A stretch of 64,000 bases of DNA, taken from contig CAIPQN010000042.1 in NCBI GenBank assembly GCA_903867225.1, forward strand, positions 1 to 64,000. Direction: 5' to 3'. The position numbers and the translations under genes are program-made. The notes under the pieces are model-generated. The model saw only the letters and a program-made list of their open reading frames with translations, did no database searches and was not told the origin of the DNA. The DNA is from an uncultured Pseudomonadota bacterium. Lineage in GTDB: Bacteria > Pseudomonadota > Gammaproteobacteria > Methylococcales > Methylomonadaceae. This document shows positions 1-64,000 of this stretch, piece by piece; within the stretch, counting starts at the first letter, position 1; the number at the start of each line of letters is the position of its first letter.

Positions 1-106
1 TTTATATATAATTTGATTATGTTGAGTCTTTTATATAGGCGAAATAAAAATTATTCTTGCAATTTTTTATTTTTCATTATTCACATTTTTTACATTAGGA
101 AACACT
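1..106 (+). promoter_or_regulatory. dnaN leader
   Basis: This is an AT-rich stretch with no open frame, ending in an AGGAAA ribosome-binding sequence 5-6 bases before the dnaN start. In related genomes dnaA lies directly upstream, so this is probably the dnaA-dnaN intergenic region, but dnaA itself is outside the window. No DnaA-box cluster is visible, so no origin is called. Confidence 0.5.
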
Positions 107-1207
107 ATGAAATTCACTATCAACCGTGAAGCGTTACTTGGTCCATTGCAGCAAATTGTCAGTGTTATTGAAAAACGCCAAACTATGCCAGTTTTGGCTA
201 ACGTATTGTTATTCATTGAAAATGAACACATAACAATGACTGGCACAGATTTGGAAGTCCAATTGATTTCTAAATTTGAATTACCCGATGCGACATCTGG
301 CTCAATCACAGTTCCTGCGCGTAAATTTTTAGATATTTGTCGTTTATTACCTGCTGGTTCTGAAATCAAATTTGAACAAAATGACGATAAAGTTAAAATC
401 ACATCAAATCGCAGTCGTTTCTCGTTAAATTGTTTGCCAGCAGATAATTACCCAGAATTTACTGAAGGCGATTTTGAGCATCAATTCGTGATTAATGCTG
501 GTCAATTCAAACGAGCTTTAGACAAAACAACGTTCTGTATGGCAAATCAAGATGTTCGGTATTACTTGAACGGATTACTTTTACATATCTCAAACAGCAA
601 ACTCGAATTAGTTGCCTCAGATGGGCATCGATTAGCGTTATACGAAGATCAACTTGAGGTGGCTACTGGTTTTGAAGCACGAATTATTTTGCCTCGCAAA
701 GGCGTTTTAGAACTTGCTAAACTCATCAACGACAGCGAAATCGAATTGCGCGTTGAATTTTCAAGCAGCAGTATTCGCATTTTCATCAACGACATGATTT
801 TTTCTGCAAAACTCGTTGACTCGAAATATCCCGATTTCAGCAAAGTTTTCCAACAATCGTTTTTTAACCCGATTCAAATCGAAAAAACCGCGCTTAAAAA
901 TTCCCTTACCCGCGTTGCTGTGCTTTCAAACGAAAAATTCAAAGGCGTAAATTTCGACATTTCAGCCGAAAGTTTGAAAATGAGCGCACACAATCCTGAA
1001 CATGACGAAGCCGAAGAAGAATTGGCGATTGTCTACGGTGACGAAGAATTATCGATTGCGTTTAATGCACAGTATTTGTCTGAAGCCGTATCGAATTTAG
1101 ACGGTGATACCGCGTTTATTACCGTTGCCAACGATTCGAGCAGTTGTTTTATCAACGAACCAAACAACGAAAAATACAAATACGTTGTAATGGCTATGCG
1201 CCTCTAA
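107..1207 (+). CDS. dnaN: DNA polymerase III beta subunit (sliding clamp)
   Basis: DnaN forms the ring-shaped dimer that tethers DNA polymerase III to its template in the cytoplasm. The 366-residue product is exactly the usual clamp length, begins in the typical way (MKFTINREALLGPLQ) and ends with the conserved VMAMRL tail next to the partner-binding groove. The ATG at 107 follows an AGGAAA ribosome-binding sequence. The next gene is gyrB; recF, which sits between the two in most relatives, is absent. The identification is secure from full-length family resemblance. Confidence 0.97.
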   Translation: MKFTINREALLGPLQQIVSVIEKRQTMPVLANVLLFIENEHITMTGTDLEVQLISKFELPDATSGSITVPARKFLDICRLLPAGSEIKFEQNDDKVKITSNRSRFSLNCLPADNYPEFTEGDFEHQFVINAGQFKRALDKTTFCMANQDVRYYLNGLLLHISNSKLELVASDGHRLALYEDQLEVATGFEARIILPRKGVLELAKLINDSEIELRVEFSSSSIRIFINDMIFSAKLVDSKYPDFSKVFQQSFFNPIQIEKTALKNSLTRVAVLSNEKFKGVNFDISAESLKMSAHNPEHDEAEEELAIVYGDEELSIAFNAQYLSEAVSNLDGDTAFITVANDSSSCFINEPNNEKYKYVVMAMRL

Positions 1208-1220
1208 ACCGCATTTGCGT

Positions 1221-3715
<2,495 letters not shown>

Positions 3716-3717
3716 AA

Positions 3718-4500
3718 ATGCTTGCTTATCCTGCCATTGACCCTATTGCTATTTCGATTGGTGCTGTAAAAATTCATTGGTACGGCATTATGTACCTGAT
3801 TGGTTTTGCGGCGGTTTATTTGCTTGGACAACACCGAGCAAAACAAGCGTGGTCGCCGATAAAACCCGAAGCGATTGAAGATTTAGTGACTTATGGCGCG
3901 ATGGGCGTGATTTTAGGCGGACGAATTGGCTACATTTTGTTTTATAACTTCAGTGCATTTTTAGAAAATCCGTTGATTTTGTTCAAAATTTGGCAAGGCG
4001 GAATGTCTTTTCATGGCGGAATGCTCGGCGTATTTGTGGCAATGGCGTGGTTTGCGAAAAAACAAAATTGCACGCTTTGGCAACTCACAGATTTAATTGC
4101 ACCCATTGCGCCGATTGGTTTAGGTGCTGGACGAATCGGTAATTTCATCAATTCCGAATTGTGGGGCAGACCGACCGATGTGCCGTGGGCAATGATTTTT
4201 CCAAATGGTGGCGACGTGGCGCGTCATCCGTCACAACTTTACGAAGCATTTTTAGAAGGTTTTGTGCTGTTTGTGATTGTGTGGATTTTTACTCAAAAAC
4301 AACGCCCAACAATGGCAGCAACAGGTTTAGCGGTGATGTGTTACGGCTGTTTTCGGTTTTTCGTTGAATTTTACCGAGTACCTGATGCACATTTAGGCTA
4401 CTTGGTTTTCGATTGGGTCACGATGGGACAAATTCTGTCCACGCCGATGATTGTGATTGGCGCGGGTTTAATGGTTTTGGCGTATAAAAAAACAGCATGA
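3718..4500 (+). CDS. lgt: Prolipoprotein diacylglyceryl transferase
   Basis: Lgt is the inner-membrane enzyme that attaches diacylglycerol from phosphatidylglycerol to the lipobox cysteine of prolipoproteins. The 260-residue protein has about seven membrane segments, the conserved FHGGMLG histidine region and the Lgt signature around [19 protein letters not shown]. It starts two bases after gyrB and overlaps thyA by four bases (ATGA), so gyrB-lgt-thyA are probably co-transcribed. The window encodes several lipoproteins that would be substrates (mltB, the DUF4266 protein, the island lipoprotein, the NodT-type protein). Confidence 0.95.
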
Positions 4501-5330
4501 AAAATTATCTCGAATTGCTTGAAAAATTACTCGCTGACGGTACGCCAAAAGGTGATAGAACAGGAAGCGGCACGTTGTCGATTTTCGGGCATCAAATGCG
4601 TTTTAATTTAGCGGTAGGTTTTCCGTTAATCACCACCAAAAAAGTGCATTTGAAATCAATTATTCATGAATTGTTGTGGTTTTTGAATGGCGATACGAAT
4701 AACAATTTGCTCGAAGAGAAAGGCGTTTCAATTTGGCGCGAATGGAGTGATGAAAACGGTGAATTAGGCGCGATTTATGGCAAACAATGGCGTTCGTGGG
4801 AATGTCGCAATGGCGAAACCATTGACCAAATTTCACAAGTTATTGAGCAGTTAAAAACCAATCCAAACAGCCGCCGCATTATCGTTTCAGCGTGGAATGT
4901 CGCGGATTTACCTGACGAAAAAATCAGCCCTCAAGAAAACGTCAAAAATGGCAAAATGGCTCTCGCGCCGTGTCATGCGTTTTTTCAGTTTTACGTCGCG
5001 AATAACAAACTTTCTTGCCAGCTTTATCAACGTAGCTGTGACACGTTTATCGGCGTGCCGTTTAACATTGCCAGTTATGCGTTGCTGACGATGATGATTG
5101 CTCAACAATGTGATTTAGAATTGGGCGAATTTGTGTGGACAGGTGGCGATGTGCATTTGTATTTGAATCATCAAGAACAAGCAAAAACGCAATTACAACG
5201 TACACCTCGTGCATTGCCGTCAATGAACATTAAGCGCAAACCTGCTTCGATTTTTGATTACGCTTACGATGACTTTGAGTTAGTTGGCTATGATGCCGAT
5301 ACGCACATATCCGCCCCGATTGCTATTTGA
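4497..5330 (+). CDS. thyA: Thymidylate synthase
   Basis: ThyA converts dUMP and methylene-tetrahydrofolate to dTMP and dihydrofolate. The 277-residue product has the N-terminal [17 protein letters not shown] loop, the catalytic cysteine in [13 protein letters not shown], the [10 protein letters not shown] phosphate-binding arginine region and the C-terminal HISAPIAI. It is about 13 residues longer than E. coli ThyA; the extra residues sit just before the active-site cysteine (around [10 protein letters not shown]). The start overlaps the lgt stop by ATGA, suggesting translational coupling. Confidence 0.96.
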
Positions 5331-5341
5331 GATATTTGTTT

Positions 5342-6367
5342 ATGACTACTTACCGCCGATTATTCGTTTTATTTCTTCTCCTATTATTGGCAGGTTGCGC
5401 GTCTGAGCCTGTGATTCGTCCAAGCAAACCAACACCTGTTGATACAGGCAAAGTTCCTGATTACATTGAACCGCGTCCGCTGATTGGCATTTACGCAAAT
5501 CAAGCGGGGGTACGGGAATTTATCCAGTACATGGTTCACGATTACGGTTTTTCAGAAGATTATTTGAATGGATTATTTTCGCAAGCAAACAAATTGGATT
5601 CGGTCATTCGTTTGGAAGTTGATCCATTTGTGCCGCCAAAACCGAAATACACAGGTCCTATTTCTTCTGAACCTGTCGTCCCACCAAAACCTAAAGTCAC
5701 AGCTGGTTGGTCAAGTTATCGCAAACAATTTTTAGATGACACACATATTAATAACGGCGTGAATTTTTGGCGACAAAATGCAGCCGCGTTGCAACGAGCA
5801 GCGCAAACGTATCATGTTGATCCTGAATATATCGTCGGCATTATTGGTGTGGAAACGTATTTCGGGCGCAATGTGGGCAAAACTAATACGTTTGATGCGT
5901 TAAGTACGTTGTCATTTTTTACAATTCGCAGAGCTGAGTATTTTAGTAAAGAACTCGAAAACTTTTTGTTGATGTCGAAAGAAGAAAATTTAGAACCGCG
6001 CAAAATCATTGGTTCTTGGGCTGGTGCGTTAGGTTTAGGGCAGTTTATGCCGAAAAGTTTTCGCAAACTCGCTGTTGATTTTAACGGCGATGGCAAACGC
6101 GATTTGTGGAATTCTGAGGATGCGATTGGAAGTGTCGCCCATTATTTTAAGAATTCGGGTTGGCAATTTAATCAACTCGTCGCCACGCCTATCAACGGCG
6201 ATATTGATGCCGAATACATCATTTTAGGCACCGATAGCGGCAATCAGTTTTGGGCAATTGGTCAAAATTTCAAAACGATCAAAAAATATAACAGCAGCAA
6301 CAAATACGCGATGGCAGTTCATCAATTAGGTCAATCGATAAAACAGCGTTATTTGATGACGAAATAA
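5342..6367 (+). CDS. mltB: Membrane-bound lytic murein transglycosylase B
   Basis: This is a lipoprotein enzyme that cleaves peptidoglycan between MurNAc and GlcNAc with anhydro-ring formation. From ATG 5342 it is 341 residues: a signal sequence with lipobox LAGC, then an SLT_2/MltB catalytic domain with the glutamate in GIIGVETYFGRN and the signature SWAGALGLGQFMPKSF. A TTG codon at 5327 is in frame but would add five residues ahead of a good signal peptide, so the ATG is preferred. A Pro-rich linker (PKPKYTGP, PPKPKVTAG) separates the N-terminal helical part from the catalytic core. Confidence 0.93.
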   Translation: MTTYRRLFVLFLLLLLAGCASEPVIRPSKPTPVDTGKVPDYIEPRPLIGIYANQAGVREFIQYMVHDYGFSEDYLNGLFSQANKLDSVIRLEVDPFVPPKPKYTGPISSEPVVPPKPKVTAGWSSYRKQFLDDTHINNGVNFWRQNAAALQRAAQTYHVDPEYIVGIIGVETYFGRNVGKTNTFDALSTLSFFTIRRAEYFSKELENFLLMSKEENLEPRKIIGSWAGALGLGQFMPKSFRKLAVDFNGDGKRDLWNSEDAIGSVAHYFKNSGWQFNQLVATPINGDIDAEYIILGTDSGNQFWAIGQNFKTIKKYNSSNKYAMAVHQLGQSIKQRYLMTK

Positions 6368-6591
6368 AACTGCGGCAAATCCCACATTTTTAATTTTTAC
6401 TGTGTCATATCACACACTTTTCGTAATTACACAGCTTATAAAAAAGCCTGTTTTTTAATTTAAGTTAATAATTTCAATATATTGAAATAAAAATCATAGA
6501 TTGGCGTGTATCCTGCAAACTAGCAATAACGATTTAAGTTTTTAAAATTTAAGTTTGTTATTTCACTAATAAAAATTTTTCAGGATATAAA
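6368..6591 (+). promoter_or_regulatory. Upstream region of the YcnI-like gene, with 18-bp palindrome
   Basis: This AT-rich intergenic region precedes the 6.6-13.1 kb cluster. An 18-bp perfect palindrome (ATTTCAATATATTGAAAT) lies at 6471-6488, about 100 bases upstream of the start codon, where a dimeric regulator could bind. An AGGAT ribosome-binding sequence lies at 6582-6586. No convincing -35/-10 pair could be assigned by eye. Confidence 0.4.
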
Positions 6592-7656
6592 ATGAACAAT
6601 GCACTTAAAACTTTAACTTCATTAGCTTTATTGGCCGGTACAGCACAACTTGCTCACGCTCACGCTGGTTTTAAAGATCAAATTACTGAAGGTACTGTAA
6701 AAACTTGGAATGCCGTTTCCATTGCTCACGGTTGTGCGTCAAATGCCACACCCGAAGGTGGTGTTGCGTTTCAAAAAGACGTTATTGCTATTAGTACCAT
6801 TTTTCCAAATCCAAGCGACATTAAAGATGTAACGTTTAGAGGTAGTAAAGGTGCTGTGACTACAACGGGCGCAGAAGCTACTCTTCCAAATTTAGCAGCT
6901 CACATCGTGGGTTCAACAGATTCTATCGCATCTACAATAGCAATCAGCGCAATTACATCAGGCGGAACGATGTTTGCGAACACAATTCCTGTTTATGATG
7001 AAAAAAATAAAGTGCGCGGATTTCAAGGGTGGAGTGGTAATTCACCTTTCAGCGGGCCAGCATTATTACAAAGTGAACTTAAATTTGATCCTGCGACAGG
7101 TACAAATACCTCTCAAGGTTTAGCTCCATTTGGTATTAGTGCAATTCAATTTAATCCAACTTCTTGTGCAAAAAAATTAGTGGTTCGTGTTGCTGTGGCG
7201 GACTGGTGTTTAAAAGGTGCTGCAAACTCCGCCGACGATTCAAGAGTTGACGTTTGGATTGGTTCACAAACACCAAAATTTAATGACCCCGATGTGATGC
7301 CAAGTGCGCCGACAGTGGCAAATGGTATTTACTGGCCAGGTCTTACTGTAAATCGTGATTTAGCGAAAAATCCATTACCAGGTACAAAAGGCTTTGATCC
7401 TGCAAAAATTGCTGTAAATAACGGTATTATCGATCGCACAGTTGCTGGTTGGGAAGTAAGTCCCGCAAAAGCAGCTACGGCAACTACTGCAGCAGTTACA
7501 GCGGTGACATCAGATAAAGTGTCTTGCGCTGATGTAACTGATTACGACACAGTTTATATCGAGCCAAACGCTAATGACATTGACAAATACTTGCCAATTT
7601 CAACTGCGAAATATCCACATGGTGCAAACGGCGTAGTTTATTGGCCTTCAAAATAA
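6592..7656 (+). CDS. Secreted YcnI-like protein, predicted N-terminal histidine
   Basis: A 354-residue exported protein. The signal peptide (residues 1-23) ends AHA, and cleavage there would leave histidine as residue 1 of the mature protein (HAGFKDQ). An exposed N-terminal His is the first ligand of copper histidine-brace proteins such as YcnI, CopC and LPMOs. The following WNAVSIAHGCASNATPEGG resembles the Y-x-F-x-V-x-HGC-x-x-S-x-T block of YcnI/DUF1775 proteins, although this protein is much longer. It opens a cluster of secreted and outer-membrane proteins ending with an ApbE flavin transferase. I infer a periplasmic metal-related, probably copper, role. Neither the family assignment nor the metal is proven by sequence alone. 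Confidence 0.55.
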   Translation: MNNALKTLTSLALLAGTAQLAHAHAGFKDQITEGTVKTWNAVSIAHGCASNATPEGGVAFQKDVIAISTIFPNPSDIKDVTFRGSKGAVTTTGAEATLPNLAAHIVGSTDSIASTIAISAITSGGTMFANTIPVYDEKNKVRGFQGWSGNSPFSGPALLQSELKFDPATGTNTSQGLAPFGISAIQFNPTSCAKKLVVRVAVADWCLKGAANSADDSRVDVWIGSQTPKFNDPDVMPSAPTVANGIYWPGLTVNRDLAKNPLPGTKGFDPAKIAVNNGIIDRTVAGWEVSPAKAATATTAAVTAVTSDKVSCADVTDYDTVYIEPNANDIDKYLPISTAKYPHGANGVVYWPSK

Positions 7657-7669
7657 GGGCCTGTCTTTC

Positions 7670-7734
7670 GTAATCAGCAATTGATTACGCTGTAAAATAA
7701 TCTGCATATTTTTATTTTTCAAAATGTGCAGATT
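7670..7734 (+). terminator. Two hairpins after the YcnI-like gene
   Basis: One stem (CGTAATCA / TGATTACG) lies at about 7670-7690. A second, AATCTGCA (7699-7706) pairing with TGCAGATT (7727-7734), encloses a T-rich loop and is followed by TTCAAAA. Neither has a long U-tract, so partial termination or transcript stabilisation is as likely as a full stop. Confidence 0.35.
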
Positions 7735-7784
7735 TTCAAAATGCGCGATAATACGCACAACCGTTATTTCTCTTGGATTTTCTG

Positions 7785-8615
7785 ATGAAAAAAATAGCTC
7801 AAAAAACGTTGTTATCGTTTATTGCTTTAAGTGCAATGGAAAGTGCATTTGCGTTGGATTCAGGCGCACAAAATTTAACATCGAAAGAAGGCGCAACGGA
7901 TTATTTTAAAATGAACTGCGCGGGTGATACGGATCATTTGAATTTTAAATTGTTTGAAGGCGCTGCAAATTCTGTTGTTGAAATGCCAGCCACTCCATCA
8001 CAACTTTTTAATGCAACATTAACCAAATTAAAATTAACAACAACCGTTTCAGCAATTGAAGCAGGTGCGACAAAAGAAATTACCTTAAAAGGTGGCAATG
8101 GTTCATACACATTGGCACTAGACACATTTGGCACAAATTTAAGTGTAAAAACAACGCAAACTTATTCTGTGCAATATCAATGTTTAAATGCAACTGGAAA
8201 AGTGACGGTAGGTTCATCAACGCTAACAAAACAAAGCGTTGAATCGGCAAAGAAAACATTAGCAAACGGTAAAACAGTAAAATATATTATTAACTGTGCG
8301 AAAGATTTAAAAAACGGCAATACAGATAGTTTAGTTGTGAAACTCATTAGCAAAACAGCGGTGGCAAAATCGGTTTCAACAGCCTCTTCGGCTTTAGCCC
8401 CATCTGGCGATTTAACGGCGCAAGTGGTTCGTAATTATTCAGCAAAAAATACTGTAAGTGAATCAATCGATATTCAAGGTGGTAATGGCAAATACGAGGT
8501 TTTAGTAAATAGTCCGACCAATAAAGCCTTGCCTTATCATTTTGAATATAGCTGTTTAAATATCAAAAACGTTGAAGTTTCAACATCACCCTTTCAACTT
8601 TTACAAGACCAATAA
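7785..8615 (+). CDS. Secreted two-domain protein, unknown function
   Basis: A 276-residue exported protein from ATG 7785 (signal peptide ending SAFA), preferred over an in-frame TTG at 7773. The mature part is an internal duplication. Each half has one cysteine near its start (YFKMNCAGDTDHLNFKL; KYIINCAKDLKNGNTDSLVVKL) and one near its end (SVQYQCLN; HFEYSCLN), joined by a GGNG-turn segment (KGGNGSYTLAL; QGGNGKYEVLV). This suggests two beta-sandwich-like units each closed by a disulfide. The next gene encodes a single unit of the same type. Function is unknown; the context suggests a partner of the thioredoxin and YcnI-like proteins nearby. Confidence 0.6.
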   Translation: MKKIAQKTLLSFIALSAMESAFALDSGAQNLTSKEGATDYFKMNCAGDTDHLNFKLFEGAANSVVEMPATPSQLFNATLTKLKLTTTVSAIEAGATKEITLKGGNGSYTLALDTFGTNLSVKTTQTYSVQYQCLNATGKVTVGSSTLTKQSVESAKKTLANGKTVKYIINCAKDLKNGNTDSLVVKLISKTAVAKSVSTASSALAPSGDLTAQVVRNYSAKNTVSESIDIQGGNGKYEVLVNSPTNKALPYHFEYSCLNIKNVEVSTSPFQLLQDQ

Positions 8616-8629
8616 CGCGAGGTTGATAG

Positions 8630-9010
8630 ATGAAACATTTAATTTTGTTGTTAATGAGCTTATCTTTGAACTGTTTTGCCCATGATGATGGTGGTACGTT
8701 AGGCGAAGAAGAAAAGGCTGTTGATTATTTTTTGGTGTCTTGCAGTGCAGATACCGACAGAATGTATTTTAGCATTTCAACTTCAAATAAATCGCCATTA
8801 CTTAGCGCACAAGTTTCAAAAGGTAATTTTGTGACAAATATCATTCCAAGTCGTGGCGGCGTAGAAATTATTCAAGGTAATGGTAATTATCGAATTCTCG
8901 TGAATAAAAATGGTATTGGTAAAGTCGATTATTCGTTTGTGTACCATTGTGAAAATAATGGTGAGCATACGGACACTGAAATTTTTGAATATCGTCAGGC
9001 TGATTTGTAA
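8630..9010 (+). CDS. Small secreted protein, single unit of the preceding duplicated domain
   Basis: This 126-residue exported protein repeats the pattern of the upstream gene once: VDYFLVSCSADTDRMYFSI near the start, QGNGNYRILVN in the middle, and SFVYHCENNGEH at the end, with two cysteines placed to form one disulfide. The signal peptide probably ends CFA, which would leave a mature HDDGG N-terminus. It starts 14 bases after the preceding gene and ends three bases before the thioredoxin gene, so it is almost certainly in the same operon. Function is unknown. Confidence 0.6.
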   Translation: MKHLILLLMSLSLNCFAHDDGGTLGEEEKAVDYFLVSCSADTDRMYFSISTSNKSPLLSAQVSKGNFVTNIIPSRGGVEIIQGNGNYRILVNKNGIGKVDYSFVYHCENNGEHTDTEIFEYRQADL

Positions 9011-9013
9011 TTT

Positions 9014-9499
9014 ATGAAGAAGTTTTTATTTTTAGTGGCAACACTTATTTTTTCAAATGTTCATGCCGCTACAATCGGTGAAAATTCGCCCGATTGCGTA
9101 CTAACTTCGCTCAATAACACGCCCGTGCATTTTCATGAACACACAGGCAAAGTGTTATATGTGGATTTTTGGGCATCGTGGTGTACCTCTTGTATGCAAT
9201 CGTTTCCGTTTTTAAATCAACTGACGCACGAATTCGGCGAGCAAGGTTTGCACATTGTTGGCGTGAATTTAGACGAGCAAGTTGATGATGCACTCGCGTT
9301 TTTGGGACATCATCCGTCGCATTTTACGATTGCCAATCATGGCGGTGAGCAATGCGCGAAAAGTTTTGATGTGCAAGCCATGCCAACATCTTATTTAATC
9401 GATAAACACGGTGTTATTCGCTATACGCATCAAGGTTTTCGCGTTGGTGAAACGGAAGAATTAAAACAACAAATTGCAAAATTATTGGCTGAAAAATAA
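9014..9499 (+). CDS. Periplasmic TlpA/ResA-like thioredoxin
   Basis: A 161-residue thiol-disulfide protein with a signal peptide (MKKFLFLVATLIFSNVHA), the active-site block DFWASWCTSCMQSFPFL (CTSC) and the cis-proline AMPTSYLID. The TlpA/ResA family reduces specific disulfides outside the cytoplasm, for example in copper- and heme-loading pathways. Likely clients are the neighbouring two-cysteine secreted proteins or the Cys-rich tail of the DUF4266 lipoprotein; that is an inference from gene order. It starts three bases after the previous stop. Confidence 0.85.
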   Translation: MKKFLFLVATLIFSNVHAATIGENSPDCVLTSLNNTPVHFHEHTGKVLYVDFWASWCTSCMQSFPFLNQLTHEFGEQGLHIVGVNLDEQVDDALAFLGHHPSHFTIANHGGEQCAKSFDVQAMPTSYLIDKHGVIRYTHQGFRVGETEELKQQIAKLLAEK

Positions 9500-9503
9500 A
9501 ACG

Positions 9504-9734
9504 ATGTTTGAAAAAAAATTCTTAGCCCCCTTAAAAATCGGGGCTTTTTTTTGTTTGATATTTTTATCAGGATGCAGCAGCGTTTCGCCTTGGGAACGCG
9601 GTACATTGGCAAAAGCACACATGAATTTACAGCCATCGCCATTACAAAGTAGTTTACGCTCGCATCAATATGGTAGTCGTGAAGCAGCATCGGGTGGTGG
9701 TGAAGCAGCTGGAGGTGGTTGTGGCTGTTACTAA
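9504..9734 (+). CDS. DUF4266 lipoprotein
   Basis: A 76-residue lipoprotein: lipobox LSGC, then the DUF4266 pattern SPWERGTLAKAHM, a short LRSHQYGSREAASGGG segment and a Gly/Cys tail ending CGCY. DUF4266 genes normally precede DUF3570 genes, as here. The tail cysteines could bind metal or take part in disulfide chemistry; no experimental role is known to me. The ribosome-binding site for the next gene (GGAGGT, 9711-9716) lies within the codons of the glycine tail. The first codons also encode a terminator-like hairpin, listed separately. Confidence 0.75.
   Translation: MFEKKFLAPLKIGAFFCLIFLSGCSSVSPWERGTLAKAHMNLQPSPLQSSLRSHQYGSREAASGGGEAAGGGCGCY
9524..9552 (+). terminator. Terminator-like hairpin inside the DUF4266 reading frame
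   Basis: AGCCCC (9524-9529) pairs with GGGGCT (9540-9545) across a 10-base loop and runs straight into eight T residues, with an A-run before the stem. This is a textbook intrinsic terminator, yet it sits in codons 7-17 of the DUF4266 gene. The lipobox at about codon 24 needs those codons for its signal peptide, so a later start does not explain it. It may limit expression of the downstream DUF4266-DUF3570-apbE genes, with active translation able to open it. Confidence 0.6.
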
Positions 9735-12255
9735 ATCAAAAGCGTTACATCTTTTAACTGTCGCTGCGCTTGCTTTGCCTTTAACAACGGTTTTTGCCAG
9801 CGACGAAGATGCTTATTTTCAATACGGACATTATGAAGATGGCGAAAGAAATTTATTTACGACCAAAAGTGCGTTCAAACCGATTGAAGTCGATAGTTTG
9901 CAAAGTGGCGCACGCTTAAAGCTGTCTGATCGCGTGCGTTTAGCGTTCAATTACACGCAAGATACTTGGAGTGGCGCAACGCCAATAACTACTGCCCTAC
10001 TTGCATTTAATCCCAATCATGAAAGTACCACCCGCGCAAAAACGATTAGTGGTGCATCACCTTATTTGCAACCGTCCAATCTTTATGTAGATAAACAATT
10101 TAACCCATTGCAACTTGACGCAAAAACTCAAAAATACAGTGCAAATAATCAACTCGTTCACACACTTTCAACTGCATCGCCTGAAACACGAAAACAAGGT
10201 GGTATTGGAATTGGTTACGATTGGGACGAAGCAAGTTTGGATGCTGGTGCTGGAACATCGGTTGAGCCTGATTACCAATCGGTTTTTGGTAATGTCGGTT
10301 TGCGGCTTGATTTTAATCAAAAATTAACCAGCGTAAATTTAGGTGCGAGTTATACAGCAAGCGAAACAAACTCGATGCTTGATCACGATGCGTCACCGTA
10401 TATTGAAACCTCGACATTTGGCACGCGCGTTCAAACGCTAAAAAATGGCGTGAAATTGGTCACGGGTTCAAAAGATGATTGGACAGGGAGTTTAGGTTTA
10501 ACGCAGGTGTTAAATAAATCGGCGTTAATTGAAGGAAGTGTAAGTTACACGGCAAGCAACGGTTATATGTCGAATCCTTACAAAGTAGTCGAAATTTTAT
10601 TTGTTGACCCCACTAAAAAAGCGGATTCAGAAGGGAAGATTGACGCAAAATTGTTGCCATTTTTAGAGCAACGTCCAGAGCAGCGAAATCAATGGACAGA
10701 AAATTTACGTTTTGTTCAACATATTGCTGCGCTCGATGCCGCGTTACATTTGGATTATCGTTTTTATCACGATGATTGGGGCATTAACGCACATACGATT
10801 TCAAGCGATTGGATTCAACCGATTGGCGATGGTTGGTCACTCACGCCGCGAGTTCGTTATTATTCACAAAATGCGGCAGATTTTTACACGCCTTATTTGC
10901 TCTCAAAACAAGCCGCAAGTACGATTAAATTTGATGATAACGGCAACATCACGCGCACTTCGTACAATCCAAAATTATTCCCCCAAAATTATTCTAGCGA
11001 TTACCGTTTGTCAGGTTATGGCGCGTTAAGTGGCGGTTTAACGGTCACTAAAAAATTCGCCAAAGGCTTGGAACTTCAAGCGGGTGCGGAGTATTACACA
11101 CACGCGGGAAATTTGAAATTAGGCGGTGGTGGCGAAGGAAATTACGCTGATTTTGACGGTTATTTGGTGAATGCCGCATTGAATGTTGATTTAGCGGCAT
11201 TAGCAACGGCAAATTCCGCGCACAGCGAACATTCTCATCATGCTCATCACCATCATGGTACAGGCGCACCAGCGGGCGTGATGTTTGATCATGTTTTAGC
11301 AAATGCAGGCGATGTGATGATTGGGTATCGTTATATGTATGCAAATCAAGCGGGGCAAATGCAAAATGGGACAAATCCAGTCGGTGATAAAACGCTTTTA
11401 AATCAAAGTTGTGATCCTGTTTTAAAACAATGTTTTGTTACGCCGCAAGAAATGAGCATGAATATGCACATGCTCGATTTGATGTACGCGCCGACAGATT
11501 GGCTAACGTTGATGTTGATGCCGCAATTTATGGATATGCACATGACGATGCGTGACCTTAATGGCGCAGCTGATTTAAATATGCTGACACCATTGGGCGC
11601 GGCGGTGACGCATTCTAGGCATGAACACACAACAGGCGGTGTGGGCGATACGGGGATGTACGCGCTATTTAATATCCTCAAATTTTCAAATCAGCAATTG
11701 AATGTGAGTTTGGGAATTAGCGCACCAACGGGCGATTCGGCGATTCAATTGCGCGATACGCATCAGCAAGATTTAGGCTTTATTCATTACGGAATGCAGC
11801 TTGGTAGCGGAACGTGGGATTTCAAACCTGCAATTACTTATACGGCAAATATCGATGATTGGTCATTTGGCGCACAATTGAATGGTACAAAACGATTAGA
11901 AAATCAGAGTAAATCAGGTTTTGCGTTAGGCGATATTTTTCAGGCAACTGTTTGGGGCAGTTACAGTTGGATGAATTGGCTAGCAACATCAGTGCGCGGT
12001 GTTTATACCTTGCAAGGCGCGTTAAACGGTTCATACAACGGTATTTATCATCAAATTGGCGCGATGGATTTTCCAAATAGTTATGGCGGACGCTTTGTCG
12101 ATGTGGGTTTTGGCGTTGCCGCGTCAATGCCAGACGGAAGTTTGCAAGGAAATAGAATTAGTTTTGAATGGTTGCAGCCCGTTCACGATGATGTGAACGG
12201 CTATCAACTACCCCGTGAAGGCGCATTATCTGCGACGTGGTCTTATGCTTTTTAA
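9721..12255 (+). CDS. DUF3570 outer-membrane protein fused to a His/Met-rich barrel, with flavinylation motif
   Basis: Start GTG 9721 (VAVTKSKALHLL) follows GGAGGT by four bases, overlaps the DUF4266 stop and gives 844 residues with a signal peptide; an upstream ATG at 9670 would add a Val-rich tail read from the DUF4266 codons. The N-terminal part is DUF3570. It contains DTWSGAT (residues 81-87), matching the D-x-x-S/T-G-A-T motif that ApbE modifies with FMN on threonine. After a His-rich hinge (HSEHSHHAHHHHG) comes a second barrel-like region with Met/His clusters (MSMNMHMLDLMY, MDMHMTMRD), ending in the outer-membrane-type phenylalanine. DUF3570 proteins are usually about half this length. 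A flavinylated, copper-binding outer-membrane protein is a reasonable but unproven reading. Confidence 0.75.
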   Translation: MAVTKSKALHLLTVAALALPLTTVFASDEDAYFQYGHYEDGERNLFTTKSAFKPIEVDSLQSGARLKLSDRVRLAFNYTQDTWSGATPITTALLAFNPNHESTTRAKTISGASPYLQPSNLYVDKQFNPLQLDAKTQKYSANNQLVHTLSTASPETRKQGGIGIGYDWDEASLDAGAGTSVEPDYQSVFGNVGLRLDFNQKLTSVNLGASYTASETNSMLDHDASPYIETSTFGTRVQTLKNGVKLVTGSKDDWTGSLGLTQVLNKSALIEGSVSYTASNGYMSNPYKVVEILFVDPTKKADSEGKIDAKLLPFLEQRPEQRNQWTENLRFVQHIAALDAALHLDYRFYHDDWGINAHTISSDWIQPIGDGWSLTPRVRYYSQNAADFYTPYLLSKQAASTIKFDDNGNITRTSYNPKLFPQNYSSDYRLSGYGALSGGLTVTKKFAKGLELQAGAEYYTHAGNLKLGGGGEGNYADFDGYLVNAALNVDLAALATANSAHSEHSHHAHHHHGTGAPAGVMFDHVLANAGDVMIGYRYMYANQAGQMQNGTNPVGDKTLLNQSCDPVLKQCFVTPQEMSMNMHMLDLMYAPTDWLTLMLMPQFMDMHMTMRDLNGAADLNMLTPLGAAVTHSRHEHTTGGVGDTGMYALFNILKFSNQQLNVSLGISAPTGDSAIQLRDTHQQDLGFIHYGMQLGSGTWDFKPAITYTANIDDWSFGAQLNGTKRLENQSKSGFALGDIFQATVWGSYSWMNWLATSVRGVYTLQGALNGSYNGIYHQIGAMDFPNSYGGRFVDVGFGVAASMPDGSLQGNRISFEWLQPVHDDVNGYQLPREGALSATWSYAF

Positions 12256-13111
12256 TCAATTTTCTTTTTCTGCAATGGGTTCACCATGTGAATTACAGCT
12301 TTATGCCGAAAACGATTTTCTTGCTCAAAAAATCGCGCAACAAATTATTACTGATGTTCATCGTTTAGAACGTAAATACTCGCGTTATCGAGCCGATAGT
12401 TTTTTATCGAAAATTAACGAAGTTGCCGCGTCTGGCGGTTCGATTGACGTTGATGAAGAAACAGCGGGATTATTAAATTACGCTCAAACCTGTTACGAAT
12501 TGAGTGACGGTTTGTTTGATATTACGTCGGGGATTTTGCGGCAAGCGTGGCGATTCGACTCCCCTGCCCTGCCAGAAGATAAAATAATTCAATCATTATT
12601 AGCAAAAATTGGTTGGCAAAAACTTTACTGGGAAAATTCAACCCTTACTTTTTCGCAGGCTGAAATGGAAATCGATTTTGGTGGAATTGTTAAAGAATAC
12701 GCGGCAGATAGAGCCGCAACGTTGTGTTTAAATGCGGGAATTTCACACGGAATTGTAAATTTGGGTGGCGATATAAAAATCATCGGCGCACACCCTGACG
12801 GTAAACCGTGGTGCGTTGGTATTCAACATCCGCGTGATAAAACCAAAATTTGGAAAACACTAAAATTAAAAACAGGAGCGTTGGCGAGTAGCGGCGATTA
12901 TGAACGCTGCATGGTGATTGACGGCGTTCGCTACGGGCATATTTTGAATCCAAAAACGGGTTATCCTGTGCGACATTTAGCGGCAGTTAGCGTGATAGCG
13001 GATTTATGTGTAGTGGCGGGAAGTGCAGCAACCATTGCAATGCTCAAAGAAAAAGATGGTGAAAAATGGTTGAAGTCGCTTGGTTTGAAAAATTACACGT
13101 TTAAAAATTAA
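12245..13111 (+). CDS. apbE: FAD:protein FMN transferase (ApbE family)
   Basis: ApbE enzymes attach FMN through a phosphoester bond to threonine in D-x-x-S/T-G-A-T motifs. Starting at ATG 12245 the product is 288 residues and overlaps the DUF3570 gene by 11 bases. Family blocks include SRYRADSFLSKIN, DFGGIVKEYAADRA, NLGGDIKIIGAHPDGKPW and HILNPKTGYP. Two points are unusual. There is no signal peptide or lipobox, although most bacterial ApbE proteins act in the periplasm. The usual A-D-A-x-A-T metal site reads AGSAAT, lacking the aspartate. This may mark the subfamily that accompanies DUF3570. Its substrate is probably the neighbour's DTWSGAT site. The stop overlaps the convergent gene by 11 bases. 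Confidence 0.85.
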   Translation: MLFNQFSFSAMGSPCELQLYAENDFLAQKIAQQIITDVHRLERKYSRYRADSFLSKINEVAASGGSIDVDEETAGLLNYAQTCYELSDGLFDITSGILRQAWRFDSPALPEDKIIQSLLAKIGWQKLYWENSTLTFSQAEMEIDFGGIVKEYAADRAATLCLNAGISHGIVNLGGDIKIIGAHPDGKPWCVGIQHPRDKTKIWKTLKLKTGALASSGDYERCMVIDGVRYGHILNPKTGYPVRHLAAVSVIADLCVVAGSAATIAMLKEKDGEKWLKSLGLKNYTFKN

Positions 13112-14051
13112 CCACCACTTCTCCGCCTTGATTTCTGGCACTCACGATTTTGAATTGTAGCGGTATTTCGACAAAAGCAGCACGAGCGGATTCAACTAAA
13201 TCTTCGGCAATTTCTTCACCTTCAATCAAACAAAAACCAGTCGGTCCCCACGACGTTTGACCAATCGCAACTGCGCCACATTTTGCTAAAAATTGCATGG
13301 CTTTTTCTACATCAAGGCTGGTAAATACGCCGCCTTGAGCTGGTGAAAAATGTTCACCAACAGTCTGTTGTAATTCTGTAATGACTTTACCAAAACGCGC
13401 TAAATCATTTTCTGCAACCGCTGGTAAAGCCTGCATCAATAATAAATAACTCAATCGTTCTGCTTCCAAGCGTGGAAATGGTGGTAAATTTTTAAACGCA
13501 TGGATTTCTTGTTGACCATGTAATCCTTGTCCGCGTTGGTCAAAAACTAAAATGAATCGCCATGTTTCTGGAATATCAAAATGTGCCAACATTGGTGGCG
13601 TAATCGTATTTTCACCACGTCCACCATCAACAACAAAACCACCCTGTTCAAAAATACCAATGCCAATACCAGAACGTAAACCACGATCCATAATTGCTGC
13701 AACATCTCGCACACTCAAACCCAAATTGTAAAACGCATTTAAACCAGCACCCACAGCCAAAGCCATTTGTGTGCCTGAACCCAAGCCAATGTGTTCGGGA
13801 ATTGCAGAGATAATTTCAATTTGAACATTTGTGGAAACGTTAAAGGTTTCACAAAAAGCGATTAAACATTTTTCGGCTCGTTTATTTGTGACAATTTTTT
13901 CTTTCGCAGGAGTAATGACTAATTCTGTCACAGGTTCATTTAATGCCACACCGATGCTGCCAAAATGTCGTCCTAACGCGCCACTCAAATCTAAAAAACC
14001 CATGTGTAAACGTGCAGGTGCGATAACAGAAACAGAAGAAAATGAAGTCAT
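13101..14051 (-). CDS. mptG: Beta-ribofuranosylaminobenzene 5'-phosphate synthase
   Basis: This GHMP-fold enzyme condenses p-aminobenzoate (or p-hydroxybenzoate) with phosphoribosyl pyrophosphate, releasing CO2, as the first committed step to tetrahydromethanopterin. The 316-residue protein has the start APARLHMGFLDLSGALGR, the GHMP loop PEHIGLGSGTQMALAVG and the GQTSWGPTGF block near the C-terminus. In proteobacteria H4MPT serves the formaldehyde oxidation pathway of methylotrophs, so this gene is the strongest lifestyle marker in the window. It is convergent with and overlaps apbE by 11 bases. No other H4MPT genes are nearby. Confidence 0.88.
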   Translation of the reverse strand: MTSFSSVSVIAPARLHMGFLDLSGALGRHFGSIGVALNEPVTELVITPAKEKIVTNKRAEKCLIAFCETFNVSTNVQIEIISAIPEHIGLGSGTQMALAVGAGLNAFYNLGLSVRDVAAIMDRGLRSGIGIGIFEQGGFVVDGGRGENTITPPMLAHFDIPETWRFILVFDQRGQGLHGQQEIHAFKNLPPFPRLEAERLSYLLLMQALPAVAENDLARFGKVITELQQTVGEHFSPAQGGVFTSLDVEKAMQFLAKCGAVAIGQTSWGPTGFCLIEGEEIAEDLVESARAAFVEIPLQFKIVSARNQGGEVVVNF

Positions 14052-14150
14052 GTGTAACCAGTAAAAAATAAAGAATGATGCAAAGATAGCAGATTCTGGA
14101 ATTATTGAAAGTGCGTTGTTAACACGTCCATAAACCCAGATGACAGTGCG

Positions 14151-14179
14151 TTAATGTGCAATTTTTATTGTGCTACAAT
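14151..14179 (+). promoter_or_regulatory. Candidate promoter of the 149-residue gene
   Basis: TTAATG (14151-14156) and TACAAT (14174-14179) are 17 bases apart, about 35 bases before the start codon. The -35 is weak, so this is a tentative sigma-70 assignment. Confidence 0.35.
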
Positions 14180-14214
14180 TCGCGCCTCACTTAACCTTCT
14201 TAAAATTGTGACCT

Positions 14215-14664
14215 ATGAACAAAATGAGCAAGAAAAAAATTTTTGCATTATTTGCAGCGGTAATTGCTTTAGTAGTTTTTCAACGTGAATTATTGATTCC
14301 AATGGCAAAAGAAGCTGCAAAGTCTGATTTATTTCTAATCGAAAGCAAAGATCAAGGCAGCATGATTACGCAATCGAATGAAATGACACAGTTTGCGTTC
14401 CAACATTGCAACACACATCTCAAAGCGGATTTAGACCCAAAAACGACAGTGGTATTGCCAGAAAAACCGTTGAATGCGTGGAGTTTAGGAAATTATGAAT
14501 ATGTTGTTAGCGCAGAAGCAGACGTTACGCACGAAAATTCAGTCCCTAAAAAACATAAATATGTGTGCCGAATTAGTTATAAAAATGGTGATGATATAAG
14601 TGGCGGTAAAGATTTTGAAAATTGGTCATTAGACGGATTGTCTAAAGTGGATGACGAAAAATAA
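14215..14664 (+). CDS. Membrane-anchored protein, unknown function
   Basis: A 149-residue protein with a lysine-rich start, one hydrophobic segment (FALFAAVIALVVF, about residues 10-23) and a soluble part probably facing the periplasm. It contains two cysteines (FQHCNTHLK, KYVCRISYK) that could pair. The segment NYEYVVSAEADV followed by KHKYVCRISYKNGDD looks like beta strands. I do not recognise the family. The gene stands alone between its own promoter and a hairpin terminator. Confidence 0.6.
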   Translation: MNKMSKKKIFALFAAVIALVVFQRELLIPMAKEAAKSDLFLIESKDQGSMITQSNEMTQFAFQHCNTHLKADLDPKTTVVLPEKPLNAWSLGNYEYVVSAEADVTHENSVPKKHKYVCRISYKNGDDISGGKDFENWSLDGLSKVDDEK

Positions 14665-14671
14665 TCATGAC

Positions 14672-14694
14672 GAGACGCAGAAATTTTGCGTCTC
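14672..14694. terminator. Bidirectional hairpin between the 149-residue gene and epmA
   Basis: GAGACGCA (14672-14679) pairs with TGCGTCTC (14687-14694) between two convergent genes, eight bases after one stop and just before the other. The U-tracts are weak on both strands. Confidence 0.6.
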
Positions 14695-14695
14695 A

Positions 14696-15664
14696 TTAAG
14701 CGTGTGAAATATCAAAACTCAATACATCGCTAATCGTTCGCGAATTCGCCAACACCATCAAAATTCTATCCAAACCCAACGCAATGCCTGAGCAATCGGG
14801 CAAACCGTTTTTCAGCGCAGCGAGTAATCGTTTATCTTTTTCTGCTTTTGGTAAATTATTTTGCTTTCTGATTTCAATTTCAGCATCAAAACGCCTATTT
14901 TGTTCTTCTGCATCGCTAAGTTCATGAAAGCCATTGCCCAATTCAATGCCGTTGATAAAGACTTCTACACGCTCTGTGATTAACGGATTTTTAGCATTTA
15001 AACGCGCTAATGATGATTGACACGCGGGATAACCATAAACCAAACACAGCTCATTTTTACCCAAATGTGGTTGAACACAAAAACTAAATAAAAAATCTAA
15101 CCACAGCGCGTGATTTTCGCCACAAATAGAAATTGCATCGGACAAATGTTCTCGTTTAGCAAAAGCAGAGTAATCCTCACGCGAAAAAACGAGTGCGTTC
15201 AAACCCGTAAATTGCTCGAAAACGGTTTGATAACTGATGCGTTGTGGCGTTTTCAACCTGCCATCAAATAAAATATCGAACAACAATTCCACTTCATTCA
15301 TCAATTCTGCCAAATCAAAATCAACCCGATACCATTCTAAAATCGTAAATTCTGGATTGTGAAAACGTCCTGCTTCACCATTCCGAAAGGCTTTGCAGAT
15401 TTGAAAAATTGAACCACTACCTGCTGACAATAATCGTTTCATGGCAAATTCAGGCGACGTTTGTAAAAATAATAGTTGTGAATGTGGAGGTGTTTCGTAA
15501 TTTGACGTAAAAAAAGCGAGTTGTGGATCCGTGCCACTCGCGTGACTAAGTAACGGTGTTTCTACTTCCAACACATTTCGTTCCGCAAAAAAAACGCGAA
15601 TACGTTGCAGCATTCGCGCTCTTAATTGCAATAATTCAATCGAACAACTTTCTGAATTTTGCAC
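14696..15664 (-). CDS. epmA: EF-P lysine (R)-beta-lysyl ligase
   Basis: EpmA is a paralogue of the catalytic domain of class II lysyl-tRNA synthetase that attaches (R)-beta-lysine to Lys34 of EF-P. I choose GTG 15664, seven bases after the efp stop, giving 322 residues, close to E. coli EpmA (325). An in-frame ATG at 15715 would overlap efp by 44 bases with a non-family extension. Family motifs include RVFFAERNVLEVETPLL, CKAFRNGEAGRFHNPEFT (motif 2) and the C-terminal GIALGLDRILMVL (motif 3). efp directly upstream supports the assignment. The partner lysine aminomutase (EpmB) is not in the window. Confidence 0.92.
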   Translation of the reverse strand: MQNSESCSIELLQLRARMLQRIRVFFAERNVLEVETPLLSHASGTDPQLAFFTSNYETPPHSQLLFLQTSPEFAMKRLLSAGSGSIFQICKAFRNGEAGRFHNPEFTILEWYRVDFDLAELMNEVELLFDILFDGRLKTPQRISYQTVFEQFTGLNALVFSREDYSAFAKREHLSDAISICGENHALWLDFLFSFCVQPHLGKNELCLVYGYPACQSSLARLNAKNPLITERVEVFINGIELGNGFHELSDAEEQNRRFDAEIEIRKQNNLPKAEKDKRLLAALKNGLPDCSGIALGLDRILMVLANSRTISDVLSFDISHA

Positions 15665-15671
15665 GGCAATT

Positions 15672-16241
15672 TTATTCTTTGACGCGAGAAATATATTCAC
15701 CCGTGCGAGTATCAACTTTAATTACTTCATTTTGTGCTACAAATAACGGAACACGAACGACTGCGCCTGTTGATAATCTGGCTGGTTTACCGCCGCCGCC
15801 TGATGTATCACCACGCACACCTGGATCAGTTTCAACAATTTCTAATTCCACGAAATTTCCTGGTGTCACGGCTAATGGCGCATCATTCCACAATGTGACG
15901 GTACACATATCTTGATCTTTTAACCACAAGCCTGCATCGCCAACCACTTTCGCATCGGCTTGATATTGTTCAAATGTATTCTGATCCATAAAATGACGAT
16001 AATCACCGTCGTTATAAAGATATTGCATTTCAACATCCATCACGTCGGCACCTTCCAGCGATTCGCCAGATTTAAATGTGCGCTCAATAACCCGACCTGT
16101 TTTTAAATTACGGATTTTGACACGGTTAAATGCTTGCCCTTTACCAGGTTTCACAAATTCGTTTTCGATAATCGCGCATGGATCGTTATCTAACATGATT
16201 TTCAAGCCAGATCTAAATTCATTGGTGCTATAAACTGCCAT
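15672..16241 (-). CDS. efp: Elongation factor P
   Basis: EF-P relieves ribosome stalling at polyproline stretches. The 189-residue protein has the KOW-like first domain with Lys34 in [13 protein letters not shown], the residue modified by EpmA, and OB domains carrying [20 protein letters not shown] at the end. The downstream neighbour is epmA, so factor and modifying enzyme are in one operon. The start ATG is conserved ([14 protein letters not shown]). Confidence 0.96.
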
Positions 16242-16374
16242 TTTGTCCTCAAAAGATTAAACAAGTTAAAGCATCATTATAATGGTTCAGGTTCTATCCT
16301 AAAAACTTTAAAATCCAAAAAATACGGATATTACACGCCATTATTATTTGCTTGAAAATGGGTTGGCAGAAAGA

Positions 16375-17673
16375 TTAACGACTTCTGCTGCGTGAACCTT
16401 GCGTTTTAGGACGCGCATTCGATGCTTGATTTCTAGCAACGTAACCTTTCTTATCAGAGGGTTTTGTATGACGTAAATCTTTCTTCGCACCATCTTTCAC
16501 GACGACTTTTTTCGGCATATCGGCGACTTTTAACGACACCACTTCATAACCTGTATCAGCAACTTGTGGCAAATGACGTTTCAATAATTTTTCAATTTCA
16601 AATAATAATTGTGATTCTTCAGGTGAAACTAACGAAATCGCCGCGCCGCTAGAACCCGCACGACCTGTGCGCCCAATACGATGAATATAATCTTCAGGTA
16701 CTTGCGGCAAATCATAGTTCACAACGTGCGGTAAATTATCGATGTCCAAACCGCGTGCCGCAATATCTGTCGCCACTAAAACAGATACTTTTCCATTTTT
16801 GAAAAAATCTAATGCTTTAGTGCGTGCGCCTTGTGATTTATCACCATGCAAGGCGGCTGAACGAATACCGTCCATCGTCAATTGTTTTTCCAAACGATCC
16901 GCGCCATGTTTTGTACGAACAAAAACCAACACTTGTTTCCAATTGTTACTGCCAATTAAATACGAAAGCAAAGCACGTTTATTTTCTTTTGCGATGCCAT
17001 AAACTAATTCGGAAACATTTTCAGACGTGATATTCGGCTTCGCTACTTCAACCGCAATAGGATTATTTAATAACTGTGCAGCAAGTGCTTTGATTTCTGA
17101 TGAATAAGTGGCTGAAAATAATAATGTTTGACGCTGTTTTGGCAAATTGCCACAAATTCGTTTAATGTCTGGCAAAAAGCCCATGTCCAACATTCTGTCA
17201 GCTTCATCGAGAACCAACATTTCGACGTTATTCAAATTGATATGGCGTTCGTGCATGTGATCGCACAAACGTCCAGTGGTCGCCACCACAATATCGCAAC
17301 CGCGTTGTAATTGGCGAATTTGCATATTGATACTCGCACCACCGATAATAACCTCTGTGACCAACGGCAAATGTGCGCCATACGTTTTAATACTTTCATA
17401 AACTTGCGCCGCGAGTTCACGAGTTGGCACGATAACTAATGCGCGAATGCGTCGTGGTTTTTGATGCGGATCATGATTTTCCATTAAGCGTTGCAACAAT
17501 GGCAACGTGAAACCAGCGGTTTTACCCGTGCCAGTTTGTGCGCCCGCTAAAACATCTTTGCCAGCGAGAATATGGGGAATAGCTTGTTTTTGTACGGGGG
17601 TTGGCGTGGTGTAACCTTGGGTACTGATGGCTTTTAATAATTCTTCGTTTAAGCCGAGTGCTTCAAAACTCAT
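16375..17673 (-). CDS. rhlE: DEAD-box RNA helicase, RhlE type
   Basis: An ATP-dependent RNA helicase linked in this family to ribosome assembly and RNA turnover. Start ATG 17673 ([13 protein letters not shown]) gives 432 residues; an upstream in-frame ATG would add a 19-residue hydrophobic tail unlike the family. Motifs in order: Q motif [14 protein letters not shown], motif [13 protein letters not shown] box [16 protein letters not shown], and motif [12 protein letters not shown]. The C-terminal tail is basic and rich in Lys/Arg/Ser, as in RhlE. The gene is monocistronic. Confidence 0.92.
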
Positions 17674-17878
17674 GTAAAATCTCTTTGTAATAAAAATAAA
17701 AATGAAGTGGATAGCGGTAATATAACACAAGGCTCATAAGGGTTTGATGTTAAAAGTAAGATAGCGAAAATGAGCCTAACTTTTTATTCGGATTACTATT
17801 AAAATACACCACGCAAATTGTAAACGACCATCAAAGTCACCTTTTTAAAATTATTTACTAAATTTTGGAATAAAAAAT

Positions 17879-20800
17879 ATGTTCACACGCCTTCAAACTA
17901 AATTATTCGCAGCATTTTTTCTTTTGTTGCTGATGAGTTCTGCGACAACGTTTATTGCGGTATCGCAATTGGACACCAATAATTTACGTTCATGGTTATT
18001 CGGAATGCTAGGCGTGTCGTGGCTGTTTGGTATTGGTTTTGCATTTTCAATTTCTAACACGCTAAAGCAACGCATCAACGCAGTTACCGAACAAACTAAT
18101 TCTATTCTTCAAGGGAATTTGAAATCGTTAGACCAAGAAATCAATGGCGATGATGACGATGAATTTGCTGTCATTACGCAAAAGAATTTCAAAATTTCAC
18201 AAATTTTGTTTGCCCTGCTGCAAGATTTAGAAATCATTGCTCAAGCGTCACGAGATGGAAAATTGCAGCAACGTCTGGAAATGGATACATATCAAGGCGA
18301 TTGGAAACAAATAGCATTAACCGTCAACACATTATTAGATGCCGCAACTCGTCCGATTGACGCGCAAGCAGCCGTTTTACAAAAAATGGCGGAAGGCGTA
18401 TTAAATACACACATCACGGATAATTTTAAAGGTGAACATAATCGCATTAAAGATGCGGTGAATCGTATTGCAGATATTGCGGCAAATGTGATGCACGAAT
18501 TTGATTCGTTATTATCAGATTTTGAAGCGGGTGATTTTGCACGTCGAGCGACAACAGAAGGTTATGACGGTGATTGGAATACCATTTTAGCGGGTGTGAA
18601 TCGCATATTGGGCATTGTTCATCAATCGACACAAGAAGTTCAAACGCAAAATTGGATTAAAACAGGTTTGGCGGAATTATCAGGGCGTATTCGTGGTGAT
18701 ATGTCGTTAAATGATTTGGCATATCAAGTGGCTTCTTACATTGCGGTTTATACCAATGCACAAATTGGTGCGTTGTATTTGTGGAATGAATCTGATGAAC
18801 GTCTACATTTGACGGGCAGTTACGCTTACGAATTCCGAAAAAGTTTATCTCAATCTTTTGCACTAGGTGAAAGTTTGGTTGGGCAAGCCGCGTTAGAAAA
18901 ACAAATAATTGTTGTCAGTGATTTACCCGATGATTATGTTCGCATTACATCGGGAATTGGCGGTGTAACCGCTCGCAGCACCATCGTTGTACCGATTTTG
19001 CACGAAGGCAATATCAAAGGCGTTTTGGAATTGGGCAGTTTGACTGAATTTAGTAAAGAAACGCTCGATTTGTTGCGCCTTTATTCGGACACCATCGGCA
19101 TGGCGGTTGTTGTGGCAGAATCAGCAGTCACAACGAAATTTTTGTTAAAACAAGCTCAAGAACAATCTGAAAAACTAAAATCACAACAAGAAGAATTGCA
19201 GCAATATAACGAAGAGCTAGAAGAGCAAACACAAGCCTTACAAGAAAATGAACTTGCGTTGAAAATTCAGCAAGAAGAATTGCAACAATCGAACGAAGAA
19301 TTAGAAGAACAAACACAAGCCTTGCAAGCCAGCGAAGCGCAGTTGATAAAACAACAAGAAGAATTGGAGCAAAGTAATCAAGCGTTAGAAGAGCAAACGC
19401 AAGCCTTGCAAGCCAGTGAAGCACAATTGAAATTGCAACAAGAAGAATTACAACAAACCAACGAAGAATTAATTGAGCGCACCGAAGCGTTAGAGCAACA
19501 GCGTGACAAAGTAGAGCAAAAAAATAATCTACTCAAAGCCGCGCAAGATGATTTAACACGCAGAGCGGAAGAATTGGCGATTACGTCAAAATACAAAAGC
19601 GAATTCTTAGCCAATATGAGCCATGAATTACGCACGCCATTGAATTCGATGTTGTTGCTTTCGCGTTCGTTGTCTGACAATCGTGAAGGCAATTTAAACG
19701 AAAAACAGGTTCAATCGGCACGAGTGGTTTATCAAAGCGGTAATGATTTATTGAGCATCATTAACGATATTTTAGATTTGTCTAAAATCGAATCAGGTCA
19801 TGAATTGGCAATTATGGAAACGGTGCCGCTCGATGAGGTTATCTCGCAAACTGAGGGACTTTATCGCCCCGTTGCGGCGGATAAAGGATTGGAATTCATT
19901 GTTGATGTTGCGGAAAACACACCCAAAGATTTGTATACCGACCGTCAACGATTAGGGCAAATTTTACGCAATTTGTTATCCAATGCGTTTAAATTTACAG
20001 AACGCGGTTCAGTTTCGTTGAGCGTTTGGATTCCTGATTCCTTCACCGATAAATATGCCAATATGTTAGCGATTAGCGTCGCAGATACTGGCGTGGGTAT
20101 TCCAGAAGATAAACAATTAGCCATTTGGGAAGCGTTTCAACAAGCCGATGGTTCAATTAGTCGTCAATACGGTGGCACAGGTTTGGGATTAACCATTTCG
20201 CGTGAATTAACTCGTTTATTGGGTGGTGAAATTCAAGTGGAATCTGAGTTAAATGTAGGCAGTCGATTCACACTTTATCTTCCGTTGAATGGCATAAATA
20301 TCAGCACAAATGAAATATCCACTGAAAAATTAGTCGTTCCAGCGATTAACGAGGCATTTGAACAGATAAAGAAAAAAGCGGTTCAAAATCGCCCCGTGGT
20401 TAGAATTTCTGATGACCGCGAAACATTAGCCAGCGATGATTGTGTGATATTGATTGTCGAAGATGATTCTATTTTTGCCGAAGTATTAGCGGGTTTATGT
20501 CACAAAAATGGCTATCAATATCTCGCGGCGGCTTCGGCTGAAGAAGCGTTGAATCTATTGGCGAGTTACAACATTATCGGCATTTTCTTGGATATGTTAT
20601 TGCCTGAAAAAGACGGTCTATTTTTATTGACGCACATCAAAGAAAATTTAGATAAAGCGCATATTCCGATTTACGTTATGTCGGCAGATTCGAGTTACAG
20701 CGATGTCATTTCACACGGGGCATTAGGTTTCTTAACAAAACCCGTCACAGAAGAAGAATTGGAAAAAGCCTTTGAATCTATCAATGACATTATTGTCGAT

Positions 20801-21616
20801 AAAGTTAAAAAGATTTTAGTTATCGAAGATGACCCGAAATTAGCCACGTCAATTACGGTGTTATTAGGTGAAGATAAAACCAGTATCGTCACGGCTGAAA
20901 ATGGCAAACTTGCGCTCGCTACCATTGAAGCCAATTATTTTGATTTAATCGTGTTAGATTTCGGATTGCCTGATATGACAGGGTTGGAATTATTAAAACG
21001 GGCAAATGAAAATAGATCGGTAAAAATGCCCCCTGTGATTATTTATACGGGGCGCGATTTAACCCGCCAAGAATATGAAGAAATTCAAAAATACACCAAT
21101 AGCGTGATTGTGAAAAGTGTGCAATCTGATGAACGTTTATTGGCTGAATCGCGATTATTTTTACATCGCGCCGTGGCGAGTTTGCCTGAAAAATCTAAAA
21201 AAATGTTGTTGTCGTTACACGATAAAGACGCGATGTTCCAAGGCAAAAAAGTATTATTGGTGGACGATGATATTCGCAATATTTTTTCATTATCAGCGGT
21301 TTTGGAAGAACGTGGAATGTTTGTAATGACTGCCAGCAATGGACAAGAAGCGTTGGAACAACTCAAATCGGTGCGAGTGAATAATGTGGATTTGATTATT
21401 ACCGACATCATGATGCCTGGTATGGACGGTTTAGAATTGATTAAACTGATTCGTGCCGAAGATTGTTATTTTTCTTTACCGATTATCGCGTTGACAGCAA
21501 AAGCAATGAAAGAAGATCGTCATCGTTGTTTAGAAGCTGGTGCATCGGATTATCTGACCAAACCTGTTGATGTGGATAGATTATTATCAATGTTGCACGT
21601 TTGGTTATATCGGTAA
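17879..21616 (+). CDS. Hybrid sensor histidine kinase with GAF domain and three receivers
   Basis: A 1245-residue inner-membrane sensor. In order: two closely spaced membrane segments (about 8-60) with almost no periplasmic loop, HAMP-like segments to about 250, a GAF domain (about 265-410), a long coiled coil (about 425-575), HisKA with phospho-acceptor His582 (NMSHELRTPLN), HATPase with GTGLGLTISRELTR, then three receivers starting near 855 (VILIVEDD), 978 (KILVIEDD) and 1123 (KVLLVDDD). The coiled coil is built from near-identical repeats of the QQEELQQSNEELEEQTQALQ type. With the input so close to the membrane, the GAF domain is the probable sensor. CheR-CheB follows seven bases downstream, typical of large signalling clusters of this type. 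Confidence 0.9.
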   Translation: MFTRLQTKLFAAFFLLLLMSSATTFIAVSQLDTNNLRSWLFGMLGVSWLFGIGFAFSISNTLKQRINAVTEQTNSILQGNLKSLDQEINGDDDDEFAVITQKNFKISQILFALLQDLEIIAQASRDGKLQQRLEMDTYQGDWKQIALTVNTLLDAATRPIDAQAAVLQKMAEGVLNTHITDNFKGEHNRIKDAVNRIADIAANVMHEFDSLLSDFEAGDFARRATTEGYDGDWNTILAGVNRILGIVHQSTQEVQTQNWIKTGLAELSGRIRGDMSLNDLAYQVASYIAVYTNAQIGALYLWNESDERLHLTGSYAYEFRKSLSQSFALGESLVGQAALEKQIIVVSDLPDDYVRITSGIGGVTARSTIVVPILHEGNIKGVLELGSLTEFSKETLDLLRLYSDTIGMAVVVAESAVTTKFLLKQAQEQSEKLKSQQEELQQYNEELEEQTQALQENELALKIQQEELQQSNEELEEQTQALQASEAQLIKQQEELEQSNQALEEQTQALQASEAQLKLQQEELQQTNEELIERTEALEQQRDKVEQKNNLLKAAQDDLTRRAEELAITSKYKSEFLANMSHELRTPLNSMLLLSRSLSDNREGNLNEKQVQSARVVYQSGNDLLSIINDILDLSKIESGHELAIMETVPLDEVISQTEGLYRPVAADKGLEFIVDVAENTPKDLYTDRQRLGQILRNLLSNAFKFTERGSVSLSVWIPDSFTDKYANMLAISVADTGVGIPEDKQLAIWEAFQQADGSISRQYGGTGLGLTISRELTRLLGGEIQVESELNVGSRFTLYLPLNGINISTNEISTEKLVVPAINEAFEQIKKKAVQNRPVVRISDDRETLASDDCVILIVEDDSIFAEVLAGLCHKNGYQYLAAASAEEALNLLASYNIIGIFLDMLLPEKDGLFLLTHIKENLDKAHIPIYVMSADSSYSDVISHGALGFLTKPVTEEELEKAFESINDIIVDKVKKILVIEDDPKLATSITVLLGEDKTSIVTAENGKLALATIEANYFDLIVLDFGLPDMTGLELLKRANENRSVKMPPVIIYTGRDLTRQEYEEIQKYTNSVIVKSVQSDERLLAESRLFLHRAVASLPEKSKKMLLSLHDKDAMFQGKKVLLVDDDIRNIFSLSAVLEERGMFVMTASNGQEALEQLKSVRVNNVDLIITDIMMPGMDGLELIKLIRAEDCYFSLPIIALTAKAMKEDRHRCLEAGASDYLTKPVDVDRLLSMLHVWLYR

Positions 21617-21623
21617 ATGACAA

Positions 21624-23123
21624 ATGATTAACGAACGCGAAAATTATGAATTGGATTTATTACTCAACGTAATTGAATATCGCTGGGGGTATGATTTTCG
21701 CGATTATGCCCGTGGTTCTATTGGGCGACGCGTGAAAAATGTGATGTCCAGACATCGAATTAAACACATTAGTGATTTAATTCCGCTTGTTTTACATGAT
21801 TCCGATTTTTTTCAAGACATGATTGGTGATTTTTCGATTACCGTGACAGAAATGTTTCGTGATCCGAAGGTGTGGAATAAAATCGTCACCGAAGTGTTAC
21901 CGCGTTTAAAAAGCTGGCCTTATTTTAAAATTTGGCACGCCGCCTGTGCGACAGGTGAAGAAGTTTGGTCGATGGCAATTTTGCTTAAAGAAGCGGGGCT
22001 ATTAGAACGCGCCACGATTTATGCTACAGATTTCAATGACGCTGCGCTTCATCAAGCACGAAAAGGCACTTACGCTGTTAAAAATATGCAAGCTGCCAGC
22101 CGTAATTATATTAAAGCGGGCGGACAGCATTCTTTGTCTGAATACTATACGGCACAAGGAAGTGAAGTGGTTTTTGATGCCGAATTAGGCAAACGAGTTG
22201 TGTGGGCGAATCATAATTTAACGACGGATCGTATTTTTGGTGAAATGAATTTAATTGTGTGTCGTAACGTGCTTATTTATTTTTCGCCTAATTTACAGAA
22301 TCAAGTATTGACGTTATTTACCCTTAGTTTGTCACGCGGTGGCTTTTTATGTTTAGGTGCCAAAGAAACCTTGGCTTTTATGGGCGTGAAAAATTGCTAT
22401 ATCCCATTAGCCATAAATGAAAAAATTTGGTGCAGAAAAAATACCGTTAATTTTGTCGATCCAGTTAATCTTCTCGAGCAAAATAATCCCGTTGTTATTC
22501 AAAATCCCCGTCAAAACCCAAATGGTGGAATTATCGCTATTGGTTGTTCAATGGGCGGTGCAAAAGCGTTGCAAGCGATATTGTCAAAATTATCGCCTGA
22601 TTTTCCATTGCCGATTGTCATCACACAACATATTTCACCGTCAAAAAATTCGTTTTTGGCCGAAGTTTTACAACGCTCATGTGTTCTGACGGTCAAAGAT
22701 GCAGAAAATGGTGATTTCATTAAAAAAGGTTATGTTTATCTTGCACCATCCGATTATCATTTGGTTATCGAAGAAAATGCAACCATTACAATATCTTCTG
22801 AAGAACCCAAATCTTATGCGCGTCCAAGTATTGATATCATGTTTGAATCGGTAGCCAATGCTTATGGTGAAGATGCCATTGGTGTTGTTTTGACAGGTGC
22901 GAATGCTGATGGCGCAGAAGGTTTAGATGCTATCCGAAAAGCTGGGGGGTGGGCGTTGATTGAAGACCCAAAAACAGCGCATACTGGATTTATGCCGAAT
23001 GCAGCATTGTGTAAAGCGGGTGCAGATTGTGTTTTGCCGCTTAAAAAAATTGCAGATGCGTTAATTGATCGAGCAAAAACGATGCAATATCAAACAACGG
23101 CACAACTGCCAAATAATCCATAA
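21624..23123 (+). CDS. CheR-CheB fusion protein
   Basis: A 499-residue protein with a CheR methyltransferase first (about 1-265; SAM-binding HAACATGEEVWSMA and LIVCRNVLIYFSP) and a CheB methylesterase second (about 290-490). CheB catalytic residues appear intact: Ser309 in IGCSMGG, the histidine of ITQHISPSKN, and the aspartate in LTGANADGAEG. The N-terminal receiver of ordinary CheB is missing, so the esterase is not controlled by its own phosphorylation. The more common fusions place CheB before CheR. Likely substrates are glutamates in the neighbouring kinase's coiled coil or a chemoreceptor, by analogy rather than evidence. Confidence 0.88.
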   Translation: MINERENYELDLLLNVIEYRWGYDFRDYARGSIGRRVKNVMSRHRIKHISDLIPLVLHDSDFFQDMIGDFSITVTEMFRDPKVWNKIVTEVLPRLKSWPYFKIWHAACATGEEVWSMAILLKEAGLLERATIYATDFNDAALHQARKGTYAVKNMQAASRNYIKAGGQHSLSEYYTAQGSEVVFDAELGKRVVWANHNLTTDRIFGEMNLIVCRNVLIYFSPNLQNQVLTLFTLSLSRGGFLCLGAKETLAFMGVKNCYIPLAINEKIWCRKNTVNFVDPVNLLEQNNPVVIQNPRQNPNGGIIAIGCSMGGAKALQAILSKLSPDFPLPIVITQHISPSKNSFLAEVLQRSCVLTVKDAENGDFIKKGYVYLAPSDYHLVIEENATITISSEEPKSYARPSIDIMFESVANAYGEDAIGVVLTGANADGAEGLDAIRKAGGWALIEDPKTAHTGFMPNAALCKAGADCVLPLKKIADALIDRAKTMQYQTTAQLPNNP

Positions 23124-23144
23124 TTTTTAGTCTATAAATTTTTA

Positions 23145-24605
23145 ATGAACATTTTAATTGTTGATGATAGCGCAGCAAATTTGCTGGCGTTAAGTAACAC
23201 CCTGACAGATTTAAACCTAACGATTACCGCAACCCATTCAGGTGAAGCTGCGTTAAAGATTTTGCTAAAAAGCGAAGTCTTACCAGAAGTTGCTATTCTT
23301 GATGTCCAAATGCCGATGATGGATGGTTACGAATTAGCCAAAATTATGCGTTCACACCCGCGCACACAACATATTCCAATCATTTTTCTGTCGGCGATTT
23401 ATACCGACGATTGGCACGTTGCGTTGGGTTACAAAAGTGGTGCAGTGGATTTTTTAACGAAACCATTCAATCCTGATATTTTGCGTGCAAAAGTGAATGT
23501 CTTTTTGGATATTGCGCGTTATCGACAAGAAAATGAAGCTCTGATTTTGCACGCAAAAGAACAAGCCGATTTGCTTGCGATTGCTAAAACAGAATTTCTT
23601 GCCAATATGTCGCACGAAATCCGCACACCGATTCACGCGATTCTTGGACTTTCCGAATTAGCATTGCAAAAAGACACGGTAATAGAAACGCATCATTATT
23701 TAGAAAAAATTAACCAATGTACGTTAAATTTGATGTGTATTTTGAACGATATTTTGGATTCTTCTAAACTAGAGGCAGGCTGCATTCACATTGAACTTAT
23801 CGAGTTTAATCTTGATTTCATATTGCAAAGTTTGAGTAATTTATTTTCAGACAATGCCGCCGAAAAAGGCATTAAATTTGAAATAGAAATTTCACCTGAT
23901 GTGCCGCGTGATTTAATTGGTGACGGTTATAAATTGCAGCAAATTCTTACCAATTTAATTCGGAATGCGGTCAATTTCACGTCAGAAGATGGCACTATTA
24001 TTTTCAGAATTACCCTTCAACGCATGGAAAAGCAAAAAGCACGATTGTTGTTTTCGGTGATTGATACGGGCATTGGGCTATCGTCTGATAAATATGAAGC
24101 GATATTTCAACCGTTCAGCCAAGCCGATGGTTCTATTACGCGGCGTTTTGGTGGCACAGGTTTAGGATTATCGATTAGCCAAAAATTATTGCAGATGATG
24201 GGCGGTGAGTTTGTGGTGCAATGCGTTTTGGGTGAAGGCTGTTGCTTTAGTTTTGAATTATCGCTTGATGTTCAGGTGGAAAAATCTGCTCACTCGAAGA
24301 AAGAGGAACGCCAACTGATTGATGCGAAAAAGTTTAATAAATCTATGTTGAATTTCCCTGCTTCTAGTTCATCGAAAGATTCGGCTCGCCGAACACCCGA
24401 TGAAATTGAAGCATTAAATAAAATTATGGCTGAATTGGACGAATTACTTGAGGGAAAAGATTTTATTTCGGATAGATTGCTTGATACACTGAAACTCTAT
24501 TTGAATTCCAATCAAATTCAACTATTTTCTAAACTCTATAAATTGATTAGAAATATAAAATACGATGAAGCCCGTAAAATTTTAAAACAGATAGTTGAAT
24601 TATAG
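23145..24605 (+). CDS. Cytoplasmic histidine kinase with N-terminal receiver
   Basis: A 486-residue soluble protein: receiver (1-125; ILIVDDSAANLL, LDVQMPMMDGYELA, FLTKPFNPD), a short helical linker, HisKA (LANMSHEIRTPIHAILGL), HATPase (RFGGTGLGLSISQKLL) and a C-terminal tail of about 100 residues resembling the helical segment found at the end of some phosphorelay proteins. With no membrane segment or other sensor, it most likely takes its input through phosphorylation of its own receiver. It starts 21 bases after the CheR-CheB gene. Confidence 0.88.
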   Translation: MNILIVDDSAANLLALSNTLTDLNLTITATHSGEAALKILLKSEVLPEVAILDVQMPMMDGYELAKIMRSHPRTQHIPIIFLSAIYTDDWHVALGYKSGAVDFLTKPFNPDILRAKVNVFLDIARYRQENEALILHAKEQADLLAIAKTEFLANMSHEIRTPIHAILGLSELALQKDTVIETHHYLEKINQCTLNLMCILNDILDSSKLEAGCIHIELIEFNLDFILQSLSNLFSDNAAEKGIKFEIEISPDVPRDLIGDGYKLQQILTNLIRNAVNFTSEDGTIIFRITLQRMEKQKARLLFSVIDTGIGLSSDKYEAIFQPFSQADGSITRRFGGTGLGLSISQKLLQMMGGEFVVQCVLGEGCCFSFELSLDVQVEKSAHSKKEERQLIDAKKFNKSMLNFPASSSSKDSARRTPDEIEALNKIMAELDELLEGKDFISDRLLDTLKLYLNSNQIQLFSKLYKLIRNIKYDEARKILKQIVEL

Positions 24606-24643
24606 AATTTAACTAGAATCTGAAGCACGAGGATAAAATTAAA

Positions 24644-26305
24644 ATGCCCGATACAACAAAACCAGTCATTCTAATCGCCGATGATGATGCACTTAATGTG
24701 CAAATTTTGGCAGAATTTTTAGAGCTTGATTATCGAATTAAAATTGCAACAAATGGCACGGAAACCCTTGCGATTGCAAAGAAATGTCAGCCAGATTTAA
24801 TTCTGTTAGATATTATGATGCCTGACGTTGATGGTTTTGAAGTGTGTCGTTTACTCAAAAATAATCCCGACACAAATAAAATTACGGTGATTTTTTTAAC
24901 GGCGAAAAACACCCGATTTGATGAAGAACTCGGCTTGAATCTAGGGGCTGTAGACTATATTGCCAAGCCATTTGTTATCGGAATTGTGCGAGCGCGTATT
25001 CGTAATCACATTAAGCTGAAACAACAAGCTGAAGCGATTGAATATCTTGATAGCATGATTGAAGAACGAAAAAGAGCAGAAGAATCCGCTGCGGAACTTC
25101 AACAGCAGTTATTTCAATCACAAAAAATGGAAACCATTGGGCAATTAACCAGCGGTGTAGCGCACGATTTTAATAATATCTTGATGTCCATTTTGGGTTT
25201 TACGCGATTAGCGTTAATGCTCAATAATCAGCAGGATGAAGATTCACCCGTGAAAGAAAAAATCACCAATTATTTAGAAAATGTCGAACGTTCTTCAAAT
25301 CGGGCGGCGGATTTGGTTGATAAAATGTTGATTTTTTGTCGTGAAGGCAGTGCTGTCAAAGCCACGATTGCAATTTCTCCCGTTAAAATTATGGAAGAAG
25401 TGGTTCAACTGCTTCATTCAACGATTACCAGCAACATTTCTTTTGTCGAACGCTTCAATTTTAATGAAAATAAAGCGATTAAAATTGTGGTTCACCCGAT
25501 TGAATTACATCAAGTTATCACCAATTTGGTGGTCAATGCCAGAGATGCGATTCAAAGTAGCAATAATCATCATGGCATTATCACGATTGATTTGTCGCTG
25601 GTTAAAAATTACAGCGGTCGTTGTAGTGCCTGTTCAAAAAAATTAGGCGGTGATTTTGTAATTGCCAGCGTCAGTGATAATGGCGAAGGTATCGATGCAG
25701 AAAAAATTAATCGTATTTTTGATCCATTTTTCACCACTAAAGAATTAGGTGAAGGCACGGGATTAGGTTTATCGGTGGTGAGTGGCATTCTTCATAACGC
25801 CGATGGACATATTGTGGTGGAATCAACACGCGGTGAAGGAACGAGTTTCCATTTGTTGTTTCCGCTTGCCCACGAAGAAACAAATAACGAATTAGATGAC
25901 GGTGTTGGTGAGAAAGATACTTTAATTTGTCAACGCCAGTTAAGAATTTGTGTCGTTGATGACGAAGAAGTTATTTGTATGTTATTCAAAGAGTGTCTTA
26001 CTAATTTTGGTTATGCCGTTGAAGCATTTACTTCTAGTACCTCGGCGTTGGATTACTTTAGAAATGCCCCCGATTATTTTGATGCAGTCATTACAGATTA
26101 TGGAATGCCAAATTTAACTGGACTGGATTTAGCTTCTGAAATTCTTGCGATGCGTCCAGAATTACCGATTTTGATTTGTACGGGTTACAGCGATAAATTG
26201 AAAACAACTGAAGATTTGCCGCAAGGTAATACATTTTTATTTAGAAAACCTGTTGGTACAGATCAAATTATCAGTACATTAGAAAACTTTTTTAATAATT
26301 CTTAA
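24644..26305 (+). CDS. Receiver-kinase-receiver hybrid with Cys pair in the ATPase domain
   Basis: A 553-residue soluble protein: receiver (5-125), coiled linker, HisKA of the CckA/FixL type with His174 in SGVAHDFNNILMSILG, HATPase with GEGTGLGLSVVSGILH, and a second receiver (about 430-550; ICVVDDEEVICMLF, ITDYGMPNLTGLDL). Inside the ATPase domain, just before the G1-like DNGEGI box, is a short insert with C327-x2-C330 (CSACSKKLGGDF). The MASE1 kinase at 55780 has the same insert, suggesting a shared subfamily with a metal- or redox-sensitive element. It is probably co-transcribed with the following receivers. Confidence 0.88.
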   Translation: MPDTTKPVILIADDDALNVQILAEFLELDYRIKIATNGTETLAIAKKCQPDLILLDIMMPDVDGFEVCRLLKNNPDTNKITVIFLTAKNTRFDEELGLNLGAVDYIAKPFVIGIVRARIRNHIKLKQQAEAIEYLDSMIEERKRAEESAAELQQQLFQSQKMETIGQLTSGVAHDFNNILMSILGFTRLALMLNNQQDEDSPVKEKITNYLENVERSSNRAADLVDKMLIFCREGSAVKATIAISPVKIMEEVVQLLHSTITSNISFVERFNFNENKAIKIVVHPIELHQVITNLVVNARDAIQSSNNHHGIITIDLSLVKNYSGRCSACSKKLGGDFVIASVSDNGEGIDAEKINRIFDPFFTTKELGEGTGLGLSVVSGILHNADGHIVVESTRGEGTSFHLLFPLAHEETNNELDDGVGEKDTLICQRQLRICVVDDEEVICMLFKECLTNFGYAVEAFTSSTSALDYFRNAPDYFDAVITDYGMPNLTGLDLASEILAMRPELPILICTGYSDKLKTTEDLPQGNTFLFRKPVGTDQIISTLENFFNNS

Positions 26306-26330
26306 CTTTAAACTTTTTTAGGAGACTTTG

Positions 26331-26699
26331 ATGTCTAAAATTCTAATTATTGATGATGATCCACAAGTGTGTGAATTGATTTCTACGATGCTTAACTTTG
26401 AAAAGCATTCTGTTCAAATTGCTTATGATGGCATTGAAGCGTTGAAGCTCTATAAGTCGAACCACCATGATTTGATTATTACCGACATACTTATGCCAGG
26501 TAAAGATGGAATCGATACGATTTGTGAACTGATGCAATTAAATCGTGATGTGCCGATTATCGCTATGTCGGGTGGACGACGAACATTGTCGAGTGACTTT
26601 AACTTAGATTCTGCGAAATTGGTGGGCGCAAAGGTGATGTTGAAAAAACCATTTACAGACATTCAATTAAAACAAGCCGTTAAACAGGCGATGGCATAA
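26331..26699 (+). CDS. Single-domain response regulator
   Basis: A 122-residue CheY-like receiver with no output domain. It has the acidic pair IDDDPQ, the phospho-acceptor Asp in ITDILMPGKDG and the conserved KKPF. The ATG at 26331 follows AGGAGA; a TTG three bases earlier is in frame but less likely. It is a paralogue of the next gene. It probably shuttles phosphate among the kinases upstream. Confidence 0.88.
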   Translation: MSKILIIDDDPQVCELISTMLNFEKHSVQIAYDGIEALKLYKSNHHDLIITDILMPGKDGIDTICELMQLNRDVPIIAMSGGRRTLSSDFNLDSAKLVGAKVMLKKPFTDIQLKQAVKQAMA

Positions 26700-26723
26700 A
26701 CCAAACTACTCAAGGGAACGACG

Positions 26724-27110
26724 ATGTCAAATATCTTACTTGTTGATGATGATGTACAAGTGCGTGAATTACTTACCATTATGCTGACGCATGACAAACA
26801 TTCGGTAGTTGCTGCTGAGAATGGTGCAGAAGCAGTAAAAACTTATAAATCACGCAAATTTGATTTGGTTATTACTGACATACTTATGCCAAAACAAGAT
26901 GGAATTGAAACCATTCTTGCACTTTTAGAAATCGATGCAAAAGTTCCCATTGTCGCCATGTCTGGTGGTAGAGGCGCGATGTTGAGTAGCGATTTTAATT
27001 TGGATTCCGCCAAAATAATTGGTGCGAATGCGATTTTGAAAAAGCCATTTACACATGGTCAGTTACAAGAAGCCATTACAACCGCAATGACTTCGCCCCG
27101 TCACGCATAA
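26724..27110 (+). CDS. Single-domain response regulator (paralogue of preceding)
   Basis: A 128-residue stand-alone receiver clearly duplicated from the preceding gene: both share ITDILMP-x-x-DGI, PI-x-AMSGG and the unusual SSDFNLDSAK before the KKPF lysine. It begins 24 bases downstream with its own AAGGGAA ribosome-binding sequence. It closes the phosphorelay cluster and is followed by a hairpin. Confidence 0.88.
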   Translation: MSNILLVDDDVQVRELLTIMLTHDKHSVVAAENGAEAVKTYKSRKFDLVITDILMPKQDGIETILALLEIDAKVPIVAMSGGRGAMLSSDFNLDSAKIIGANAILKKPFTHGQLQEAITTAMTSPRHA

Positions 27111-27126
27111 ATGTTTATTTTTAGCG

Positions 27127-27155
27127 ACTATTCACACCTTTATCGTGTGAATAGT
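27127..27155 (+). terminator. Hairpin ending the phosphorelay cluster
   Basis: ACTATTCACAC (27127-27137) pairs perfectly with GTGTGAATAGT (27145-27155) across a seven-base loop, followed by a short TT. The 11-bp stem is strong but the U-tract is poor. The next gene starts 15 bases later. Confidence 0.5.
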
Positions 27156-27169
27156 TTGCCCAATAAATT

Positions 27170-28378
27170 ATGAAAACAATCGCAATTATTGGTGCAGGTG
27201 CTGCAGGGTTAATGGCAGCAGAAACGCTTAGTCAGGAAGACGTTCGCGTGATAGTTTATGACGCGATGCCATCAGTAGGACGAAAGTTTTTAATGGCGGG
27301 TAAAGGCGGAATGAACATTTCTCACGCCGAAGACTTTTCTGTTTTTATGACGCGCTATGGCACACGCCAACAAAATCTTGCACCATATTTGAATGCTTTT
27401 ACCCCGACAGATTTACGCGCATGGTTAAGCGATTTAGGGATTGAAACGTTTGTCGGTTCTTCGGGACGAGTTTTTCCAAAAGAAATGAAAGCCGCACCTT
27501 TATTACGCGCTTGGTTACATCGTTTGCGTTCACGAGGTGTTCAATTTTCAATGCGTCATCGTTGGTTGGGCTGGAAAAATGATGACACACAAACGTTGAT
27601 TTTTGATACGCCAAATGGTGAACAAATGGCGACTGCTGATGTGGTGATTTTGGCGTTAGGCGGTGGCAGTTGGGCGAAATTGGGTTCGACAGGTGATTGG
27701 GTTTCAATTTTGCGTGAAAAAGGTATAAAAGTTGAAACATTACAGCCCAGTAATTGTGGCTTTAATGTGGCGTGGCGCGATTATTTCAAAGCGCGTTTTG
27801 CGGGTTCGCCAGTTAAAAATGTGAGTTTACGTTTTGAAGATTTCCAGCAAAAAGGTGAACTAATGTTGACTGAAAATGGCATTGAAGGCGGTTTGATTTA
27901 CGCGGCATCGTCACGCATTCGAGAAACCATTTTTAAAGCAGAAACGGCGACCATTTATCTTGATTTATTTCCTGATAAAACAGCAGATGAATTATTAAAA
28001 AAACTAAGCAAGCCGCGTGGCAAATTATCGACCGCACAATTTTGGCGTAAACAACTAAGTTTAGACGGCACGAAATCTGGATTGGTTCGGGAGGTTTTAT
28101 TGGTTGATGATTTAAATTCGTCTGAATTAGTTGCTCACACATTAAAAAACTTACCTGTGATTTTACTTTCACCACGTCCCATTGATGAAGCGATTAGTAG
28201 CGCGGGCGGTGTTTGTTTTGATGAGTTAAATGACGATTTAATGAGTGAAAAATTGACAGGCGTTTTTTATGCGGGAGAAATGTTGGATTGGGAAGCACCA
28301 ACGGGCGGTTATTTACTTACAGCATGTTTAGCGACAGGAAGAGCTGTAGGTCTGAGTGCGTTAAAACGTGGTTGTTGA
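27170..28378 (+). CDS. HI0933-family flavoprotein
   Basis: A 402-residue FAD-dependent protein: dinucleotide-binding motif IIGAGAAGLMAAE, the KFLMAGKGGMNISH block, ILALGGGSWAKLGSTGDW, and a C-terminal GVFYAGEMLDWEAPTGGYLLTACLATGR that is diagnostic for the TIGR03862/HI0933 NAD(P)/FAD group. The reaction is not established for this family. Gene context does not help; it stands between a signalling cluster and an EAL-HDOD gene. Confidence 0.85.
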   Translation: MKTIAIIGAGAAGLMAAETLSQEDVRVIVYDAMPSVGRKFLMAGKGGMNISHAEDFSVFMTRYGTRQQNLAPYLNAFTPTDLRAWLSDLGIETFVGSSGRVFPKEMKAAPLLRAWLHRLRSRGVQFSMRHRWLGWKNDDTQTLIFDTPNGEQMATADVVILALGGGSWAKLGSTGDWVSILREKGIKVETLQPSNCGFNVAWRDYFKARFAGSPVKNVSLRFEDFQQKGELMLTENGIEGGLIYAASSRIRETIFKAETATIYLDLFPDKTADELLKKLSKPRGKLSTAQFWRKQLSLDGTKSGLVREVLLVDDLNSSELVAHTLKNLPVILLSPRPIDEAISSAGGVCFDELNDDLMSEKLTGVFYAGEMLDWEAPTGGYLLTACLATGRAVGLSALKRGC

Positions 28379-28464
28379 ATCAATAGGTTGTCGCTTTTTA
28401 AATAGTTGATTCGTCAAACAAATACATTTTCATTTTTTATAACCTTTTAAGTAGAGATAAAACT

Positions 28465-29655
28465 GTGGCGGATTTTATTATTGGACGGCAGCAAATTCTT
28501 GATAAGCATTTGAATATTTTCGCTTATGAGCTTTTATTTCGTGGTCAGGGTTTTGACTTAACGAATAAAGACGATGTCACTAATCAAATTATTACGGAAA
28601 AGATTTTAGACGTTGGTATTGATAATATCGTTGATAAACACAGGGCTTTTATTAATTTTTCGACGCAAGACATTTTAGATAAAATTCCGTTTTCATTACC
28701 TAAAAACCGTATCGTTATCGAAATTTCGGAAAACGTGAAGATTGACGATTCGCGTGTAATTGATAATTTGCGTGAAATGTCAAAACAAGGTTATTTAATT
28801 GCGTTGGGGAATTTTGTTTTTACAGAAGCACGAAAACCTTTAGTTGAATTTGCGAACATTGTTAAGCTCGATATTTTAGAAATGGGGGAAATGAAAACTC
28901 GCGATGCGATTGCTCAACTTGCACCATATAATTTAAAAATCTTGGCTGAAAAAGTTGAAGCACATAGCGAATATGCTTATTTATGCGAATTAGGATGCGA
29001 GTATTTTCAAGGTTTCTTTTTCAGTAAACCCAATTTAGTTGAAGGGCGACGCATGGGGGTAAATCAACTTGCTGCTGTACGCTTGTTGACGACAATAAAT
29101 AATCCTAATGTTGAATTCGACGAATTAACGAAAGTTATTTCGGAAGATATTGGGTTAAGTTATAAATTATTGCATTACATTAACTCCGCATTTTTCTCAA
29201 TTCCTACCAAAATTGAATCCATTGGTCAGGCGATTACTTATCTTGGAATGGTCGAGTTAAAACGTTGGATTAACATTTTGATGTTATCTTCATTGTCAGA
29301 TAAGCCTGCAGTCGTCATGCAAAATGCGTTGATTCGTGGAAAAATGTGCGAATTATTAGCGCAAATTGTGGGGCAAAAAACGGCTAATTTCTTTTTGATT
29401 GGAATGTTGTCGTCTTTAGATAGTATTTTGGATATTTCATTGGAAGATGCTTTAGAACAATTGCCATTAGGCGATGATATTATCGACGCAATTTTGCATC
29501 ACAAAGGTTTAGGCGGCGAAGCATTAAACTGTGTTTTAAATTATGAACATTGGGACACAGGCTCGATTTCATTTGGAAATGTTGATCAAGCTAAAATTGG
29601 TGAGGTGTATATGGAAAGTATTAATTGGGCGACAAAAGTGATGGGAAATGTGTGA
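28465..29655 (+). CDS. EAL-HDOD signalling protein
   Basis: A 396-residue protein from GTG 28465. The first half is an EAL-type fold of the YuxH class in which the EAL signature reads YELLFRG and most catalytic acidic residues are missing, so c-di-GMP hydrolysis is unlikely. The second half (about 200-396) is an HDOD domain (LTKVISEDIGLSYKLLHYINSAFF, IGQAITYLGMVELKRWI). Such proteins act in signalling through binding rather than catalysis. It ends just before a strong terminator. Confidence 0.85.
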   Translation: MADFIIGRQQILDKHLNIFAYELLFRGQGFDLTNKDDVTNQIITEKILDVGIDNIVDKHRAFINFSTQDILDKIPFSLPKNRIVIEISENVKIDDSRVIDNLREMSKQGYLIALGNFVFTEARKPLVEFANIVKLDILEMGEMKTRDAIAQLAPYNLKILAEKVEAHSEYAYLCELGCEYFQGFFFSKPNLVEGRRMGVNQLAAVRLLTTINNPNVEFDELTKVISEDIGLSYKLLHYINSAFFSIPTKIESIGQAITYLGMVELKRWINILMLSSLSDKPAVVMQNALIRGKMCELLAQIVGQKTANFFLIGMLSSLDSILDISLEDALEQLPLGDDIIDAILHHKGLGGEALNCVLNYEHWDTGSISFGNVDQAKIGEVYMESINWATKVMGNV

Positions 29656-29677
29656 TACACATTTTCTCTAAAAAAAA

Positions 29678-29711
29678 CGGCGTAGCAATTCATTTGCTAC
29701 GCCGTTTTTTT
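29678..29711 (+). terminator. Rho-independent terminator after the EAL-HDOD gene
   Basis: CGGCGTAGCAA (29678-29688) pairs with TTGCTACGCCG (29694-29704), followed by seven Ts, and an A-run precedes the stem, so it could also work on the other strand. Confidence 0.92.
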
Positions 29712-29811
29712 ATGGACGTTAAAGAATTAACTTTTTATTCCAATAAACTTTTTTATTGGTACGGCATTTGCTGACACTTTATTTATTAAACAACATTTTA
29801 CAGGCTATTTT

Positions 29812-31086
29812 ATGGATACTTTTTTTAAACGGACATTGCTTTCATTGGCAATTGTGGCAACAAACTCCGCATTTGCTTCTGATTACAATAAAACGATTGA
29901 GGATGCTTTGAAAATTGGTAGTGATGGCGGGATTAAAGCTGACATCAATTATCGTTTTGAAAACGTTGACCAATTTTCAGGTGTAATTTCAACAACAAAT
30001 CCTGCTAATCCTAAAACGGCAAACGCCAACACTATTCGCACACGCTTCGGTATTTTGTCACCAAGTTTTCATGGCGTTCAAGGTTTCGCAGAATATGAAG
30101 GTACACACGCAATGCAATCGGATTACAACGATGCGCGTGGGCATAATACGGGATTTTCAACCATTGCAGATCCTGTGTATAACGAGTTAAACCAATTGTG
30201 GTTAAGTTACTCAGGACTTCCAGACACTTTGATTAAAGGTGGTCGTCAACGCATTAAATTCGATGATGATCGTTTTATTGGAAACGTCGGCTGGCGACAA
30301 TTGGAAACCACATTTGATTCCGCGTTGATTACGAATAAATCGTTACCGAATACCACGATTAACGCGGGTTATATTGGCAACGTACAAACCTTCACCGCGA
30401 CAACTGAAAATATAAATGCGCCGATTTTGAATGTAAATTACAAGTTGGGCGATTATGGCAACCTTATTGGTTACGGTTATTGGTTGGATTACACCGATCA
30501 AAATTTAGCGATTAGAAATAAATCAAACCAAACATTCGGTTTACGTTTGAACGGTGCAACTCCGAAAATTTATACCAATTACAATCTGCTTTACACAGCA
30601 GAATGGAGCATTCAACAAGATTATGGACATAGAACAACGTCTTATGAAGCCAATCGTTTTAATATGATGGGCGGATTTAATGCGTATTTCATGACATTCC
30701 AAGGTGCAATGGAACAGCTAAACGGCAATGGTTCGGGACAATTTAATACGCCACTCGGAACTAATCACGCTTTTCAAGGTTGGGCAGATTTGTTTTTAAT
30801 TACACCTAAAGATGGTATTCGTGATGTTTTCGGAACAGTCAGCGCAAAAGTTTGGGACGACAGTTTGACGATTGCGGGTGTTTATCATGATTACACCGAT
30901 GACACTGGCAACATTGCTTATGGTAAAGAATGGGATTTTCAAGCGACTAAAAAATTCGGCAAACATTATTCTGTGATGGCGAAATATGCGAATTACATCG
31001 CCGATAACACAGCACGGACTGCGTCAAGTGCTTACACAACGACTGACACTCAAAAAATCTGGATTCAAGGCAACATCAATTTTTAA
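29812..31086 (+). CDS. Outer-membrane porin, alginate-export-like
   Basis: A 424-residue outer-membrane protein with a signal peptide ending AFA and an amphipathic beta-strand pattern ending in phenylalanine (IWIQGNINF). Blocks such as NTIRTRFGILSPSFHGVQGFAEYEGTH, ELNQLWLSYSGLPDTLIKGGRQ and WRQLETTFDSALI match the alginate_exp/OprE-like porin group. The substrate is not predictable. It stands alone after a terminator; the following chemoreceptor gene is 76 bases downstream. Confidence 0.82.
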   Translation: MDTFFKRTLLSLAIVATNSAFASDYNKTIEDALKIGSDGGIKADINYRFENVDQFSGVISTTNPANPKTANANTIRTRFGILSPSFHGVQGFAEYEGTHAMQSDYNDARGHNTGFSTIADPVYNELNQLWLSYSGLPDTLIKGGRQRIKFDDDRFIGNVGWRQLETTFDSALITNKSLPNTTINAGYIGNVQTFTATTENINAPILNVNYKLGDYGNLIGYGYWLDYTDQNLAIRNKSNQTFGLRLNGATPKIYTNYNLLYTAEWSIQQDYGHRTTSYEANRFNMMGGFNAYFMTFQGAMEQLNGNGSGQFNTPLGTNHAFQGWADLFLITPKDGIRDVFGTVSAKVWDDSLTIAGVYHDYTDDTGNIAYGKEWDFQATKKFGKHYSVMAKYANYIADNTARTASSAYTTTDTQKIWIQGNINF

Positions 31087-31162
31087 AATCACATGATAGA
31101 TGGCGGATTTAATATCCGTCATTCATACAAAATAAATTTTCATTCTTCGGAAACACACGATT

Positions 31163-33598
31163 ATGTTTTTAAAAAATCTGTCTATTAGACGCAAATTACT
31201 GTCAATGCTAATTTTGCCATTGCTCTGTCTTATTATTGCCAGTAGTACGATTATTCTGGATCGTTTTCATGCTGTTAGCCAATCAACACAATTAACTAAA
31301 GATGCTGCATTTTTCGCTGAAATTGGCGCGGCAGCGCATAATTTACAAAAAGAACGTGGTACTTCCGTTGCCTTTGTCAGTAGCAAAGGCGCGAAAATGG
31401 CAGATAAACTACCAACGGTGCGTGCTGACAGTGACAAAGTTCTCACGATATTAAATGAAAATATCAATCAACGTTTAGTAGCTGGTGATGAGTCACTTCA
31501 AAGCATCGTCGATGCGTTATCAAAACTAAAAACCTTACGTCAAAAATCAACAGAATTTCAAATTGATGGTTTAGCGTGTGCTGCACAATATACGACGATT
31601 ATTCAGTCACTTTTAGAATTGACAAGTACGGTTGCAAAATCGACAAATAATTCAGAAATTATGCGGAGTGCAAATACTTATTCTGCGTATTTGAATATGA
31701 AAGAACGCGCAGGGCGTGAACGCGCTATTTTGGCTGGAATTTTCGCGCTCGATAAAATGGATTTACCTCATTTACTAAAATTGTCTGGAAACTTAGGCGA
31801 ATATAACGCCAGCTTTAGCCAATTTAATCAAATCGCAACATCTGAGCAAATCGAATTTCATAAACAGACAGTCACGGGAAAATCCATTGTTGAAGTCGAT
31901 ACCATGCGAAAACGTGCGCTAGAATCTAATTTAGATACATCATTAGGAATTGATAACGCTTATTGGTTTGAGCAAGCGACAGCACGCATCAATTTAATGA
32001 AAATAGTGGAAGATAAATTAGTGGGGGATTTGCAAAATAGCGCGAATTCCATAAAACAAATCGCCATGACGACGTTAATTATCGTGTTAATTTTGACGTT
32101 GCTGGTTATTTTATTAACGATTATTTTGATTTCAAAAGTAACGGTGGCAATTTCTCAACCGTTAGATTTATTAAAAAATACATTGATTACAATCAATGAA
32201 ACAGGCAATTACTCTAAAAAACTGGATTACTATTCAAAAGATGAAATTGGACAAACTGCTGCGGCGTTTAATGCCATGATGACGACATTACAAATGGCGT
32301 TGGCAAATACAAATGCTGTAATGAACGCAATTTCACACGGTGAGTTTAATGTTCAAATTGAAACAACATTAAATGGCGATTTGAATGAATTAAAAACTAA
32401 TGTCAATGAAACAGTCGGACAACTCCGAATCACCATTTTTGCGTTAAATGATGTGATGAATTCATTATATAACGCCGACTTTGCTAAAGTTATTGTTGCA
32501 AACGTAAAAGGTAATTATAAGCAAATCATTGATAAAGCAATCAATTCACAAGAAGCGTTGCGTGTCATGCTGACAGATATTGGTCGCATCATGGAATATA
32601 TAGCGGCAGGTGATTTAGATCACAATCATCGTGTGACAGCAGAAGGACGTGGCGAATTATTAACATTAAAAAACAATATCAACAGCACGCTCGATTCATT
32701 GGAAAGTTTGAATCAAATTGTACGCGTTGCCGAAGCGTTGTCGCGGGGCGATTTAACACAAGTTATTTCAACAAGTTATCCTGGTATTTTTGGCGAAGTG
32801 ACTGCAAGCATGAATAACACCGCTGAGAATTTAAAACACCTAATTGGTGACGTTCACAGTGCTGCAGATATGATTAGCTCTGCGGCAAAAGAAATTGCGG
32901 CTGGAAATAATGATTTATCACATCGTACTGAAGAACAAGCAGCAAGTTTGGAAGAAACTGCTGCAACGATGCAAGAATTAACGCAAACAGTTCAGCAAAA
33001 TAATATGCACGCAAAAGATGCAAATCGTATGGCAAATGAAGCGGCAAACATTGCAATACGAGGTGTTGATGCCGTCAATTCAGTCGTTACAACAATGGAT
33101 GAAATCAACGATTCGTCACATCACATTGTCGATATTATTTCCGTGATTGACGATATTGCATTTCAAACGAACATTTTGGCATTGAATGCTGCTGTTGAAG
33201 CGGCTCGAGCTGGCGATTCTGGTAAAGGTTTTGCGGTTGTGGCGATTGAAGTTCGGAATTTAGCACAACGTGCTGCTGATGCGGCGGGAGAAATTAAACG
33301 TTTAATCAGTGATTCAGTTGAGCGTGTATCAGGTGGCGGTAAACAAGTTGCTGATGCAGGAGAAACGATGTCGGAAATTGTAAATTCGATTCGTGGAGTA
33401 TCAGCGATTATTGCAGAAATTACGGCGGCTTCAGCAGAACAAACAGCGGGGATTGGTCAGGTTAATCTAGCAATTCGTCAAATGGATGATGTAACGCAAC
33501 AAAACGCGGCATTAGTTGAACAAGCCGCTGCTGCCGCTGAATCGCTTGAAGATCAAACTCGGGATTTATCTATTTCGTTGAAAAGTTTTAACGTTTGA
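31163..33598 (+). CDS. Methyl-accepting chemotaxis protein with NIT sensor
   Basis: An 811-residue chemoreceptor: membrane segment (about 8-30), a periplasmic NIT-type helical sensor (about 50-290; [35 protein letters not shown]), second membrane segment (about 297-325), HAMP plus two further HAMP-like repeats, and a cytoplasmic signalling tip with [19 protein letters not shown] and [19 protein letters not shown] domains are associated with nitrate or nitrite sensing. There is no C-terminal pentapeptide for CheR docking. The CheR-CheB fusion 9 kb away could act on it, but that is speculative. Confidence 0.9.
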
Positions 33599-33607
33599 AA
33601 ATAGGCA

Positions 33608-33641
33608 AAAAATAAGCGAGATAAAAATCTCGCTTATTTTT
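33608..33641. terminator. Bidirectional terminator
   Basis: A 15-bp perfect stem (33608-33622 with 33627-33641; core AAGCGAGAT) around an AAAA loop, with A- and T-runs on its flanks, sits between the convergent chemoreceptor and reductase genes and reaches the reductase stop codon. Confidence 0.92.
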
Positions 33642-34605
33642 AAGAGGTAAAGGCATCTACATAAATTTCTTTCAGAGACGCGCCTTGTAAATAAGCAGCG
33701 CGTTTTGAATGCAAAACCATTTCGGGTTGACCACATAAATACACGCGCCACCCGTCCAATTTTGGAAAGGCTTGCAATGCGATTTCATTGGCACGACCTT
33801 TCGTGTATTTTTCATCATTCACTTCACCAGACAAACACGGCGTGTAATGAAAATTAGGATATTTTTGAGTTAAAGTCGTTAATTTTTCTTCTAAATACAA
33901 ACCTGACGCATCACGGCTACCGTGAAATAAATGAATTTCACCTTGATGTTTATGCGTTGAAAGTGCGTCACGAATGATGCCATAAAGCGGAGCAAGTCCT
34001 GTTCCCGTTCCAATCAATAATAATGATTGTTCGATTTTACCTTCAACATAATGACAATCGCCTTGCGCGTGTGAAAAACTCAACAACATTCCAACTGTTA
34101 ATTCATCAGCCACCCAACGACTAAATTTTCCATTTGGCAAAATACGAATATGAAACTCTAATTCGTGTTCTGCATTATGGATATTTGCAATCGAATAACT
34201 GCGAATTACACCATCGTCCCGACGCAAATTCACAAATTGACCAGCAAAAAAAGCGAGCGGTTCTTTGGATTTTATTTTGAGTAAAATAACGTTTGTGGAT
34301 AAATCTGTTTTTTCGATAACTTCCGCTTCTAACCATGAAATTTCATTATTTGGCAATGCCACCGTCATATCGTTTTCAGGTTCACAAAGACACGCTAAAA
34401 AATAATTTTGTTTTTGCTGATTATCTTTTAAACCGACTTGTGATTTTTCAGGTGGTACATTATCGAGACTACGCATTAAACAGCATTGGCAAACGCCCGC
34501 TTTGCAACCGTAAGGTACTTGCATATTGTTACGCAACAACGTGTTTAAAACAGTTTCGTTGTTTTCAGTTTCAAAAGTTTGTTCACCAAATTTAATGCGC
34601 GTCAT
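33640..34605 (-). CDS. 2Fe-2S / FAD / NAD(P)H oxidoreductase, probable globin reductase
   Basis: A 321-residue electron-transfer protein with an N-terminal plant-type ferredoxin domain (C34-x4-C39-x2-C42 and C72), an FAD domain (RSYSIAN) and an NAD(P)H domain (LLIGTGTGLAPLYGI; YLCGQPEMV). The layout is that of phenol hydroxylase or CDP-glucoseen reductase components. Its 14-base spacing behind a truncated hemoglobin gene on the same strand suggests it reduces that globin, as in NO dioxygenase systems. No oxygenase genes are nearby, so a monooxygenase partner is less likely. The stop overlaps a bidirectional terminator. Confidence 0.88.
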   Translation of the reverse strand: MTRIKFGEQTFETENNETVLNTLLRNNMQVPYGCKAGVCQCCLMRSLDNVPPEKSQVGLKDNQQKQNYFLACLCEPENDMTVALPNNEISWLEAEVIEKTDLSTNVILLKIKSKEPLAFFAGQFVNLRRDDGVIRSYSIANIHNAEHELEFHIRILPNGKFSRWVADELTVGMLLSFSHAQGDCHYVEGKIEQSLLLIGTGTGLAPLYGIIRDALSTHKHQGEIHLFHGSRDASGLYLEEKLTTLTQKYPNFHYTPCLSGEVNDEKYTKGRANEIALQAFPKLDGWRVYLCGQPEMVLHSKRAAYLQGASLKEIYVDAFTS

Positions 34606-34619
34606 GATTTTTAACCTTT

Positions 34620-35003
34620 TTATTTGCCTAAAACATCAGCACGAGTGGTTTCAGCAATTGCAGCTACTTGTCCAATCAATTCTGCTGAAACACCCAATTC
34701 AGTCAATGTTGCAGCAAGATTTTCAATAACTGCATCAAAGTGACTGTCATCTAATCCCATTTTGACTAATTTTGCGTGACCATTACGCATATCTTGACCG
34801 CTGTAATTGTTTGGACCACCAAATGCCATTGTCAAAAAAGCTTTTTGTTTTGCTGCTTGCGTATCCATATTTACGCCATCAAAAAAACGGTTGATACGAT
34901 GGTCAGCTAAAACTTTGCGATAAAAAATATCAACAGCTGCATCTACTGCTGCTTCGCCACCAAGTTGTTCAAATAAAGTCGCATTTGTTGTGGTTTCAGT
35001 CAT
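34620..35003 (-). CDS. glbN: Truncated hemoglobin, group I
   Basis: A 127-residue 2-on-2 globin: LFEQLGGEAAVDAAVDIFYRKVL at the N-terminus, FFDGVNMDTQAAKQKAFL, the glycine-rich GGPNNYSG segment, and heme-region NGHAKLVKMGLDDSHFDAVI. Group I members bind O2 or NO and can oxidise NO to nitrate when a reductase is available; the following gene supplies a good candidate. It is transcribed divergently from a Cys-rich HTH regulator, pointing to control by a redox or NO signal. Confidence 0.92.
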   Translation of the reverse strand: MTETTTNATLFEQLGGEAAVDAAVDIFYRKVLADHRINRFFDGVNMDTQAAKQKAFLTMAFGGPNNYSGQDMRNGHAKLVKMGLDDSHFDAVIENLAATLTELGVSAELIGQVAAIAETTRADVLGK

Positions 35004-35037
35004 TTTCTAAACTCCTAAATGTTATTGTTATTAGTTC

Positions 35038-35104
35038 GAGCTAAATCGCTCAAAAATAGTTTAGAGCAACAAAGTGACTTATACAATATAATCCTTTTAT
35101 AAGT
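35038..35104. promoter_or_regulatory. Divergent globin/regulator promoter region with inverted repeats
   Basis: Between the two divergent starts, ACTTATA (35077-35083) and TATAAGT (35098-35104) form a perfect 7-bp inverted repeat flanking a TATAAT at 35087-35092. A second small repeat, GAGC-N6-GCTC, lies at 35038-35051. Either could be the operator of the HTH regulator. Confidence 0.45.
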
Positions 35105-35135
35105 TAATCATTCTAAAACTTTTGAGTCATTATTC

Positions 35136-35762
35136 ATGAACAAAATTAGTCAACGACAACACGAAATCCTCGAGCATTTTTTGGCGCATAAACAAGGTTT
35201 GAGCATTGATGAACTCACAGAGTCTTTAGGGATTTCTCGCACAGCAGTTCAACAACATTTTATTGCGCTAGAAAATGACGGTTACATTGAAAAAAATGCG
35301 TTTGATAAAACGGCTGGCAGACCGCTTGCACGTTACGCCATTACCGATAAAGGCATCAATCATTTTCCGAAACACTATGCGTTTTTGGCGGATTTGATGC
35401 TGGAAAATTTACTCGAAACCATTTCGAGTGAAGACGGTGAAATTTACATGACGAAATTGGGCGGAAAACTTGCAGGACAATTACATCAATTTGCAGGCAA
35501 AACCTTAAATGAGCGCGTGCCGATGCTGGTTGAAACAATGAATGATTTGGGTTTTGTTGTGCAAGAAACCGAAAATGCAGAAGGTAAAAAATGTCTGCAA
35601 GCGTGCAACTGTATTTATCACGACTTAGCGCAAAAATATCCGCAAATTTGCCAATTCGATTTAGCGTTGATTAAAACCACGCTGGGCGAATCCGTTGAAC
35701 TCACGCGCAATATGGCAAAAGGCGACACAGTGTGTGAGTTTTTAATTTCAAATTACGAGTAA
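35136..35762 (+). CDS. Winged-helix regulator with cysteine cluster (COG2345-like)
   Basis: A 208-residue transcription factor: an N-terminal winged helix (ILEHFLAHKQGLSIDELTESLGISRTAVQQH; wing GRPLARYAIT) and a C-terminal domain containing C153, C157, C159 and C172 plus C200. The family layout is like SufR and related iron-sulfur-binding regulators. Being divergent from a truncated globin and its reductase, it probably senses NO or oxygen through an Fe-S cluster and controls them. That is inference; the cluster type and ligands are untested. An IS-derived end follows immediately after its stop. Confidence 0.8.
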   Translation: MNKISQRQHEILEHFLAHKQGLSIDELTESLGISRTAVQQHFIALENDGYIEKNAFDKTAGRPLARYAITDKGINHFPKHYAFLADLMLENLLETISSEDGEIYMTKLGGKLAGQLHQFAGKTLNERVPMLVETMNDLGFVVQETENAEGKKCLQACNCIYHDLAQKYPQICQFDLALIKTTLGESVELTRNMAKGDTVCEFLISNYE

Positions 35763-35764
35763 AA

Positions 35765-35846
35765 AATGATTCAGCCTGTCGCAATGCAAGACTTTTTTAT
35801 CCGAAAGTAGCGAAAGACCCCGCCGTTTAGGGCGGGGAGGATGTCA
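35765..35846 (+). mobile_element. IS200/IS605-type right-end remnant
   Basis: The sequence CGAAAGACCCCGCC-GTTTAG-GGCGGGGAGGATGTCAA has the form of the right end of IS200/IS605-family elements: a G+C-rich 7-bp hairpin (35818-35824 with 35831-35837) followed by GGATGTCA. No transposase, TnpB gene or left end is present, so this is a solo end or degraded copy. In intact elements this end also encodes the 3' part of the TnpB guide RNA. It interrupts the VapB-like gene on the other strand. Confidence 0.65.
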
Positions 35847-35961
35847 AATTGCTGCAAATAGTGTCTGCAAGAATTTTAATTACAGCCTCTTGAGCATTTT
35901 TAAAATGACTAACGGCAACTAATTCGTTAATCATTTCGTCATCAATAGTGATTGTGGTCAT
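35827..35961 (-). pseudogene. VapB-like antitoxin fragment cut by the IS end
   Basis: A 44-codon frame starting MTTITIDDEMINELVAVSHF closely follows the start of VapB-type antitoxins. After about 38 codons it runs into the IS605-type hairpin and stops (ending TSSPP). Full-length relatives are about 70-90 residues, so the C-terminal toxin-binding part is lost. It has a good AAAAGGAAA ribosome-binding site and lies 18 bases after the island operon. No VapC toxin is nearby. Confidence 0.6.
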
Positions 35962-35979
35962 GGTTTTTCCTTTTTCAGT

Positions 35980-36246
35980 TCACTTCATTTCAAATTGTGG
36001 TTTGTCATACTGGCGATTGCCAATTGAGTCCGTTGGCAAAATTTTATCGCCTTCGATTTTGTAACTTTGTTTATCGTAGCGTTTGTTGCCAATTGAATCG
36101 GTTTCGTAAATTCGCCCATTGTCCGTAATCGTGTAAGATGGTTTATCGTATTGACGGTTGCCGATTGAATCGATTGAATAAATGCGTTTGTCAGCGTGGG
36201 CGGCAAGACAGATAAATAATGTGCTAAAGAAGATTAAAATTTTCAC
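35980..36246 (-). CDS. Secreted repeat protein with DSIGN-x-x-YDK repeats
   Basis: An 88-residue protein with signal peptide MKILIFFSTLFICLAAHA. The mature part is three tandem repeats of about 23 residues, each with the core DSIGN(R/K)(Q/R)YDK (residues about 25, 49, 72). The repeats probably form a small beta structure exposed in the periplasm or at the cell surface. I do not recognise a named family. Its start overlaps the stop of the membrane protein upstream by four bases (ATGA), so the two are translationally coupled. Confidence 0.65.
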   Translation of the reverse strand: MKILIFFSTLFICLAAHADKRIYSIDSIGNRQYDKPSYTITDNGRIYETDSIGNKRYDKQSYKIEGDKILPTDSIGNRQYDKPQFEMK

Positions 36247-36884
36247 TGTTTCGCTCCAAGTGCTGGCGGTCTGAGTAATTTTTTCTTTTTTTCCAACTCA
36301 ACAATTTTAGCCTGCTCATTCGCAATGCTATTGCCTGCTAAATTATCGATAAAAGAACCAACGTTCCCATTTTTTTTCATTATGTTGATTTTGCGTTGAA
36401 TGTATTGAATCTGCTCATCAATTAGTTTTTCTTCTTGTTTAATTCTTATTTCATTTTGTTCGATTTCAATTCTTTTGCGAGATGAAGAAAAAAGCAATTT
36501 ACTAAGCCAATCGTCCTCATTAGAAAATACCCATTTTATAAACCAAGGAACAAATATCAGAAGAATGGCAATCGTTATAATTTCAGGCTCTCTTATCGAA
36601 GGAAACTGCGAGAATGCGATTGCCATAAATAATAACGACCAGAAAGTTGCTATTTTCGGCTTAACAAAAAAGAAAGTTAAAAACACAATTACTGAAAACG
36701 CGGCTAAAACAAGCAACACTTTCATTTTAAAAAGCAGGTATATCGCATACAAAAAGGCGGCGGCAACGGCAAATACAATTACTTCCATGTCCACGAAAAA
36801 GATAAGTGCAAACAAAAACGCCACAATCGCCAGTAAAGCGATTATTCCTTTTAAAGAAAATATAAAAGCCAATATCTCTATCAT
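36243..36884 (-). CDS. Multi-pass membrane protein with coiled-coil tail, unknown
   Basis: A 213-residue protein whose first 120 residues are about five closely packed membrane segments and whose C-terminal 80 residues are charged and helical (RIEIEQNEIRIKQEEKLIDEQ; AKIVELEKKKKLL), predicted as a coiled coil in the cytoplasm. No known family is recognised. It lies 23 bases after the 366-residue helical protein gene and overlaps the repeat-protein gene, inside a five-gene operon. Confidence 0.6.
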   Translation of the reverse strand: MIEILAFIFSLKGIIALLAIVAFLFALIFFVDMEVIVFAVAAAFLYAIYLLFKMKVLLVLAAFSVIVFLTFFFVKPKIATFWSLLFMAIAFSQFPSIREPEIITIAILLIFVPWFIKWVFSNEDDWLSKLLFSSSRKRIEIEQNEIRIKQEEKLIDEQIQYIQRKINIMKKNGNVGSFIDNLAGNSIANEQAKIVELEKKKKLLRPPALGAKQ

Positions 36885-36907
36885 TATTTCGCCGCTGTAA
36901 AATTCAA

Positions 36908-38008
36908 TTAGTGAGGCACAACGATAATTCCATTTTGCGTGTCATCGTTTTCCATATCCTCGTAATAATGTTTTAACTGAATTTTCTTTTTATCGAGATA
37001 TTCAGAAACGATTAACCCTTGACTATCAAAATCCGCATAACACGCCATGACGTTATTAACCAAAAATTCAAACTGGTCTTTTTTGTCTTTAAGCTGTTCG
37101 TTGCTTAATTTATTGTCATCAGCCTTAATGGCTCGTGAAATATGAGCCAACGATTTTTTTAAATCATTCAAATCCGTTTTTCTTTTGTGCAAAATGTGTT
37201 TTGCACCTTGAACATCGTTGAGAATCACAAAACCTCTAAATTCACCCATCGCCGTAATCGTTAAGGTGTTGTACAAAAAAATCACATCGTCAATATCAAC
37301 TTGTTTTGGCGAGGTTTGGATTTTGTCTTTGAGATAAATGTTGATGCCTGAAAATCCACGGCTTAAATCGCGTTGAATTTCCTCGACTTTAGAACGGCTT
37401 GCTGTTGGAATTAAATAATCAAAACTACTTTTTATTTCGCACAAATAAGCTCTAACTTCTCTTTTTTCATCGTCATTTTTTAGTGATTCAAGTCTGTCGA
37501 TAATGCCGTCAACTTTCGTTTCGATATTATTCAAGCGATTATCGATTGCTTTGAATTTAGTAGCACAAAGCGCAAAGGTTGCAACACTTGCAATTGCACC
37601 AACACCACTTAACCCAACTGCAACTTTTGTGAGACCAGCCAAACTTGTAACTTGTTCGGCTAATTGACTGAGTTGCTTTCCTTGTTCGGCGAGTTTAACT
37701 CCTTGTTTATGAAGCTGAACATTTGAAACAACATTAGAAACAGTATCTACAACAGCTTTTGTTGCTGCTAAATGTGGATTGACAGCCGCTAGGGATGCCA
37801 TACTTGACGCTGACTCAACTAACCCAGTTACCATTTGTGTTGGATTTGCGGGTACTTTTGAAACCAAATCAATTAGATTTTTGGATTCAGCCAAATGCGC
37901 CACAATTTTTCCAGTGTTGACATCTTTCAACACAGTGCCATACCTCACTACTTTTCCCAATTTATGAGCAGTTGAAAATGCTTCGGGAATATCCACAATA
38001 ATGCTCAT
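36908..38008 (-). CDS. Helical protein with one long hydrophobic segment, unknown
   Basis: A 366-residue protein without signal peptide, almost entirely helical by eye. Residues 60-125 are Ala/Ser/Val-rich amphipathic helix, 127-150 a strongly hydrophobic glycine-containing segment (VAVGLSGVGAIASVATFALCA), 153-180 a coiled coil (IDNRLNNIETKVDGIIDRLESL), then a soluble C-terminal half. A soluble helical bundle hiding one hydrophobic hairpin is typical of alpha-helical pore-forming proteins, but I see no family signature, so this is only a structural suggestion. It is the largest gene of the island operon. Confidence 0.55.
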   Translation of the reverse strand: MSIIVDIPEAFSTAHKLGKVVRYGTVLKDVNTGKIVAHLAESKNLIDLVSKVPANPTQMVTGLVESASSMASLAAVNPHLAATKAVVDTVSNVVSNVQLHKQGVKLAEQGKQLSQLAEQVTSLAGLTKVAVGLSGVGAIASVATFALCATKFKAIDNRLNNIETKVDGIIDRLESLKNDDEKREVRAYLCEIKSSFDYLIPTASRSKVEEIQRDLSRGFSGINIYLKDKIQTSPKQVDIDDVIFLYNTLTITAMGEFRGFVILNDVQGAKHILHKRKTDLNDLKKSLAHISRAIKADDNKLSNEQLKDKKDQFEFLVNNVMACYADFDSQGLIVSEYLDKKKIQLKHYYEDMENDDTQNGIIVVPH

Positions 38009-38019
38009 TTTAATTTTTC

Positions 38020-38211
38020 CTAATCGTGTTTGAAGTCGAAATTAAGTGAATCTTCTAAATCGGTAATTTCTGTCATTAAATTTTCACGCTCTTGTTTTTT
38101 AGAAGCTCTGATTGTTTTTTCCATATCTAAACGTTCGTTAAACTCTTTGAATCCAAAGGCTAATCCAGTTGCCGAAAGTACAGCACCTATTCCCCAAATG
38201 ATTACTGGCAT
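38020..38211 (-). CDS. Small single-pass membrane protein
   Basis: From ATG 38211 (AAGGA seven to eight bases upstream) the product is 63 residues: one membrane helix (IIWGIGAVLSATGLAFGF) followed by a charged helical tail (RLDMEKTIRASKKQERENL). A TTG at 38229 is in frame but overlaps the ribosome-binding site. It precedes the 366-residue gene by 11 bases. No family is recognised. Confidence 0.5.
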   Translation of the reverse strand: MPVIIWGIGAVLSATGLAFGFKEFNERLDMEKTIRASKKQERENLMTEITDLEDSLNFDFKHD

Positions 38212-38279
38212 TGATAAATTCCTTAACAAAATAAAAGCTGATTTGGTTTTTCAAACCAGCTAGAAATTCGTTTTTACCG

Positions 38280-38684
38280 TTAGCGAGTGTTTTTTTCAGT
38301 CATCGGAACGGTAATAAACGCGGGATATTGATAAAAAGCGTTATTCGCGCCGTCCACAATGCAAGAAATTGTACACAAGTCGAGCAACAAATCTAAACCA
38401 AAATAACCACCGTTAAAATCGGGTTCGGCATGACTTAAACCATTCTGTAAGTCGTTTTCACATTGAATTTCCATACTATTGCCGTCTCTGTGAACGCTAA
38501 CGGCTGAATTTGGCGCAGCAGTCCATGCGCCTTCTTCATTTTTGATATTACAACGTGTTTGGGTCACATTTTTATCGTTGATAGTTGCGACAGTAATGTT
38601 TTGACTTGTGCCTTGAAACATACTGGCACAACCTGTTAATCCGCTGATTGAAAATGCTAAAAATGGAATCAATAATTTTTTCAT
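38280..38684 (-). CDS. Lipoprotein, first gene of the island operon
   Basis: A 134-residue lipoprotein with lipobox LTGC. The mature part, GTSQNITVATINDKNVTQTRCNIKNEEGAW followed by VHRDGNSMEIQC, resembles a widespread group of small uncharacterised proteobacterial lipoproteins. A hydrophobic stretch near the end (GLDLLLDLCTISCIVDG) is followed by YQYPAFITVPM. It is the first gene of the minus-strand operon and has a promoter element shared with the WYL regulator gene. Confidence 0.7.
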   Translation of the reverse strand: MKKLLIPFLAFSISGLTGCASMFQGTSQNITVATINDKNVTQTRCNIKNEEGAWTAAPNSAVSVHRDGNSMEIQCENDLQNGLSHAEPDFNGGYFGLDLLLDLCTISCIVDGANNAFYQYPAFITVPMTEKNTR

Positions 38685-38723
38685 AAAAACCTCCTTTAAA
38701 TTTAAGAGGTTTCACTATAAACC

Positions 38724-38746
38724 ACACCGACGACAGGTTGTGTCAT
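38724..38746. promoter_or_regulatory. Shared 23-bp operator-like element, copy 1
   Basis: This element matches 22 of 23 bases at 40358-40380 and contains GACA-N5-TGTC (38732-38744). It lies 40 bases upstream of the lipoprotein ATG. The reverse strand carries ATGACA, which could act as a -35, so a bound repressor would block the promoter. Confidence 0.65.
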
Positions 38747-38777
38747 CCTGAAAATGGAGGTGAAAATAATTTCATTA

Positions 38778-38802
38778 TTCGAGTATCGAAATCCCGTATA
38801 AT
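38778..38802 (+). promoter_or_regulatory. Toxin-antitoxin promoter and operator
   Basis: TTCGA-gta-TCGAA (38778-38790) is an inverted repeat positioned between where a -35 would lie and a perfect TATAAT at 38797-38802. The toxin ATG is only eight bases after the -10, so the transcript would begin at or within a base or two of the start codon (leaderless). The repeat is the natural site for autorepression by the HTH antitoxin. Confidence 0.55.
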
Positions 38803-38810
38803 TTTCACCC

Positions 38811-39107
38811 ATGAGAACCGTTATCGAAACGCCCACATTTCAAAAGCAAGCCGCCAAAATTTGGACTGACGATGAACGTCTCGAGTTTATTGATTGGATT
38901 GCTGCAAATCCATTGGTTGGCGACGTGATCCCTAATGCCGACGGTGCAAGAAAAGTGCGATGGTCAACAACCAACAGTGGCAAGCGCGGCGGAGTTCGTG
39001 TGATTTATTTTAACGTTACAGAACAAGGTACAGTCATTTTAATTACCTTGTATCAAAAAACAGAACAAACCAACATCACCAAAAAAGAAATTAAAAAGGC
39101 AACTTAA
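38811..39107 (+). CDS. RelE/HigB-type toxin
   Basis: A 98-residue protein of the RelE/HigB superfamily (COG4737/HigB-like): VIETPTFQKQAAKIWTDDERL, RKVRWSTTNSGKRGGVRVIYF and VILITLYQKTEQTNITKKE. Members are ribosome-dependent or free mRNA endoribonucleases. The antitoxin gene begins directly after the stop. Toxin-first order is normal for HigBA systems. Confidence 0.88.
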   Translation: MRTVIETPTFQKQAAKIWTDDERLEFIDWIAANPLVGDVIPNADGARKVRWSTTNSGKRGGVRVIYFNVTEQGTVILITLYQKTEQTNITKKEIKKAT

Positions 39108-39416
39108 ATGGACATCGAAAAAATAGCACAAGCAATTGAAGCCGATGCAGGAATGCAACTTGACGATTTACGGCAGGGTTTAGCCGAAATGAAAAATGGC
39201 ATGGGGCGAGTGAATACGCCAGAGCAAATTTTGCTCCGAACAGTTCGCACAAAAATTCGATTATCACAACAACGTTTTGCCGAAGTGATTAAAACGCCTG
39301 TTTCAACGTTACGAGATTGGGAACAAGGACGATTTAAACCTTCAGGCGCGGTATTGTGTTTATTAAAAATCATCGACAAACACCCAGAGCTGATTTCAGA
39401 ACTCGAAACCGTTTAA
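39108..39416 (+). CDS. HigA/NadS-type HTH antitoxin
   Basis: A 102-residue Xre-family antitoxin: a helical N-terminus probably wrapping the toxin, then an HTH (IRLSQQRFAEVIKTPVSTLRDWEQGRFKPSGAVLCLL) typical of NadS/HigA. It follows the toxin with no gap and ends one base before the convergent WYL gene. It most likely represses the pair through the inverted repeat at 38778-38790. Confidence 0.88.
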   Translation: MDIEKIAQAIEADAGMQLDDLRQGLAEMKNGMGRVNTPEQILLRTVRTKIRLSQQRFAEVIKTPVSTLRDWEQGRFKPSGAVLCLLKIIDKHPELISELETV

Positions 39417-40313
39417 TTACTGCATTTCATCGTTACTTAAATAATCCCGTAACCCTTGAAACAACGTGTGACGTAATTCATTCGGACTAATCACTTGTAC
39501 ATTTGGCAACCAATATCGAATCAGTGGCAAAATCTGGTGATCGTGTGCAATCCGCGACGACACAATCAAACTGCCATCTTCCAAGGTTTTGTCGATTTGT
39601 TGATTTGGCAATAAATCGCGTCGTTTGAAATACTGCGCCACAGAACTATCAATTTTCAAAACCACTTCACGTTTATTTTCAGCAAACCAAATGCTGTCTT
39701 CTTGTTCGATAATTTGATGCGTTGCCGCGTCGGGCTTGAACGTGTCACATTCGATAACAATGCCTTTCATTTGCGTGAAACAAAACGCTTTCAACATATT
39801 TTCGACTTTGGCGGCGAGATACCAAATTGCTTTGTGATTCACGAGTTTGTAGGGTTCAGCGCGATAGATTTTTTCTTTGTATTCAAATTGCACGATTCTA
39901 TGCTGCAAAATCGCCTGTTCAAGTTGTTTAAATTCGTGGCTTTTTTTCGACAAATCTTCGTAATGATGCCCTTTGACCAAATAGGCTTGCGAAATACGCG
40001 AGTCGAAAAGCTCACGCAAAAAGTCATCTTTTAATTTTGGAAATAACGCTTTGATGCCAGATAAACAGGCGAAACGTTCAACGTCTTTGATATTGAGTTT
40101 GCCCAAATAAAACGATTCGAGATAAAACAAATTGCCGTCTTTTCGCAAAGGCAAATAAGCGAAACGGTCAAGTAAATCACGTTGAATGGTGCGAACGGTA
40201 ACGTTGAATTCGAGAGCGAGTTCTTTGGGGTCGAGTTTTTCACCTTCGTTCAGTTTTTTCAGAATTTCGGTTAAGCGAACGGCAGTTTTATCGTGTTCAG
40301 TGGTTTTTGTCAT
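39417..40313 (-). CDS. WYL-domain transcriptional regulator
   Basis: From ATG 40313 (MTKTTEHDKTAVRL) the product is 298 residues; an in-frame upstream codon at 40361 would run through the operator. It has an N-terminal winged helix (LTEILKKLNEGEKLDPKELALEFNVTVRTIQRDL), a central WYL domain (IVQFEYKEKIYRAEPYKLVNHKAIWYLAAK) and a C-terminal WCX-like part. Proteins of this build, such as BrxR and CapW, repress phage-defence loci. Here the same 23-bp element lies upstream of this gene and of the unknown lipoprotein operon, so it probably controls both itself and that operon. Confidence 0.88.
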   Translation of the reverse strand: MTKTTEHDKTAVRLTEILKKLNEGEKLDPKELALEFNVTVRTIQRDLLDRFAYLPLRKDGNLFYLESFYLGKLNIKDVERFACLSGIKALFPKLKDDFLRELFDSRISQAYLVKGHHYEDLSKKSHEFKQLEQAILQHRIVQFEYKEKIYRAEPYKLVNHKAIWYLAAKVENMLKAFCFTQMKGIVIECDTFKPDAATHQIIEQEDSIWFAENKREVVLKIDSSVAQYFKRRDLLPNQQIDKTLEDGSLIVSSRIAHDHQILPLIRYWLPNVQVISPNELRHTLFQGLRDYLSNDEMQ

Positions 40314-40357
40314 GGTGATTTTCAGTAGATTTGAAAGAATGACAAAAACGATAACAT

Positions 40358-40380
40358 ACACCGACGACAGGTTATGTCAT
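40358..40380. promoter_or_regulatory. Shared 23-bp operator-like element, copy 2
   Basis: This copy differs from that at 38724-38746 by one base and holds GACA-N5-TGTC at 40366-40378. It lies 45 bases upstream of the WYL regulator ATG in the same orientation relative to its gene as copy 1, consistent with autoregulation. Confidence 0.65.
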
Positions 40381-40568
40381 TTTCACCTAATCAAATTAAA
40401 CTGCATTAGCTGTTGTATTATTTGAAATCAGGGATGAAATTTAAGGAATTTTGAATTTAGTTTGCGAAATTAGCATGAATACTTCAACATGAATCCAGCA
40501 GAGTCAAGAAACACAATTAGCAACAAAAATAAACGTTACTTGGTTAAACCACAACAGGAATTAACAAA

Positions 40569-41843
40569 ATGAATTTATCTGAAAAAATTAACGTCCAAAA
40601 CTATATGCAAACATTAGGACAGCAAGCCAAAGCAGCGGCACGCATCTTAAGTCATACCGATACTAATTTAAAAAATCGTGCGTTGATTGCGATTGCGAAC
40701 GCGCTCCAAGAAAGTAAAGCTAATTTGATTACCGAAAACCAAAAAGATTTAGTTGCGGGTAAAGAAAACGGGTTAGACGACGCGGCGTTGGACAGATTAA
40801 CGCTTTCGCCAAAAGGCATTCAAATCATGATTGACGGGCTGATTCAAGTGGCTTCGTTGCCCGACCCGATTGGTGAAATTACCGATTTAAGTTATCGTCC
40901 GAGCGGCATTCAAGTGGGACAAATGCGCGTGCCGTTGGGGGTAATTGGGATTATTTACGAATCACGTCCGAATGTAACGATTGACGCGGCGGCGTTATGT
41001 TTAAAATCAGGAAATGCGTGTATTTTGCGCGGTGGTTCGGAGGCAATTCATTCAAATCGTGCGATTGCCGCGTGTGTCACTCAAGGTTTGATTGAAGCCG
41101 AATTGCCACCAACCGCCGTGCAAATCGTTGAAACTACCGACCGTGCGGCAGTCGGCGAATTGATTACGATGAACGAATTTGTCGATGTGATTGTGCCACG
41201 CGGCGGTAAAAGTTTGATTGAACGCATCAGCAAAGAAGCGACGATTCCCGTCATTAAACATTTGGACGGTATTTGCCATGTTTACATCGACGACAAAGCG
41301 GACATCGACAAAGCGATTCGAGTGGCGGTAAATTCTAAAACCCACCGTTACGGCGTGTGCAATGCGGTGGAAACCTTGTTGATTGCTGAAAATATCGCGC
41401 CAGAAGTGTTACCGCAATTGGCAGAAATTTATCATTCAAAAGGCGTGGAATTGCGTGGTTGTGCGAAAACGTGTTCGTTACTGAAAAACTGTATTCGCGC
41501 CACAGAAGAAGATTGGCAAACAGAATATCTTGCGCCGATTTTATCGATAAAAATCGTGAGTGGCATCGACGAAGCCATGAATCACATTCATCAATACAGC
41601 TCGCAACACACCGAATCCATTGTGACGGAAGATTACACCTTGGCGCGACGGTTTTTGCGCGAAGTCGATTCCAGTTCGGTGATGGTGAATGCGTCAACGC
41701 GTTTTGCGGACGGTTTTGAATACGGTTTGGGTGCAGAAATTGGCATCAGCACCGACAAATTACATGCACGCGGTCCAGTTGGATTAAATGGTTTAACATC
41801 ATTGAAATATATCGTGTTGGGTGACGGACATATTCGAGCATGA
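40569..41843 (+). CDS. proA: Gamma-glutamyl phosphate reductase
   Basis: ProA reduces gamma-glutamyl phosphate with NADPH in proline synthesis. The 424-residue protein has the ALDH-like blocks [27 protein letters not shown], the [14 protein letters not shown] loop and the catalytic cysteine in [14 protein letters not shown], and ends [17 protein letters not shown]. Length is normal. It is monocistronic, with an AACAGGAA ribosome-binding sequence. proB is not in the window. Confidence 0.96.
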
Positions 41844-41956
41844 ACATTCGCACAAATAACAGTTAATCATATTTAACAAGTTTGATTAATGGTGGTGAAA
41901 ATTTACAAAATTAAATGTTTTGCACATTTTTACCACCCTCGTAATTCAGTCGTGCT

Positions 41957-42232
41957 TTATGAAGTTGTAGGTGCAATATAACCCTCAGGCTTTTCGTTAT
42001 TGCCTTCAAATAAAAATTTACGTCGTTCAGCAGCTAAAAATGTTCGTGCTTTGGGGTCAAAACTCGCCAAACGATTTTCGTTAATTAACATCGTTTGTTG
42101 ACCTAACCACGATGTCCACGCGCCTTTTGAAATGTGTTCAAAAATTTCCAAACCTTGTTCACCTGGAAATGGTGGCGCGTCTAAACCTTCTGCCTCTGTG
42201 CCAAGTTTTACGCAATAAATCATTCGTGTCAT
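41957..42232 (-). CDS. yggX: Probable Fe(2+)-trafficking protein
   Basis: YggX-family proteins protect iron-sulfur clusters against oxidative damage. Starting at ATG 42232 ([18 protein letters not shown]) gives 91 residues, the normal size, with the conserved Cys near the start, [17 protein letters not shown] and the C-terminal GYIAP. The start overlaps the mutY stop by ATGA. The mutY-yggX pairing is widely conserved in gammaproteobacteria and suits the Fe-S cluster of MutY. Confidence 0.94.
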
Positions 42233-43275
42233 AAAAAATCCTCTGTGAGTTGGGTTAAAAGTATATTGATAGGCGCAGGTAAAGCGCGATTTTGCCATTG
42301 TTGGCGTGTGTGAAAATTAAGATTTTCTTCTGCTTGAACTTCAAGACACAACGGCGTGTAATCCAAATGATAATGAGAAAACGTGTGCCGTTGTGTCGTT
42401 AAAAATTGCTGATGTTGAATCGTTAAATTTCGTTCATCACACCAAGTTTGCGCGTCTTCGATCGTTGACACTTCGGGCAAACTCCACAATCCGCCCCAAA
42501 TGCCTTTCGTCGGGCGTTGTTCCAACCAAATTTGTTGCTGTTCATTACGAATCACTAAAAAAAGCGTTTGTTTAATCGGTGATTTTTTAGCGGGTTTCGA
42601 CGACGGATAAAGTGCCACCGTTTGTGTCAGAAATGCGTTGCAAAATTTTGACATTGGACAATCAAAACAACGTGGTTTGCTGCGTGTACAAAGCGTTGCC
42701 CCTAAATCCATAATAGCTTGTGTGTAATCGTCACCGCGTTCAGAAGGCGTAATTCTTTCACTCAATTCCCACAACTGTTTTTCAATTGCACCCTGCCCTG
42801 TCCAACCTGAAACTGTATAAAATCGCGTCAAAACACGTTTCACATTTCCATCAAGAATTGGCTGTGATTGTTGAAATGCAATGCTTAAAATCGCGCCTGC
42901 TGTTGATTTTCCAATACCTGATAATGCCAATAATTCGGGCAACGTATTCGGAAAATAACCGAGTTGAATAATCGTTTGCGCGGCTTTATGTAAATTTCGA
43001 GCGCGAGCGTAATAACCTAACCCCGCCCAACGTAATAAAACGTCGTCAAGTGGCGCGGCGGCTAATGTTTCAACCGTTGGGAATTTTTCAATGAACGCTT
43101 CAAAATACGGGATTACGGTGGCGACTTGTGTTTGTTGCAACATAATTTCAGACAGCCACACGCGATACGGCGATTTATCTTGTTGCCACGGTAAATCTTT
43201 TCGCCCATGCGTGTCGAACCACGTCAATAAAGTCGAGGCAAAATCAAACTCATCAGGGATTTTTTCTAGCGTCAT
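42229..43275 (-). CDS. mutY: A/G-specific adenine glycosylase
   Basis: MutY removes adenine mispaired with 8-oxoguanine. The 348-residue protein has [17 protein letters not shown], the helix-hairpin-helix [18 protein letters not shown], the catalytic aspartate in [12 protein letters not shown], the four-cysteine [4Fe-4S] loop C-x6-C-x2-C-x5-C ([17 protein letters not shown]) and a C-terminal NUDIX-like domain. It is followed by yggX with an ATGA overlap. Confidence 0.95.
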
Positions 43276-43318
43276 GCTATGATTTTAAACTCGTCAAAAT
43301 AATAAAAAGGAAACGACA

Positions 43319-43579
43319 ATGTTATTAGCAAAATTTGCCGCCGTAGCAGTTTTGGTTTGGTTTTTTCACACCGCAAAAGAAAACGGGCAAGCACCATTCA
43401 AATGGGCAATTATTGGTTTAATTGGTTTCGGCATAACGTGGGAAATCGCGCATTTAATTACGGATTCAGTAACTAGCAACCGATTATTTGCCGCAACCGT
43501 TCCCGCAATTATTGGTTTCGCGGCAACGTGGTTTATTCGTCAAAAATTATTACTCGATGCCAAAAACGAAAACGCCTAA
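43319..43579 (+). CDS. Small membrane protein, unknown
   Basis: An 86-residue protein with about three membrane segments (FAAVAVLVWFF; WAIIGLIGFGITWEIAHLI; LFAATVPAIIGFAATWFI). An AAGGAAA ribosome-binding sequence precedes the ATG. It is divergent from mutY and ends before a strong terminator. No named family is recognised. Confidence 0.65.
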   Translation: MLLAKFAAVAVLVWFFHTAKENGQAPFKWAIIGLIGFGITWEIAHLITDSVTSNRLFAATVPAIIGFAATWFIRQKLLLDAKNENA

Positions 43580-43582
43580 AAC

Positions 43583-43620
43583 ACAAAAGGCGCAAGACTG
43601 TTGAGCCTTGCGCCTTTTGT
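43583..43620. terminator. Bidirectional terminator
   Basis: ACAAAAGGCGCAAG (43583-43596) pairs perfectly with CTTGCGCCTTTTGT (43607-43620) between two convergent genes; T-rich sequence follows on the plus strand and the stem itself supplies a U-run on the minus strand. Confidence 0.9.
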
Positions 43621-43634
43621 TTTATCACTCAAAC

Positions 43635-44240
43635 TTATAATTTAGCTGCGTTGCTCGCTAAGTATTCTGCAACACCTGCTGGATTTGCATTCATACCTGC
43701 ATCGCCTTTATTCCAACCTGCTGGGCAAACTTCGCCGTGTTCTTCATGGAATTGAAGTGCGTCAACTAAACGAATTAACTCGTCAATGTTACGACCAATT
43801 GGTAAATCATTCACGATTTGAACGCGAACTTTGCCAGTGGTGTCGATTAAGAACGCGCCACGATATGCAATGCCCACGCCTTCAACAGCAACATCGTAAG
43901 CATTTACAATTGAATGACTTAAATCTGCTGCCATCGTATATTTCACTGCGCCAATACCACCTTGATTGATTGGTGTGTTGCGCCACGCGTTGTGTGTGAA
44001 ATGTGAATCAATAGACACTGCAATAACTTCCACATTACGTTTCGTGAATTCTTCCATGCGGTGATCTAATGCAATCAATTCGCTTGGGCAAACGAATGTG
44101 AAATCTAACGGATAGAAAAAGACAATCGCATATTTGCCTTTTGTGTTTTCTGCAAAATTAAATGAATCGACAATTTCACCTGTACCTAAAACGGCTGGAA
44201 CTGTGAAATCTGGGGCTTGTTTACCAACTAAAACACTCAT
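43635..44240 (-). CDS. 2-Cys peroxiredoxin (AhpC/Prx1 type)
   Basis: A 201-residue thiol peroxidase from ATG 44240 (MSVLVGKQAPDFTVPAVL). It has the peroxidatic cysteine in DFTFVCPSELIA, the resolving cysteine in GEVCPAGWN, and the GGIG region typical of typical 2-Cys peroxiredoxins. It reduces H2O2 and organic peroxides, needing thioredoxin or AhpF-type recycling; no reductase is adjacent. Four upstream codons in frame are less family-like. Confidence 0.95.
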   Translation of the reverse strand: MSVLVGKQAPDFTVPAVLGTGEIVDSFNFAENTKGKYAIVFFYPLDFTFVCPSELIALDHRMEEFTKRNVEVIAVSIDSHFTHNAWRNTPINQGGIGAVKYTMAADLSHSIVNAYDVAVEGVGIAYRGAFLIDTTGKVRVQIVNDLPIGRNIDELIRLVDALQFHEEHGEVCPAGWNKGDAGMNANPAGVAEYLASNAAKL

Positions 44241-44367
44241 GTAAAACTCCAATGATGAAAATAAAAATGACTGAAAACTGCCGTTTAAGGCGGACGGTGT
44301 AATTCTACACTAAAAAAGTCGGAAATCGTCTAGGTAAGCGCGAATTTATCGCGCTTACCGTTTGATT

Positions 44368-45372
44368 TTAGTTTACCGTTTTACCAGCTGTTGCAGGTAA
44401 TGTTGGCATTTTTTGTTTTGGGAATTCACCCGTTAAACCATTTAAAAACGCCACAATGTCAGCGGTTTCGTCTTTTGATAATTCTTTATTTAACTGCAAT
44501 TTTGCCATTACATTGACTGCTTCAGTTAATGTCGCGACTGAACCGTTATGGAAATAAGGTGCTGTTAAAGCAACATTTCGCAATGTTGGCACTTTCCAGA
44601 AATGTTCGTCTTCCACTTTTTTAGAAACATCAGCAACGCCTTTGTCTTTGGTGAAATGGAATTTTGCTTCTAAATAACCGTCACCATTCATTGGGAATTT
44701 TTGGAATACGCCCGCGCCATTAAACGCTGCGCCACTATGGCAACTGGTACAACCGAGTTCGGCAACTTTTTCCATGCCACGAATTTGTTGGGCAGATAAA
44801 GCTGATTTATCACCACCAATAAATTTATCATAAGGACTATTTGGTGTAATTAATGTGCGTTCATAAGCAGCAATCGCCTTAGTCGCAGTGTCTTTAGAAA
44901 TCGTATCTTTACCAAACGCTTTTTCAAATGCTTTTTGATAACCATCAATTGCTTTTAAACGCGCCACTACGTCATCCCAACTTTTCATTCCCATTTCAAC
45001 GGGACTTGTCACAGGACCTGCGGCTTGTGCTTCTAAAGTTGCTGCACGACCATCCCAAAATTGCACTTTGTTAAATGCCGAATTCCAAACAGTTGGCGCA
45101 CTTCTTCCGCCCAATTGTGCTTGTACGCCCATTGAATGTGAACGATTGTCTTCACCACCCAACATTGTGTTATGACAAGATGCACAAGACACCGTACCCG
45201 TTGAAGACAAACGCGGGTCGTGATAAAGCATTTGCCCCAATTCGATTTTTTCAGGCGTACTTGGATTGTCAGCAGGTTCTGGTGCTTGCGTTGGCAAAAC
45301 GTCCCACGCATTGGCGACTGACATCGAACCCACTAATGCTAATGCGGTAACTAATGAACGAATTTTAAACAT
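44368..45372 (-). CDS. Diheme cytochrome c peroxidase
   Basis: A 334-residue periplasmic enzyme from ATG 45372 with signal peptide ending ANA. Two heme motifs are present (CASCHN and CTSCHS), with family blocks GVQAQLGGRSAPTVWNSAFN, FWDGRAATLEAQAAGPV and VPTLRNVALTAPYFHNGS. It reduces H2O2 to water using cytochrome c. The longer frame starting at 45426 adds residues ahead of the signal peptide and is rejected. It is related to the three-heme protein at 46412. Confidence 0.93.
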   Translation of the reverse strand: MFKIRSLVTALALVGSMSVANAWDVLPTQAPEPADNPSTPEKIELGQMLYHDPRLSSTGTVSCASCHNTMLGGEDNRSHSMGVQAQLGGRSAPTVWNSAFNKVQFWDGRAATLEAQAAGPVTSPVEMGMKSWDDVVARLKAIDGYQKAFEKAFGKDTISKDTATKAIAAYERTLITPNSPYDKFIGGDKSALSAQQIRGMEKVAELGCTSCHSGAAFNGAGVFQKFPMNGDGYLEAKFHFTKDKGVADVSKKVEDEHFWKVPTLRNVALTAPYFHNGSVATLTEAVNVMAKLQLNKELSKDETADIVAFLNGLTGEFPKQKMPTLPATAGKTVN

Positions 45373-45539
45373 TTTTATCTCTCCTAAAATCTTATGAAAC
45401 ATCATTTTTATTTTTAGATTAAACACCCATGACGAAAAACATCGACATTTTTTGGGCGGTGGTAAACTTTAACACATTGAACAATCTAGTAGAATGTTTC
45501 AAAAAATGTGTTTTGATGTGTATCAATTAACCCGTAGAT

Positions 45540-46415
45540 TCACCGTAACAACGATTGAATAGCATTTTTTAAATCTGGATAAACAAACTCATAACCTAAC
45601 TCGTTAATTTTGACAGATGACACACGTTGTCCTCCAAGAATTAAATCAGCACGTTCACCAAGTAGCAATTTTAAAAACCAATCAGGCATATTGAAAAATG
45701 CAGGTCGAGAAATTATCGTGGCAAGTGTTTTTGTAAATTGGTCGTTGGTCACAGGTTCTGGAGCAGTCATGTTATATGCGCCTTCCGCTTCTGCGTTGTC
45801 CAATAACTTAATTACAATCGCAACGTAATCATCGATATGAATCCAACTCATCCATTGTTTGCCATCACCCATGCGCCCACCCAATCCCAATTTGAATGGC
45901 AGCAACATTTTTTTTAAAAAACCACCCGACGAATCCAAAACTAAGCTTGTTCGTAAAATACAAACTCGAATGCTCGATTTTAATGCCGCATTTTCCCAAG
46001 CTGAACACAACGTTGCACCAAAATCAGAGCCAGCCGATGTAGATTCATTTATAACCACGTCGCCCGTATTACCGTAGTAACCAATGGCAGAACCACTAAT
46101 TAACACTTTGGGTTTCTGATTAGCGATTTCAATATGTTTCACCAACTCTTCAGTCAACGTAACACGGCTATCCCATAAACATTTTTTACGCTCATCCGTC
46201 CACGGTTTATCGACAATCGGTTCACCTGCCAAATTTATTACGGCATCATAAATTGTTTCGGGTTGCCATTCACTTAACGATGCCATTGCCTTGCAGCCAT
46301 TCGGCACAAAAGCAGGTCTACGACTTAAAATTGTTAAATCATGACCGTTTTGAAGTAAAGCGGAACATAACTTTTTTCCAATTAAACCTGTTCCGCCAGT
46401 AATCAAAATTTTCAT
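45540..46415 (-). CDS. yfcH: TIGR01777-family SDR epimerase
   Basis: A 291-residue nucleotide-sugar-epimerase-like protein: ILITGGTGLIGKKLCSALLQ, VINLAGEPIVDKPWTDERKK, GSAIGYYGNTGDVVINE and WMSWIHIDDYVAI. The exact substrate is unknown. Genes of this family often accompany SRPBCC and photolyase or LOV genes in light-induced clusters. Here it is the last of three genes joined by ATGA overlaps behind the BLUF fusion. Confidence 0.88.
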   Translation of the reverse strand: MKILITGGTGLIGKKLCSALLQNGHDLTILSRRPAFVPNGCKAMASLSEWQPETIYDAVINLAGEPIVDKPWTDERKKCLWDSRVTLTEELVKHIEIANQKPKVLISGSAIGYYGNTGDVVINESTSAGSDFGATLCSAWENAALKSSIRVCILRTSLVLDSSGGFLKKMLLPFKLGLGGRMGDGKQWMSWIHIDDYVAIVIKLLDNAEAEGAYNMTAPEPVTNDQFTKTLATIISRPAFFNMPDWFLKLLLGERADLILGGQRVSSVKINELGYEFVYPDLKNAIQSLLR

Positions 46416-47776
46416 TCGTGGTTGCCCGTTAATGTTTTCAAGAACGCGACCACTTTATTCACTTCATCATTGGTGAAATCTTTATCGCGCTGAACTTTCG
46501 CCATGATGCGAACAGCATCTTCTAGTTTAGCCACTGAACCATCATGAAAATAAGGGTGCGTGAGTTCGACATTTCTCAATACGGGAACTTTGAAAAAATG
46601 ACGATCTTTTTCTTGTTTCGTGACGTTGAAACGTCCGTTATCCACTTCTGATAATTGCCCGCCGCGTAATTTGAAATAATCATTTTTTACGCCCATTTTT
46701 TCAAACGATAATCCACCCAATGCAGCTCCAAAATGGCAAGACGTACAATTTTCTTTGAATAACGCATAACCTGCTTTTTCATCGGCAGTTAAAATGGTGT
46801 TATTTCCGCGCAAATACTGATCAAAACGTGAATTTGGCGTAACTAACGATTTTTCAAATGTCGCAATCGCATCCGTCACGGTCGTTTTGGTTAATCCTTG
46901 CTCTGCGTACAATTTATCAAAAGCAATTTGATAATCAGAAACCTGTTTTAGTTTTTCGACTACATCATCCCAATTCGCGCCCATTTCTGCTGGACTTGCT
47001 ACAGGCCCCGCCGCTTGTTCTTGTAAATCTTTGGCACGACCATCCCAAAATTGAGCAATGTTATACATCGCGTTATAAACAGTAGGTGAATTGATAGGAC
47101 CTTGCTGACCTTTAATTCCAGTGGCTACTTTGGTTTGATCGGTGCCGCCTTTATTTAAATCGTGGCACGATGAACAGCTCAACGTGTTATCACCCGAAAG
47201 TAATTTTTCGTGGAAAAGTTTTTGACCGACAGCGACTTTTTCAGCATCTAAATCGACTTTTAATGGCAACGGTTGCACGGGTTCGCCTTTTAAATCATTT
47301 GCAGAATCTGCACTGAGCGGCAATTTTGCCCGTTCTTCCGAAATCCAATCAAGAATTAGTTTTTGTTCATCTGCACTTAATTTATCTGTCCAGTGCATCG
47401 AAAGATATAACGCAGGCGGCATACTGTTGTTTTTTAAAACGCTTTCCAATCGCGCCAACATTAACGGCGTAAAAGTATTTTCGCCGCTATAAAGCTGTTG
47501 AGATAAAACCAATCTATCACTCGCATTTTCAATATCTTTTGCCATGAGTTGTTTGGCGATGGGAAATGATGCGTAAATTGGCATTCGTGTCATGCCAGGC
47601 GAATGGCAATCGACGCATTTATTTTGAAAAATTTCTGATACTTTCGCAAATCGTTCTGAGCTTCCAGATACCACAGGAATTGGCTTATTTTCGCCCGAAA
47701 ATCCGAGCATATTTGAAATTGGCAACGCTAAACCAGCAAGTGCTAATGCAAATACATATAATGTTTTGTTATTCAT
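46412..47776 (-). CDS. Three-heme cytochrome c peroxidase-like protein
   Basis: A 454-residue exported protein about 120 residues longer than classical diheme peroxidases. It has an extra N-terminal heme motif (NKCVDCHSPGMTRMPIY) followed by the usual pair (CSSCHD, CTSCHF) and FWDGRAKDLQEQAAGPV and VPVLRNVELTHPYFHDGS. An additional heme domain is found in Yhj/QpoX-like peroxidases that take electrons directly from quinol. ATGA overlaps join it to the BLUF fusion upstream and the SDR gene downstream, so the three are translationally coupled. Confidence 0.88.
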   Translation of the reverse strand: MNNKTLYVFALALAGLALPISNMLGFSGENKPIPVVSGSSERFAKVSEIFQNKCVDCHSPGMTRMPIYASFPIAKQLMAKDIENASDRLVLSQQLYSGENTFTPLMLARLESVLKNNSMPPALYLSMHWTDKLSADEQKLILDWISEERAKLPLSADSANDLKGEPVQPLPLKVDLDAEKVAVGQKLFHEKLLSGDNTLSCSSCHDLNKGGTDQTKVATGIKGQQGPINSPTVYNAMYNIAQFWDGRAKDLQEQAAGPVASPAEMGANWDDVVEKLKQVSDYQIAFDKLYAEQGLTKTTVTDAIATFEKSLVTPNSRFDQYLRGNNTILTADEKAGYALFKENCTSCHFGAALGGLSFEKMGVKNDYFKLRGGQLSEVDNGRFNVTKQEKDRHFFKVPVLRNVELTHPYFHDGSVAKLEDAVRIMAKVQRDKDFTNDEVNKVVAFLKTLTGNHE

Positions 47777-50700
47777 GATGTTATTTCCGAAATGAATTGG
47801 TTTGTGTTCGAGTATTCAACATTTGCAAGTCCATATACTTGAGTCGATTCTTTAAGTGTGAATTCGCCTAAATGTTTAAATTCCCAAGATTCCGCTGCGA
47901 TTGTTTTAATGGATTCATCAATCGCCACGATTTTATTTGCATCTCGTGCAAACATACTCAAATAAACAGCTTGATCAACACTATCGCCTAAAACGGTGTA
48001 ATCCATTTTGATGGACGAACCGACATTACCTTCAATAATACCACCCGCCGCAAGTCCAAATCCGCAAGTTATCGTATTAAAAACAGGCGCGTTATTTTTC
48101 AATAATGTGAATTTTTCAAACGCATCGACACACGCCGCAACGGCAGCATCGACTTCGTTTTGTGTAAACTGCGCCACAATACAACCGCCTGCATATTTAG
48201 CTATTTGTCCGCCATATTGCACAAATGAGGTTGAACAAATTTCTAAATACTGATTAACGACACTAATAAGTTCTTCAGCAGAGAAATTTTTAGAAAGCGT
48301 TGTGAAATCAGTGATGCTGCCCGACACTAGAATTTTCCCTGTCTTTTTTATGGGAATCGTCAACGGATTCACGCCGTCCATCAAAAATTTAAGCAATGCT
48401 GGCTGCGTATAACGCCCGATGGTGCTATACAATTGTGCAATGTTTTGTAGCATCATGCTAATTGCTAATAACATCAAATCATTACTTTCATTAAGCGCAA
48501 CCGTTTTCATGCCCCAATCTGTGAAAAGCCGTTCTTCACATCCTGTTTCCGAACTCAAAATAGTGATGTCACTGTGGCGCGAATCACGACTAATTTTTTC
48601 CACTAACTCATCGACTATTTTTTCTTCACCTTCCAAAATTTGGAAAAAATAATCGTGTACCGAAATCAAAATTCCTGTCACATCGCGTTTTTGATTGTTA
48701 ATACTCGAAAGTCGTCCGATTTCAATAATATCTTCTTCGCTCAGCAAGGCATTTAATTTACTGACGTAAGTCAATCTTTTCATGCCTAATGAAACAGTAG
48801 GATTTTCTGTTTCAGATTGATGATTAATCAAATTACGAATCGCTTTTCCCATCAACCAGCCGCTTTGTACTAAGGCTTTCAAATCTTCTTGCGTGATAAT
48901 TTTCAATTCACAATCAGTCAAACAACGAACCGTTTCCACCCGACGATTTTGATGCAGCGGTAAAATCTCACCGAAATAATCACCTGCTGCTAATTCTCTG
49001 ATTTTGCGTCCATTTTGAACAACTTTTAAATTACCCGAATCAACCGCATAAGCCATTTCAGCGGCATCGCCTTCACGGAAAATTTCATCGCCCGCTTTGA
49101 AGTGCATTTTTTGTAAATGTGCCGTTTGAGCTTGCGCTAATACAGTAATATCATTGCGAAATGCGAGAACTAAAAACCAATCAATAATAATTCGTAGGTT
49201 TCTTTCCAAGCCAGGAACGGATAACAAATCAAACAACCGCGAAACAAACCACGCAGGTTCACCACTAAAAACAATGCCAGCCACACGGCATAAAGAGTAC
49301 ATTCCCATGTTGTAAGGTTTAAACAAATGTTTTCGCGCTTTGAACGCCCGTGAAGCATAACCTTGAGAACTCGCCCAAGCGTTAAATCCCGCGTAAAAAC
49401 CTAAATCGACTTGATCATTTGTGAAAATAAATTGAGCATCACGCATCGTTTGGCTGGTCTCGGTTATCCAGATATTTTCAAATGATTTAAGACGTAATTC
49501 ATCGTCAATTAAAAAAGGTTCGCTCAAATTTCCACGCCCAACAAACGGAATACTGGGGAATTTCAATGCGGCATTGACGACAAGACCTACCGATTGAATT
49601 CGTCCGCTTGAAAAAAACAAATCGCGCTGCGTAATACTGGTGATTTGTTCGTCCAAATGGTCAATCACACCCGCTTTTTTTAGATATTTATCACGCGCTT
49701 TTGAAATTTGTTTTTCAAAATCAGAACGAATTTGTCCTTGTTCTTCAAAAAGGTGAACACGCCAACCCAAATCACGCAACACCGAATACGCCGATTCTGC
49801 GGCGCGTAAAATTTGACTGATTTCAACCGCGATGGCTGAAGCACATTCGCCTACGCCAATCACTGCAAAGGTTAATAAACGAATTTTTTCTGATGAATCA
49901 TTACAAAATTCGGCTTCTTCAACCAAATCCAACACGCGCTGTCTAATACGAAGTGCGTCCGCCACCGAATCAATCGGACACGAATGTGCTTTCATGCCTG
50001 AAATGTTAAAAACGCTCGATTTTGGATTAAACGCAAGAATTAAACTGTCGTAATTTAGTTCAATAATTTCGTTATTTTTACGTTTAGCAAACACCTTTTG
50101 GTTGATTTCATCAATCGATTCTAACTGTCCGATAACGATATTGGTTTGCTGAACAATGCGTCGAAACGGATTCACCACATTTCCTGGTTGAACCGTTCCA
50201 CCAATCACTTCGGGTAAAAATGGTACAAACAAAAAGTTTGCTTGTTCATGTAACAAAGTGATTTTAACGTTTGAGTATTGCCCAATTAGTTTTTCAATTT
50301 TTAACGCAGCGTGTAACGCCGAAAGCCCACCCCCTACAATCACAATATGCGCGGGTTTATCTTTTGGAATTGGACGTTGTAAATGTCCTGCTGAATTGAT
50401 GAGGCACGACAAGACCACACCATAAAACAAAATATGCTCGGTTGGCGTTTCAGGCAAAAGTAAGGCAAAGATAGAAAATGCCGTTAGTAAAAAAAACGAC
50501 AACGGACGCAATAACACCCCCGCAATCATCAACACACCTGCACTCACTTCAACCAACGCCATCACAAGCGTAAAGGCTTCGGGATTCGCTGACAAAATGG
50601 GCAAATCGTAATAAGTAATAATGCCGATAGAGAGATTCGGCTGCATCACTTTAAAAAATACACCCAAGTACAATAACGTCGTTCCCGTCAAAATCCGCAT

Positions 50701-51426
50701 TATCGCTTGAGCGCGTTGACGCGGTTGATCTGCCAACCAAGATTGTAAATTTTGAAATACTGGAATTATCGGCAACGTTAAATAATGTCTGCCCGCACCT
50801 TGTAACACGAGATAAATACTTGCACCAACTAACGCGCCCGCATAAGCAAAAATAGCTTCACCGTATAAATAACCACCGAGAATACTTAGCAAAATCAGCA
50901 AAGCCGCAAATATCCGAACATAAAAACCAAAAAGAATCGTCAGTCCCAAAACAATTTCAGCCCAACGCAACCATGCCCAATCAGAACCCAGTTGTTTTAA
51001 ATCAAGGTCAGGGGCAAAAAATGTTGGAGATGTGAACGGTTCAATACCAAAACGAGGTTCGGCACCAAAAGCCGAAGATAATAAAATCCAAGCAAGACAT
51101 ACACGAAGAATGCGCGGAACATTATCGCCATAAGACGCTAATCGCGCTTGTAAATCGGGGAATAATTCACGCGCTCCTGTGAATCCTAACCAAACCCAAC
51201 CAATAATGAAAAGTGAAAACGCCGAAATCATAGACAAATTCAACGGCGAAAAATGTGAAAATAAATTGGGATGCGGTTTTGAATTCCATTCTTGGATTTG
51301 CTCGGGTGATAAAATCCAACGCTCATGTGCTAAAACAGCATCAGAAAAAAACAGCATCAAAAATAGGCTGCAAAATACAAATAATGTTTGCCGAACGTGT
51401 CGAGCATTTAAGTTGTCGATAATCAT
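47773..51426 (-). CDS. DoxX-like / NDH-2-like / cNMP-binding / BLUF / cyclase-like fusion
   Basis: A 1217-residue multidomain protein. In order: signal or first membrane helix (12-33); DoxX-like multi-pass region (60-350); NDH-2-like flavoprotein (359-770) with FAD motif IVIVGGGLSALHAA and a degenerate second nucleotide site (VIGVGECASAIAVE); cyclic-nucleotide-binding domain (772-870) with a phosphate-cassette-like YFGEIL and Arg829; BLUF (883-975) with Tyr887, Asn911, Gln929 (FFQILEG) and Trp971/Met973; class III cyclase-like domain (1028-1205). Residues 881-1205 resemble bPAC of Beggiatoa along the whole length. The cyclase metal aspartates are replaced (Ser1037, Gly1081), as are the transition-state Asn (Asp1151) and Arg (Tyr1155). 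The NDH-2 C-terminal GD motif is also missing (ITETSQT). It is probably a membrane-bound blue-light sensor with non-catalytic or altered outputs. Confidence 0.88.
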   Translation of the reverse strand: MIIDNLNARHVRQTLFVFCSLFLMLFFSDAVLAHERWILSPEQIQEWNSKPHPNLFSHFSPLNLSMISAFSLFIIGWVWLGFTGARELFPDLQARLASYGDNVPRILRVCLAWILLSSAFGAEPRFGIEPFTSPTFFAPDLDLKQLGSDWAWLRWAEIVLGLTILFGFYVRIFAALLILLSILGGYLYGEAIFAYAGALVGASIYLVLQGAGRHYLTLPIIPVFQNLQSWLADQPRQRAQAIMRILTGTTLLYLGVFFKVMQPNLSIGIITYYDLPILSANPEAFTLVMALVEVSAGVLMIAGVLLRPLSFFLLTAFSIFALLLPETPTEHILFYGVVLSCLINSAGHLQRPIPKDKPAHIVIVGGGLSALHAALKIEKLIGQYSNVKITLLHEQANFLFVPFLPEVIGGTVQPGNVVNPFRRIVQQTNIVIGQLESIDEINQKVFAKRKNNEIIELNYDSLILAFNPKSSVFNISGMKAHSCPIDSVADALRIRQRVLDLVEEAEFCNDSSEKIRLLTFAVIGVGECASAIAVEISQILRAAESAYSVLRDLGWRVHLFEEQGQIRSDFEKQISKARDKYLKKAGVIDHLDEQITSITQRDLFFSSGRIQSVGLVVNAALKFPSIPFVGRGNLSEPFLIDDELRLKSFENIWITETSQTMRDAQFIFTNDQVDLGFYAGFNAWASSQGYASRAFKARKHLFKPYNMGMYSLCRVAGIVFSGEPAWFVSRLFDLLSVPGLERNLRIIIDWFLVLAFRNDITVLAQAQTAHLQKMHFKAGDEIFREGDAAEMAYAVDSGNLKVVQNGRKIRELAAGDYFGEILPLHQNRRVETVRCLTDCELKIITQEDLKALVQSGWLMGKAIRNLINHQSETENPTVSLGMKRLTYVSKLNALLSEEDIIEIGRLSSINNQKRDVTGILISVHDYFFQILEGEEKIVDELVEKISRDSRHSDITILSSETGCEERLFTDWGMKTVALNESNDLMLLAISMMLQNIAQLYSTIGRYTQPALLKFLMDGVNPLTIPIKKTGKILVSGSITDFTTLSKNFSAEELISVVNQYLEICSTSFVQYGGQIAKYAGGCIVAQFTQNEVDAAVAACVDAFEKFTLLKNNAPVFNTITCGFGLAAGGIIEGNVGSSIKMDYTVLGDSVDQAVYLSMFARDANKIVAIDESIKTIAAESWEFKHLGEFTLKESTQVYGLANVEYSNTNQFISEITS

Positions 51427-51489
51427 AACATATAGCCTTCTAAATTAAATCTTTAGCTGCATTGGTTGCACATAAATCATCAGTTTTTC

Positions 51490-52116
51490 TTATTCGTCAC
51501 CACGCCCTTTAGGAATCATCATTTTGCCAAGTTGACGGGCTGTGAACCATGTAAATATCCGAAAACTTAACAACAAAGAAATGATAATTGCATAGAGTAA
51601 TGGTTCTGCAAGATTACCTTTGAGTTGCCAAAAGTAATGAATCACCGAAGCAATCGCTGCTAAATAAACCCAACGATGTAATTTTTTCCAATTTTTCCCT
51701 AATTTTTTCATCGCGAATTTTGATGACGTTATGCCAAGCAAAAAGACAATAATGTAAGCAAACACACCGAACCAAATATAAGGACTTTCGATAATATCCA
51801 TGATGATAAGTGACCAGTTAAAATTATGGTCAACCAGTAGATAAACTAAAAAATGCAACGAGGCATAAAAAAAAGCAAATAAACCAAATAATTGGCGATA
51901 TTCAGGCATACCGCGCCAGCGCGTGATAGTTTGAATAGGCGTTATAGTTAGCGCAATACATAAAAATCGCAATGACCAATCACCTAAACGAATATGCACG
52001 GCTTGAATCGGATTTGAACCTAAATTGTCGAAGACAACATCCAATCCCAACAATAATAACGGCAATAAACAAACAACTAATGTTACTGTCCATAAATTTT
52101 TGATTAACGCATTCAT
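51490..52116 (-). CDS. msrQ: MsrQ heme-binding membrane subunit
   Basis: MsrQ is the inner-membrane b-type cytochrome that passes electrons to MsrP for repair of oxidised methionine in periplasmic proteins. The 208-residue protein has about six membrane segments and the family pattern RFLCIALTITPIQTITRW, FAFFYASLHFLVYLLVD and KKLGKNWKKLHRWVYLAAIASVIHYFW, with heme-ligand histidines. It starts on the last base of the msrP stop codon (TAATG). Confidence 0.94.
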   Translation of the reverse strand: MNALIKNLWTVTLVVCLLPLLLLGLDVVFDNLGSNPIQAVHIRLGDWSLRFLCIALTITPIQTITRWRGMPEYRQLFGLFAFFYASLHFLVYLLVDHNFNWSLIIMDIIESPYIWFGVFAYIIVFLLGITSSKFAMKKLGKNWKKLHRWVYLAAIASVIHYFWQLKGNLAEPLLYAIIISLLLSFRIFTWFTARQLGKMMIPKGRGDE

Positions 52117-53066
52117 TAGAAAAAATGCCGTAAGTCCATGTCTTTATACAACGATGCTACTTGCTCACCGTAACCATTAAACAACTCAGTTTGCCGACGC
52201 GACGTAAAAAAACCACTGCCTAATAATCGTTCACTATTTTGACTCCAACGAGGATGGGAAACGGCTGGATTTACGTTTGCATAAAAACCATATTCTTGCG
52301 GCGCGGATTTATTCCACGTTGTCAAAGGTGGCTTTTTCAATAATTCAATTTTGACAATCGCTTTAATACTTTTGAATCCATATTTCCAAGGCACAACTAA
52401 ACGTAACGGTGCGCCATTTTGTTTTGGTAATTTTTCGCCATACATTCCCACCGCCAGCATCGTTAAAGGGTGCATTGCTTCATCGATTCGCAAACCTTCA
52501 ACATAAGGAAAATCCAACATTTTTTTCTCACGTTGATTTGGCATTGTTTCAGGTTGTTCAATCGTTGTGAATTTTACAAATTGCGCGGTTGAAAGTGGTT
52601 TTGCCATTTTCAATAAATTCGCCAATGAAAAACCAACCCAAGGCACAACCATTGACCAACCTTCAACACAGCGAAAACGGTAAATACGTTCTTCAAGCGT
52701 TTGTTGACTTAAAATATCTTCTAAATGATAAGTCGCAGGTTTTTCAACTTCACCGCTTATTTCAACTGACCACGGATCAATCACCATCGATTGCGCCAAT
52801 TTAGTGGAATCATCTTTGTTAAACGTAAATTCGTAATAGTTTGTATAGTTTTTAACTAATTCAACAGGTGTTGGTTTTAAAGAATTATCTGGCGTTGCGC
52901 TTTTTGCTAAATTTGAGAAAACTTTATTATCGCCAGCAAAAGCAGAAGGTATATTCGCACCTGCCAAGGTTAAACCTAACATTTGGATAAATTTACGTCG
53001 CTCTTGGAAAATTTCAGGTGGCGTAATTTCACTGCTCGGAATGTCTTTTTCTGTTTTTATTATCAT
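52116..53066 (-). CDS. msrP: Protein-methionine-sulfoxide reductase catalytic subunit MsrP
   Basis: A 316-residue molybdopterin enzyme that reduces methionine sulfoxide in periplasmic proteins. It has a twin-arginine signal (RRKFIQMLGLTLAG), the molybdenum-ligand cysteine in YRFRCVEGWSMVVPWVGF, and KYGFKSIKAIVKIELL. msrQ follows with a one-base overlap. Placement within a cluster of light- and redox-sensing genes suggests induction by photo-oxidative stress. Confidence 0.95.
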   Translation of the reverse strand: MIIKTEKDIPSSEITPPEIFQERRKFIQMLGLTLAGANIPSAFAGDNKVFSNLAKSATPDNSLKPTPVELVKNYTNYYEFTFNKDDSTKLAQSMVIDPWSVEISGEVEKPATYHLEDILSQQTLEERIYRFRCVEGWSMVVPWVGFSLANLLKMAKPLSTAQFVKFTTIEQPETMPNQREKKMLDFPYVEGLRIDEAMHPLTMLAVGMYGEKLPKQNGAPLRLVVPWKYGFKSIKAIVKIELLKKPPLTTWNKSAPQEYGFYANVNPAVSHPRWSQNSERLLGSGFFTSRRQTELFNGYGEQVASLYKDMDLRHFF

Positions 53067-53078
53067 GGTGAAAACCTG

Positions 53079-53909
53079 CTATTTCTTGCCTTTTGGAATC
53101 CAGCTCAATAACTGCATTATTTTTCGTTCAGTAATGAACGCAAGTGAAAACAATTGCACAAAATTTTCAGCTTCTACCAAATCAAGCCCTAAATTTTCAG
53201 GGACTAATTCTTTGCGAGTCTTAAACATTTTGTCCCAAATGGCTAAAACAATGCCGTAATTGCTGTCATGTTCTGAACGCAAAGTAGAATGATGAGTACG
53301 ATGTAACGCGGGGGTAATGATAAATTGTGAAATTTTATCTTCGTTTGGAACTTCGATATTCGCGTGATGAAAGAAGATGAAAAATAATTCAATAATTTCA
53401 ATCGACAAAACAACGTAAGCATTTACGCCAATAAAAATTACGAATGCACATTTGTAGACAATTTCGAGCAATAAATCAAAAACGTGAAAACGAAATCCCG
53501 TTGAAACATTGAAACTTTTATCGCAATGATGGATTTTGTGAAATCGCCACAACCATTCATATTTATGACTTGCACGATGCCACGCATAAATCGCTAAATC
53601 AAACAGTGCAAAGGCAAGTAACCATTTGATAATTCCTTCATCTAAATTCGATAACAAACCGTAAGACGAAAATTGTTGAGCAACAAAAAATAGCGATGAA
53701 GCTCGCAATAAACTCAAAATCACATTGTTGACTACAAATGCAGTGGTATTAGTGACGAACGATGTTTTATAGTTTTCGGCGGAAAACTGGCGATACGGTT
53801 TTTTCTTTTCAACGGCAAGCAAAAAGAAAAACGCTACAATCGCAAGCCCAAAAAGAATTTGAGTAAATACCGCGCCGCCATTATTCGTAACAAGTTCTGT
53901 TTCATTCAT
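53079..53909 (-). CDS. Sterol desaturase / fatty acid hydroxylase-family membrane enzyme
   Basis: A 276-residue membrane protein of the diiron hydroxylase superfamily. The histidine clusters are HRASH, WRFHKIHHCDKSFN, FFHHANIEVP and HRTHHSTLRSEHDSNYG. These enzymes hydroxylate or desaturate lipids using O2. Start ATG 53909 follows AAGGTG; a GTG one codon earlier is possible. In this cluster it may remodel membrane lipids in response to light or oxidative stress; the substrate cannot be deduced. Confidence 0.88.
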   Translation of the reverse strand: MNETELVTNNGGAVFTQILFGLAIVAFFFLLAVEKKKPYRQFSAENYKTSFVTNTTAFVVNNVILSLLRASSLFFVAQQFSSYGLLSNLDEGIIKWLLAFALFDLAIYAWHRASHKYEWLWRFHKIHHCDKSFNVSTGFRFHVFDLLLEIVYKCAFVIFIGVNAYVVLSIEIIELFFIFFHHANIEVPNEDKISQFIITPALHRTHHSTLRSEHDSNYGIVLAIWDKMFKTRKELVPENLGLDLVEAENFVQLFSLAFITERKIMQLLSWIPKGKK

Positions 53910-53933
53910 CACAACACCTTCTAAAATTTATAA

Positions 53934-54389
53934 TTATTTCGACATTGCGTTCAATAAACCGTTCAATTCTTTGATTTCATTCGTTGCGTTTACTTGTTCT
54001 GTGATGTCGTATTGCACACCCAAATAGTAAAGAACTCGTTTTTTCTTATCGAATAAGGGTGTGATTTTTAAACGATTATGAAACAACGTGCCGTCTTTTT
54101 TGTAATTGCGTAAGGTGACTTCTAACGCTTCATTGTTTTTCATTGCTTCAGCAATTTCATAACGTGCTGGCTGGTCACGGTCTTCGCCTTGCAAAAAACG
54201 ACAATTATGCCCAATGATGTCTTCCTGGCTATAACCTGTTAAACGCTCAAACGCTTTGTTTGCATAAACAATCGGCGCATCTTCTAAATCGGGGTCTGCC
54301 AACGTCACACCATTAACACATTCGTCCAAAATAGCCGAAAGTATTTGTGGAATTAAACCGCTTGAATCTTTTTCAACAATAAAAGGCAT
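53934..54389 (-). CDS. Short LOV blue-light photoreceptor
   Basis: A 151-residue protein consisting of one PAS/LOV domain with a C-terminal helix (J-alpha-like; ITEQVNATNEIKELNGLLNAM). It has the canonical flavin-adduct cysteine, Cys63, in GHNCRFLQGEDRDQ, plus NGVTLADPDLEDAPIVYANKAFERLTGY. Short LOV proteins such as PplR1 of Pseudomonas putida act by binding a MerR-type light repressor (LitR); no LitR gene is visible here. Its presence beside a BLUF fusion in the same gene cluster is noteworthy. Confidence 0.93.
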   Translation of the reverse strand: MPFIVEKDSSGLIPQILSAILDECVNGVTLADPDLEDAPIVYANKAFERLTGYSQEDIIGHNCRFLQGEDRDQPARYEIAEAMKNNEALEVTLRNYKKDGTLFHNRLKITPLFDKKKRVLYYLGVQYDITEQVNATNEIKELNGLLNAMSK

Positions 54390-54420
54390 AACATCAACTC
54401 CAAAAAATTAAGTTTAAAAA

Positions 54421-54906
54421 TTAGTGACATTCAGCAACGACTAAATTTTTGATATTTTCAACCACGTTTTCTGCGCCATCTTCGATAGCAACGCGAATCA
54501 GTTTTTGAAATGGACGCATAAACACATCAAGCTCAAGCAACTCAAACCGAAAGGTGAGTTTTGTTGGCGTTGTATTTTCATCGCATTCAAACAAATAGGT
54601 GTGCTTGTAAGGTGCATTGATGCCTTGAAAACCAAACAATGTATGTGGCTGGTAATCTGTAATTTCAAAAACAGATTCAATTTTTGCCCCATTATCTTTA
54701 CGAATTTGTTTTGCTTTTGCGCCAACAGAAACGTTTTTGTTGTCGTCTAATGGTTCAAAATGAACGACTTCAACAGCCCATTTTGGGTAGTTCTCAAAAA
54801 AATTTTCACCGACAAAATGAAAAACGCGATCTATCGTTTTATCGATGCTAACAGTTGCTTCACCCAAAATAGGACTAGAAGAATCAAACGGAAACTTGAG
54901 TTGCAT
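54421..54906 (-). CDS. SRPBCC (START-like) family protein
   Basis: A 161-residue protein with the START/Bet v 1-like pattern: VSIDKTIDRVFHFVGENFFENYPKW, VGAKAKQIRKDNGAKIESVFEITDYQP and a C-terminal long helix (PFQKLIRVAIEDGAENVVENIKNLV). These proteins bind hydrophobic ligands. SRPBCC genes recur next to LOV or photolyase genes in light-inducible operons. It lies 28 bases from the globin gene and 32 from the LOV gene, consistent with one operon. Confidence 0.85.
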   Translation of the reverse strand: MQLKFPFDSSSPILGEATVSIDKTIDRVFHFVGENFFENYPKWAVEVVHFEPLDDNKNVSVGAKAKQIRKDNGAKIESVFEITDYQPHTLFGFQGINAPYKHTYLFECDENTTPTKLTFRFELLELDVFMRPFQKLIRVAIEDGAENVVENIKNLVVAECH

Positions 54907-54933
54907 AAAAATATCCTTGTTGAAAGAAAACCA

Positions 54934-55428
54934 TTACTTGCCTAGCAAACTGTTACGTCCACTTTCTGCAAAGGATACAATATCAGCCGTCAAATCCCCA
55001 TCAATTTCTAGCTCTTGTAGAGCGTTTCTCAAATGTTCAATTGCAACATCGTAATGTGAATCTTCAGGCATGAACTTCAACAAATGGCTGTGACTATCAC
55101 ACAATAATTTAGAACTGGGATTATCTTGGGAAATTATGTAACCGAAAAACGCCAAACTTGAATCAGGATATAACTCTTTGTCTTTAAATCTAGCAAACGC
55201 GGACATAAAAAAACGAGTCAGTAACGCTTTAAATTCGTCACCACTCGTTGAATTATGTTGAGAGATAAATTTTGTTAATGATTTTAGTGTATCAAGTTGT
55301 TCTTTTCGTCCGTCGTCACAAAAAAAACGGGTGACACGATAATCATCGATTATTTTTTGATAAAAAACCTCAACTAATCGATTAAATTTTTCATCGTTTA
55401 AACGTTCATACAAACTTAAATCACTCAT
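54934..55428 (-). CDS. Truncated-hemoglobin-like protein (second copy)
   Basis: A 164-residue globin from ATG 55428, preceded by GAGGA six bases upstream. Features shared with the globin at 34620 are LYERLNDEKFNRLVEVFYQKIIDDYRVTRFF at the start and SHSHLLKFMPEDSHYDVAIEHL in the heme region, but the middle is diverged and longer. It is probably a group I-like globin binding O2, NO or CO. As the first gene of the light/redox cluster it may act as a gas sensor or NO scavenger. Confidence 0.8.
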   Translation of the reverse strand: MSDLSLYERLNDEKFNRLVEVFYQKIIDDYRVTRFFCDDGRKEQLDTLKSLTKFISQHNSTSGDEFKALLTRFFMSAFARFKDKELYPDSSLAFFGYIISQDNPSSKLLCDSHSHLLKFMPEDSHYDVAIEHLRNALQELEIDGDLTADIVSFAESGRNSLLGK

Positions 55429-55452
55429 CGTAAATCCTCGCGTTGTACCCAA

Positions 55453-55779
55453 AATAAATACTGAAATTTTGTGAAATTTTGCGAGTAATCTACACTAAGT
55501 TTTTTAAAAGTCATAGCTTATTAGTAGGAAATTAAATGAGATTCTATGCAGCTAAAAATACATCTAAAGTCGCCGCTACTGGGGAATTTTTTAGCGATGA
55601 CAGAGCAAATCTTCGGACTGACGAAATAATAAATTAACGCTAAATTTTTTCATTTTTCATAACCATTACCTTAAATAAAATAGTAATACTATCAATAATG
55701 TAAATTAAAAATCGCTTGTTGACGCTATGGTTTTTGTTTTGTAATATCGCCAAATACTAATCAAAAAATAATAAAAATA
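55453..55779. promoter_or_regulatory. Intergenic region between the light cluster and the MASE1 kinase
   Basis: This 327-base AT-rich region separates two divergently transcribed units and must contain both promoters. I see no clear inverted repeat. Its only open frame with a ribosome-binding site is the 33-codon one listed at 55536. The TATGGT at 55726-55731 and TAATAT at 55742-55747 are possible -10 elements for the kinase gene. Confidence 0.35.
55536..55637 (+). CDS. Possible 33-residue peptide
   Basis: An ATG preceded by TAGGAA opens a 33-codon frame (MRFYAAKNTSKVAATGEFFSDD... ending DEIIN) in the divergent promoter region. The composition is soluble and not random-looking, but no homologue is recognised. 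It could be a small protein, an upstream frame of the kinase transcript or chance. Confidence 0.25.
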   Translation: MRFYAAKNTSKVAATGEFFSDDRANLRTDEIIN

Positions 55780-58317
55780 ATGCTTAGAAATCTCGTGCAA
55801 CGTCCATTCTTTATCTATTTTCTGCAAATTGTTGGAATAGCGGTGGCTTATTTTATTGCAGGGAAATTAGGTAATTTACTCGTCATTCCACCTAATTATG
55901 CGACGGTGGTTTTTCCTTCGTCTGGCGTGGCGTTAGCGGGTGTTCTACTTTATGGAAAACGAGTAGGCTTCGGCATATTACTTGGCGCATTTTTGTTTAA
56001 CGGTTCGATTATTGTCACCGCAAGCGACTTGTTAGGAAGTTTAAATTCAGCACTCATCACATTAGCCATTGCAGGTGGCGCAACACTTCAAGCCTTCGTA
56101 GGGGCTTATTTAATTCAACGATTTGCTGCAACGCCCAACTTTTTATCCTGCAAAAAAAATATCCTGTTATTTTTCTTTTTTGGCGGATTTGTCAGCGCGT
56201 TAATAAATTCGACACTTTCCGTTTCATTATTGGTCGCCACTGGGCGAATGTCCGCTGACACTTTTTTCTCAAATTGGCTGTATTGGTGGGGCGGTGATGC
56301 GTTAGGTATTATTATTTTCGCACCGTTAATGTTGATTTGGTTGGCGCAAAAAAGTCCCGTTTGGCAAGGCAGAAAATGGAAAATTACAACGCCTATTCTC
56401 ACGCTATGTTTTCTGACTATCGCGGTTATTTCTTACGACATAAAAATCAGTAATGAACGAACTAAAATGGAATTTGAACAACGTACAAAAGAATTGGCTC
56501 TGGTGTTAAAAACATCAATTAACACGAAATTAAATGTCTTTCACACGCTCCATAGTTTTTATATGTCCTCATTATTGGTTGATAGAAATGAATTTCGATT
56601 ATTTGTTTCAGAACAATTAGAGAATTTTGACGGTATTAAAGCAGTGCAATGGGTTCCGATTATTTTGGCGGCTAATCGAGATGCTTACGAAAAAAGTGTA
56701 CAGAAAGAAGGTTTCCCTCATTTTCAAATTACGGAACGTGATTTGAATAACAATATGACACGCGCTGCCACTCGCTCAGAATATGCGCCTATTGATTTTA
56801 ATGAACCCGCTCAAGGCAATGAAATGGTTAGCGGGTTCGATAATTATTCCAGTCAGTTACGACATGATTTGCTTAATAACGCTAGAGATACAAACAGACT
56901 TATCGTCAGTCCGCCTATTGTATTGATGGACAAACGTGATTCATTGGGTTTTGTCGCCTATATGCCAATTTATAAGCCAAACCTACCCATCCAGAATTTG
57001 CAAGAACGACGCGATGCCATTACAAGCTATCTGGTGGCGGCATTTCGAGCAGGTGATTTAGTGATGGACGCATTCAAAAATCAGAATTTAACGAATTTTT
57101 CTTATCGTTTAAGTGACATTAATGCGCCAGCTGATAAGCAATTATTATTTGCCAGTGATGATTTTAATTTATTAAAAGAAAATGAATCGTTAATAAAACT
57201 CAACGCGTCAAACGAGTTAAGGACTCAGTTAAAATTTAATGTCGGTGGTCGAGTGTGGCAATTTGAAATCATACCAACACCCTATTATTTTGTTCAGCAC
57301 AACACCACAAACATCCATTCGATTTTGTTGGTAGGATTTGGATTGATGATATTCACGATAACGAATGCGCTGATATTTGCGATGCGTGATTATGAAAAAG
57401 AAATCAATGCCATTCAACTTTCTATTTTCAATGAAGAGTTGACACTTCAAATTGCTGAAAAAAACAAACGAACACAAGAACTTTTTGAATCAGATGAGAA
57501 AAATAAAATTTTAGACAATCAAATTCTCCACATGCAAAAGCTCGAAAGTATCGGGCGACTCACGTCTGGCATGGCGCACGAATTTAACAACATTTTAGGT
57601 TGCATCATCGGTTATAACGAGTTGAATCAATATGTCAGCGAAGACATGACGGAAGAAAATTTAAAAGCTGAACTCGATAACAACATCAAGCAAGTGAATT
57701 TAGCCGTCAAACGCGCAGACGATTTGATTAACAAAATGCTGACGTATTGTCGCCAAGATGAACTGAAAATAAAAAAGGATGTGCAACCTACACAAGAAGT
57801 TATTCACAAAGTGTTAGACATTTTACGTCCTGGATTAACCAGTCGAATCAAAATTAATTTTTTAGATACCTGCAATATCAATGGTGAAGATTGCGACACT
57901 TGTGGACTGAAAAATCTTTGTGAAACGAACGTTCAAATGGACGCGATGGATTTGGAGCAAGTTCTGATAAATTTAATGACGAATGCACGAGATTCGATGC
58001 AAAAAAGAGGCGGTGTTATCAACATTTCAGTAAAACTCAATCGTGTAAAAGCCTTTTGTGTCGCGTGTTCAGCACCGTTGGATGGTGATTTTATTGAGTT
58101 GAGTGTGGTTGATAATGGTGACGGGATTGAACAAAAATTTATTAGTCGGCTTTTTGATCCATTTTTCACCACCAAACCACAAGGCGAAGGCACGGGATTA
58201 GGATTATCGACCACGAGTGGTATTGTGCATCGTGCTGATGGACATATTTTGGTTACGTCGCATCAAGGCGAATTTAATCACGGCACAACGTTTAGATTAT
58301 TATTTCCGATTGCGTAG
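55780..58317 (+). CDS. MASE1-CHASE histidine kinase with four-cysteine motif
   Basis: An 845-residue inner-membrane kinase: MASE1 multi-pass sensor (about 10-220; ATVVFPSSGVALAGVLLYG), CHASE periplasmic domain (about 230-500; SGFDNYSSQLRHDLLNNARDT), a membrane segment (about 507-530), coiled linker, HisKA with His600 (GRLTSGMAHEFNNILGC) and HATPase (LEQVLINLMTNARDSM; GEGTGLGLSTTSGIVH). Two cysteine features stand out: C698-x6-C705-x2-C708-x5-C714, the spacing of the [4Fe-4S] loop in endonuclease III and MutY, and C760-x2-C763 in an insert shared with the kinase at 24644. There is no receiver, so a partner regulator must exist elsewhere. A strong terminator follows. Confidence 0.9.
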   Translation: MLRNLVQRPFFIYFLQIVGIAVAYFIAGKLGNLLVIPPNYATVVFPSSGVALAGVLLYGKRVGFGILLGAFLFNGSIIVTASDLLGSLNSALITLAIAGGATLQAFVGAYLIQRFAATPNFLSCKKNILLFFFFGGFVSALINSTLSVSLLVATGRMSADTFFSNWLYWWGGDALGIIIFAPLMLIWLAQKSPVWQGRKWKITTPILTLCFLTIAVISYDIKISNERTKMEFEQRTKELALVLKTSINTKLNVFHTLHSFYMSSLLVDRNEFRLFVSEQLENFDGIKAVQWVPIILAANRDAYEKSVQKEGFPHFQITERDLNNNMTRAATRSEYAPIDFNEPAQGNEMVSGFDNYSSQLRHDLLNNARDTNRLIVSPPIVLMDKRDSLGFVAYMPIYKPNLPIQNLQERRDAITSYLVAAFRAGDLVMDAFKNQNLTNFSYRLSDINAPADKQLLFASDDFNLLKENESLIKLNASNELRTQLKFNVGGRVWQFEIIPTPYYFVQHNTTNIHSILLVGFGLMIFTITNALIFAMRDYEKEINAIQLSIFNEELTLQIAEKNKRTQELFESDEKNKILDNQILHMQKLESIGRLTSGMAHEFNNILGCIIGYNELNQYVSEDMTEENLKAELDNNIKQVNLAVKRADDLINKMLTYCRQDELKIKKDVQPTQEVIHKVLDILRPGLTSRIKINFLDTCNINGEDCDTCGLKNLCETNVQMDAMDLEQVLINLMTNARDSMQKRGGVINISVKLNRVKAFCVACSAPLDGDFIELSVVDNGDGIEQKFISRLFDPFFTTKPQGEGTGLGLSTTSGIVHRADGHILVTSHQGEFNHGTTFRLLFPIA

Positions 58318-58330
58318 GCGATAAATCAAA

Positions 58331-58367
58331 AAAAGCCCCGTCTTTTAAAATAAGACGGGGCTTTTTT
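58331..58367. terminator. Bidirectional terminator
   Basis: AAAAGCCCCGTCTT (58331-58344) pairs perfectly with AAGACGGGGCTTTT (58352-58365), with an A-run before and a T-run after, between the convergent kinase and metalloprotease genes. Confidence 0.94.
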
Positions 58368-58388
58368 ATGTCAGCAAAACGACGGATT

Positions 58389-59930
58389 TTAAGCGACCAA
58401 AGGCGGAACACCGATAATCGTTAATCCCATGTCTTGAAGCATGGCAACATCTAAAGGTGAGATTGTTCTCACCTCCCCTTTTCCGATGGCATCTGACATT
58501 AAATCGTTTGCAACCATCACATGATAATACGCTGAACCATCGCCAGCACTGGCAGGATCTAAAGCCACTGGATTATTTCCATTCGCGGCTTGAGCGTGTG
58601 TTCCTGTGAAAACAGGCGAATTATTTTGCATTGAAACTAACGCATCGTAAGGGGTTTTCAAACCACCTGTTGCATCAAGATTTCCCGTGAATGCTAAACC
58701 ATGCAAAATTTCATGCGTCAAAATGCTGGTTAAATCGTATTTTCCCGCGACAGGCGTGCCGCTGAATGACATTTGACTAAGATTTGCGAGATTGATGTAA
58801 AGCGTTGCATCAGGCATTGAACCATTAGAATCCATTCCAGACACCGAATCAGCCAAAAATTCTGTCGTTTGTGACGCACCATTTGAACTGGTTGAATTCA
58901 CCATACTAGCCGTTGCTTCGGCTAATGTTTTGGGAGTCGTTTGTTCGGTTAAAATTTGAAGATTAAATGTCGCTTTTGAGCTGATATATTGCCCGATATT
59001 CTCCAACGCGGTTTTAACATTCGCTTCCACATTCGCAAGATTGCTGCCCAAATTGGCTTTGCTGAAATCGACTGAATACTTAAGATTTGTACCGCCAGAA
59101 ATCGTAGTAGGTGTGGCTGGTGTGGTCGGGTCTGTGACCGTTACACCCCATGAATTCCAATACCGAAATGATCCTGTGATTTCCCATGACGCATTGAGCG
59201 TTTTATCGGCGAATTGAATTTGAGAACCTGTTGCGGATTGATTCACGTCAACATAAGCCACATCGTTTCCATTTTTATCCGAAACAACGACCGTTCCACC
59301 TTGAACATCGTAGGAATAATCGCTCGAATTGCCATCGAAAACGATAGTTTCAACGGTACGGGAAACCTCCACGCCTGTGACACCATGAGCCAGCGTGATT
59401 TTTTCCTGCCCCGAATTGCCATAAACTATCAAATCGTTAGTTGTTGCGGTGAAATTTTGATTTTTGTCTAATTGGATTTCAGACAAATTGAAAACAGCAT
59501 TTCCCAACGTGTCCAATGACAGCGTTCCAACGGCATTTGAAAAATTCAATGCTTCGTTGTGATTAGCTGCAACGCTAATGGTCGCTAAATTTCCCGCCGC
59601 TGAATTGATTGCCAATGTGCCTTGCGTTGAAACTAATGCACTCGAATCGAATTTAATACCGCTCAACGTGACTGATTCCACGGACGAATCAATTTTGATG
59701 CCGCTGATATTTTGAGCGATAGTGATTTTTTCAGAACCTGTATTGCCGTGAATACTCAAACCGTTAGTTTTTACGGTGTACGATTGATTAACGCCGATAT
59801 TTACATCTGTTCCAGTAATCGTAGTCGGTGCAGGAACTTTTCTGTGTGAAAACGAATTGAACGGATTGAAATTAAACATCGAATTAAAATCAAACATCGA
59901 ATTAAATAATGAATCGTAGTTATTGAACAT
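58389..59930 (-). CDS. Secreted-type zinc metalloprotease with tandem repeats
   Basis: A 513-residue protein resembling NF038122-type metalloproteases: zinc motif His406-Glu-Ile-Leu-His410 (LTHEILHGLAF), with a likely third ligand in the downstream YYHVMVANDLM and the SPLDVAMLQDMGL that normally follows. The N-terminal half holds two repeats of about 115 residues (LSIHGNTGSEKITIAQNISG; LIVYGNSGQEKITLAHGVTG) and a Phe/Asn-rich start (SMFDFNSMFNFNPFNSF). There is no signal peptide; export by a type I system is plausible, but no ABC or HlyD genes are adjacent. Substrate unknown. Confidence 0.75.
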   Translation of the reverse strand: MFNNYDSLFNSMFDFNSMFNFNPFNSFSHRKVPAPTTITGTDVNIGVNQSYTVKTNGLSIHGNTGSEKITIAQNISGIKIDSSVESVTLSGIKFDSSALVSTQGTLAINSAAGNLATISVAANHNEALNFSNAVGTLSLDTLGNAVFNLSEIQLDKNQNFTATTNDLIVYGNSGQEKITLAHGVTGVEVSRTVETIVFDGNSSDYSYDVQGGTVVVSDKNGNDVAYVDVNQSATGSQIQFADKTLNASWEITGSFRYWNSWGVTVTDPTTPATPTTISGGTNLKYSVDFSKANLGSNLANVEANVKTALENIGQYISSKATFNLQILTEQTTPKTLAEATASMVNSTSSNGASQTTEFLADSVSGMDSNGSMPDATLYINLANLSQMSFSGTPVAGKYDLTSILTHEILHGLAFTGNLDATGGLKTPYDALVSMQNNSPVFTGTHAQAANGNNPVALDPASAGDGSAYYHVMVANDLMSDAIGKGEVRTISPLDVAMLQDMGLTIIGVPPLVA

Positions 59931-60092
59931 AAATGACCTCGTCTAAAAAGTTTTGGTTAACACAACTGCTAAAAAGCATCATTTGCAAAATGATGACTTC
60001 GATGCAATCTTAGCGATAAGTGTACCAAATTATTAAATAATTTATCTATTTGAAAAATATCTATTTTTGTAAAAAATACTTGTGTAAAAAAT

Positions 60093-60126
60093 GGGTTAAA
60101 AGAACCACAACTGGTTTTTTTAACCC
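60093..60126 (-). terminator. Terminator of the DUF5765 gene
   Basis: A 15-bp stem with one mismatch (60093-60107 with 60112-60126; core GGGTTAAAA) lies 12 bases past the DUF5765 stop. Read on the minus strand it is followed by CATTTTTTA, a usable U-tract. Confidence 0.75.
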
Positions 60127-60137
60127 TGTATCAAAAC

Positions 60138-60890
60138 TTACAACGAATCGCCAATGGTTTTGTGATAAAAAGGCCAATTCGTGACGTGTAGATATTTTCG
60201 TATGGGCGATTTAATGACCGATACACAAAGCGCAATCGAAAATAAACACCACACTGCCGCATATTCATTCGGATCATCAGTCGTAATGTCTGAAATCCAA
60301 GGTCCCATGAAATAGTGAAACAACACGAATTTCCATGATCCGTAAAGTGTTGGCAAAACAAATGCCACCAAAATATACGCCAAAACGTGCAAGCCCCAAT
60401 TAAAATTAAATAGCCATTCAACAGGGTGCGAAAGCAAGCCATTCAACGGCATTTGCCATGCAATGTGCCACGCGCCAGAAACGGAACAAATATGCGGACC
60501 ACAGAAACCTTCTGTTCCAATCACGCATTCACCCGCCCACGCGAACGGATACATTTTAAACAAAATCAAAATCGAACCCGCTGCACTCATTGTGTAAACA
60601 GCGGTGCGGATTTTTAATTTCACACTTTCAGGAATGAAATACATTGCCACCATATTGACAAAAAACGGCTGAAACGCAACGTGCAAATAACCCAGCATCG
60701 TCAGTATTTGATTATTCGGGTTGTCACACAAATCGATATAAACGTAAGTGAACGCCTGCAATAATTCCATTAGCGCAAAATACGTTAATGGAATCCATAA
60801 TTCTTTTGATTCGCCTTTTTTTGCAATGTAATAAGCCGTCCCTAAACCAACCGCTGCTAATACACCCGATGCTTCACCACTCCAACACAT
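60138..60890 (-). CDS. DUF5765 membrane protein
   Basis: A 250-residue protein with about seven membrane helices and the conserved MCWSGEASGVLAAVGLG start of DUF5765. A loop with C-x4-E-x-F-C-x3-H-x-C (ECVIGTEGFCGPHIC) is Cys/His-rich. The function of the family is unknown. A 19-bp palindrome about 40 bases upstream of the start suggests regulated expression. Confidence 0.75.
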   Translation of the reverse strand: MCWSGEASGVLAAVGLGTAYYIAKKGESKELWIPLTYFALMELLQAFTYVYIDLCDNPNNQILTMLGYLHVAFQPFFVNMVAMYFIPESVKLKIRTAVYTMSAAGSILILFKMYPFAWAGECVIGTEGFCGPHICSVSGAWHIAWQMPLNGLLSHPVEWLFNFNWGLHVLAYILVAFVLPTLYGSWKFVLFHYFMGPWISDITTDDPNEYAAVWCLFSIALCVSVIKSPIRKYLHVTNWPFYHKTIGDSL

Positions 60891-60928
60891 GATTTTTCCT
60901 CATCAAATTTTATAATTATTATTTTAGT

Positions 60929-60947
60929 AATTCTCATTATGAGAATT
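60929..60947. promoter_or_regulatory. 19-bp palindrome upstream of DUF5765, Fur-box-like
   Basis: AATTCTCAT-t-ATGAGAATT is a perfect 9-1-9 palindrome. Its TCTCATTATGAGA core has similarity to Fur or related metal-regulator sites (A+T-rich, odd-length dyad). It lies 39 bases upstream of the DUF5765 ATG. The bound protein is unknown. Confidence 0.5.
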
Positions 60948-61270
60948 AAATAGCCTCAGGAATAGGATAACAAAACCTTTGGGCATAAATTCCATCATCT
61001 GTCGTTAATTGTCAAAATTAACATATCGAGTTTATGCTCGAATATCATCAAAAAATGTCTGTTGAGTCGGGAGTGCCGCTCTAAATTGCTGTCATTTTTG
61101 GAATCACAGTGAAGAAATCTTAGCCAAATTATCTCATTTCAACTCAAATAATCGGGAAATTATTTTTGCCTGAATCTTAAAAAAAATGTCGCAAATAATT
61201 GACCATTAATTTAACAATGGTTTATATTTTGCCGCGTACAAAATTTTCCAATTTTAAAAGGGTGATTTCA
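60948..61270. other. Intergenic region with no recognised feature
   Basis: This stretch of about 320 bases has no open frame with a ribosome-binding site and no strong dyad. It presumably holds the promoter of the small peptide gene that follows. Confidence 0.4.
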
Positions 61271-61456
61271 ATGACAATGACAATAGCAGCAATGATTCCA
61301 ACTATCACACAAACCCTTGCGGGGATAAACAATCCAGAACCAGTTAAACAGATTGGTTCTGCAGATATTGAAGCCAGTGCAGGGGCAAGTTGCTCAGGAG
61401 CTTCAACAGGTAGTGTGGGGAGTTCTTGTGGAAATTCCATCGATACTTACGCTTAA
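61271..61456 (+). CDS. Possible small precursor peptide with Cys/Gly/Ser tail
   Basis: From ATG 61271 (AGGGTGA eight bases upstream) the product is 61 residues: a hydrophobic start (MTMTIAAMIPTITQTLAG), a short charged region (INNPEPVKQIGSADIEAS) and a tail rich in small residues with two cysteines (AGASCSGASTGSVGSSCG). The two-part layout resembles ribosomally made, modified peptide precursors or a small exported peptide. No modification enzyme is adjacent. A frame on the opposite strand (61222-61440) also exists but lacks a ribosome-binding site. Confidence 0.4.
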   Translation: MTMTIAAMIPTITQTLAGINNPEPVKQIGSADIEASAGASCSGASTGSVGSSCGNSIDTYA

Positions 61457-61556
61457 AAATATATTTCACTGCACGGACGACAATTGTTCGTGCAGTTCTG
61501 ACAAATAATACCTTTCATGCCGTTTCCAAAATCAGTACGCTACTCGATTAACCCGT

Positions 61557-62957
61557 TCATTTTTCTGCTTGTTGTCTGTCCAAAATAATTAAATCACCGC
61601 CTAACGCCTTGTGCAACGCTACATTTTGCTGTGCGATAGTCGCTAAACTTTCAATTTGTAAAATTTGCGTTTGATACGTTGTTTGCTGCGCTTGTAAAAC
61701 ATCGAGAAATCCCGTCAAGCCTTTTTCATAACGTTCGGTTGCAATATCTAGCACAGTTTGATTTGAGTGAATCGCTTGCGACAAAGCGTCATAACGTTGT
61801 GATTCATTTCGATATGAAACTAACGCGTTTTCGACTTCTTGAAATGCCGTTAAAACGGTTGATTGATACGCTAAAAAGGCTTGTTCAAATTGCGCGTCTT
61901 TCGCTTCGATATTTGCCTGCAACTTTCCCCAATTAAACAGCGGCATCGTAATGGTTGATGCACTTGACCACGATTTTCCCATTGGCGTGAAATCGGTAAT
62001 TTTCAAATTTTGCAGTCCAATAAACGCCGCTAAATTCACTTTCGGATACAGTTCAGCCGTCGCAATACTGACGTAAGCATTTGCAATCGCCATTTGTCGT
62101 TCGGCTTTGCGAATATCGGGGCGACGTTGCAGTAATTCAGACGGTAAATTTGTGATTGAAAGTGTTGAAGTTGGAATTGGTTTTGAATCAGAAAAACGTT
62201 TCGCCAGCGCATTCGGTTCACGTCCAAGTAAAACACTCAACGCATGAATCGCGTGTTTAATTTCGGTTTCATAACGCGGTAAATTTGCCGCTGTGTTATC
62301 AAATTGAGCTTGCGCTTGTGCGACTTCCAACGCGTTCGCCAAACCATTTTGTTGACGGACTTGTGTGAGTTTGACTGTTTCAGCCTGTGCGGCAAGTAAT
62401 TCTTGAAGCGTGGCGACGAGTTTTTGATTCGTTCGCAACAAAATATATTCTCGCGCCACTTCGCCTTGTAACGTCAATAAAACATCGTGACTATTTTCTG
62501 TTTCAATTTCAATCGACGCATCAGCGGCTTCGATGGCGCGTTGAATGCCACCAAAAAAATCAATTTCCCATGCCGCATCAAAACCGAGTTGAAAGATATT
62601 GATTGCTTGATTTGCAATGGGATTTACACCACCTGCAGATGAATTATTAAATCGACGACTAGCGACATTTTTCGCACTCAAACTCGGCAAACCTGTTGCG
62701 ATTGTTTCACGTCGTAAAATCCGCGCTTCTTTTACACGCGACAACGCTTGTTTTAAATTCAAATTAGCTGTCGTCGCTTCAACAATTAAGCCGTTTAACG
62801 TCTCGTCATTAAACGATTTCCACCATTCAGAAGCTGTTTTTTGTGTGGCAACGTCTTCGCTCCATTTTTCAGGTATTGGTATTTCGGGCGGCTTATAATC
62901 TCGTCCGACAACGCAAGCATTTAAAACTAACGGCAAGATAAAAATTAACTTTTTCAT
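61557..62957 (-). CDS. NodT/OprM-family outer-membrane efflux lipoprotein
   Basis: A 466-residue TolC-superfamily channel with lipobox LNAC and the OMF blocks VVGRDYKPPEIPIPEKW, QLGFDAAWEIDFFGG, LPSELLQRRPDIRKAERQ and LFNWGKLQANIEA. It would form the outer-membrane exit duct of an RND or ABC pump. No inner-membrane pump or adaptor is adjacent; the three genes upstream in the same tight run are a small protein and a toxin-antitoxin pair. Confidence 0.92.
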   Translation of the reverse strand: MKKLIFILPLVLNACVVGRDYKPPEIPIPEKWSEDVATQKTASEWWKSFNDETLNGLIVEATTANLNLKQALSRVKEARILRRETIATGLPSLSAKNVASRRFNNSSAGGVNPIANQAINIFQLGFDAAWEIDFFGGIQRAIEAADASIEIETENSHDVLLTLQGEVAREYILLRTNQKLVATLQELLAAQAETVKLTQVRQQNGLANALEVAQAQAQFDNTAANLPRYETEIKHAIHALSVLLGREPNALAKRFSDSKPIPTSTLSITNLPSELLQRRPDIRKAERQMAIANAYVSIATAELYPKVNLAAFIGLQNLKITDFTPMGKSWSSASTITMPLFNWGKLQANIEAKDAQFEQAFLAYQSTVLTAFQEVENALVSYRNESQRYDALSQAIHSNQTVLDIATERYEKGLTGFLDVLQAQQTTYQTQILQIESLATIAQQNVALHKALGGDLIILDRQQAEK

Positions 62958-62958
62958 T

Positions 62959-63384
62959 TTATGGGTTTGCTCGTAAACAGGAAAAAATGTCTTTCACATC
63001 AACATAAATGAAATAAAAAACGGGCGTGTCAAAAAGTAGGATTTCGTCGTAACGGATTTGAGTTTGTTCGCAGGTTTTTGAGCAATTGGTTTCGTCCAAC
63101 GTGATGCAATACGTCACAGGGATTTCAACCTTGTCGCCGTTTTTGTGAATGCCATCGACAATAAATTCATAAAAATGCGCGAAAAAATCATCAAAGTTTT
63201 TTCGGTCAAAATCTAAATCTGCAAAGGCGGCGGATTCGTCGATGGGTTTGAAAGATTGAATGTTTCGTGCAACAAAAAAATTTTCGACTGTTGGTAAAAT
63301 CAACTCACGTTTAATTTTTTCGACATTTTTAACGCCAAAATAGCCAACAAACTGACTTTTGGATTTTGAGCTAAATTCAATCAT
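62959..63384 (-). CDS. Hypothetical protein
   Basis: A 141-residue soluble protein with a Phe/Asp-rich middle (DFDRKNFDDFFAHFYEFI) and three cysteines near the end of the core (YCITLDETNCSKTCEQ). No family is recognised. It lies one base upstream of the efflux gene and directly after the antitoxin gene, so all four genes appear to form one operon. Confidence 0.5.
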   Translation of the reverse strand: MIEFSSKSKSQFVGYFGVKNVEKIKRELILPTVENFFVARNIQSFKPIDESAAFADLDFDRKNFDDFFAHFYEFIVDGIHKNGDKVEIPVTYCITLDETNCSKTCEQTQIRYDEILLFDTPVFYFIYVDVKDIFSCLRANP

Positions 63385-63648
63385 TTAAACTGTTTGGGTG
63401 AGTTTTAATTCTTTACGAACTATATCGTTAATTAACGCTTCTAATTTTTTACGATTTGAACCATAGTTTTTATTGATAAAATCTAAAATGTCACCGTGAA
63501 TTTTTACAGGTTCAGGTTCTAAACAGCCTTCTCTGAATTCATTCATTTGTTCGTCATTGATAATTCCAATTGAATGAAATCCGCTCATCGTGTCATAAAC
63601 AGCCTCAAGCACTTTACTGTTATTTTTAATTTTCGTTTTAGTTTTCAT
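63385..63648 (-). CDS. Antitoxin with replaced C-terminal domain
   Basis: An 87-residue protein. Residues 11-50 (VLEAVYDTMSGFHSIGIINDEQMNEFREGCLEPE) match the N-terminal toxin-interacting part of HTH antitoxins that partner COG4737 toxins. Where those continue into an Xre-type HTH, this protein has a short, basic helical end (RKKLEALINDIVRKELKL). It is probably a shortened or recombined antitoxin. It starts one base after the toxin gene ends. Confidence 0.6.
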   Translation of the reverse strand: MKTKTKIKNNSKVLEAVYDTMSGFHSIGIINDEQMNEFREGCLEPEPVKIHGDILDFINKNYGSNRKKLEALINDIVRKELKLTQTV

Positions 63649-63649
63649 T

Positions 63650-64000
63650 TTAAATTTCCGTTATCTCATTGGTTTTCACGGCAAGGGTAATTTGAATGTC
63701 AGTGGCTGACAATATGATTTTAGCTGCCTTTTTTAATTCTTTTAATTGTTGCGAGTCGATGTTATCACGCTGATTTTTTTCAAATCCCAACATAAAAAAC
63801 CAACGGTCATTTTTGTTAGTAGCAATCAATGTTCGGATGCTTCCACTTTTGCCACGATTCGGCAAAGCCACTCGCTTTTTAAAAACGCCACCGCCTAAAT
63901 CGGCATCAATTAAACCACGTTCCATTTCTTCAACCGCGTTAAGTAATAACGCATCGGTTAATTCTGTTTTTTCTAGCCAATTTGAAAAGTAGCGAGTTTT
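63650..64000 (-). CDS. COG4737-family RelE-like toxin, partial (runs off the window)
   Basis: The frame is open to the right edge, so the start lies beyond 64000. The visible 116 residues include KTRYFSNWLEKTELTD, EMERGLIDADLGGGVFKKRVA, GKSGSIRTLIATNKNDRWFFMLGFEKNQRDNI, the signature of this RelE-superfamily toxin. An internal ATG at 63925 exists but the family alignment continues upstream of it. Toxin-first order with the antitoxin immediately after is usual for the family. Confidence 0.8.
   Translation of the reverse strand, partial: KTRYFSNWLEKTELTDALLLNAVEEMERGLIDADLGGGVFKKRVALPNRGKSGSIRTLIATNKNDRWFFMLGFEKNQRDNIDSQQLKELKKAAKIILSATDIQITLAVKTNEITEI

Follow-up and report, generated by a model that had tools for sequence, protein, structure and literature searches.

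A predicted BLUF sensor and a catalytically degenerate cyclase fold joined to a DoxX/NDH-2-like membrane protein in methane- and ammonia-oxidising bacteria

Photoactivated adenylyl cyclases (PACs) such as OaPAC and bPAC combine a BLUF domain, a connector and a class III cyclase fold in one chain. The mycobacterial DoxX-SodA-SseA complex offers a second point of comparison, as it ties a DoxX membrane part to redox partners. The available text of PMC10837130 puts the cyclase active site between the two subunits of the dimer, with acidic residues that serve the metal ions, and names the alpha3 helices and the handles as regulatory input. BLUF proteins of a Methylococcales species appear in the available text of PMC4844311, none of them there with the layout described below, and light inhibition of methanotrophy is mentioned in the accessible part of PMC12211021. 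DoxX figures merely as a neighbouring gene in the accessible part of PMC9020721. At the level of titles and abstracts, the open-licence literature contains no account of the present protein, in agreement with an earlier note on this DNA, which had called the layout undescribed.

The window analysed here is the whole 64,000-nucleotide stretch of DNA. On its minus strand, an open frame at 47773..51426 encodes a protein of 1217 aa, and its status as a five-domain fusion gene is supported by relatives with the same layout. From the N-terminus, with all features on the minus strand, the protein comprises a tandem DoxX-like membrane bundle (residues 28-350, 50377..51345), an NDH-2-like domain with altered FAD and NAD motifs (residues 356-745, 49192..50361), a cNMP-binding-like domain (residues 766-870, 48817..49131), a BLUF domain (residues 882-974, 48505..48783), a connector between BLUF and the cyclase fold that is recognised by its conservation (residues 985-1028, 48343..48474) and a pseudo-cyclase (residues 1029-1205, 47812..48342). 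Pfam and fold matches confirm the five regions in the order that the earlier note had read from this frame. Its contention that the frame is not a frameshift artefact also holds, since the same layout was found again in many genomes and named strains; this recurrence rules out assembly error or joined frames.

Most carriers of the fused layout oxidise methane; ammonia-oxidising Nitrosomonas has it too. A full or near-full copy was found in six of 61 relatives' genomes, the window's own included, and a cut copy in one. A search with residues 1-764 matched 223 proteins, the best 120 of which were taken; P0002, identical to the query, was dropped prior to counting, and the 120 rows are the query plus 119 others. 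Among these best 120 of 223 matches, 87 rows exceed 1000 aa, 30 have 800-1000 aa and three are shorter. Scanning a single genome for each species gave 59 loci, mostly from Methylococcales, the other hosts being Crenothrix, Nitrosomonas, a Methylocapsa and a few alphaproteobacteria. In a survey of 311 genomes of the order Methylococcales, the N-terminal part was present in 54, with the gene fused in 36, unfused in 14, and cut and left unclassed in four (G076, G091, G171 and G176); G143, with a cut fused tail, stands outside both the fused and the unfused counts. Recurrence of the five-domain order in Methylococcales, which the earlier note had put forward for checking, is thus borne out. A further set of 172 rows (120 fused and 52 unfused) took in 52 of the 59 species-scan loci, with seven loci whose frames have 700 aa or less left out. 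Within these samples, L051 and P0014, both truncated, count as "unfused" in form only, and P0112 and P0113 are without the cNMP domain.

The window's contig also carries a gene for an AMO/pmoA-family protein (G000:C42:142386-143096), which fits a methanotroph host. A broader proposal, that carriers are always copper-monooxygenase bacteria, was unsupported: of 21 carrier genomes, 12 had a match to PF02461. The nine carriers in which it was missing are those of alphaproteobacterial L060, L063 and L071, that of L077, two Nitrosomonas assemblies and three Methylococcaceae assemblies, and with these last two groups among the misses, some of them probably reflect assembly incompleteness.

The C-terminal half of the window protein brings BLUF and a class III cyclase fold together in the fold of OaPAC and bPAC, with 36-39% identity over about 325 residues, and is, by these matches, a descendant of a PAC. 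Unlike OaPAC and bPAC, it has lost its catalytic residues and is fused behind a membrane protein. The sensor itself seems well preserved. The BLUF domain named in the earlier note is real, scoring 88.4 bits against a Pfam cut-off of 25 with all signature residues present. In the fused rows, the BLUF Tyr, Asn and Gln of the flavin site are kept in 120/120, and Trp and Met are kept in 118/118 ungapped rows (two gaps). With these residues in place, blue-light photochemistry of the fused BLUF domain is likely.

The state of the cyclase fold is quite different from that of intact PACs. Six class III cyclase positions were scored, which we take to serve metal binding, purine recognition and transition-state stabilisation, and an intact site reads D-K-D-T-N-R. 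The window protein reads S-K-G-T-D-Y, with S, G, D and Y standing at the two metal Asp sites and the transition-state Asn and Arg sites. All six sites were aligned in 115 of the 120 fused rows, the other five each lacking one site, and 86 of the 87 proteins longer than 1000 aa could be read (the C-terminus of P0009 is too short). The first metal Asp occurs in 0/115 rows and both Asp residues in 0/115, while the second Asp survives in 16, the Asn in 18 and the Arg in 16 of the 115. Three of the four metal and transition-state residues survive together in two rows. The purine-site Lys (67/115) and Thr (109/115) are commoner. For comparison, 66 of 92 BLUF-cyclase matches read D-K-D-T-N-R and 69 have the first Asp; the remaining 23 resemble fragments of fused proteins. 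Loss of catalysis in the fused cyclase domain is, on these residues, close to certain. A working photoactivated cyclase, as the earlier note had suggested, is contradicted by every fused relative examined, and an active PAC in the fused chain was ruled out on its residues.

The cNMP-binding-like domain tells a similar story. Its Pfam match (62.1 bits against a cut-off of 27.5) upholds the domain assignment of the earlier note, though not a canonical phosphate cassette. In unfused relatives the cassette reads like FGEIALLS..RTATV, and Ala stands two residues past the Arg (R-x-A) in 47 of 48 rows; the Ala of P0097 is an untrustworthy match. The fused cassette reads like FGEI.P.H..R.ETV, with an acid at that place in 120/120 rows (Glu in 116, Asp in four). 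In the window protein this is the Glu at 832, for which the alignment numbering is shifted by one. A stricter cassette pattern gives E in 110, D in four and six unmatched among the fused rows, and A in 42, I in one and nine unmatched among the 52 unfused rows. Such an acid should repel a cyclic phosphate. Cyclic-nucleotide binding within the same chain, another element of the earlier note, is therefore put in doubt by what appears to be a remodelled pocket. The cNMP portion of the structure model of the C-terminal part is poor.

It could be argued that the BLUF-cyclase half still works as a PAC whose product binds the chain's own cNMP domain and so controls the NDH-2 part. The OaPAC/bPAC fold and the Pfam recognition of the cNMP domain speak for this, as does the functional look of the equivalent parts in unfused relatives, but the absence of the first metal Asp, and of the Asp pair, from every aligned fused row, together with the universal cassette acid, makes it highly improbable.

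A cyclase fold without its chemistry might simply decay, and among the fused rows of the best 120 of 223 matches it is indeed the least conserved domain, with a median identity of 49%. Yet five pairs give it a dN/dS of 0.10-0.24, and the other domains range over 0.04-0.17 wherever a value could be defined (five of 25 pairs gave none). By these ratios the domain is under purifying selection and shows more than simple decay. The connector has a median identity of 73% in the same fused rows, and the low dN/dS together with this conserved connector argues for an ongoing structural role of the pseudo-cyclase. These values bear on the idea that the pseudo-cyclase and the cNMP domain form only a dimer scaffold, while BLUF acts through the neighbouring haem protein, another cyclase or something similar. 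Such an arrangement would suit the low conservation of the cyclase fold and the recurrent position of the haem protein gene described next, but it sits poorly with the conserved connector and with a dN/dS far under 1, and we regard it as unlikely.

The haem protein gene (46412..47776, minus strand, 454 aa, Haem_bd and CCP_MauG in Pfam) shares four bases with the fusion gene, which bears out the overlap with the next gene reported in the earlier note. Where a fused locus extends for at least 500 bases downstream, this haem protein gene comes next on the same strand in 20 of 30 cases; in L033 and L056, two of the ten exceptions, the start of the following frame resembles a truncated copy. By its domains, overlap and recurrence it is a likely co-transcribed partner. 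The fusion gene lies in a minus-strand row at 43635-55452 that includes a PAS/LOV-like protein, a lipid-transport-like protein, a fatty acid hydroxylase, MsrP/MsrQ-like genes, two CCP_MauG proteins, an epimerase and a peroxiredoxin. The DoxX-SodA-SseA complex resembles this arrangement in its redox company, which here consists of peroxidase-type, peroxiredoxin and Msr-like genes in the same row; it differs in that two DoxX bundles here share one covalent chain with an NDH-like domain and a light sensor.

Other neighbours deserve mention in their own right. Directly upstream (51490-53066, minus strand) lie genes for a Ferric_reduct membrane protein and for a molybdopterin oxidoreductase, which overlap each other by one base, a pair that resembles the MsrP/MsrQ methionine sulfoxide repair pair. 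A 151-aa PAS-fold protein (53934-54389, minus strand) has NCRFLQ at residue 62, which we take to be the LOV cysteine motif, and it is predicted to be a second blue-light sensor in the row. A methanotroph (L042:3204-4571, minus strand) and a Nitrosomonas (L078:14174-15475, minus strand) have DNA photolyase genes close to the fused gene, and both of these loci also carry a PAS/LOV-like gene. The photolyase, PAS/LOV-like and redox genes around the fused gene suggest a neighbourhood concerned with light and oxidative stress.

The membrane half is a likely output. DoxX was matched over two stretches of the window protein at 28.9 bits (Pfam cut-off 23.6), and the tandem bundle is further supported by predicted helices. 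Among the best 120 of 223 matches it is the most conserved part, with a median identity of 76%, followed by the connector (73%), BLUF (71%), the cNMP domain (68%) and the FAD-like part (65%), and in 39 rows it holds numerous invariant charged residues. A search with residues 1-355, aimed at DoxX tandems that lack the NDH part, gave 47 matches, several of them with NDH domains or on short contigs. The adjoining domain shows the two-dinucleotide-domain fold of NDH-2, and to that extent the NDH-2-like flavoprotein of the earlier note stands; the signature FAD and NAD motif residues are changed. At aligned position 657, none of the 172 family rows has the Asp of the FAD GD motif; eight rows have a GD pair at another place close by. 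The third Gly is Ala in both dinucleotide motifs of the window protein. In the first motif it is Ala in 118 fused rows (two gaps) and in 41 of the 52 unfused rows, with Gly in 11; in the second, it is Gly in just four of 172. The GD Asp and the motif glycines were kept in 13/13 NDH-2-type controls from related genomes, for which frames were obtained at 13 of 19 loci tried. The family thus departs from NDH-2 both in these residues and in the covalent tie to DoxX bundles and sensors, while N682 and W684 are invariant.

Since the canonical FAD Asp is missing, NADH oxidation by this domain is only putative, and it may not bind FAD. One could go further and regard the domain as a pseudo-enzyme, devoid of the usual FAD binding and NADH oxidation, with the conserved DoxX bundle as the true output. 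The family-wide loss of the GD Asp against its retention in all controls, the mostly changed third glycines and the top rank of DoxX in conservation are all in its favour; even so, we consider this reading doubtful.

Much of the history of the fusion can be read from relatives that lack it. Unfused three-domain DoxX/NDH-like/cNMP proteins have about 880-940 aa, are homologous to residues 1-870 of the window protein (41-62% identity) and stop soon past the cNMP domain. They are without BLUF or cyclase, have a canonical-looking cNMP cassette and, in Methylococcales, come with a separate PAC in the genome. In six loci (L067, L068, L069, L070, L072 and L073), the next gene on the same strand encodes a BLUF-cyclase. 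Five of these genes are complete, with the six catalytic sites all present, and the contig stops within that of L067. L065 and L066 have a complete PAC on the opposite strand, at a distance of about 1.6 kb. Across the order, a separate PAC was found in 14/14 genomes with the unfused gene (the copy of G103 is cut at its start), and in two of 257 genomes without the membrane gene, where a third match is a cut fused tail; a Fisher test of 14/14 against 2/257 gives p = 1.3e-21 with shared ancestry ignored. The complete catalytic set is present in all 16 genomes with standalone PACs, the copy of G104 being cut before part of BLUF. In the same 311-genome survey, a complete separate PAC was absent from 36/36 fused-gene genomes, the sole BLUF-cyclase match of G144 being a 256-aa piece on another contig, and no PAC match was found in the four genomes with a cut, unclassed gene. 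Within the order, a separate PAC is exchanged for the fused one, and both states occur in one genus-level group (g48), fused in G092 and unfused in G094-G098. The unfused gene with a complete PAC of its own suggests where the parts of the fused chain came from. As a side observation, G102 and G104, both with the unfused gene, have two BLUF-cyclase matches each.

The rule does not extend to all unfused carriers. That they always own a PAC was rejected, since no BLUF-cyclase was found in the genomes of five of 12 unfused loci, all five outside Methylococcales; the other seven belong to Methylococcaceae, in genomes that the first set already contains. Among the alphaproteobacterial carriers L060, L063 and L071, which have no BLUF-cyclase, a first look gave 28-38 cyclase-like candidates, and another cyclase may therefore feed the cNMP domain there.

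In quick trees built without bootstrap, the fused rows form one clade for the N-terminal part (47 rows, SH-aLRT 100), and the pseudo-cyclases form one clade inside or beside the intact PACs (69 rows, SH-aLRT 99). The nearest unfused relatives are L055 and P0097 for the N-terminal part and P0137, P0140 and P0147 for the C-terminal part, and the organisms differ between the two, which counts against the preferred reading given below. The fused BLUF domain starts where the first Met of a PAC would stand, and the position is still Met in 53/120 rows. The two clades point to one apparent origin of the fusion and its long upkeep; with a single fused lineage, the residue-loss counts given above are not independent. 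The Nitrosomonas gene (L049, L075 and L078) shares about 66-67% identity with the window protein along its length and falls within the methanotroph clade, which suggests gene transfer between methane and ammonia oxidisers.

Taken from the trees and gene neighbourhoods, the ancestral state would have been a three-domain DoxX/NDH-2-like/cAMP-binding protein that worked with a separate light-driven, cAMP-making PAC, and the PAC gene would have been joined once onto the end of the three-domain gene. After fusion, the cyclase would have lost its metal and transition-state residues, and the Ala of the cAMP pocket would have given way to an acid, so that the cAMP relay is predicted to have failed at its two ends. 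Use of cAMP is a prediction for the unfused relatives, and we infer that its synthesis and binding were lost in the fused chain, where a bypass of cAMP is probable. With the catalytic residues gone, the signal would likely pass by direct contact. Light would shift the dimer formed by BLUF, connector and pseudo-cyclase, and this shift would alter the membrane module, with a likely effect on the flow of electrons to quinone or the neighbouring haem protein; the identity and direction of this output are put forward as a proposal. We give a probability of roughly 0.55 to the reading in which BLUF senses blue light and the catalytically dead cyclase fold relays the signal by contact to the NDH-2-like/DoxX part. 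The fuller history, a light-cAMP-membrane circuit fused into one chain, with both cAMP sites dead and light acting by allostery, is a tentative account to which we grant slightly less than an even chance.

To our knowledge, no molecular sensor is known for the light inhibition of methane and ammonia oxidisers. The fused protein is a candidate for such a sensor in methanotrophy, and the same fused gene is present in Nitrosomonas. If the preferred reading is true, methane- and ammonia-oxidising bacteria would have a built-in blue-light switch on their electron supply, and evolution would have removed the second messenger from a light circuit. The family displays that circuit before and after fusion, as a PAC with a predicted cAMP-regulated membrane protein and as one chain. 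With both states found in methanotrophs, the conversion of a sensor enzyme into a pure mechanical relay becomes testable, and a light-controlled membrane protein of this kind may also be of use in optogenetics.
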